Shown piece by piece: positions 1 through 29,594 of a stretch of 29,594 bases of DNA. Positions within the stretch are counted from its first letter, which is position 1, and the number at the start of each line of letters is the position of its first letter. The notes beneath the pieces were generated by a model, which was not told the DNA's origin, did no database searches, and saw nothing but the letters and a program-made list of their open reading frames with translations. Location of the stretch: the IMG/VR virus record IMGVR_UViG_3300032087_005880, positions 1-29,594 of that record, one strand, 5' to 3'. Both the position numbers and the translations under genes were made by a program. Source of the stretch: a virus.

Positions 1-91
1 GCAACTCCTAAACTTGCAAATTCTGGTCAAGGTGGTGATGGTGGTTCATCTAATACCGATGGTGGTAGTGGACTATTCGCAGTCACTTATG
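1..91. repeat. Left copy of 91-bp terminal direct repeat
   Basis: These 91 bases are identical to 29504-29594. The repeat lies inside a glycine-rich coding sequence and keeps the reading frame when the ends are joined. The simplest reading is the overlap left when a circular or circularly permuted genome is assembled as a linear contig. A true short terminal repeat is less likely because it would cut a gene. Confidence 0.95.
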
Positions 92-207
92 AAGGACTTC
101 CAAAAGCAACAGGTGGAACTATCACTCAAGCAGATGGATATACTACCCATGTATTTACAAGTTCTGCACAATTGGTTGTTAGTGGTAGAAGTAACAACTT
201 ACCTTAA
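1..207 (+). CDS. Glycine-rich tail/adhesin-like protein, C-terminal part (continues from 28859)
   Basis: Frame 1 is open from base 1 to the TAA at 205-207 and carries the last 68 codons of the gene that starts at 28859. Across the circular junction the whole protein is 283 residues. This part begins with a Gly/Ser-rich stretch and ends in a less repetitive segment (YTTHVFTSSAQLVVSG), a pattern expected for a beta-rich tip domain. An overlapping ORF in another frame at 14-244 is only a shadow. The role in host attachment is inferred from composition and from its place after the fibre and lectin genes. Confidence 0.8.
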   Translation, partial: ATPKLANSGQGGDGGSSNTDGGSGLFAVTYEGLPKATGGTITQADGYTTHVFTSSAQLVVSGRSNNLP

Positions 208-259
208 AATTAAACAAATCAAAACTAAATTGTTAAATAACTAAATAATCGAAAAAACT

Positions 260-871
260 ATGAACTCAAAATCAGTACTTAACAAGATTATGACTCTTCT
301 TTCGATGGAGGGAGAAGTCAAATTGGCATTTGCAGAACTTGCAGATGGTACAGTATTAGAGTCAGCCACTTTTGATGTTGGTGAGGAAGTATTCGTTGTT
401 GGTGAAGATGGGTCTAAGACTCCTGCACCTGATGGAGAACACGAACTAAGATTAAGAGATACTGAAGGTGAAGAAACTCGTTTCAAAATCTTCGTTGAGG
501 ATGGCAAAATTACTGAAAGAGAAAACATCGAATTAGAAGAAGAGACTGAAGAAGTAGAGGCTTTGCCTGAAACTGAACTTTCTGATTCTGAGGAGATAAA
601 AGAAGAAGCTGATGTTGATGTAATCAACTTGGAAGAGGTATCAAAGAAAGTAGAAGAAATGGCCTACAGAATTGATGAATTAGAAAAGAAGATTGCAGAA
701 ATGAAAGAACACGAGGAAGAAAAAGAAGACATGGAAGAAGTCATCGAAGAAAAAGAAGAAATCGAAATGTCATCTGTTCTAAATGGTGCTCCTAAATCAA
801 CTAAGCCGATTACAAACGCAAGAAGAACCGCATCCCCACAGGCTGCATTCTTGAAAAAACTTTATAATTAA
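260..871 (+). CDS. Capsid scaffold-like protein
   Basis: The 203-residue protein lies directly upstream of the major capsid gene (17-base gap), where scaffolds usually sit. Residues 1-90 look like a small beta domain. The middle and C-terminal half (about 90-165) is very acidic and predicted coiled coil, with runs of Glu and heptad-like ISOL/VEEM patterns. The last 35 residues are basic and end in AFLKKLYN, like the basic C-terminal capsid-binding tail of many scaffolds. Scaffolds organise capsid subunits during prohead assembly and are later removed. No protease signature is seen in it; the likely protease is encoded at 12509. The leader contains the AATTGTTAAAT motif at 229-238. The assignment rests on composition and position, not a recognised family. 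Confidence 0.65.
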   Translation: MNSKSVLNKIMTLLSMEGEVKLAFAELADGTVLESATFDVGEEVFVVGEDGSKTPAPDGEHELRLRDTEGEETRFKIFVEDGKITERENIELEEETEEVEALPETELSDSEEIKEEADVDVINLEEVSKKVEEMAYRIDELEKKIAEMKEHEEEKEDMEEVIEEKEEIEMSSVLNGAPKSTKPITNARRTASPQAAFLKKLYN

Positions 872-887
872 ATAAATTTAACTAAAA

Positions 888-1835
888 ATGAGACAAAGAC
901 AAAACTTCGTATTACCTTCAGTTTCTCAGACTTATGCTGGTGAGGCATCAGGTAAATACATCGCGGCTGCACTTTTAAGTGCAAAAACTTTGGACCAAGA
1001 AGCAGTAACAATTATGCCTAATGTAAAGTACAAATCAATTGTACAAAAATTAGATGTAAGTGGGATTGTCCATGATGCTTCTTGTGACTTCACAAACTCT
1101 GGTTCTGTATCTCTTGGAGAAAGAGTACTTGAGCCTAAAGAACTTCAAGTAAACCTTGAATTATGTAAATCTGAATTCGTATCTTCATGGGAAGCATTAC
1201 AATTAGGATACTCTGCATTTGATGAGATTCCTGCTTCGTTCAATGACTTCTTAGTATCTTACGTTGGTGGAAAAGTTGCTGAGGCAACTGAACAATCAAT
1301 TTGGGCAGGTAACTCTGCAACAAATGGTGAGTTCGGTGGTTTCTTACCAATCATCTCTGCTTCTGCAGCAACAGGTGGTGCTGGTGATGCAATCCAATCT
1401 GCTGAAAGTGGTTCAATCACTACTTCAAACGTAATTGCTAAATTAGATGCGTTAGAAGATGCAATTCCTAACACAGTATATGGTAAGGAAGATTTAGTAA
1501 TCTACATTCCTACGAATGTTGCTAAGGCTTACCAAAGAGCAATCGGTCAAAACTATGCAAATGGCTGGAACAACCAAGTAACTGTTGGAAACAAACCATT
1601 AGATTTCAATGGTATTCCATTAGTACATTGTCCAGGTATGACTGCTTCTTACATGGTTGCAGCTCAGAAGTCTAACCTATTCTTCGGAACTGGCTTACTT
1701 TCTGACTACAATGAAGTGAAGGTGCTAGACATGGCTGATTTAGATGGCTCACAAAATTATAGAGTCATTATGAGATATACTGGTGGTACTCAAACGGGTA
1801 TCAATTCAGATATCGCAATCCACATCCCATCGTAA
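888..1835 (+). CDS. Major capsid protein
   Basis: The 315-residue protein follows the scaffold-like gene and resembles HK97-fold major capsid proteins of Bacteroidota and marine phages. The N-terminus has a basic start (MRQRQNF), then a region ending in a conserved-looking stretch (LEPKELQVNLELCKSEF, about 83-99). A long helical region follows at about 105-145, then a Gly/Ala/Ser loop near 160-170. The C-terminal half is an alternating alpha/beta region ending in an NSDIAIHIPS tail. The length is normal for a capsid subunit without a fused delta domain. A stable hairpin directly after the stop (1842-1890) and no other gene before 1930 fit strong, separately adjusted expression. The leader is A/T-rich without a Shine-Dalgarno site. 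Confidence 0.85.
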   Translation: MRQRQNFVLPSVSQTYAGEASGKYIAAALLSAKTLDQEAVTIMPNVKYKSIVQKLDVSGIVHDASCDFTNSGSVSLGERVLEPKELQVNLELCKSEFVSSWEALQLGYSAFDEIPASFNDFLVSYVGGKVAEATEQSIWAGNSATNGEFGGFLPIISASAATGGAGDAIQSAESGSITTSNVIAKLDALEDAIPNTVYGKEDLVIYIPTNVAKAYQRAIGQNYANGWNNQVTVGNKPLDFNGIPLVHCPGMTASYMVAAQKSNLFFGTGLLSDYNEVKVLDMADLDGSQNYRVIMRYTGGTQTGINSDIAIHIPS

Positions 1836-1841
1836 GTAAGG

Positions 1842-1890
1842 GAAGTGACTATATAAAGAAGATGGGAGGATTAACCTCCTCCCTCACTTC
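1842..1890 (+). terminator. Stacked hairpin after capsid gene (possible terminator or mRNA stabiliser)
   Basis: Two stems share one continuous 3' side. The inner stem pairs 1864-1870 (GGGAGGA) with 1877-1883 (TCCTCCC) around a 6-base loop. The outer stem pairs 1842-1848 (GAAGTGA) with 1884-1890 (TCACTTC), leaving a 15-base bulge on the 5' side. Only a short T run (TTTT at 1893-1896) follows, so it may slow or partly stop transcription, or protect the capsid mRNA 3' end, rather than being a strong terminator. Confidence 0.55.
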
Positions 1891-1929
1891 GGTTTTAAGT
1901 TCAATTAATAATAAATAAAATTAAATACT

Positions 1930-2484
1930 ATGGCTACTTGTAATTTATCTGCTGGAAGAAACGAAGTATGTAAGGACAGTATTGGAGGTCTTCAGGCCGT
2001 TTACTTTCTAAACTACACTTCTGCATCTTTCGATAAAAACGCAGACTTGGAAGTTACTGGACTTCCTTCTGGGTCAACTGTATATAAGTACGAACTTAAA
2101 GGCACTTCTGCTTATACTGAAACTGTAAACTCATCAAGAGAAAACGGTACAACTTTCTTCTCGCAAGAAACTGTATTAAACTTGAAGAGATTGACTAACG
2201 AAATGACAACTCAACTTAAGCTTATGGCTTATGGTAGACCTCAAATCGTAGTCCACACTAAAAATGGTGAAGCACTTTTAGTTGGTGAACAAAACGGTGC
2301 AGATGTGACTGCCGGTACTATTCAAACTGGTGCTGGTTTAGGTGACTTATTTGGATATTCAGTAACTTTAACTGCAGAGGAAAAACTTCCTGCTGCCTTC
2401 TTATCTGGCTCAACTGAGGCAGACCCATTCGCTGCATTTACTGGTGATGGGTTACCAACTATTGTTGTTGGTTCTGGTAACTAA
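1930..2484 (+). CDS. Virion protein, tail tube candidate
   Basis: The 184-residue protein is not securely recognised. It starts MATCNLSAGRNEVCKDSIGG and is rich in Ser, Thr and Gly with alternating hydrophobic residues, so it is probably mostly beta structure. A mid-region (about 75-105) has a helix followed by a GRPQIVVHTKNGEALLVG strand pair, compatible with a tail-tube type beta fold. It is transcribed right after the capsid gene, between a hairpin (1842-1890) and a strong terminator (2511-2543). That isolated position is typical of an abundant virion protein such as a tail tube or capsid decoration protein. Tail tube is the first guess; decoration protein is the alternative. Confidence 0.5.
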   Translation: MATCNLSAGRNEVCKDSIGGLQAVYFLNYTSASFDKNADLEVTGLPSGSTVYKYELKGTSAYTETVNSSRENGTTFFSQETVLNLKRLTNEMTTQLKLMAYGRPQIVVHTKNGEALLVGEQNGADVTAGTIQTGAGLGDLFGYSVTLTAEEKLPAAFLSGSTEADPFAAFTGDGLPTIVVGSGN

Positions 2485-2510
2485 TATCTATCATACATAA
2501 AAACTCGGTA

Positions 2511-2543
2511 AAAGGGTTCTCTTTGTGAGAACCCTTTTTTTTT
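2511..2543 (+). terminator. Rho-independent terminator
   Basis: An 11-bp perfect stem pairs 2511-2521 (AAAGGGTTCTC) with 2527-2537 around the loop TTTGT, followed by a T run to 2543. It closes the scaffold-capsid-tube transcription unit and separates it from the long portal-tail operon. Confidence 0.92.
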
Positions 2544-2588
2544 ACCCTAATTTTAAGTTTGTGGACATCTAATACTTATTGATGATAG

Positions 2589-2630
2589 GTTGTTATAATG
2601 TTATAGACAACTTAAATACAACTTAAATAC
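2589..2630 (+). promoter_or_regulatory. Leader of portal-tail operon: imperfect dyad plus 11-bp tandem repeat
   Basis: After the terminator, GTTGTTATA (2589-2597) and TATAGACAAC (2602-2611) form an imperfect inverted repeat. AACTTAAATAC is then repeated twice in tandem (2609-2619 and 2620-2630), ending directly at the ATG at 2631. A TTTG at about 2559-2562 could be a distant promoter element, but no convincing TAnnTTTG is seen. A promoter is expected here because the upstream unit is terminated. The site is inferred. Confidence 0.4.
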
Positions 2631-2987
2631 ATGCAAAGTTTTTATTCAGGTAGTAATAATGTTTTTACGATAAGAACATCACACACGGGAAGTAGTGATT
2701 TATCACTAAACTTAGAAGATATGTTAACATTACAAACATCTTCTATATCTCCGTTAGACTACACATGGAACTCAGAACAACAAATCTTACAATTCAGTGC
2801 ATCATTTACTGCATCGGTTGGAGATGAGTTTAGAGCAACTATTACCGATTCTTGTAATACTATTTGGAGTGGAACAATTCAATGTTATGCTTCACAATCT
2901 ATCAATAAATCTGAGTATGTAAATCAAAACACAACCGGCAGTTTTATCAGTAATCAAACTGCAAATGAATATATAATATTGACATAA
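2631..2987 (+). CDS. Small beta-rich protein of unknown function, first gene of the portal operon
   Basis: The 118-residue protein is rich in Ser, Thr and Asn, with alternating polar and hydrophobic residues typical of a beta sandwich. It has two cysteines (in DSCNTIW and IQCYAS). There is no signal peptide or membrane segment. Its stop overlaps the portal start by one base (TAATG), implying translational coupling. The neighbourhood suggests a minor head or neck protein, but the family is not recognised. The start is the only ATG after the tandem repeat in the leader. Confidence 0.7.
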   Translation: MQSFYSGSNNVFTIRTSHTGSSDLSLNLEDMLTLQTSSISPLDYTWNSEQQILQFSASFTASVGDEFRATITDSCNTIWSGTIQCYASQSINKSEYVNQNTTGSFISNQTANEYIILT

Positions 2988-4228
2988 TGAAAGATAGTAT
3001 TAAATTTATAAATCTTACAAGACAAGATATTCCTGATATTACCGAGGATGTAAAAACAAGATATCAATGGGTGCCAATCGGTATATTAGGTCAAGATGAT
3101 TATTTCCCAATCATTACAGATGCATACACTACTTCTACAACTAATGCAGCATGTATTGAAGGTGTTGCAGACCTTATTTATGGAAAAGGACTTTATTCTA
3201 AAAATGAGGAGTTTGATAAAGAATTACAATCACTTGTTTCTCAAAGAGATGTTAAAAAAGTAACATTTGACCTAAAATTATATGGTAACGCTGCATTCCA
3301 AGTAATGTGGAATAGAGACCATACTAAAATTAAGAAACTATTTCATACGCCTGTACAAAATCTTCGTGCAGAGAAGATATATGATTCGGTAGCAGTACAA
3401 AACTATTACTATTGTCATGATTGGTTAGATGTAAAGGCACAAAGAGATAAAAGAAAAATACCTGCATTTGGAACATCACAAGAAGATGTAGAAATTCTTT
3501 ATATTAAAGACTACACTCCTTCGAGGTTCTATTATTCCTTACCAGACTGGGTATCTGCATTACAATTCTCATTCTCAGAGGCAGAACTATCAAACCTTCA
3601 TATCAATAATATTGAAAACGGATTCCTGCCATTAGTAATGGTAAATATGAACAATGGAGTTCCTGCACCTGAAGAAAGAGATACAATCGAGTCAATGATT
3701 GAAAGTAAATTTACAGGTACAAGGAATGCAGGTAGATTTATGGTGTCATTCAATGATGACCCTGCCGCAAAACCAACTATTGATACAATTACAACTGAAA
3801 ACTTACATGACAAATATCAATATGTGGCAGAGTATGCACAAGATAGAATCTTAGTTGCACATAGAATTACATCACCACTTTTATTTGGTATTAGAACTGC
3901 AAACAATGGTTTCTCATCTCAGAGTGAAGAAATGAAAACTGCATATTCTATTTTACAAACAATGACTATCCAACCTTTCCAACAATTAATCATTGAGGAA
4001 CTCTCTAATGCGTTTACTTGGGGTGGATATACATCAGATACCGAGTTATATTTTGAACAACTTACACCTCTTGCAATTCTTTCTACAACTGCAGAAGAAA
4101 CTGATTCTACTATCGAAGAAGTTGAAGAAGAAATCAACGAACAAATGGAGAATCCTGAAGAAATGGAAGATACAAGTAGAGAAGTTGGTGACATTAACGA
4201 AATTACTAACGATACAATATTTGAATAA
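2987..4228 (+). CDS. Portal protein
   Basis: The 413-residue protein forms the dodecameric ring at one capsid vertex through which DNA is packaged and ejected. Recognisable features are the N-terminal region with CIEGVADLIYGKGL, the middle VTFDLKLYGNAAFQV segment, and the C-terminal helix-loop with SPLLFGI followed by NGFSSQSEEMKTAYSIL, which is typical of HK97/SPP1-type portals. The last 50 residues are a very acidic tail rich in Glu. The length is typical for a compact portal. It is coupled to the preceding gene (1-base overlap) and followed 2 bases later by the connector gene, so it is part of one head-neck operon. The terminase that docks on it is encoded far away at 20060. Confidence 0.88.
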   Translation: MKDSIKFINLTRQDIPDITEDVKTRYQWVPIGILGQDDYFPIITDAYTTSTTNAACIEGVADLIYGKGLYSKNEEFDKELQSLVSQRDVKKVTFDLKLYGNAAFQVMWNRDHTKIKKLFHTPVQNLRAEKIYDSVAVQNYYYCHDWLDVKAQRDKRKIPAFGTSQEDVEILYIKDYTPSRFYYSLPDWVSALQFSFSEAELSNLHINNIENGFLPLVMVNMNNGVPAPEERDTIESMIESKFTGTRNAGRFMVSFNDDPAAKPTIDTITTENLHDKYQYVAEYAQDRILVAHRITSPLLFGIRTANNGFSSQSEEMKTAYSILQTMTIQPFQQLIIEELSNAFTWGGYTSDTELYFEQLTPLAILSTTAEETDSTIEEVEEEINEQMENPEEMEDTSREVGDINEITNDTIFE

Positions 4229-4230
4229 TT

Positions 4231-4743
4231 ATGGCATTTGGACTTTTTATTTCACGAAACGATATAATCAAAAATACACCTTTACAAGGTGCAATTGATG
4301 CAGATAAATTATTACCATTTATCAAAACTGCACAAACTAAGTATTTAGAAAACTTATTAGGTACAGTTTTATACAACAAACTACAAAATGACATTGAGTC
4401 TCAGACTGCCTTCACAGGTTATTACCAAACTCTTATGGAAGAGTATGTAAAACCTTGTGTAATTTGGTATGCGTGTGTTGAGTATATTCCTTTTAGTGGT
4501 ACATCATTCAAATCAGAGGGTGCAGTAAAACATAAATCAGAACAATCTGAGGCAGTACCTAAAACTGAGATAGATTACTTAACTCAAAAGGCACAAGATA
4601 ATGCAGAATGGTATGCAACAAGATTACAAGATTATCTAATTGCAAATTCAAGTAATATACCTGAGTTCTTAGAAACAACAGGTGATACTACTATGATTTA
4701 TCCTGACCAATCTAATCAATATTTTAGTGGATTACAATTATAA
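4231..4743 (+). CDS. Head-tail connector (DUF6712-like)
   Basis: The 170-residue, mainly helical protein follows the portal directly. Its pattern matches the small adaptor proteins seen after portals in Bacteroidota phages: an N-terminal SRNDIIKNTPL with a helical segment (LLPFIKTAQTKYLENLLG), an aromatic central part (VIWYACVEYIPF) and a later helix (AEWYATRLQDYLI). I recall such proteins as DUF6712, but the name is from memory. They plug the portal after packaging and connect it to the neck. No membrane segment or enzyme motif is seen. The start at 4231 lies 2 bases after the portal stop, in a T/A-rich context. Confidence 0.65.
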   Translation: MAFGLFISRNDIIKNTPLQGAIDADKLLPFIKTAQTKYLENLLGTVLYNKLQNDIESQTAFTGYYQTLMEEYVKPCVIWYACVEYIPFSGTSFKSEGAVKHKSEQSEAVPKTEIDYLTQKAQDNAEWYATRLQDYLIANSSNIPEFLETTGDTTMIYPDQSNQYFSGLQL

Positions 4744-4748
4744 GATTT

Positions 4749-5291
4749 ATGGCAAGTGTAAAACAAAATCAGAATGTAAACTATGGACTTTACTATAATG
4801 TCTTAGATTACTTCAAAGCAATAATGGACAATCATCCTTCTTTGAACTATGTTTCACAAGGAGATGTGTTCTCAATTGACAATAGAGAGTTTCCTGCATA
4901 CCCATTAGGTAATATTTTAATTACTCAATCGGTTTTAACTGAAAAAACTATTATTCATTCTTGTGAATTAACAATTGCTGATAAAGTAAAATTAAAATCT
5001 AATGAATCTAACCCCTCAACAAACGAACAAACTATTCCTTATTACGGCACTGATGATTTGGTTGATATTCTTGCTAACACATTAAGTATTTGTAACGATT
5101 TAACTACATACACTCAGTTCTCAGTAGATGCATTTGAAATACCAGGTAACGTAAGTGTAATTCCATTTAGAGATAAATTTGATAATGGTCTTGCAGGTCA
5201 TGTATGTAAATTTGACTTAGTTGCATTTGGATTTAGAAATAGATGTACTTACGATTTATTATTAGATTCAGATTTAGATTTTAGTTGTTAA
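4749..5291 (+). CDS. Neck or tail-completion protein (unidentified)
   Basis: The 180-residue protein has an N-terminal helix (YNVLDYFKAIMDNHPSLNYV), a central strand-rich part and an SCELTIADKV segment followed by an acidic DDLVDIL helix. The small alpha/beta build, with an internal helix after a beta strand, is like tail terminator or completion proteins that cap the tail and join it to the head. Its place between the connector and an HK97 gp10-like gene supports that reading. The family was not recognised from sequence. It is part of the continuous late operon with gaps of only a few bases. Confidence 0.5.
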   Translation: MASVKQNQNVNYGLYYNVLDYFKAIMDNHPSLNYVSQGDVFSIDNREFPAYPLGNILITQSVLTEKTIIHSCELTIADKVKLKSNESNPSTNEQTIPYYGTDDLVDILANTLSICNDLTTYTQFSVDAFEIPGNVSVIPFRDKFDNGLAGHVCKFDLVAFGFRNRCTYDLLLDSDLDFSC

Positions 5292-5294
5292 TTA

Positions 5295-5738
5295 ATGGAA
5301 GAATTAGTAGATTTAAGTTCATATAGACCACAATTAGCGGAGATTGCATCTAAGATAACCGAAGAAGCAGTCTTTCAGATTCAGTATGGATTTACAAATA
5401 CTAAATCACCATTCATTACGGGTAATCTTAGAGATAGGGTAAAAGATTACAATACAGTAAATCAAATGTTAAGAGGGTTTGATTCTAAACCCGATTCCCT
5501 TTCATTAGAGTTTCTTGCAAATCCTAAAGGTGCAGAATATGGTTATTATATCGTAACCGGCACATCAACTTCTACAAATTATGGTAAAAGAGATTATGGA
5601 ACTATTGCAATGAACGAATCAGAAGTAAAACAAAAGATTAGAAGTTTGCAAAAAGAAATATTTATGGATACGGGTGAATTTATGAATGAGAAATTTCAAC
5701 AAACTTTTCTAAATAGTAAATTATTCAAAAAACAATAA
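5295..5738 (+). CDS. HK97 gp10-like neck/tail protein
   Basis: The 147-residue protein shows the layout of the HK97 gp10 family: an N-terminal helix (EIASKITEEAVFQIQ), then PFITGNLRDRVKDY where such proteins carry the TGxLRxS-like motif, and then a beta hairpin with GAEYGYYIVTGTSTSTNYGK, like the 'Y..yvE.GT' turn of the family. The C-terminal half is a long helix ending in a basic tail. Family members act at the head-tail interface or as tail completion factors. It is encoded directly before a sulfotransferase insertion and after other connector genes. Confidence 0.65.
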   Translation: MEELVDLSSYRPQLAEIASKITEEAVFQIQYGFTNTKSPFITGNLRDRVKDYNTVNQMLRGFDSKPDSLSLEFLANPKGAEYGYYIVTGTSTSTNYGKRDYGTIAMNESEVKQKIRSLQKEIFMDTGEFMNEKFQQTFLNSKLFKKQ

Positions 5739-5742
5739 TGTT

Positions 5743-6309
5743 ATGTTCAAATGTTACTGCTCGTATTGTTCCTCAAGAAGTTACTTGTGGAGAATAGATA
5801 ATACCCTTTGGGTAGAGATTCCAAAGAATGCATCATCAGCAATAAAATCTGATAATAAAATGCATCAACTTGGTGAAAAAGAAATTCCTAATTATTCAGA
5901 AGCATTCTTTGTACTAAGAGACCCAATCGTTAGATTTAAGTCATTAGTATCCCATTATTTTGTGCATGGCTATCGTTCTGCGTTAGGTAGGAGGTGGTTA
6001 AATGGATTAGGTATAGAAGATATCAATGAAGATAATATCGTATCGCTAACACTCGAAAATTTTGACAAGTTAGAATCTATACAAGAACCTCATCATTGGA
6101 ATTCTCAATCATCATTTATACCTAAATCAGTTTTTGATATTCCAAATCTAAAAGTGTATGATATTAATGAACCTAACCCATTCGTACATAGACACAGTAA
6201 CAAATCTCGTTCAGAAGAAATAATTTTAACCGAAGAACAAATCCAAAGAGTAAAAGAACTCTATAAGGATGATGTAGAACTTTATAATCATCAAATACTT
6301 TTTAAGTAA
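5743..6309 (+). CDS. Sulfotransferase family protein
   Basis: The 188-residue protein has both PAPS-binding signatures of the sulfotransferase family. The 5'-phosphosulfate loop is VEIPKNASSAIKS (about 24-36), equivalent to the P-K-T/N-x-x-[ST] loop. The 3'-phosphate motif is FVLRDPIVRFKSLVS (56-70) with Arg59, Asp60, Arg64 and Ser67. The N-terminus is Cys-rich (CYCSYC). Such enzymes move a sulfuryl group from PAPS to a hydroxyl or amine, often on a carbohydrate. It is short for the family, probably because the acceptor domain is reduced. It sits in the middle of neck and tail genes in the same orientation. An ATG at 5738 opens only a 19-codon ORF, so 5743 was chosen. The substrate is unknown; surface glycan is the natural guess. 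Confidence 0.8.
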   Translation: MFKCYCSYCSSRSYLWRIDNTLWVEIPKNASSAIKSDNKMHQLGEKEIPNYSEAFFVLRDPIVRFKSLVSHYFVHGYRSALGRRWLNGLGIEDINEDNIVSLTLENFDKLESIQEPHHWNSQSSFIPKSVFDIPNLKVYDINEPNPFVHRHSNKSRSEEIILTEEQIQRVKELYKDDVELYNHQILFK

Positions 6310-6337
6310 AAGAGGTTAAATTAGAAAAGATTTATAT

Positions 6338-7504
6338 ATGGCAATTGAAATCTTACAAAATCCTGCAAGTTGTTCTTTGGCACAATCACCGATTGTTTGT
6401 GCTGTAAGTGAATCTGTAACGGGTAGTATTGCATCTTCATCTTTTCAATATATAGCAGAATTATATTATTGGACAGGTGGATTAAATGATAGTGGTTCTC
6501 TTGCAGACTTCACACTTGCAAAATATCCAAATGAATCGTTAAGTGGGATTTTTGACTTTAGTAAAATTATTAACTCTACACTACAAGACCCATTAGAAGA
6601 AAATGGTTCTAATGTAGTTTATTTCAAAGCAGATTTATATCATCAATTTATATCGGCATCTGCATTTTATACTTCATCTCATGTTGAGACAGATGTATTT
6701 CGTGCAATAGATGGATATGCTTTGTATCAAGAACCAATCTCACAATCAATAGAAGATAAATCGGTACATTGGCCAATTATGTCTGATGGTCCTACAACTC
6801 AATCATCATTCCCTACAAACTTAGGTAGAATGGGAGTATGGGTTGGTGCTGGTGGTGGTACTGTACCTGATAAGATTGTTTATTTAGGTTCTAATGGACA
6901 AACTGAAACCCATACCTTAACTTCAACTGCATTAACATCAGGTCAGATAGATGATTTCCCAATAGGAATCAATGAGAGTGATTTTCTCATTAGTTCATCA
7001 GTAGATTGGTATGTTGTACAGGCTTCATCAGGAAGTACGCTATTAGGTTCTCCTATTAAGTTTGAGGTAGAGTGTGAAAAGAAATACCCTAACATCAGAA
7101 TCAAATGGAAGAATAGATTTGGACAATTTGATTTCTTAAATTTCAATTTGGTAAGTAGAGAAGGATTTAGTACTGATATTAAAACATTTCAAAGACAAAT
7201 CGGTTCTTGGTCATCACCTACTTTATCATATAATAATTATGACTCTGCAACTCAGAATTATTCTACTGATTCTAAACAAACAATTTCGGTAAATTCTGAT
7301 TACCTACCTGAATCTTATAATGAGATACTAAAACAATTATTGGTAAGTGATGAAATTTATTGGATATATAATGAATCAAATGGAGATTTAAGACCAATTA
7401 CAATAAAAACAAATTCTATTCAATTTAAGACTAATGTAGTAGATAAATTGATTCAATACTCATTTGACTTCGAGTACGGACAAGCATATAAATTAATTTT
7501 ATAA
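6338..7504 (+). CDS. Tail/baseplate structural protein
   Basis: The 388-residue protein is rich in Ser, Asn and aromatic residues with many predicted short beta strands. It begins MAIEILQNPASCSLAQSPIV, with a Cys near residue 12, and contains an ECEKKYPNIRIKWKNRFGQF segment (about 248-267). The pattern is familiar from tail proteins of Bacteroidota phages that lie just before the large baseplate protein. No enzyme motif is recognised. It is followed after 3 bases by the 678-residue gene and is probably a distal-tail or baseplate component. A specific function cannot be given. Confidence 0.6.
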   Translation: MAIEILQNPASCSLAQSPIVCAVSESVTGSIASSSFQYIAELYYWTGGLNDSGSLADFTLAKYPNESLSGIFDFSKIINSTLQDPLEENGSNVVYFKADLYHQFISASAFYTSSHVETDVFRAIDGYALYQEPISQSIEDKSVHWPIMSDGPTTQSSFPTNLGRMGVWVGAGGGTVPDKIVYLGSNGQTETHTLTSTALTSGQIDDFPIGINESDFLISSSVDWYVVQASSGSTLLGSPIKFEVECEKKYPNIRIKWKNRFGQFDFLNFNLVSREGFSTDIKTFQRQIGSWSSPTLSYNNYDSATQNYSTDSKQTISVNSDYLPESYNEILKQLLVSDEIYWIYNESNGDLRPITIKTNSIQFKTNVVDKLIQYSFDFEYGQAYKLIL

Positions 7505-7507
7505 AAT

Positions 7508-9544
7508 ATGGGTGTAAGAACGGCACAAGGTTTTAATTTTAAGTTAGTTGCTAATGGTGTCCAATTAGATTTATTTCAAGATGAAACAATCACAATTTCG
7601 GACAACATTACAGGACTATTTGATGTAGGTACATTACCTACTGACTTTTCTCGTAATATAACTCTACCAGGTTCTAAGAAGAACAATGAGTTCTTTGAAC
7701 AATATTACGATATCTCAGTAGAAAACCCATTCCTATTCTCAACATCTAATAAAGTAGATGCATATTTTGATTTTGATGGACTATACCTTGCATCAGGTTA
7801 TCTGCAATTAAATCGTGTCAATGTTGTTGCAAACAAATATGTTGATTCATACGAGGTAACTATCTTTGGTTCACTTGCCTCATTTGCAAGAGAAATCAAT
7901 AGGTCATTTCTAACCGATATTACAACCCTTGATTCTCTAAACCATAGTGCATCTTTTCAAAATATAACGGGTTCATGGACTGGTGGACTTTTTGATGGTG
8001 ATATTGTTTACCCCTTAATTGATTATGGACAAGACATTGCGTACTCTTCTGCAATAGTAGGAACAAGACCAGGTATTGATGAAGCAGATGGTTCACTTTC
8101 AGTACAAGATTTCAAACCTGCAATTAGAGTTAAGAAAGTATGGGATGCAATATTTGAACAGTTTGGATTTACTTATCAATCAGATTTCTTGACCTCATCG
8201 CTATTCGACAATTTATATATGTCTTTACACAATGGTGGTAAACATCCTGAGTTTGATGGTATTGATTTAGAAACTTATGGTAAGGTAAAGATTGCACCGA
8301 TTAGTGGTTCTGATGCAGACTCTCAAGTTCTTGTAAATGGAGATTGGACAAAATTAGGTCCTTGGGAAAACAACGAGTATGACCCACAAGGATTTATCGG
8401 AGATGGTATGTCTTATGTAATGAACGATAGACAATCACCATTAAGAGGTAAGATAAACTTAAAATTCAAATCATCAGGTTCTCTTGGTGTACCACAATTT
8501 CAGTTTGGTTTATTTGAAACAGGTTCAGTAAATAGTGGTTCACAAGCAGACTTAAATGCATCATCTGGTTCTTATTGGCAAGAATCTATTATACCATGGA
8601 ATGATTATCTAAGACAAGAATGGTCAGTAACAAATGGACAAGGAGATGTAGAATATGAATTAGAATGGTATTGGAGTACTGCAGGTTCAATTCCTGCAAA
8701 TAGAGCAGTATATCCAATGATTAGATACGATGACTTTGGTGGTTCTAATTTTACAGTAACTCTTTCACCTGATGGTGATGAAACATCTTATTTTGAAGTT
8801 ACAAGTCAAGTAATTGCAGCAGATTTTAGAGTAATGGATATTGCAGACCAAATGCCGGTTGGTGAAAGTGGAATCAAAATGATTGATTTTATTCAGGCAG
8901 TACAAAAGAAATTTAACCTAATCATATACCCATCTAAAACTAAACCAAAAGAGTTCATTGTAGAAACCTTTAATAATTGGTATAAACAAGGAGAAGTCAA
9001 AGACTTTAACAAATATATTAATTTAGATGAGAAGTTAGAAGTAGTACCTGCAAATAACTTAGCAGTAAACAAATTAAAGTTTGGACATAGTGCAGATAAT
9101 GATTTACTTTCACAAAACTTTAAGAAAGAAGCAAATAGACCTTATGGTGAATCATTCTTTATAGATACTCAAAACTTCTTCTCACAAGGAGAGTTTAAGG
9201 TAGAACCTGCAGATGCAGCATCACCCCTTAGATATGTACAAGGAACTGGTTTAAGTGGTTCGGTAACTCTACCTACACTTTATCCATTAGTTTATCAAAG
9301 AACAACATCTACATATCCATATAATTTGTGTGATTTAGCACCAAGGTTTGGATTTACTGATAACCCATTAGCAGAAATTGATGAAGGTTATTATGTATAT
9401 ACAGATTCAACAGGTACACCTCTAACAGGAAATTATACATATGTAGCAAATCCATCATCGGGTGATATCTATAATATAAACTCATCAACTGGATTAGTTG
9501 GTGCGTACGAAACAAATTGTTCAGATGGTGAACCAACAAATTAA
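7508..9544 (+). CDS. Large tail/baseplate protein
   Basis: The 678-residue protein has an N-terminal domain with LFQDETITISDNITGLFDV and DFSRNITLPGSKKNNEFF, a pattern I know from the large distal-tail or baseplate proteins of Bacteroidota phages. The middle part has a VQDFKPAIRVKKVWDAIFEQ region, and the C-terminal part a FIQAVQKKFNLIIYPSK region followed by NLAVNKLKFGHSADND. This build resembles hub-type proteins that seat on the tail tube. It ends in a Thr/Ser/Gly-rich stretch and is followed 2 bases later by 9547. The next gene looks like the C-terminal domain found fused in some relatives, so the two may be one split protein. No membrane segment is seen. Confidence 0.62.
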   Translation: MGVRTAQGFNFKLVANGVQLDLFQDETITISDNITGLFDVGTLPTDFSRNITLPGSKKNNEFFEQYYDISVENPFLFSTSNKVDAYFDFDGLYLASGYLQLNRVNVVANKYVDSYEVTIFGSLASFAREINRSFLTDITTLDSLNHSASFQNITGSWTGGLFDGDIVYPLIDYGQDIAYSSAIVGTRPGIDEADGSLSVQDFKPAIRVKKVWDAIFEQFGFTYQSDFLTSSLFDNLYMSLHNGGKHPEFDGIDLETYGKVKIAPISGSDADSQVLVNGDWTKLGPWENNEYDPQGFIGDGMSYVMNDRQSPLRGKINLKFKSSGSLGVPQFQFGLFETGSVNSGSQADLNASSGSYWQESIIPWNDYLRQEWSVTNGQGDVEYELEWYWSTAGSIPANRAVYPMIRYDDFGGSNFTVTLSPDGDETSYFEVTSQVIAADFRVMDIADQMPVGESGIKMIDFIQAVQKKFNLIIYPSKTKPKEFIVETFNNWYKQGEVKDFNKYINLDEKLEVVPANNLAVNKLKFGHSADNDLLSQNFKKEANRPYGESFFIDTQNFFSQGEFKVEPADAASPLRYVQGTGLSGSVTLPTLYPLVYQRTTSTYPYNLCDLAPRFGFTDNPLAEIDEGYYVYTDSTGTPLTGNYTYVANPSSGDIYNINSSTGLVGAYETNCSDGEPTN

Positions 9545-9546
9545 TT

Positions 9547-10095
9547 ATGGCAGCAGATAAAATATACATACCAACATTTATTGCAGACAACGAATTCAAT
9601 CCTTCGAATGTTCTTCCTCGTTTCTTTTTCTACAATGGATTAAAGGAATGTCAACCATACAGAGTATGGTATGCACAGAGTCCGAGTTTATTTGGTTTGT
9701 TTGTAACATCCTCTCAATCGTTTCCATACTTTGACCATTACGATACAGGTTCTTCATCAGATGGTAATCCAACAACTGATTCTAACTCTCTTTTATTCTT
9801 TAATGAAACGCCTGCATATGGTAGTACGCCAGGTAATACCCTTTTCTCAGAGTATTGGCAAACTTATATTGAGTTATTGTATGACCCAATGACAAGGTTA
9901 ATTAATTGTGCAGCAAATATACCACTTGCAGATTACTTTAAGATGGAGTTAAATGATATAGTAGAGTTTAGAGGAAACTATTATCATCTTCGTGCAATAA
10001 ATGATTACAATTTGGTAACGGGTGAATGTAGATTACAATTATTAGGGCCAGTTATTCAAGATACTCTTGATGAATACTTTGCCTCTAAGGTATAA
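9547..10095 (+). CDS. Tail/baseplate protein, possible split C-terminal domain
   Basis: The 182-residue protein has a compact aromatic-rich N-terminus and a C-terminal part with IPLADYFKMELNDIVEFRG and YYHLRAINDYNLVTGECRLQ, which looks like the closing domain of Bacteroidota phage baseplate proteins. It starts 2 bases after the stop of the 678-residue gene, and the two together would make a roughly 860-residue protein. Both frames are intact with their own ATG, so it is annotated as a separate gene. A true fusion broken by a mutation is not excluded. A role with the preceding protein in the baseplate is inferred. Confidence 0.55.
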   Translation: MAADKIYIPTFIADNEFNPSNVLPRFFFYNGLKECQPYRVWYAQSPSLFGLFVTSSQSFPYFDHYDTGSSSDGNPTTDSNSLLFFNETPAYGSTPGNTLFSEYWQTYIELLYDPMTRLINCAANIPLADYFKMELNDIVEFRGNYYHLRAINDYNLVTGECRLQLLGPVIQDTLDEYFASKV

Positions 10096-10110
10096 AATAA
10101 ATAATATTTG
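10078..10110 (+). promoter_or_regulatory. Candidate Bacteroidota-type promoter before the tape-measure unit
   Basis: TTTG at 10078-10081 is separated by 21 bases from AATATTTG (10103-10110), a one-mismatch version of the TAnnTTTG element. GTTAAA follows directly (10110-10115). The site overlaps the 3' end of the preceding gene and precedes the 44-residue ORF and the tape-measure gene. It is a match by eye only. Confidence 0.4.
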
Positions 10111-10114
10111 TTAA

Positions 10115-10249
10115 ATGATTACAAAGGTAATTGATATATTAAAAAACGATAAGTTTTATGGAGTGTCCAAAAGAGTAGACATTGCAAAGGGTAAATACAA
10201 AATCCCTTACAAATGGAAATCTTTGTGGAATCTTTTAAGAAGACTATAA
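10115..10249 (+). CDS. 44-residue basic peptide of unknown function
   Basis: ATG at 10115 opens a 45-codon frame ending in TAA at 10247-10249, one base before the tape-measure start at 10251. The peptide is strongly basic (many Lys and Arg) and ends KWKSLWNLLRRL, a possible amphipathic helix. The position just before the tape measure is where tail-assembly chaperones often lie, but it is much too short and has no frameshift signal. No family is recognised. Tight spacing favours a real coupled gene. Confidence 0.5.
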   Translation: MITKVIDILKNDKFYGVSKRVDIAKGKYKIPYKWKSLWNLLRRL

Positions 10250-10250
10250 T

Positions 10251-12482
10251 ATGGCTGAGAATCAAGAAACATATAAAACCACCATTGAGGTAGAGGCAAA
10301 AGGTGTACAAGACCTTGATGTACTTAATGCAACGGTTAATACATCGATTGGTGAATTTGAAACATTAAATCAGGCAATTGGTGAAACTGAAGATGCATTA
10401 GGTAAATTAGACCCTGTAAAAGATGCAGAAAAGATTAAGGTACTTCGTAAAGAAATCGTAGAATTAAGAGATAGACAAGAGGATGTAGAAATCCAATCTC
10501 GTAGATTTACTGCTGCACTTGCAGAACAACCTGGTATTGTTGGTCTTGTTGGTGGTTCATTAGAAGGACTAAGAGGTACAATTAAAGTATTTGCCGCAAA
10601 TCCACTTATTGCAGTAATTACTGCTATAGCAGGTGGATTACTTGCATTGTATGAATCCCTTACAAGAACTGAGAAAGGGATGGAGGCGATAGAGAAGATA
10701 GGTCAAGCGGTATCTAAAATATTCAATGGTTTATTTGCAGTAATCGAACCTATTGCATTACAACTTGCAGATTTGGTAGTTGGTTTCTTAGAGAACGAAA
10801 AAGTAATGAATGGTTTATCAAAAACCGTTGGAGTTCTCACAGGTGTATTCACTACATTATTCGGTACTCTAAAGTCAGTAGCAGGATTTATCATTGATAC
10901 ATTAGTAACTAACTTCAAAACACTTATTGGAGTAGCTAAGGGTGCTGGCGATGTCATAGCCGGTGTATTTACATTTGATTGGGATAGAATCAAAGAAGGT
11001 GCCAATGCAGCATTTGATGCAGTAAAAGAAGGGTTGAGTGGAACGGTTGATAATGTAAAAGAATTAGGTAAGGGTGTTGTAGATGCTGCAGTAGATGGAT
11101 TCAAAGCAGGTGAAGAATCTTTCAAAGAAGGATTTAATAGACTAACTGAAACTCAGAAAGAAGAAGCAGATAAGGCTGCAGAAGAAAGAAAGGCGGCCGA
11201 AGAAGAGGCTGCAAAGGTACAAGCAGAGGCATATCTTGCATTACTTGATGCTAGAAATCAAGAACTTTATACAAGAGAACAAAAATATCAAGAAGATTTA
11301 GAGAAGTTAAAGGCAGCAGGAATTACTGACTTTACTAATTTAGAAGAAGTATATCGTAGAGATGTTGCTGATATCAATAAGAAGTATGATGATGAGGCTC
11401 TTGCAAAACAAAAAGAACAACAAGATAAGTTAAAAGAACAAAGACAAGCATTTATTGATGACCAATTATTTCAATTGGATAATGAGTTTATCTTATTAGA
11501 CCAAAAGTATGGTCAACAAATTGCAATGATTAATGAAAGAGAAAGATTAGGTCTTATCTCTCAAGAAGAGGCATCACAAGAAAGATTAAGATTACAAGAA
11601 GAAAGATATAACGAACAAATCAGAATCATTGATGAACAAACTCAATTACTTCTACAAAATGAAGAACTAACCGAGGCAGAAAGAACTCGTATTATGTTAG
11701 AAGGACAGGCTGCGAGAGGTGAGATTGAGATGTTGAAAAAAGAAGATGAGTTACTTTCTTTAGAATCTGAATATGCACAAATTGGTTTAGACTACGATAG
11801 AAGAAGAGAGTTAATAAATCAAAAAGAGGCATTATTATTAGAAGATACTTCACTAACTGAAGAACAAAGAACTGCAATCAAGAGGGCCGCAGTAGAAGAA
11901 AGAAAGGCCCTTGACATGGAGGAGTTAGAGTATAAGGCAGAGGTTCAGAATGCACAATACGATTTACTACAACAATTCGGTGGATTCTTAAATCAGATTG
12001 CAGGTGAAAACAAGAAACTACAAATCGCTGCAGTGATTGCAGAACAAGTTGCAGCAATTGGTAGGATTATTACCAACACTGCAATTGCAAACGCTAAGGC
12101 AGTGGCTGCATCACCTCTAACATTCGGACAACCTTGGGTTGCAATTAATACGGCATCGGCTGCAATCGGTATTGCGTCATCTATTGCTGCAGGTGTTAAG
12201 GCAGTTAGAGATATTAAAAATTCTGACAAGGGTGAGAACGCACCAAGTGGTGGAGGACAAAGACCACCAAGACCTGCATCACCAGGTGTTAGTGGAGCAT
12301 CAATACCTGAAACAGTTGCAACGGGTGGAGAAGTAAATACAGGCGCACAACTTGCACAAACTATTGCAGGTGCACAACAAAGAGATAGTGAAAGACCGAT
12401 TAAGGCATATGTAGTTAGTTCTGATGTATCCTCACAACAAGCATTGGATAGAAGGACTAATTCTGCAGCAACATTCGGATAA
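10251..12482 (+). CDS. Tail tape-measure protein
   Basis: The 743-residue protein is among the longest in the genome and has typical tape-measure features. It has a helical N-terminus, hydrophobic segments at about 114-134 and 190-216, and a Gly/Ala-rich amphipathic region with repeating AGD/KEG patterns at about 220-290. A very long charged coiled coil (about 295-570, rich in Glu, Lys, Gln) follows, then another Ala/Ile-rich hydrophobic stretch (about 590-650) and a flexible Gly/Pro/Ser tail. Tape measures set tail length and may enter the host membrane during DNA ejection. The size suggests a tail of roughly 110 nm if 0.15 nm per residue holds. It is coupled to the small basic ORF upstream. 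Confidence 0.78.
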   Translation: MAENQETYKTTIEVEAKGVQDLDVLNATVNTSIGEFETLNQAIGETEDALGKLDPVKDAEKIKVLRKEIVELRDRQEDVEIQSRRFTAALAEQPGIVGLVGGSLEGLRGTIKVFAANPLIAVITAIAGGLLALYESLTRTEKGMEAIEKIGQAVSKIFNGLFAVIEPIALQLADLVVGFLENEKVMNGLSKTVGVLTGVFTTLFGTLKSVAGFIIDTLVTNFKTLIGVAKGAGDVIAGVFTFDWDRIKEGANAAFDAVKEGLSGTVDNVKELGKGVVDAAVDGFKAGEESFKEGFNRLTETQKEEADKAAEERKAAEEEAAKVQAEAYLALLDARNQELYTREQKYQEDLEKLKAAGITDFTNLEEVYRRDVADINKKYDDEALAKQKEQQDKLKEQRQAFIDDQLFQLDNEFILLDQKYGQQIAMINERERLGLISQEEASQERLRLQEERYNEQIRIIDEQTQLLLQNEELTEAERTRIMLEGQAARGEIEMLKKEDELLSLESEYAQIGLDYDRRRELINQKEALLLEDTSLTEEQRTAIKRAAVEERKALDMEELEYKAEVQNAQYDLLQQFGGFLNQIAGENKKLQIAAVIAEQVAAIGRIITNTAIANAKAVAASPLTFGQPWVAINTASAAIGIASSIAAGVKAVRDIKNSDKGENAPSGGGQRPPRPASPGVSGASIPETVATGGEVNTGAQLAQTIAGAQQRDSERPIKAYVVSSDVSSQQALDRRTNSAATFG

Positions 12483-12508
12483 AATAAAATTAAATTGTTA
12501 AAAGTAAT

Positions 12509-13897
12509 ATGAAACTATTTGAATTAATCATAGGAGATAACCAAGAAGATATCGATGAGGTATTTAAGATTTCTTTAGTAGAAACACCTGCTATTGAATC
12601 TAACTTTGTATTCTTTGCAAAAGAAGAAATGCAATTTGCCAGAGTTGATGATGAAAAGAGAATGGTAATGGGCCCTATCTTAATACCTGATAAAAAAATA
12701 TTAAGAGTAGATGGTGGTGGTCAACCTTATGAAGTGTTTTTTAGTAAAGAAACTGTAAAACAACTTGCACAAAATTATCTAAAACAAAAATATACTGACC
12801 AAGCAAATATAGAACATGAAAGAGATGTTGATGGAGTAACACTTGTAGAATCTTGGGTAGTTGAATCAGCAGAAAAAGATAAATCAAAATTATATGGTTT
12901 AACTGTACCTGTTGGAACTTGGATGGGTTCTTTCTATATTGAGAATGATGAGGTTTGGGATGAATATGTTAAGACTGGTAGAGTAAAAGGATTCAGTATA
13001 GAAGGCCTATTCACACACTTAGATAAAACAGAACAAGACTTCGGAGATTGGGCAGATTTATTTACAAAAGATATATCTGAGTTATCTGAAGAAGAATCAG
13101 AATTAGTACTTTCTAAAATCAAAGCCATAATTAAAAAAGATGGTAGATTAAAAAGTGGTAAAAGAATTGAGATGGAATCGTACACGGATTATCCTGATAG
13201 TGTCTCCAATAATGCAAAGAAAGGTATCGAGCTGAATGAGAGACAAGGTAATAAGTGTGCAACCCAAACGGGTAAAGTTAGAGCTCAACAATTGGCAAAC
13301 AAAGAACCAATCTCACTCGAAACGATTAAGAGGATGTATTCTTATCTTAGTAGAGCAGAGGAGTACTATGACCCCAACAAAACTACCGAATGTGGAACTA
13401 TCTCATATTTCTTATGGGGTGGTAAATCTGCATTAGGATGGTCAAGAAATAAATTAAGAGAATTAGGTCAACTACAAGAAAACGAAGTACAACCTACAAT
13501 AGATTCTACATATCCTGGTGAACCTGCATCAGGTTCTATCATTGCACCTGAATTATTAGAAGATGGAGAAATGGAAGTGTATGGATATGAAACACAACAC
13601 TTTTATCTTTGTCCTGGTGCATTAGGAACTTTCAAACACTTAACTCAAGAAATGGATATTCAAGATGATGACTTGAAAGATATGATTCGTGCTGCAGCAG
13701 TAATTGCAGATGGTGTGTTTAAGATTGAAGAAGAAGTTCTAATGAACGATTTTGCAAATGAAAAGGATTTAAGAAGAGCAGAAACTCTTGTAGATATGTT
13801 TAAGGATGTTTTCAAGACTGTAAATGAAAGAACTGATATGGACCATGATGTAAGTTATATGGATGGTCATATCGAAGTAATTAAATCGTACCTATGA
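12509..13897 (+). CDS. XkdF-like prohead protease fused to two further domains
   Basis: The 462-residue protein has three parts. Residues 1-172 match the XkdF-type putative phage serine protease: VMGPILIPDKKILR near 53-66, IEHERD with His103, VPVGTWMGSF near 134-143, and VKGFSIEGLF with Ser163 as the likely His/Ser pair. Residues about 224-320 form a second domain (SYTDYPDSVSNNAKKG, then RAQQLANKEPISLETIKRM, ending CGTISYFLWGGKSALGW), a module often fused to phage proteases or portals. Residues about 358-462 carry HFYLCPGALGTFKHL and a helical tail. The protease would trim scaffold and capsid during maturation. It lies after the tape measure instead of beside the capsid gene, which is unusual. 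It overlaps the next gene by 4 bases. Confidence 0.72.
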   Translation: MKLFELIIGDNQEDIDEVFKISLVETPAIESNFVFFAKEEMQFARVDDEKRMVMGPILIPDKKILRVDGGGQPYEVFFSKETVKQLAQNYLKQKYTDQANIEHERDVDGVTLVESWVVESAEKDKSKLYGLTVPVGTWMGSFYIENDEVWDEYVKTGRVKGFSIEGLFTHLDKTEQDFGDWADLFTKDISELSEEESELVLSKIKAIIKKDGRLKSGKRIEMESYTDYPDSVSNNAKKGIELNERQGNKCATQTGKVRAQQLANKEPISLETIKRMYSYLSRAEEYYDPNKTTECGTISYFLWGGKSALGWSRNKLRELGQLQENEVQPTIDSTYPGEPASGSIIAPELLEDGEMEVYGYETQHFYLCPGALGTFKHLTQEMDIQDDDLKDMIRAAAVIADGVFKIEEEVLMNDFANEKDLRRAETLVDMFKDVFKTVNERTDMDHDVSYMDGHIEVIKSYL

Positions 13898-14220
13898 TAT
13901 TTGGAGTAACATCAGCAACAAGAAGATTAGAGAAATTTGCAGAACCTGCAGTATTCTTAACTCGTGCACAAATGACATCTCTTATTAAAACTACTCCTAT
14001 GGAGTTTATGAGGGTTTGGACTACAAAGTTAAATGGTCAAGGTATGAGAAGAATGATGAGGACAGGTCCATTTCCTGGCGGCCCTAAAGGTCCTGTATAT
14101 GATTACGAGGCAAGAGGATATTGGGTGATGTATGACCAAAATAAAAGAGATTGGAGAACAATTGTTCTTAACAATGTAACAAAAGTAAAATTAGGAAATC
14201 AAGTATATAAAGTTAGATAA
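13894..14220 (+). CDS. 108-residue hypothetical protein
   Basis: The start ATG overlaps the stop of the protease fusion by 4 bases (ATGA), implying coupled translation. The sequence has a helical N-terminus (RRLEKFAEPAVFLTRAQ) and an extremely basic middle with GMRRMMRTGPFPGGPKG, followed by a small beta part (YWVMYDQNKRDWRTIVL). The basic Gly/Pro loop could bind nucleic acid or a protein partner. No family is recognised. Its position in the late operon suggests a minor structural or assembly protein. Confidence 0.55.
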   Translation: MIFGVTSATRRLEKFAEPAVFLTRAQMTSLIKTTPMEFMRVWTTKLNGQGMRRMMRTGPFPGGPKGPVYDYEARGYWVMYDQNKRDWRTIVLNNVTKVKLGNQVYKVR

Positions 14221-14222
14221 TT

Positions 14223-14534
14223 ATGCCGATACCAAATCCAAAATCAGGAGAGTCACAAGACCAATTTGTTAGTAGATGTGTATCACAAATCTATGATGAG
14301 TATGGTGAAGACCAATCGGTTGCAATTTGTATAAATCAATATAATCAAAATATGAGTATGACAACACAACAAAAAGTAAATAAGAAAATTTCAAGATTAG
14401 GTCAATTAAGAGGAATTAATCTAAATCCAGATGGTTCGTATGACTTAAAGGCTCCATGTTGGGATGGATACGAACAATATGGTACAAAAATAGTTGATGG
14501 TAGAGAAGTACCTAACTGTATACCTGAACAATAA
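14223..14534 (+). CDS. Small protein with phage MPIPxPxSGESxxxFxxRC motif
   Basis: The 103-residue protein begins MPIPNPKSGESQDQFVSRC and continues with YDEYGEDQSVAICINQYNQ. This is a conserved phage segment with two Cys (about 19 and 37) often found at the ends of prohead proteases or beside them. Here it is a separate gene just after the XkdF-like fusion. The second half is a short basic region and a WDGYEQYGTKIVDGREVPNC stretch, the latter a common phage motif. It may bind metal or fold as a small knot with its Cys residues. The stop overlaps the next start (TAATG). Confidence 0.6.
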   Translation: MPIPNPKSGESQDQFVSRCVSQIYDEYGEDQSVAICINQYNQNMSMTTQQKVNKKISRLGQLRGINLNPDGSYDLKAPCWDGYEQYGTKIVDGREVPNCIPEQ

Positions 14535-14698
14535 TGGAAGCAAAAGATTCTTTAGCAAATTTAACTTCATTTGGTGCACTTGCATCAGTATGGGCAAATG
14601 TAGAAAGTATATTGACTATTGTTCTACTCGTAACTGCTATTGCTCTAAACATTCTTAGATTTAGAGAAACTGTAAGAAAAAGAAAAGAGGACAAATAG
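14534..14698 (+). CDS. Holin-like small membrane protein
   Basis: ATG at 14534 overlaps the previous stop by one base, and the frame runs to TAG at 14696-14698, giving 54 residues. A single hydrophobic segment (about ILTIVLLVTAIALNIL, residues 26-41) is followed by a very basic tail ending RKRKEDK. This fits a class of short one-segment holins or other small phage membrane proteins. It is the last gene of the long late operon. No lysozyme or amidase gene is seen next to it, so the holin call rests on topology and position only. Confidence 0.5.
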   Translation: MEAKDSLANLTSFGALASVWANVESILTIVLLVTAIALNILRFRETVRKRKEDK

Positions 14699-14705
14699 TC
14701 CTCTT
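14685..14705 (+). terminator. Hairpin over the stop codon of the last late gene
   Basis: AAGAGGAC (14685-14692) pairs perfectly with GTCCTCTT (14698-14705) around loop AAATA, an 8-bp stem. The TAG stop is within the loop and the start of the 3' arm. There is no T run afterwards, so it may be an imperfect terminator or an mRNA 3'-end protector at the end of the operon. Confidence 0.5.
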
Positions 14706-14720
14706 CTCATGAGAAAATTA

Positions 14721-14750
14721 AATAAAGAATAAAGTTGTAAACTAACAACT
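14721..14750 (-). terminator. Possible terminator of the leftward FkbM unit
   Basis: On the minus strand, AGTTGT and ACAACT (14745-14750 and 14733-14738) form a 6-bp stem with a 6-base loop. It is followed by a T-rich stretch (complement of 14721-14732). It lies between the converging rightward late operon and leftward gene pair. The short stem makes this weak. Confidence 0.4.
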
Positions 14751-14788
14751 CTACTAAGATACGAATAATTTTTTAATTATCCAAATTT

Positions 14789-15400
14789 TTATAGAATTTT
14801 TTTGAAGTGAATATTTACTTCTGCACCAACTACATCGTTTGGTCTTTCTGAAAGAATAGTAAATCCATGTGAGAGTAGATAGGTTCTAATGTGTTCTATT
14901 CTATTATTTACTCCTTTATACAAATCAACTGCTGCACTTGCCTCTACAACACCTTCCTTAACAAATTGTATTTTGTCCTTTAGTGATAAGAGAACATTAA
15001 AATCTGCACCTTGTGCATCGATGTGAAGGTAATCAATAAACACAATATCATATAAATTACAAAAATCGTAAAGTGTAATTGTAGGAACTACATAAGAATG
15101 TGTTTTCTTAAAGTCAGGTCTACCTTTCCACTTCTCATGTATGTCATCAGAGAACTCATATAGACTGCTACAACCCCAATCGGACTGTGCTGCTACATTA
15201 AAAGTCTTAAACCCATTCTCTATATCAACTGCAAATGGTAGGGGTCTTATATTGGGATTTTGAACACTTAGGGGATATAGATGTTGTGCAAGTAATTCTT
15301 TAGTTGGTTCGAATGCATAAACAATAGAACCATCTTCTGCTAATATTTTTGTATCTCTGCCAGTATTTGCACCAACCTCTATTTTTGTTTTCCTTATCAT
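14789..15400 (-). CDS. FkbM-family methyltransferase (leftward copy)
   Basis: The 203-residue protein shows the SAM-dependent methyltransferase signature of the FkbM family. Motif I is EVGANTGRDT (8-17), the acidic end of strand 2 is AFEPT (29-33), and HIDAQGADFNVL (126-137) matches the FkbM 'ID.QG.E..VL' motif. FkbM enzymes methylate hydroxyls, often on sugars or natural products. The gene is on the minus strand and overlaps the upstream nucleotidyltransferase-like gene by ATGA, so the two form a coupled pair opposite to the rest of the genome. A second FkbM gene at 21238 looks clearly diverged, judged by eye. Cargo (moron) origin is likely. Confidence 0.8.
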   Translation of the reverse strand: MIRKTKIEVGANTGRDTKILAEDGSIVYAFEPTKELLAQHLYPLSVQNPNIRPLPFAVDIENGFKTFNVAAQSDWGCSSLYEFSDDIHEKWKGRPDFKKTHSYVVPTITLYDFCNLYDIVFIDYLHIDAQGADFNVLLSLKDKIQFVKEGVVEASAAVDLYKGVNNRIEHIRTYLLSHGFTILSERPNDVVGAEVNIHFKKIL

Positions 15401-15963
15401 TCAAATATATCTCTTACATTTTTTACTATTTGTTTATATTGACCACTTTCGTATCTTGTAAAACATTTATACCAACTATCAGGTGGTTCACCATAACAAA
15501 ATGCATGTAAACCACAATCTAATTTTCGATAATCAGTTGATTTTGTTTCTATCACTTCAACCTTATCTCCTAATATTTTTGTAAAAGTTTTACCAATTCT
15601 AATCTTGCAAAACGGTTCCCATTTTTCAAAAGAATGTAAACCAGTTGACCAATTTAAGTCAATCAACAATCTATTTTCAAATCCCATCTTTACACCATGA
15701 TGTAAAATATATTTTAAGGTTTCTTCATCTTTTAATTCACCAGTTAAAATTATATCGATGTCACGGGGTATACCTTTATAATGACCATATTGTTTTTCTG
15801 CAAAAGAACCCATTAACCATATATCATAATCTTCAAGACCTTTAATATTCTTAAAATCTAACCACCATTTTGAGAATGCCTCAAATGTAGGTCTACGATA
15901 TGGAGTATTTGTGATAACATCTCCCCATTGTACTTGAAAAAAAGGTGGTTTCTTTAACCTCAT
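15397..15963 (-). CDS. Nucleotidyltransferase-fold protein
   Basis: The 188-residue protein has the polymerase-beta nucleotidyltransferase core. The helix-turn motif is LMGSFAEKQY (50-59), followed by PRDIDIIL with Asp68 and Asp70 as the D-x-D pair, and a third acidic residue in LIDLNW (Asp102). This is the hG[GS]-x(n)-Dh[DE]h pattern. The fold covers aminoglycoside nucleotidyltransferases, nucleotide-sugar enzymes and toxin-antitoxin type enzymes, so the substrate is open. It is the first gene of the leftward pair with the FkbM methyltransferase. Partnership with that enzyme suggests modification of a small molecule or surface sugar. The start lies next to AT-rich DNA without a Shine-Dalgarno sequence. 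Confidence 0.7.
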   Translation of the reverse strand: MRLKKPPFFQVQWGDVITNTPYRRPTFEAFSKWWLDFKNIKGLEDYDIWLMGSFAEKQYGHYKGIPRDIDIILTGELKDEETLKYILHHGVKMGFENRLLIDLNWSTGLHSFEKWEPFCKIRIGKTFTKILGDKVEVIETKSTDYRKLDCGLHAFCYGEPPDSWYKCFTRYESGQYKQIVKNVRDIFE

Positions 15964-15991
15964 ATATATAAATATTTTTATTACTCAAATG

Positions 15992-16019
15992 AAAAAGGCC
16001 CTCGGATGAGAGCCTCTTT
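15992..16019 (-). terminator. Imperfect hairpin with T run in the leader of the leftward pair
   Basis: On the minus strand, an arm with AGAGGCTCTC pairs imperfectly with GAGGGCCTTT (two mismatches) around a short loop and is followed by TTTTT, about 30 bases before the nucleotidyltransferase start. It could stop transcription coming from the right or act as an attenuator in the leader of the leftward genes. Confidence 0.45.
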
Positions 16020-16032
16020 CTGAACAAATTAA

Positions 16033-16051
16033 TTTTAAGTAATACTTAAAA
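16033..16051. promoter_or_regulatory. 19-base palindrome TTTTAAGTA-A-TACTTAAAA
   Basis: Arms of 9 bases (16033-16041 and 16043-16051) are perfect around a central A. The ten bases AAGTAATACT from it recur as a direct copy at 16112-16121. It lies between divergent genes (leftward pair and rightward early genes), where a repressor or activator operator, or part of an origin, would be expected. Confidence 0.55.
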
Positions 16052-16058
16052 AAACAAC

Positions 16059-16127
16059 GAAGTGAGATTTTTGATAAACGAATAATATAGGAATAATTAC
16101 AGACATAGGTCAAGTAATACTCACTTC
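16059..16127. repeat. Inverted repeat GAAGTGAG / CTCACTTC
   Basis: GAAGTGAG (16059-16066) and CTCACTTC (16120-16127) form a perfect 8-bp inverted repeat around 53 AT-rich bases. The same seven-base arms GAAGTGA/TCACTTC close the hairpin after the capsid gene (1842-1890). It may be a binding-site pair or a long-range stem in a transcript. Confidence 0.45.
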
Positions 16128-16259
16128 ATATATAAGTATATATTTTCCACAAATTGAAAAAAAATTTTTGAAATTTTTTACGTTTTTTGCAATCTGTTAT
16201 ATTTATATACGATAAACAAGATTAAACGAATAAACTCATAAAAAATAAAATCAAACGAA
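16076..16259. repeat. Three copies of AAACGAA in AT-rich DNA
   Basis: AAACGAA occurs at 16076-16082, 16224-16230 and 16253-16259. The last two are followed by related bases (TAAACTCAT and CTCAT). The intervening DNA is very AT-rich with runs of A and T around 16141-16190. Repeats of this sort beside AT-rich DNA can mark an origin or an activator region, but the copies are short. Confidence 0.3.
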
Positions 16260-16289
16260 CTCATCGCTTATTAGTTGCGTAATCAATAT

Positions 16290-16475
16290 CAAGGGGCCGT
16301 GGGTTGTTGAAATCTGAGGACAAGTTAGTTTAATACCTAACCACTTTAATTTGGAGTGCTGTCAGACCAAACTCAATTCAACCGTCATTATGGGAAACGA
16401 TACCCATAACCATAAAAAAGATTCTGAAGGGCATAAACACCCTAATGGATTTATTGTATCAAATTGATACTGAAT
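16290..16475 (+). ncRNA. Candidate structured RNA (unknown family)
   Basis: This stretch is visibly more GC-rich than its surroundings and can fold into several stems. GTTGAA (16306-16311) pairs with TTCAAC (16377-16382), enclosing GTTAG/CTAAC (16324-16328 with 16337-16341) and TTTGG/CCAAA (16350-16354 with 16367-16371). After it come TTATGGG/CCCATAA (16388-16394 with 16403-16409, loop of 8), AGGG/CCCT (16428-16431 with 16440-16443) and the dyad GTATCAA-A-TTGATAC (16456-16470). A three-way-junction shape followed by hairpins is typical of functional RNA. The TACGTTTT at 16179-16186 or TATATTTA at 16198-16205 may belong to a weak promoter for it. I recognise no known RNA family, and a small ORF overlaps it. 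Confidence 0.4.
16390..16467 (+). CDS. Possible 25-residue His-rich micro-ORF
   Basis: ATG at 16390 opens 25 codons ending with TGA at 16465-16467. The peptide has four His in the segment HNHKKDSEGHKH and ends GFIVSN, unlike the average composition of nearby proteins. The frame is open upstream back to 16318 but without another ATG. It overlaps the hairpins of the candidate RNA, so only one of the two readings may be right. It could be a metal-binding peptide or chance. Confidence 0.2.
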   Translation: MGNDTHNHKKDSEGHKHPNGFIVSN

Positions 16476-16477
16476 AA

Positions 16478-16509
16478 TTTGGATATATGAAATTTATTTC
16501 GTATATTTG
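16478..16509 (+). promoter_or_regulatory. Bacteroidota-type promoter for the early rightward genes
   Basis: TTTG at 16478-16481 is followed after 20 bases by TATATTTG at 16502-16509, a full match to the Bacteroidota housekeeping pattern TTTG-N(about 19)-TAnnTTTG. The ATG of the first early gene is 18 bases downstream at 16528, in an A-rich leader without a Shine-Dalgarno site. A dyad at 16456-16470 just upstream could be an operator. Confidence 0.8.
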
Positions 16510-16527
16510 TAAAAATAAAACAATAAA

Positions 16528-16839
16528 ATGGAAAAACTAAATTTACAAAATCTAATCTTATTAAGAACTTGTCTTACAACAAGTATGTTAGAATTAGATG
16601 AACAAGGTAAAGATGTATCTCATTACTTAAAAGTAGCAGATATATTAGATTCAGAAATTGATAAAAAGAAAAAAGAAATAGAACTTGATTGGGATGCAGA
16701 GAGGGCATGGAAAGAATCAACTTACTATGAAAAATACAAAGATAACGAGTATGTCAGAGAAGGTTGGATTCAGAATTGGATAAAAGTAAATGCAGAACAA
16801 GAAATACTAAATACATTTATTGAAAATGAGGAAAAATAA
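16528..16839 (+). CDS. First early-region gene, 103-residue helical protein
   Basis: This gene lies directly behind the best promoter in the window and is followed by two strong terminators, so it is a one-gene transcript and probably highly made early in infection. The 103-residue protein is almost all helical and highly charged, with an N-terminal LQNLILLRTCLTTSMLELDE helix, a basic/acidic mid-region and a Trp- and Tyr-rich C-terminal half (WDAERAWKESTYYEKY, then WIQNWIK). No domain is recognised. Small early phage proteins of this type often bind and change a host protein, but that is only inference here. The start at 16528 is the first ATG after the promoter. Confidence 0.75.
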   Translation: MEKLNLQNLILLRTCLTTSMLELDEQGKDVSHYLKVADILDSEIDKKKKEIELDWDAERAWKESTYYEKYKDNEYVREGWIQNWIKVNAEQEILNTFIENEEK

Positions 16840-16854
16840 TATTTATAGTCAGAT

Positions 16855-16882
16855 ACAAAATTTCTGCCAAAATTTTGTTTTT
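16855..16882 (+). terminator. First of two tandem terminators
   Basis: ACAAAATTT (16855-16863) pairs perfectly with AAATTTTGT (16870-16878) around a 6-base loop and is followed by TTTT. It is AT-rich, so weaker than the next hairpin, but the T run is right. It closes the one-gene transcript of 16528-16839. Confidence 0.7.
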
Positions 16883-16890
16883 CCTAAACT

Positions 16891-16924
16891 GAAAAGGGAT
16901 TCCATACCAATCCCTTTTCTTTTA
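16891..16924 (+). terminator. Second of two tandem terminators
   Basis: GAAAAGGGATT (16891-16901) pairs with AATCCCTTTTC (16909-16919), an 11-bp perfect stem with loop CCATACC, followed by TTTT. It is a strong terminator that separates the first early gene from the sigma-factor operon. Confidence 0.9.
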
Positions 16925-16958
16925 TCTTAACTTCATTTATGATAAAAATAATTCAAGT

Positions 16959-17129
16959 ATGTGTGTAGGAGATTGGTTAGAAAGAATAATTCATTACTCT
17001 ACAATAGGGTTTGGAAAACGAATTGCAACTAAAGTAGCAAACTTCTTTGGGTTTGAAGACTGTGGTTGTTCAGAGAGGCAGAGAAAAATCAACGAGTTCT
17101 TTAATTGTAAAAAAGGTATTAGATTATGA
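16959..17129 (+). CDS. 56-residue Cys-containing small protein
   Basis: ATG at 16959 opens a frame to TGA at 17127-17129, overlapping the next start (17126) by ATGA. The protein has CGC in DCGCSERQRKINEFF (about residues 34-48) plus further Cys at positions 2 and 50, and a helical N-terminus (WLERIIHYSTIGFGKRIATK). Four Cys in a 56-residue basic protein may bind zinc. It is the first gene of the run leading to the sigma-like factor, so a role in early takeover of the host is possible. The family is not named, though similar short Cys proteins are common in Bacteroidota phages. Confidence 0.6.
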   Translation: MCVGDWLERIIHYSTIGFGKRIATKVANFFGFEDCGCSERQRKINEFFNCKKGIRL

Positions 17130-17353
17130 ATTATTCCCCTCTCAGTCAAGAAGAGTTTGAAGAATTAGAAAAAAGATTAAATAATATTAAGGCTTTCCTA
17201 CCAGAAGGTGAGATGAGTTATATTTGGCAGACTTATAATAAGATTAGAAATGCTAATGAAACTCAACCATGCTCATGTAGGTCATCAGCAGGTCTATGGA
17301 CTCGTGCAGTTGATGGTCTAAGAGATTTTGTGAAGGAAAGAAAAAGTGAGTAG
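17126..17353 (+). CDS. 75-residue small protein with CSC motif
   Basis: The protein has an N-terminal helix (SQEEFEELEKRLNNIKAFL), then CSCRSSAGLWTRAVDGLRDF (about 48-67), with Cys pairs like its neighbour. The start overlaps the previous stop (ATGA), and its own stop lies inside the next gene, which starts 8 bases earlier at a GTG. This tight overlap with the sigma-like gene implies translational coupling. Both this and the preceding small protein carry C-x-C, so they may act together. No known function. Confidence 0.6.
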   Translation: MNYSPLSQEEFEELEKRLNNIKAFLPEGEMSYIWQTYNKIRNANETQPCSCRSSAGLWTRAVDGLRDFVKERKSE

Positions 17354-17888
17354 TGAAACTAAAAAAAGATTGGATATACTATACCGAAAACATCATCAAT
17401 GGTTGTTTTCAGTTGCATTTAAGTTGTCAAGAGATGAAACAATCTCTAATGATTTAATTCAAGAATTGTATGTCTACCTTGCAGAAAGAAATGATGAATC
17501 TATCTATTATGAAGATTCATTTAATTTACAATATTGTAGGGCATTTATTGTATCAAGGTTTTACAATCTCAAAAAAGTTAATAAAAGGTGGTTACCACTT
17601 TTTGATGGACATGATGAAGAAGATAAACCATACGATACTGAGTTTGACCAAAAGTTGGAAGAATCATACAAACAAGTTATCGATGAATTATCTTTAATGA
17701 AGAAAAAGAAAGGTTGGTCATCAGCAATGTTATTTGAGATGTATTGGTTTTCAAATAAAACATTTGCAGAGATGTCAAAAGATTTGAACATTAGTAAGAG
17801 TACAAGTTTCTTGAATGTTCGTAAAGTTAAAAACATATTGAAAGAAAAAATAGATAATCCGTTTAAGAAAAATGAAGATGACAGATAA
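17346..17888 (+). CDS. Phage sigma-70-like transcription factor
   Basis: The 180-residue protein has a sigma region 2-like N-terminus (residues about 15-75: HHQWLFSVAFKLSRDETISN, then DLIQELYVYLAE) and a region 4-like helix-turn-helix near 133-168 (FAEMSKDLNISKSTSFLNVR). The linker is acidic. This is the minimal ECF-like layout. Such factors replace or compete with the host sigma subunit and direct RNA polymerase to phage promoters. The start is GTG at 17346, overlapping the previous gene by 8 bases; there is no ATG before residue 100. It is likely the switch to late transcription, perhaps through the GTTAAA-containing leaders seen before several late genes. Confidence 0.72.
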   Translation: MSSETKKRLDILYRKHHQWLFSVAFKLSRDETISNDLIQELYVYLAERNDESIYYEDSFNLQYCRAFIVSRFYNLKKVNKRWLPLFDGHDEEDKPYDTEFDQKLEESYKQVIDELSLMKKKKGWSSAMLFEMYWFSNKTFAEMSKDLNISKSTSFLNVRKVKNILKEKIDNPFKKNEDDR

Positions 17889-18051
17889 GGAATTACAAAA
17901 AATAAAAAGGCAGAATAGTAAAAAATTAGAGTATCTACTAACACATCCAAAAGCAGTAGATATTGCAGCAAAGAAAATGTATAAATCACCAGAGTGTATA
18001 TATGCAGGAGAAAGACACCCAAAAAATAAATCAAAATGGAGAGTAAACTAA
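17872..18051 (+). CDS. 59-residue basic hypothetical protein
   Basis: ATG at 17872 lies inside the end of the sigma-like gene (17-base overlap), and the frame runs to TAA at 18049-18051, overlapping the next start (18036) by 16 bases. The protein is strongly basic with a helical KELQKIKRQNSKKLEYLL segment and a Cys near residue 43. A second in-frame ATG is at 17878. The heavy overlap on both sides supports a real coupled gene. A small basic protein beside a sigma factor may bind DNA or RNA, but no family is seen. Confidence 0.5.
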   Translation: MKMTDKELQKIKRQNSKKLEYLLTHPKAVDIAAKKMYKSPECIYAGERHPKNKSKWRVN

Positions 18052-18305
18052 AAGAAAACTTTAGAACCCTTATGAAGAAGGGTAAAGATGGTGTATGGAA
18101 ATACATCGAAGAAGCAGAACAATTAGGATTGGGTATTGATAGTCCTAATGAGTATGATGGTCATGTTGCAGACATCTTGAAAAAAGTAAGAGATGAAAAA
18201 CGATTTGACTTTGAACAATATAAAGAAGTTCGTAGATTTATCATCGAACATCAGAGATTGAACTTAAATAAACCACAAGAAGATAATGATTTTATAATCT
18301 TGTAA
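18036..18305 (+). CDS. 89-residue hypothetical protein
   Basis: The protein is mostly helical and charged (KLKENFRTLMKKGKDGVWKY, then VADILKKVRDEKRFDFEQYK) and ends in DNDFIIL. The start overlaps the preceding ORF by 16 bases. It is the last gene of the sigma-factor run before the homing endonuclease. No recognised domain; there is no Cys motif or membrane segment. An early regulatory or host-takeover role is only a guess. Confidence 0.6.
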   Translation: MESKLKENFRTLMKKGKDGVWKYIEEAEQLGLGIDSPNEYDGHVADILKKVRDEKRFDFEQYKEVRRFIIEHQRLNLNKPQEDNDFIIL

Positions 18306-18315
18306 AATTAAAATT

Positions 18316-18906
18316 ATGGAAAACAAAGAAATATGGCAAGAAGTGGAATATCCACATTATATGATAAAAGACCAAGTGTTAACTGCATTTGTATCTAATC
18401 ATGGTAGAGTTAGAATACCTCAACGAGTTGTAAAATCTAAAGGTAATTCTACAAGAATACAAAAAGAAAGAATGGCAAAATTAAATGTTGCACCAAATGG
18501 GTATGTTAGATGTTGTGCAGGTTTAGTACATAGATTAGTTGCACGTGCATTTTTAGAAAAACCAGAAGGTTGGGAAGACACAAAAAAATGGACAGTAAAT
18601 CATATAGACCACGATAAAACAAATAACCATTGGACTAACTTAGAATGGACTACTCATAAAGATAATTGTGAAAAGTATTTTAATTCAGATAAAGCAATAG
18701 GTGAAAGAAATAAACCATTAGAAGTATGGACAGTAAATGAAGAGTGGGTAGGTGTGTATCCATCAATCACACACGCAGCAAAAGATTTAGGACTTTATAA
18801 ATCTGCAATTGCAATGATATTAAGAGGGAGAAATAAAACAACTGGCGGATATAAAGTAAAACTCATTACACCAGAAGAATATCATGCCAAGAAACAATCA
18901 ATATAA
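18316..18906 (+). CDS. NUMOD4/HNH homing endonuclease with NUMOD1 domain
   Basis: The 196-residue protein starts with a NUMOD4-like region (EIWQEVEYPHYMIKDQVL, then VSNHGRVR). The HNH core follows: GLVHRLVARAFLE with His72, then VNHIDHDKTNNHWTNLEW (94-111) with His96, Asp98 and Asn108. The C-terminal part (about 131-190) is a NUMOD1-type DNA-binding domain (EEWVGVYPSITHAAKDLGLY, IAMILRGRNKTTGGYKV). Such free-standing enzymes cut DNA at a specific site and spread their own gene. It lies just before the terminase genes, and the next ORF overlaps by 23 bases. All key HNH residues are present, so it should be active. Confidence 0.88.
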   Translation: MENKEIWQEVEYPHYMIKDQVLTAFVSNHGRVRIPQRVVKSKGNSTRIQKERMAKLNVAPNGYVRCCAGLVHRLVARAFLEKPEGWEDTKKWTVNHIDHDKTNNHWTNLEWTTHKDNCEKYFNSDKAIGERNKPLEVWTVNEEWVGVYPSITHAAKDLGLYKSAIAMILRGRNKTTGGYKVKLITPEEYHAKKQSI

Positions 18907-19312
18907 AGTTACAAAAGAAGACCTTTTAGAAATTAAAAAACAAAATAAGGAAAAATTAGACCAAATCCTTGCAGAAGGACCTAATTACATAAAAACTCTT
19001 GGTCAAAAATATTATGGTGATAGATGGCATACCATTTTAGAAAAAGGACATTATGAAAAAGTAAAACATAATAGAAAGGTACAAAGAGAAGGAAGTAGTT
19101 ATGTACCTTACTTACACAGACCAATAATACAAATGGATTTAGAAGGAAACTTTATTAAAAAATGGAACAATGCATTAGAATGGGCAGAGGCAGAAGGAAT
19201 GACTAAAAGTGCAGCAGGTCATGTTTCTAAATCTGCAACAGGTTTAGTGATGTCACAAAAAGAATCTGCGTATGGATACAAATGGAAGTTCGATTATAAT
19301 TTAGAAGATTAA
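18884..19312 (+). CDS. NUMOD1-like DNA-binding protein without HNH domain
   Basis: The 142-residue protein starts within the end of the homing endonuclease gene (23-base overlap). Its N-terminal half is helical and basic. The C-terminal half (about 82-140) is a NUMOD1-like module: PIIQMDLEGNFIKKW, then NALEWAEAEGMTKSAAGHVS and SAYGYKWKFD. No H-N-H catalytic residues are seen. It may be a separated specificity domain, an auxiliary factor, or a remnant of a second endonuclease that lost its nuclease part. It stands between the endonuclease and the small terminase. Confidence 0.65.
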   Translation: MPRNNQYKVTKEDLLEIKKQNKEKLDQILAEGPNYIKTLGQKYYGDRWHTILEKGHYEKVKHNRKVQREGSSYVPYLHRPIIQMDLEGNFIKKWNNALEWAEAEGMTKSAAGHVSKSATGLVMSQKESAYGYKWKFDYNLED

Positions 19313-19340
19313 TGTTAAAATAACATAAAACAACTTATAT

Positions 19341-19649
19341 ATGCCGTTTCAAAAAGGAAATAAATTCGGAAAAGGAAGACCAAAGGGAGCATTGAATCGT
19401 TCTACTGAACAAATGAAATTAACTATTGCACGTGCAGTAAATGAACAATTGTCAGAATTAAAGAAAGATTTAGATAAGATTAGAGAAGAAGACCCTGCAA
19501 GAGCACTAGCAATATCTATTAAGTTAATGGAATATACTATTCCTAAATTAAAAGCAATGGATGTAAAGTTAGATGCCGAAGTGAAACAACAAATAGAAAA
19601 AATAACAGTTGAAATAAAACATAACAAAGATGGCAAAGAGAAAGACTAA
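19341..19649 (+). CDS. terS: Small terminase-like protein
   Basis: The 102-residue protein begins PFQKGNKFGKGRPKGALNRS, a basic DNA-binding N-terminus typical of short proteins encoded upstream of large terminases in Bacteroidota phages, followed by two helices (about 25-47 and 50-75) and an acidic-basic tail. Small terminase recognises the phage DNA and starts packaging. It is the last gene before the large terminase except for one overlapping unknown. The leader has GTTAAA at 19314-19319. The gene symbol is given from position and N-terminal pattern and is not proven. Confidence 0.6.
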   Translation: MPFQKGNKFGKGRPKGALNRSTEQMKLTIARAVNEQLSELKKDLDKIREEDPARALAISIKLMEYTIPKLKAMDVKLDAEVKQQIEKITVEIKHNKDGKEKD

Positions 19650-20085
19650 AACAATAGTAGAAGAAATACAAAAACCTATCGCAGTAGTAATAGGACACAA
19701 AGTAAAAGATATGCAGTATATGATTGATAGATACACCGAGAGTGGTTGTGATGTACTCGTATCTACTTGGCCAAGATATCAAAACGAGTTTCCAACAATA
19801 GGTGTAGGTAAAGGATTCATTCAGAAAACACCTGAGAAACAAGGACAAGATTGTTTGAACTTAGTACTTACTGCATTAAAATTAATATTCTACGCAGTAC
19901 CTAAAGACCAAAAGATTAGGTCAATTGGTAATTGTCATACACATCCTATCACATGGGATTATGATTTAACTTGTGAAGAATGGGAGAAATTATTTGATAT
20001 TGACCCTAACACAAAGGATTATGTAAATGACATCGTAGTAAGAAGATACAAAGAATTATATGGAACTGAAGATTCAGACATCTAA
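19630..20085 (+). CDS. Unidentified protein between the terminase genes, weak glycosyltransferase resemblance
   Basis: The 151-residue protein overlaps both neighbours: its start is 20 bases inside the small terminase gene, and its end is 26 bases inside the large terminase gene. Residues 16-50 (PIAVVIGHKVKDMQYMI, then CDVLVSTWPRY) resemble the start of WavE-like and 'DVFIHTW'-type glycosyltransferases, which are frequent in phages. Later it has QDCLNLVLTALKLIFYAV and an isolated CHTHP (102-106), which could also recall a metal or protease motif (H-x-H-P). No family is certain, and the length is too short for a full transferase. Compact overlap shows it is part of the terminase operon. Confidence 0.45.
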   Translation: MAKRKTKTIVEEIQKPIAVVIGHKVKDMQYMIDRYTESGCDVLVSTWPRYQNEFPTIGVGKGFIQKTPEKQGQDCLNLVLTALKLIFYAVPKDQKIRSIGNCHTHPITWDYDLTCEEWEKLFDIDPNTKDYVNDIVVRRYKELYGTEDSDI

Positions 20086-21241
20086 GACATTTCTTGATTT
20101 ATTAAATAATGATAGAATAGCAATACTACAAGGTGGTACTCGTAGTGGTAAATCTTATTCTGCTATTCAGTATTTAATAACTAAAGCATTAGAGAACTCG
20201 GACTTGAGTATCTCTATTGTTAGAAAGTCTTTTCCCTCACTTAGAATCTCTGCATTAAGAGATTTCAAATCTATTCTAAAACAATGGGAGTTGTGGGATG
20301 AGGATTCATGGTATGCAAGTGAAAACTCTTACACATTTGACAATGGTTCAACAATTGAGTTCTTATCAGTACAAGATTCGGAAAGAAGAAAAGGTACAAA
20401 AAGAAATATGTTGTTTATTGATGAAGCAAATGAATTAAATTACGAAGATTACTTTCAGTTGTCTATTCGTACAACTGATAAGATTATTCTTGCATATAAC
20501 CCATCATTCCCAACAAACCATTGGATATTCCAACAAGTTCTTACACATCCTGAAGCAACAAGATACATTACTACTTATCGTGACAATCCATTTCTTGATG
20601 ACACGCTAGTAACTGAAATAGAAAGATTAGCAGAAACATCTCCATCGTATTGGAAGATATATGGTCTTGGATTAGAAGGTGTGGTAGAAGGTCTTATTTT
20701 TGATAATGTAGAAGTAATAGATATTATACCTGATACTGCAGAACTAATGGGATATGGCATTGACTTTGGATATTCGAATGACCCAACTGCATTGGTTGCA
20801 CTTTGGAAAACTGAAGATGGTATTTTATTCGATGAGGTATGTTATATGAAGAACTTACTATCTAATCAGATTTCTAACTTTATTCGTGCAGCATATAATC
20901 AATGGGGAAGAAAAGAAGTTATCGCAGATAGTGCAGACCCAAGACTAATCGAGGAAATTTTTAGAAATGGAATTAATATCAAACCTGCAGTCAAAGGACC
21001 TGATTCAATCCTTGCAGGAATTGATACTATGAAACAATACAAGATATACTTGACAAAAAAATCGGAGAATATGATTGATGAGTTTTATTCTTATACATTT
21101 AAGAAAAATAAAAACGAAGAATTTATGAATGAACCGATTGATACAAACAATCACGCAATCGATGCATGTAGATATGTGTCTATGTTTAAGTTATCAAATA
21201 AAAGAAAGAACTACGGTTCTTACACAATCTCAATCAGATGA
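20060..21241 (+). CDS. terL: Large terminase subunit
   Basis: The 393-residue protein packages DNA into the prohead with an ATPase and a nuclease domain. The Walker A motif is GGTRSGKS (25-32), Walker B MLFIDEAN (117-124, Asp121 and Glu122), and the coupling motif ILAYNPS lies at 143-149. The RNase H-like nuclease carries Asp235 (GIDFGY), Asp290 (ADSADPR) and Asp368 (HAIDACRY). The build fits the PBSX-like/Terminase_3 group. All active residues are present, so both activities should work. The start at 20060 overlaps the preceding gene by 26 bases; the end overlaps the FkbM gene by 4 bases (ATGA). Confidence 0.94.
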   Translation: MELKIQTSKTFLDLLNNDRIAILQGGTRSGKSYSAIQYLITKALENSDLSISIVRKSFPSLRISALRDFKSILKQWELWDEDSWYASENSYTFDNGSTIEFLSVQDSERRKGTKRNMLFIDEANELNYEDYFQLSIRTTDKIILAYNPSFPTNHWIFQQVLTHPEATRYITTYRDNPFLDDTLVTEIERLAETSPSYWKIYGLGLEGVVEGLIFDNVEVIDIIPDTAELMGYGIDFGYSNDPTALVALWKTEDGILFDEVCYMKNLLSNQISNFIRAAYNQWGRKEVIADSADPRLIEEIFRNGINIKPAVKGPDSILAGIDTMKQYKIYLTKKSENMIDEFYSYTFKKNKNEEFMNEPIDTNNHAIDACRYVSMFKLSNKRKNYGSYTISIR

Positions 21242-21852
21242 TATTAGACTTAAATAAGTTACACGAAAAATACGATATGTACATCAGAGGTGTCTTACAC
21301 ATTGGTGCACATTATGGAGAAGAAAATTGGGTATACGATTCTTTGGATATACAACATAGAGTATTTGTAGAACCTATACAATCAAACTTTGGTAGATTAT
21401 TAGAAAAAACTAAAGGAAATCCTAATATAAAATATTTTAATACTGCATTAGGAAATTTCGTTGGTCATGCAGAAATGTGGACTTCATCAAACGAGAACAC
21501 ATCTGCATCAGTACTCAAACCAAAGAATCATTTACATTTACACTCTCATGTTAAGTTTGGTGAAAAGGTAGAAGTAGAAATGGACAAGTTAGATAATCTA
21601 CCAATCAACAAAGGTCTATATAATATGATTAACATAGATGTGCAAGGATACGAATTAGAAGTGTTTAAGGGAGGAACTGAAACTCTTGAGGGTATTGACT
21701 ACATAATGTCAGAAATCAATAGAGATGAGGTTTATGAGGGTTGTGCACATATAGAAGAATTAAAAGAATTTCTTTCACCTTATGGATTCAAATTAGTAGA
21801 AGAAGATTGGGCAGGTAGACAATGGGGTGATGGATTTTTTATAAAACAATAA
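21238..21852 (+). CDS. FkbM-family methyltransferase (rightward copy)
   Basis: The 204-residue protein has FkbM features: HIGAHYGEEN (21-30) in place of the usual GANxG SAM loop, FVEPIQ (43-48) at the end of strand 2, and NIDVQGYELEVFKG (132-145). It is about the same length as the leftward copy at 14789 but clearly different in sequence. The start overlaps the large terminase stop (ATGA), so it is translated with terminase, an odd partner for a sugar-type methyltransferase. It ends GRQWGDGFFIK. A moron that has become part of the operon is likely. The substrate is unknown. Confidence 0.82.
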   Translation: MILDLNKLHEKYDMYIRGVLHIGAHYGEENWVYDSLDIQHRVFVEPIQSNFGRLLEKTKGNPNIKYFNTALGNFVGHAEMWTSSNENTSASVLKPKNHLHLHSHVKFGEKVEVEMDKLDNLPINKGLYNMINIDVQGYELEVFKGGTETLEGIDYIMSEINRDEVYEGCAHIEELKEFLSPYGFKLVEEDWAGRQWGDGFFIKQ

Positions 21853-21856
21853 ACAA

Positions 21857-22120
21857 ATGGCAAAAATATTAGGAGATACTGATAGAGAGGGATATACACA
21901 AATGAAACCCTCAGATTTAACTGAAGAACAAATCATGCAGTTAGCACAATGGGCAAATATTCTTAATGAAGAAAATAAAAACCTTAAAGGATATATTACT
22001 CAATTACAAGCACAATTACAAAGTGCAAGACAAGGTAGGGCATTAGCAGAACACAAACTAAATACTACTATATTAGAACCTATATCAAATTATAAATGGG
22101 AAGATGGCAAAAAAGATTGA
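21857..22120 (+). CDS. 87-residue coiled-coil protein
   Basis: The protein has a short N-terminal part and a long helix at about 22-70, rich in Leu, Gln, Glu and Asn in heptad-like order (EEQIMQLAQWANILNEENKN, continuing with LKGYITQLQAQLQSAR). This predicts a parallel coiled coil. It ends GKKD, and the next gene starts 17 bases before its stop. Small coiled-coil proteins near fibre genes may serve as trimerisation or chaperone factors, but no family is recognised. Confidence 0.6.
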   Translation: MAKILGDTDREGYTQMKPSDLTEEQIMQLAQWANILNEENKNLKGYITQLQAQLQSARQGRALAEHKLNTTILEPISNYKWEDGKKD

Positions 22121-22778
22121 TTTAGAAATTAAAGTTCCAAAAAATTGGAAAGGTGTTACACTTAGAAAATATCTTGAGTTAATTAGAGATATGGAAGTGT
22201 ACAAAGATACACCTGAGGCAATAGATGCAGCCTTATTTCATCACTTAGGTGGTGTTGACCCAAAGTATGTATCTAAGTTAGATATATCCATATATACAGA
22301 TATACGAGATAAGTATTACGAATTGATGAAGATACAAGACATGGATTTGACTCGTAGATTTTATCACAAAGGAATTCAGTATGGTTTCGAACCTAACTTA
22401 TCTGAGATGGCATATGGTGCGTATGTGGATTTACAAAAGTATGAAGAAGTAAAGATTGATGAGAATTGGTCAGAGATTATGTCTATACTATATAGACCTG
22501 TAACTAATACTATTGGAGAACTATATGAAATCGAACCATATAGTGCAAAGATTGATAAGGAGTTATTCTTAGATGTAGATATGGAGATTCACTTCGGTAC
22601 ATTGTTTTTTTTTCTTCATACCTTAACGGACTTACTGAAAGATACCCAGAACTCTTTGAAGCAGACACTCCTGAAGCAGGTGCACAAGTACAATACAACT
22701 TTAATAAAAAATGGAGTGCATACTCCGCAATTTATCAATTATCTAAAGGGAACATCCTTACCTTTGATGAAGTCTTGA
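22104..22778 (+). CDS. Tail-assembly-type protein, zero-frame product
   Basis: The 224-residue zero-frame product starts with an N-terminal domain (about 1-165: KVPKNWKGVTLRKYLELIRD, then YGFEPNLSEMAYGAYVDLQK, then ILYRPVTNTIGELYEIEPYS). The domain is helical with short strands. After the run of nine T (22605-22613) the zero frame continues with a Leu/His/Thr-rich, unconvincing stretch (LHTLTDLLKDTQNSLKQ) until TAA-class stop at 22776-22778. The -1 frame after the same T run gives a much more protein-like continuation to 22882. The zero-frame tail is probably not the main functional form. The gene probably belongs to tail assembly, inferred from the frameshift pattern of tail chaperones, although the tape measure is not adjacent. 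Confidence 0.65.
   Translation: MAKKIDLEIKVPKNWKGVTLRKYLELIRDMEVYKDTPEAIDAALFHHLGGVDPKYVSKLDISIYTDIRDKYYELMKIQDMDLTRRFYHKGIQYGFEPNLSEMAYGAYVDLQKYEEVKIDENWSEIMSILYRPVTNTIGELYEIEPYSAKIDKELFLDVDMEIHFGTLFFFLHTLTDLLKDTQNSLKQTLLKQVHKYNTTLIKNGVHTPQFINYLKGTSLPLMKS
22605..22613 (+). promoter_or_regulatory. T9 slippery site for -1 frameshift
   Basis: Nine T residues occur where the zero-frame codons are 22605-22607, 22608-22610 and 22611-22613. The last seven bases, T TTT TTT (22607-22613), fit the slippery heptamer X XXY YYZ in the right frame. A slip back by one base lets both tRNAs re-pair and moves translation to the frame that reads SSYLNGLTERYPELFE. A sequencing error of one missing T would give the same picture. 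Confidence 0.72.
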
Positions 22779-22882
22779 GATTGCCATTAGAAAAATGTTT
22801 ATTATTCTTGGCATTTGAAAGTGATAAAGGAAAAATGGAAAATATGGTGCATAAGGAGATGATGAAGAAATTCCAAAGGTAG
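22607..22882 (+). CDS. C-terminal extension of 22104 reached by -1 frameshift
   Basis: From 22613 the -1 frame encodes 89 residues up to TAG at 22880-22882, giving a 259-residue fusion with the upstream domain. The segment has a well-formed helical pattern: NGLTERYPELFEADTPEAG, then NKKWSAYSAIYQLSKGNILT and FDEVLRLPLEKCLLFLAFES, and ends with a charged helix. The pattern W.AY..IYxLAxGDI...DEV...P...CLxFLxFExDK is familiar to me from phage proteins, which the zero-frame alternative is not. It has no ATG near its beginning. The fusion is therefore the likely full-length protein and the shorter form a second product, as with tail chaperones. Confidence 0.7.
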   Translation, partial: FFSSYLNGLTERYPELFEADTPEAGAQVQYNFNKKWSAYSAIYQLSKGNILTFDEVLRLPLEKCLLFLAFESDKGKMENMVHKEMMKKFQR

Positions 22883-22926
22883 TTGTCATACAATTTACCT
22901 ATTCTTTGTTAAATATAAAAAATACT

Positions 22927-23106
22927 ATGAGATTAAAGACCATTACATTACCAAAACCAAAGGTAGAACCAACAAAGTCTTACAGTTCTCCTAAAAAAAG
23001 TAGAAGAGGGTGTTTATGTCCAAAAGGAAATAAATATTCAGTTAAGTGTTGTAATGGTGATATGCAGGCTCAAGGAATTGGACTAATCTATAAAAAGGAA
23101 AAGTAA
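22927..23106 (+). CDS. Cys-motif miniprotein A (RGCLCP...CC...QGIG)
   Basis: The 59-residue protein starts at ATG 22927; a longer frame back to a TTG at 22906 has a poorer start. It has a basic, Pro-rich N-terminus and then the motif RRGCLCPKGNKYSVKCCNG (27-45), followed by QAQGIG. Cys residues at 29, 31, 41 and 42 form C-x-C-x9-C-C. The next gene has the same motif with the same spacing. The four Cys may bind a metal ion or form a disulfide-rich knot. The stop overlaps the next start by one base. The pair directly precedes the collagen-like fibre, so a fibre or tail attachment role is possible. Confidence 0.65.
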   Translation: MRLKTITLPKPKVEPTKSYSSPKKSRRGCLCPKGNKYSVKCCNGDMQAQGIGLIYKKEK

Positions 23107-23336
23107 TGGGTAGACTAAGACCAGATAAATGGAGTGGAGTATATCTTGGAGAGACAAGAGGTAGAGCAATTCCAAGAAGAGGTAAACGAGGATGTTTATG
23201 TCCTGATGAGAATAGATACTCTCGTTCATGTTGTAAAGGTGCATTGATTGGACAAGGAATTGGTCAAACCGAAGTACCTGGTGGACAAAGAAGAGGTGCA
23301 TTCTCAAGTGGATTCTCAAATGGATTTGATATATAA
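23106..23336 (+). CDS. Cys-motif miniprotein B (paralogue of 22927)
   Basis: The 76-residue protein has the same core as its neighbour: KRGCLCPDENRYSRSCCKG (27-45) then GQGIG, with Cys 30, 32, 42 and 43 in the same C-x-C-x9-C-C spacing. N-terminal and C-terminal ends differ; the C-terminus is Gly/Arg-rich and ends FSSGFSNGFDI. Tandem paralogues with a 1-base overlap point to duplication. Both are strongly basic. The shared QGIG after the Cys block is part of the conserved unit. No described family could be assigned. The fibre gene starts 14 bases downstream. Confidence 0.68.
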   Translation: MGRLRPDKWSGVYLGETRGRAIPRRGKRGCLCPDENRYSRSCCKGALIGQGIGQTEVPGGQRRGAFSSGFSNGFDI

Positions 23337-23350
23337 AAAGATTTAACTAA

Positions 23351-26300
23351 ATGGCACAACAAAGTAAACAACAATTAGAAAATACTAATCAGAGTAATTT
23401 CCCTAATAATAACACCAATTTTATTACGCCTGATAAGTTAAGAACTTTCAATACCGATATGATTGATTCATTGGTAGATGAAAACTCTTACAATATCGAT
23501 TCAGGTTCATGGAATGCTACTGATGTATCCTTACAAGGACAAATTAATGCACTCGTAGTAAGTGGAAGTGGTGTATCCATTGAAGATGAGGGTGTAAACC
23601 AAGGAGTTGCAACAACTCTTAACTTTAGTGGTAGTGGTGTTACTGCAACAATCGATAATGGTACAGCAAATGTTGTAATTCCAACTATTGCAGGTCCTGC
23701 CGGTACAAGTGGAACAAGTGGTACTGCTGGTACTGCCGGTTCATCGGGTATAGATGGTACTAATGGTACTGCAGGAACCTCTGGTGTTGATGGAGCCGAT
23801 GGTTCTTCTGGCACGAGTGGTACAAGTGGTAGTAGTGGAGTTGATGGAACTAGCGGTAGTAGTGGAACAAGTGGACAAGATGGAACAAGTGGAAGTTCTG
23901 GTAGTTCAGGCTCAAGTGGAGTAGATGGTACATCAGGCTCAAGTGGTTCATCGGGTTCAAGTGGTTCAAGTGGTATTGATGGAACGAGTGGTGTTGACGG
24001 AACGAGTGGCTCTTCTGGTTCAAGTGGAACATCAGGAGTTGATGGTACAAGTGGAAGTAGTGGTTCGAGTGGAACAAGTGGAGTAGATGGACAAGATGGT
24101 TCATCAGGCACTTCGGGCACATCTGGTTCTTCTGGTGTTGATGGTGCTGATGGTAGTAGTGGTACAAGTGGAACGAGTGGAAGTAGTGGAGTTGATGGAA
24201 CATCAGGTATCGATGGAACAAACGGAACTGCAGGAACGAGTGGAGTAGATGGAACGAGTGGTAGTTCTGGCACATCAGGTGTAGATGGTACTTCTGGCTC
24301 AAGTGGTACTTCAGGTGTAGACGGCACATCGGGTTCATCAGGAACATCTGGTGCTGATGGTACAAGTGGTATCGATGGTACTAATGGTACTGCAGGTACA
24401 AGTGGAGTTGACGGAACAAGTGGAAGTAGTGGTACATCGGGTATTGACGGAACGAGTGGTTCTTCGGGCACGAGTGGTGTTGATGGTTCAAGTGGGACAA
24501 GTGGACAAGATGGAACTTCAGGAGTAGATGGTTCGAGTGGAAGTAGTGGTACGAGTGGTACAAGTGGTATCGATGGTACTGCAACATTCCCTTATACTGG
24601 TTCTGCAATCTTTAGTGGAAGTGTAATCGTAACAGGTTCAATTTATTCTGATTCAGAAGCATTCCTAACTGCATCATGGGCTTATTCAGCTAGTTACGCA
24701 GAATTATCAGAAAATGCAACTGAATTATTTGTATCGGCTAGAAATGTTAGTGGTGATACTATACCTAAAGGTAAAGTAGTACATGCTAATGGAGTAACTG
24801 GAGAAAATCCAAATATAGTAACCGCATCTTATGATTCTTCAACTCAAATGCCAGCAATTGGTCTTACACAAACTCCTATTAACGCAAGTGCAGTAGGAGA
24901 TATAATCTTAACTGGTACAATAAAGGGAATCGATACATCTACCTTAACAGCAGGAGCTAACGTATATGTAGGGTTAAATGGAGCTCTTACTTCAACTAAA
25001 CCAACTGGTAGTGGTAACTTTATACAAAACATTGGTATTGCAACTAAAATAGATGCAATTGATGGAGAGTTAATTGTATTAGGTAGTGGTAGAAGTAACG
25101 ATTTACCAAACATCGCTGAAGGTAGTATTTGGGTAGGTGATTCTAATGCAGTTCCTACTGCAGTTACTACTTCTTCATTGAGTGTGGCAAGTGCAGTATC
25201 TTCATCTTACTCAACTACTGCCTCATACGCATTGACAACAGATGTTAGTGGATTCCCATTCACGGGTTCAGCACAAATTACAGGTTCACTTGGTGTAACT
25301 GGTTCAATCCAAGTACAAGCATTAGGAAGTACGGGTTCAGTAGTTACTACATTAACTGACTCTTATACGGGTACACCTGAAGCAAATAAAGTTGTAACAC
25401 TTTCACAATCTGAATACGATGGTATTGCAACACCTGATGACAATACTCTTTACATTATTAGTGGTTCGTTTATCACAGGTTCACAAGGACCACAAGGTGA
25501 TGCTGGTACAAGTGGTACGAGTGGAACAAGTGGAGTTAATGGAACAAGTGGAGTTGATGGTGCCGATGGTACATCAGGTGTAAACGGAACGAGTGGAGTA
25601 AATGGTACTTCGGGTGTAGATGGAGCAGATGGAACAAGTGGTGTCAATGGTACAAGTGGAACATCAGGAGTTAATGGAGACAATGGAACATCAGGTACTT
25701 CAGGAGTAAATGGAGATAACGGTACGAGTGGAACGAGTGGTGTCAATGGTACGAGTGGAACGAGTGGTGTCAATGGTGCTGCAGGGGATAATGGTACATC
25801 GGGTACAAGTGGACTAACGGGTACATCAGGTACAAGTGGTGTTAGTGCCGATGCATTCCCATTCACAGGTTCTGCACAAATTACTGGTTCTTTAGGAGTA
25901 ACTGGTTCTGCATTTAGTGAAATAGGAATAGATGTAATTGGAAGTATTACTGCTGATAGAATATACAATAGAGAATCAATCAATACCAATTCCCAATCAA
26001 CTTTTTATGGTTGGCAGGCAGGATTAAATGATGCATCATCTGGTTCTACTGCAATTGGATTTGGTGCAATGGGATTATCATCTGCTGCTAATACTGGTGG
26101 AAATAATACTGCATTAGGAGATTATGCTGTTAGAAATATTAATGGTGGTAGTAGTAATACTGGTATAGGTGCTAATTCATTACAATATGTAGATATTGGT
26201 ATTAGAAATACGGGAGTTGGACAAAGTGCACTAGCAGGAAACTATTTAACTTCATCAGTTGCATTTAATAACAATACTGCTATCGGTAGTTGGGCAGGTA

Positions 26301-26851
26301 GAAACCATACTGATAACAGTGGAACATATCACTTAACAAAAGCAGAAGGTTCAATCTTTATTGGTGCAGGTTCTCATGCAAAAGAAAATGATTCATACGA
26401 AGAAATCGTAATTGGTAGTGGTTCAAGAGGACATGGAGACTACACAGTAACAATAGGTAACTATCAAACATCAGGAAGTTATCATCATGGTAAATTACAC
26501 ATCTTAACGGGTAGTGTTGATGGTGGTATCGATGTAGATGGACCAGTAAATGGAAATGTAGTAAATATTGCAAGTGCTGCAACAATTAATATAGATTTAA
26601 GTAAAGGTACATTCTTTACTTCATCAATTGCAGGAACAACAACCGTAAACTTTACAAATATTACACCTGGTGTAACTGCAAACATCGAATTAGATACAAG
26701 TGGAACACCAGTATGTAACTTTGGTGCAATGGTTAAAGAACCTGCAGGTTCAGAGTATACTGCTTCTGCTGCAGGAAATATAGATATACTATCTGCAGTA
26801 TCATTCGATGGAACAACAGTATATGTAGTATCAAGTAACGAAATGAAATAA
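23351..26851 (+). CDS. Collagen-like tail fibre with beta-roll tip
   Basis: The 1166-residue protein begins with an attachment-like domain (1-110). Collagen-type Gly-x-y repeats follow at about 115-411, almost only with Thr, Ser, Asp, Val, Ala and Ile in x and y, and nearly no proline after GPAG. A beta domain at about 430-620 has NVSGDTIPKGKVVHANGVTG. Two further elements of the form FPFTGSAQITGSLGVTGS (about 634 and 835) flank a second collagen-like block (about 710-833). Near 880-1040 there are repeats of the type NTAIGSWAG, NTALGDYAV and NTGIGANSL, like the left-handed beta-roll of YadA heads. The protein should be a long trimeric fibre that binds the host surface. Its antisense strand is open for about 980 bases only because of the repeats. 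Confidence 0.85.
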   Translation: MAQQSKQQLENTNQSNFPNNNTNFITPDKLRTFNTDMIDSLVDENSYNIDSGSWNATDVSLQGQINALVVSGSGVSIEDEGVNQGVATTLNFSGSGVTATIDNGTANVVIPTIAGPAGTSGTSGTAGTAGSSGIDGTNGTAGTSGVDGADGSSGTSGTSGSSGVDGTSGSSGTSGQDGTSGSSGSSGSSGVDGTSGSSGSSGSSGSSGIDGTSGVDGTSGSSGSSGTSGVDGTSGSSGSSGTSGVDGQDGSSGTSGTSGSSGVDGADGSSGTSGTSGSSGVDGTSGIDGTNGTAGTSGVDGTSGSSGTSGVDGTSGSSGTSGVDGTSGSSGTSGADGTSGIDGTNGTAGTSGVDGTSGSSGTSGIDGTSGSSGTSGVDGSSGTSGQDGTSGVDGSSGSSGTSGTSGIDGTATFPYTGSAIFSGSVIVTGSIYSDSEAFLTASWAYSASYAELSENATELFVSARNVSGDTIPKGKVVHANGVTGENPNIVTASYDSSTQMPAIGLTQTPINASAVGDIILTGTIKGIDTSTLTAGANVYVGLNGALTSTKPTGSGNFIQNIGIATKIDAIDGELIVLGSGRSNDLPNIAEGSIWVGDSNAVPTAVTTSSLSVASAVSSSYSTTASYALTTDVSGFPFTGSAQITGSLGVTGSIQVQALGSTGSVVTTLTDSYTGTPEANKVVTLSQSEYDGIATPDDNTLYIISGSFITGSQGPQGDAGTSGTSGTSGVNGTSGVDGADGTSGVNGTSGVNGTSGVDGADGTSGVNGTSGTSGVNGDNGTSGTSGVNGDNGTSGTSGVNGTSGTSGVNGAAGDNGTSGTSGLTGTSGTSGVSADAFPFTGSAQITGSLGVTGSAFSEIGIDVIGSITADRIYNRESINTNSQSTFYGWQAGLNDASSGSTAIGFGAMGLSSAANTGGNNTALGDYAVRNINGGSSNTGIGANSLQYVDIGIRNTGVGQSALAGNYLTSSVAFNNNTAIGSWAGRNHTDNSGTYHLTKAEGSIFIGAGSHAKENDSYEEIVIGSGSRGHGDYTVTIGNYQTSGSYHHGKLHILTGSVDGGIDVDGPVNGNVVNIASAATINIDLSKGTFFTSSIAGTTTVNFTNITPGVTANIELDTSGTPVCNFGAMVKEPAGSEYTASAAGNIDILSAVSFDGTTVYVVSSNEMK

Positions 26852-26854
26852 GAT

Positions 26855-27571
26855 ATGCCATTATTTACACCAACAATGTTTTATAGACCGAGAGTTGTAG
26901 GACCAGTTTTACCAAACATTGACCAAACAAACTTATTAAGATGGTATGATGCAGATTTTGGTGCATCCTCATCTACTTGGGTAGACCAAACAGGTAATGA
27001 TGATGCAACAGTTAGTGGTCCAACTTATACAACAGGTGGTGGTGGATTCTACTATTATGACTTTCCTGGTGGTAGTGGTAATGAAATAGGTAACGCTGCA
27101 ACCTCTACATTGTCTTTATCTACAATGAGTATACAAATGTGGGTTAGACACGCTACAACAACGAATTCTAACTTTGCAGTTGTATCACAAAGAAGTGTTG
27201 TTGGTACTGCTGGTGTAAGATATTCAATGCACTTAAATCCAAGTAATAATAGAGTTGGTATTTATAATGGTAGTGGATTTACTGCTAATGTTATTACTAC
27301 TCAAAATTCAAATACTTGGTATTTCTTTGAATTTTTAATGTCTACTACACAAGTTGTTGTTTATAAAAACAATGTATCAGTTGGTACAATTACAAGAGGT
27401 ATAAACACAGGTGCAGGTGATGAGGCATTAGGTATTGGTACACCTAACTATGGATATACAACATATAGTGGTGAGTTTTGGAATGGAGATATTGCAATGT
27501 GTTTAATTTATAGTGGTAACACAAGACCAACGGGTAATTGGGATGCAACTAAATCAAGATTTGGATATTAA
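26855..27571 (+). CDS. LamG/concanavalin-like lectin protein A
   Basis: The 238-residue protein has a short N-terminal anchor (about 1-25), then a LamG-like beta sandwich: LLRWYDADFGASSSTWVDQT, MSIQMWVRHAT, WYFFEFLMSTTQVVVYKNN and ALGIGTPNYGYTTYSGEFWN, ending in an IAMCLIYSG strand pair. This is the common pattern of concanavalin A-like domains in phage fibres, which bind sugars on the host. It directly follows the fibre gene (3 bases) and overlaps the next small gene by one base. A second, different protein of the same type is at 27730. The exact sugar is unknown. Confidence 0.75.
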   Translation: MPLFTPTMFYRPRVVGPVLPNIDQTNLLRWYDADFGASSSTWVDQTGNDDATVSGPTYTTGGGGFYYYDFPGGSGNEIGNAATSTLSLSTMSIQMWVRHATTTNSNFAVVSQRSVVGTAGVRYSMHLNPSNNRVGIYNGSGFTANVITTQNSNTWYFFEFLMSTTQVVVYKNNVSVGTITRGINTGAGDEALGIGTPNYGYTTYSGEFWNGDIAMCLIYSGNTRPTGNWDATKSRFGY

Positions 27572-27726
27572 TGGAAAAATATATATTAGTAGATAGTAGT
27601 AATGTAGTAGTCGGTATCGTAGAAGGAACTTCGGTATTTGACTTATTAGATAGTGGTATAGAATTTTATGCATCATATCCACTAATTGATTCAGAACCTA
27701 ACATCGGAGATGTTTATAATCCATAA
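27571..27726 (+). CDS. 51-residue small protein between lectin genes
   Basis: ATG at 27571 overlaps the lectin A stop (TAATG), and the frame ends with TAA at 27724-27726. The peptide MEKYILVDSSNVVVGIVEG followed by FDLLDSGIEFY has the strand-turn-strand pattern seen in short phage proteins next to fibres, which often begin 'KYIIVDxNNVVVNI' and end in GDVYN. Its role could be fibre assembly. It is missed by length cut-offs but is supported by exact overlap and a tight 3-base gap to the next gene. Confidence 0.55.
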   Translation: MEKYILVDSSNVVVGIVEGTSVFDLLDSGIEFYASYPLIDSEPNIGDVYNP

Positions 27727-27729
27727 GAT

Positions 27730-28524
27730 ATGGCACAAACACAAAAAATATATTTAGGAAGTCACCTAATTGGTGATGTACGATATGGTAGTCATAAAAT
27801 CATAACAAGATATGCAGATGAGGGAGCAAGAGTTATTGATTCATCTACTGTATTATTCTTAGATTCTACTGATAGTAATTCTTATGGTGGTAGTGGAAAT
27901 ACTTGGTATGACTTATCACCAAGTGGAAATAATGTAGTTGGTGATGCAATTACTAACTATTGGAATTCTGCAAACTCAACTTTCCAATTTCCTGGCAGTA
28001 GTACTACCGATGATACGGCTTCGGCAACTGCTAATTCATCCTTTGATATATTTGATGGAGATTTTACAATACAATTTGTACAAACTATTGATGATGCAAA
28101 TAGTAGTGCACAACTAAACCTAACTGCACCATTTGGTTTAAGTTATTTTAATAGTAATCCTGGTTGGGGTATGTTAATCAATAGAGATAGTGGTGATGCA
28201 AATTATAAAAAATTATTCTTCTATCTAAATAACTCAGTAGTAGTATCTACTTCTACAATATTTACTAATTTACAAGATTTCTTTGTAATTCAAATTGTTA
28301 GAAGTGGTAGTGATATTACAATATACTCTGATTTAACTTCGGTAGGTACGGGTACAAGTTCTGCAAATGCTAATAACAACCTTGATTTAATAGTTGGTAA
28401 GGCAGGAGCAACTGCTTATCCAACAGATGGTAAATTGGCAAATCTTGCACTATATGATAGAGCATTAGATAGTGCAGAAAGACAAAAAAACTATGACTAC
28501 TTTGCAAGTCAGTTAGGGTTTTGA
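27730..28524 (+). CDS. LamG/concanavalin-like lectin protein B
   Basis: The 264-residue protein starts with a 35-residue anchor (KIYLGSHLIGDVRYGSHKI), then a LamG-like beta sandwich: STVLFLDSTDSNSYGGSGNT, WYDLSPSGNN, GDFTIQFVQTIDD, WGMLINRDSGDANYKK, DFFVIQIVRSGSDITIYSD and NLDLIVGKAG. It ends in a GKLANLALYDRALDSAERQK stretch, the typical closing strand and helix of LamG-type phage proteins. It probably binds a host glycan as a fibre-tip component. It differs from lectin A, so the phage may recognise two features. Confidence 0.78.
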   Translation: MAQTQKIYLGSHLIGDVRYGSHKIITRYADEGARVIDSSTVLFLDSTDSNSYGGSGNTWYDLSPSGNNVVGDAITNYWNSANSTFQFPGSSTTDDTASATANSSFDIFDGDFTIQFVQTIDDANSSAQLNLTAPFGLSYFNSNPGWGMLINRDSGDANYKKLFFYLNNSVVVSTSTIFTNLQDFFVIQIVRSGSDITIYSDLTSVGTGTSSANANNNLDLIVGKAGATAYPTDGKLANLALYDRALDSAERQKNYDYFASQLGF

Positions 28525-28566
28525 TAAAAAATAAAAATTAATTGTTAAAATAAAAAACTTAATATT

Positions 28567-28854
28567 ATGAGTGGTAAAATACAAAATCAACAATCATACA
28601 TCGAGAATGGTCAGTTTTCAGGCGGAGTATCTGTTTCTCCTGTTTCTGGTTCTACATTCGATGGATATAATGGAGATAATCCTCAGTTCGGATTTGTTGC
28701 TGGTGGATTATATGTTGGAGAAGTTGGAACATTGACTCTTAAAACAGTCGATAATTCAGTATTGTCTTTCACATCTGCATCAGGATTTATTCCTGGTCTT
28801 GTGGCAGCAGTATCATCTTCATCAACTGCAACTGATATACTTGCATTAAGATAA
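28567..28854 (+). CDS. Small beta-rich virion-associated protein
   Basis: The 95-residue protein has SGKIQNQQSYIENGQFSGGV, then GLYVGEVGTLTLKTVDNSVL and FTSASGFIPGLVAAVSSSST. The short repeated strand pattern with 'LYVG..G.lTLkTVD' and 'PGLV' is typical of small phage surface or decoration proteins with a compact beta fold. The leader carries GTTAAA at 28544-28549. It precedes the glycine-rich gene by 4 bases. It could decorate the capsid or the fibre tip. Confidence 0.5.
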   Translation: MSGKIQNQQSYIENGQFSGGVSVSPVSGSTFDGYNGDNPQFGFVAGGLYVGEVGTLTLKTVDNSVLSFTSASGFIPGLVAAVSSSSTATDILALR

Positions 28855-28858
28855 ACCT

Positions 28859-29594
28859 ATGATTAACTTAAATGTTAATAGAATCGAGGCAATTAGACCT
28901 ACCATCGAAAGAGGTACAGGTCTAATTGAGTTTCCTGTCCAAGTACTTGCAATTGGAGGTGGTGGAAAAGGAGCCGGAAGTACCTATCCTGGTGGTGGAG
29001 GTGGTGGAGGATTTATCTCTGCATCTTGGTTTTTACCACCCGTAACTACTTTTGATATTCAAATAGGTAGTGGTTCTCAAGATACTATTATGTCTTACGC
29101 ATCAGATTCTTCTGTTGTATTCAATGCAAAGGCCGGTGGTGACGCAGGTCAGGCAGAAGGTGAAAATGGAGGTTCTGGTGGTGCTGGTGGAAATGCAAGT
29201 GGTGGTTTTACTGACCCTTGTATTATTCCATTTAGAGCAGAATTAGGATTTATCACTGCATCATTAAATGGTAATGACTACACAACAGGTTCAGTTGGAG
29301 GTAACTCTACTGCAGTTGTTGGTGGTGGTGCCGGTGGTGGTGGTCTTAGACAAGAAGGATTTGATAGAAACCCTCCTTTTGATGGAAGTGGTGGTGAAGG
29401 TATTGCATTCAAACACACCTTTGTACAAGGATTGGTTGCAGGTTTAACTGATGAAACTCAATTATCATCAGGTGGTGATGGTGTTGCAACTCCTGCAGGT
29501 GCAGCAACTCCTAAACTTGCAAATTCTGGTCAAGGTGGTGATGGTGGTTCATCTAATACCGATGGTGGTAGTGGACTATTCGCAGTCACTTATG
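28859..29594 (+). CDS. Glycine-rich tail/adhesin-like protein, N-terminal part (continues at 1)
   Basis: ATG at 28859 opens a frame that runs to the window end and goes on at position 1, giving 283 residues after closing the circle. The N-terminal 25 residues are ordinary, then Gly-rich runs follow (AIGGGGKGAGSTYP, then GGGGGGGFISASWFLPP), with further Gly/Ser blocks near 115-125, 170-180 and 200. Between them are beta-strand segments. This pattern is like glycine-rich domains of phage adhesins and tip proteins, in which polyglycine helices form a sandwich. It ends the fibre-lectin block, so a receptor-binding tip is the best guess. Confidence 0.75.
   Translation, partial: MINLNVNRIEAIRPTIERGTGLIEFPVQVLAIGGGGKGAGSTYPGGGGGGGFISASWFLPPVTTFDIQIGSGSQDTIMSYASDSSVVFNAKAGGDAGQAEGENGGSGGAGGNASGGFTDPCIIPFRAELGFITASLNGNDYTTGSVGGNSTAVVGGGAGGGGLRQEGFDRNPPFDGSGGEGIAFKHTFVQGLVAGLTDETQLSSGGDGVATPAGAATPKLANSGQGGDGGSSNTDGGSGLFAVTY
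29504..29594. repeat. Right copy of 91-bp terminal direct repeat
   Basis: These bases are identical to 1-91 and lie in the same frame of the glycine-rich gene (codon start at 29504). Removing one copy closes the map at about 29,503 bp. Confidence 0.95.

What the first reader, a model, noticed from the sequence alone, without database searches (positions are those of the whole stretch)
22605..22882. Programmed -1 frameshift candidate at a T9 run, giving a 259-residue fusion
The heptamer T TTT TTT is in the exact zero-frame register for -1 slippage. After it, the zero frame reads an unconvincing 56-codon tail, while the -1 frame reads 89 residues with a clean helical, phage-like pattern ending at 22882. 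Tail-assembly chaperones are the known phage genes that make two products this way (established for lambda G/GT and many tailed phages). Here the gene is about 12 kb (or 17 kb around the circle) from the tape measure, which would be an unusual location.
Basis: partly seen in the sequence, partly recalled or inferred. Interest (0 to 1): 0.72.

Follow-up and report, generated by a model that had tools for sequence, protein, structure and literature searches.

The report
Conserved T9 slip makes two proteins
A run of nine T's in one phage gene lets the cell make two versions of a likely tail-building helper protein, and more than 200 related virus sequences keep a run of nine to eleven T's at the same spot, so it is a built-in switch and not a sequencing error.

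Summary
T9 at 22605-22613 ends the shared part of a 224-aa ORF (22104-22778); a -1 shift there adds 89 residues (ends 22882; fusion 259 aa). All 232 loci that gave both halves, the window and the cultured Nonlabens phage P12024S (about 25% identity) among them, need the same -1 shift at an unbroken T9-T11: none shorter, none with TTC, none already fused. The zero-frame tail is not junk: it stays open about 50 codons where about 10 are expected, so about 150 nt are dual-coding.

The N-terminal domain resembles P2 gpE/Mu gp41 tail-assembly chaperones (PF10109), below Pfam's cut-off; P2 gpE is extended by -1 slippage at T6G. More distant phages carry the gene as one continuous ORF, in Duneviridae upstream of the tape measure.

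Best reading: a tail-chaperone-like gene giving a short and a long product. The length rule (at least 9 T) and the lack of RNA structure favour RNA-polymerase slippage over ribosomal frameshifting, without proof. Related phages carry a second conserved T10 in a neck/tail gene, where either indel truncates the protein. Verdict: real, a new variant of a known kind.

The parts
22104..22778 (+). Zero-frame ORF, 224 aa: N-terminal domain plus alternative tail (short product)
   Evidence: homologous in all relatives
22605..22613 (+). T9 slip site; T_TTT_TTT at 22607-22613 in -1 register
   Evidence: T9-T11 in 232 of 232 loci
22613..22882 (+). -1 frame extension, 89 residues and stop (C-terminal domain of the 259-aa long product)
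   Evidence: conserved as protein; all-helical model
22614..22778 (+). Dual-coding stretch: the zero-frame tail and the -1 domain share the same bases
   Evidence: zero frame held open in relatives; excess zero-frame similarity over four control stretches
20060..21241 (+). Terminase large subunit, conserved upstream neighbour
   Evidence: PF04466; synteny
22906..23336 (+). Two small conserved ORFs (66 and 76 aa) that follow the slip gene in the window clade
   Evidence: synteny; function unknown
10251..12482 (+). Tape measure protein (743 aa), presumed partner, about 10 kb away
   Evidence: several PHROG tape-measure hits

Best explanation
The gene makes two proteins from one start. Shown: an N-terminal domain is followed by an invariant T9-T11 run, after which two frames are both maintained, the zero frame (alternative tail of about 50 residues) and the -1 frame (C-terminal domain of about 87 residues). 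Inferred: an unslipped message gives the short form; a slip at the run (one extra U put in by RNA polymerase, or a -1 step of the ribosome) gives the long form. I favour polymerase slippage, about 60:40. Inferred from family kinship: the proteins act as tail-assembly chaperones of the P2 gpE/E+E' kind, many short copies and few long ones helping the tail tube form on the tape measure.
For: Slip in 232 of 232 loci, 84 clusters at 80% identity, 13 at 50%, with no ascertainment on the run; present in the cultured phages P12024S and P12024L. No synonymous change in the three Phe codons. Zero frame held open and moderately constrained. Runs never below 9 T; A9+ and T8/T9 avoided in other genes; no RNA fold signal; nine is the length at which selection against A/T runs shows in many bacterial genomes (PMC1088944). 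N-domain: PF10109 in 24 of 70 members and PHROG 166 in 23 of 70, hhalign 90% to real PF10109 proteins with the other comparisons under 1%; Foldseek hit to a protein named tail assembly chaperone.
Against: No RNA, protein or reads were seen. PF10109 scores shown are below the curated cut-off and the window protein itself has no Pfam hit. No solved structure matches. The gene is not next to the tape measure. The continuous family shows no PF10109 link of its own. P2-like T6G and T7G sites are held to be ribosomal (PMC3931495).
Confidence: 0.6

Rival explanations
1. Same two-product gene, but by classical -1 ribosomal frameshifting on U_UUU_UUU, as in P2 E+E' and lambda G-GT.
For: The heptamer is in register in every locus. 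The closest known family, P2 gpE, uses T6G, and relatives T7G or T7C (PMC3931495). All phage tail-chaperone cases in the review are ribosomal (PMC5009743).
Against: Seven T's, or TTC/TTG as last codon, would do, yet none of 232 has fewer than nine T. No downstream structure stands out. A T10 recurs in a second gene of the same phages.
Confidence: 0.37
2. The two frames are simply a sequencing or assembly error, or a decayed gene.
For: Homopolymers are error-prone; the window is one contig without reads.
Against: 232 loci from many samples and cultured phages agree, with both frames conserved.
Confidence: 0.02
3. DNA-level phase variation: the run changes length by replication slippage and turns the long form on or off.
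For: Homopolymer runs do this in bacteria; one second-site locus (L273) has T9 where a 98% identical one has T10.
Against: None of 232 loci is in the fused state; phase variation would leave some.
Confidence: 0.03
4. The C-terminal part is a separate gene started internally or by coupling.
For: P12024S genes 38 and 39 were annotated as two genes.
Against: Only 1 of 84 clusters has an ATG, and 8 any common start codon, in the first dozen -1 codons; 11 have no ATG at all. Continuous homologues show that the two parts are one protein.
Confidence: 0.03
5. A two-product virion-assembly gene, but a head-tail joining or neck factor and not a tail-tube chaperone.
For: In Duneviridae the continuous homologue lies right after the portal and adaptor genes and before a small neck-like gene; PF10109 similarity is sub-threshold.
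Against: PF10109 and PHROG 166 are the recurring hits with a known function, and the one informative name among the structural hits is tail assembly chaperone.
Confidence: 0.3

Closest known systems
P2 gpE / E+E' tail chaperone (PF10109, Phage_TAC_7; Mu gp41)
   Same: N-terminal 80 residues similar by profile; short product and -1 extended product; site is a T run
   Different: Here T9-T11 instead of T6G/T7G (PMC3931495), a much larger N-part and extension, a zero-frame tail of about 50 codons, and a place next to TerL instead of between tail tube and tape measure genes
Lambda gpG / gpGT
   Same: Two products by -1 recoding, in a presumed tail-assembly role (PMC5009743)
   Different: No sequence similarity was tested; ribosomal there; lambda's place before the tape measure is not kept here
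Continuous homologue, PHROG 25418 (Duneviridae phages 2A, laban6-1, Ingeline_1; Leef_1; BT-TP2; Microcystis phage)
   Same: Full-length homologues by profile (hhalign 97.7%)
   Different: One continuous ORF of 259-301 aa, T runs of at most six; no two-product arrangement seen
Bacterial transcriptional slippage genes (Thermus dnaX A9, Shigella mxiE/spa13, Citrobacter tssM1)
   Same: Homopolymer of about nine or more and two length variants from one gene (PMC1088944, PMC4256274)
   Different: Those are bacterial genes; slippage there was shown on RNA, here it is inferred from sequence

Membership tests
Phage_TAC_7 (PF10109) tail assembly chaperone | Profile score above the curated cut-off (25 bits) | tested here: not met
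   best score shown 20.8 bits; 24 of 70 members hit at E up to 0.1; window protein none
Phage_TAC_7 (PF10109) tail assembly chaperone | Profile-profile similarity to real members | tested here: met
   hhalign 90%, E 1.6e-6 for one comparison, residues 3-79; the other comparisons 0.08 to 0.95%
Phage_TAC_7 (PF10109) tail assembly chaperone | Gene between tail tube and tape measure | tested here: not met
   after TerL in the window clade and in P12024S; after portal/adaptor in Duneviridae
Phage_TAC_7 (PF10109) tail assembly chaperone | Binding to tape measure and tail tube | not testable with these tools
   needs an experiment
Programmed -1 recoding, either level | Slip sequence and frame change conserved across divergent homologues | tested here: met
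   232 of 232 loci, P12024S included
Programmed -1 recoding, either level | Both frames under selection after the site | tested here: met
Ribosomal -1 frameshifting | In-register X_XXY_YYZ heptamer | tested here: met
   T_TTT_TTT in all loci
Ribosomal -1 frameshifting | Downstream stimulatory stem-loop (common, not obligatory) | tested here: not met
   mean z 0.10 to 0.15 in 84 clusters, as in controls; pseudoknots were not modelled
Transcriptional slippage | Homopolymer of about nine or more A or T, length conserved | tested here: met
   T9-T11 in all; such runs avoided in other genes
Transcriptional slippage | mRNA with a number of U's different from the DNA | not testable with these tools
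   needs RNA sequencing
PHROG 25418 continuous family | Uninterrupted ORF over both domains | tested here: not met
   homologous, but split by the slip in every window-clade locus

The most novel reading that the evidence does not exclude
A whole clade of mainly metagenomic phages, with cultured members on a flavobacterium, sets the ratio of its virion-assembly proteins by RNA-polymerase slippage at two conserved long T runs: in the chaperone-like gene slippage lengthens the product, in a neck/tail gene it shortens it. This would be a phage use of transcriptional slippage, with a long dual-coding stretch, in place of the ribosomal frameshift.
Probability: 0.45. Interest if true: 0.8.

Novelty: new variant of a known kind. 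Interest (0 to 1): 0.62.

Why it matters
Tail-chaperone recoding is a textbook ribosomal frameshift. Here a gene of that kind is tied to a homopolymer of at least nine T, keeps two overlapping C-termini, and exists as a plain continuous ORF in other phage families. That gives a natural series for asking how recoding arises or is lost, and whether RNA polymerase can take over the ribosome's role. The cultured phages P12024S and P12024L make it directly testable. It also shows that this gene is annotated as two separate genes in the cultured relatives.

Tried and rejected
PDB fold and sequence searches: nothing. Profile scan of bacterial and archaeal genomes: no relative confirmed. Rfam: nothing. 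RNA structure up- and downstream of the run: no signal. NCBIfam on members: scattered chance-like hits. Pfam on the continuous family: nothing useful. Slippery runs in six real PF10109 genes: none beyond T5 was found at the expected place, so they gave no direct comparison. To find real PF10109 proteins I used a probe peptide typed as an approximate consensus; only the records it found were used afterwards. Considered and rejected: sequencing error, decay, phase variation, internal start (see rivals).

Full report
What is there. The window is a circular phage contig (91-nt repeat at both ends). ORF 22104-22778 (224 aa) holds T9 at 22605-22613; the -1 frame is open through 22882. The joined product is 259 aa.

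Is it real. Scans of IMG/VR used patterns upstream or downstream of the run, never the run itself. 232 loci gave both halves (P12024S and the window included), and every one needs a -1 shift at one unbroken T run: 168 are T9 in frame 0, 43 T10 in register 1, 15 T9 in register 1, six others (T9-T11). The loci include some overlapping records of the same contigs; 224 full-length ones make 84 clusters at 80% identity and 13 at 50%. The cultured Nonlabens phages P12024S and P12024L, about 25% identical over both halves, have it too and were annotated there as two genes. An assembly error or a decaying gene is excluded. So is phase variation as the main mode, since no locus is in the fused state.

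Both frames are used. The -1 extension is conserved as protein. The zero-frame tail stays open 50.3 codons on average against 9.8 when the -1 frame is recoded with synonymous codons (75 of 84 clusters below p 0.05; first test), and against 6.9 in the matching frame of the N-half. The +1 frame closes within 0-11 codons in the first set of loci. Given the -1 protein and stop avoidance, zero-frame residues are still more alike between distant pairs (excess 0.47 BLOSUM units per residue) than in four control stretches (0.11-0.22). Relatedness can inflate this figure, so I read it as moderate support.

Which machine slips. A heptamer of seven T's would serve the ribosome, and so would TTTTTTC or TTTTTTG: P2 uses T6G, relatives T7G and T7C (PMC3931495). 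Here nothing below nine occurs; TTC never occurs in the run though it makes 27% of Phe codons elsewhere in the gene; and when the run starts late in a codon it is extended at its 3' end. The residue read there in the fusion is F or L, whereas the continuous homologues have G, A, E or S at the matching place, so nucleotides rather than protein seem to be selected; this rests on a distant alignment. Other genes of these phages hold no A9 or longer (about 32 expected) and no T8 or T9 (about 11 expected); the only T10s are a second conserved site. A survey of 108 bacterial genomes found that selection against A/T runs becomes evident, in a large share of them, at nine (PMC1088944). No RNA fold stands out beside the run. 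I weigh polymerase to ribosome about 60:40; both may act.

What the protein is. The window protein alone hits only PHROG 32199, of unknown function. In relatives, PF10109 (P2 gpE, Mu gp41) appears in 24 of 70 and PHROG 166 'tail protein' in 23 of 70, below the Pfam cut-off where scores were shown; PHROG 166 is also the family that a real PF10109 protein hits best. Profile against profile, the N-terminal 80 residues match real PF10109 proteins at 90%, while the other comparisons stay under 1%. AlphaFold gives a confident N-domain and runs the zero-frame tail on as a long helix of low confidence; the -1 part is all-helical. Foldseek finds mostly phage proteins of unknown function and one named tail assembly chaperone; the PDB gives nothing.

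Continuous relatives. Flavobacterium phages 2A and laban6-1, Cellulophaga phage Ingeline_1, Polaribacter phage Leef_1, Bacteroides phage BT-TP2 and a Microcystis phage carry the gene as one ORF of 259-301 aa with T runs of at most six; hhalign matches it over nearly its whole length to the slip family at 97.7%. In the Duneviridae members it lies between the portal/adaptor genes and the tape measure. In P12024S it lies between TerL and the tail genes, about 6.4 kb before the tape measure. In the window clade it stays after TerL, while fibre-like, head and other genes lie between it and the tape measure. Which state is ancestral was not resolved.

A second site. Relatives of window gene 4749-5291 carry T10 at about codon 167 in 79 of 80 fetched loci and T9 in one. 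The long form is 276-289 aa; an indel of either sign ends the protein within 0-7 codons, near 170 aa, the length of homologues without the run. The window copy lacks the run. The 80 loci were ranked by similarity to a long form, so they say nothing on how common the site is. In P12024S-like loci the homologue of this gene follows the slip gene directly.

Verdict. A real, conserved two-product gene, tail-chaperone-like, with an unusual slip site. It is not filed as a PF10109 member, because the cut-off and the gene place are not met; it may still work like one. New variant of a known kind.

Noticed in passing
L254-L333; also L027:18012, L040:11323, L055:10195, L057:12623, L062:18424, L084:14083 (homologues of window 4749-5291): A second conserved homopolymer, T10 (xTT TTT TTT TTR), at about codon 167 of a neck/tail-like gene: 79 of 80 loci T10, one T9. 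The zero frame gives 276-289 aa; one T more or fewer stops the protein near 170 aa, the length of homologues without the run. The window copy has no run.
   Followed up: partly
Coding sequences of the window clade (524 genes in related loci): Long A and T runs are strongly avoided: A9+ 0 seen against about 32 expected; T8 and T9 0 against about 11. The cut-off looks one base shorter for T than for A.
   Followed up: partly
L240 10352-10927 (Flavobacterium phage 6H gp10): The record's ORF of 191 aa is a frame-broken version of the continuous 293-aa homologue that near relatives such as phage 2A carry.
   Followed up: partly
window 2535-2543: The window's only other T9: it follows a strong hairpin (-17.8 kcal/mol) after gene 1930-2484, an ordinary intrinsic terminator.
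   Followed up: yes
window 23351-26851: 1166-aa ORF with long collagen-like GTSG/GVDG repeats in 9- and 18-nt steps, likely a tail fibre.
   Followed up: no
window 5743-6309, 14789-15400, 21238-21852: Cargo-like genes in or near the structural region: a sulfotransferase-like and two FkbM-type methyltransferase-like ORFs (judged by eye from the translations). The one at 21238 separates TerL from the slip gene and gave no hit in the loci of close relatives.
   Followed up: no
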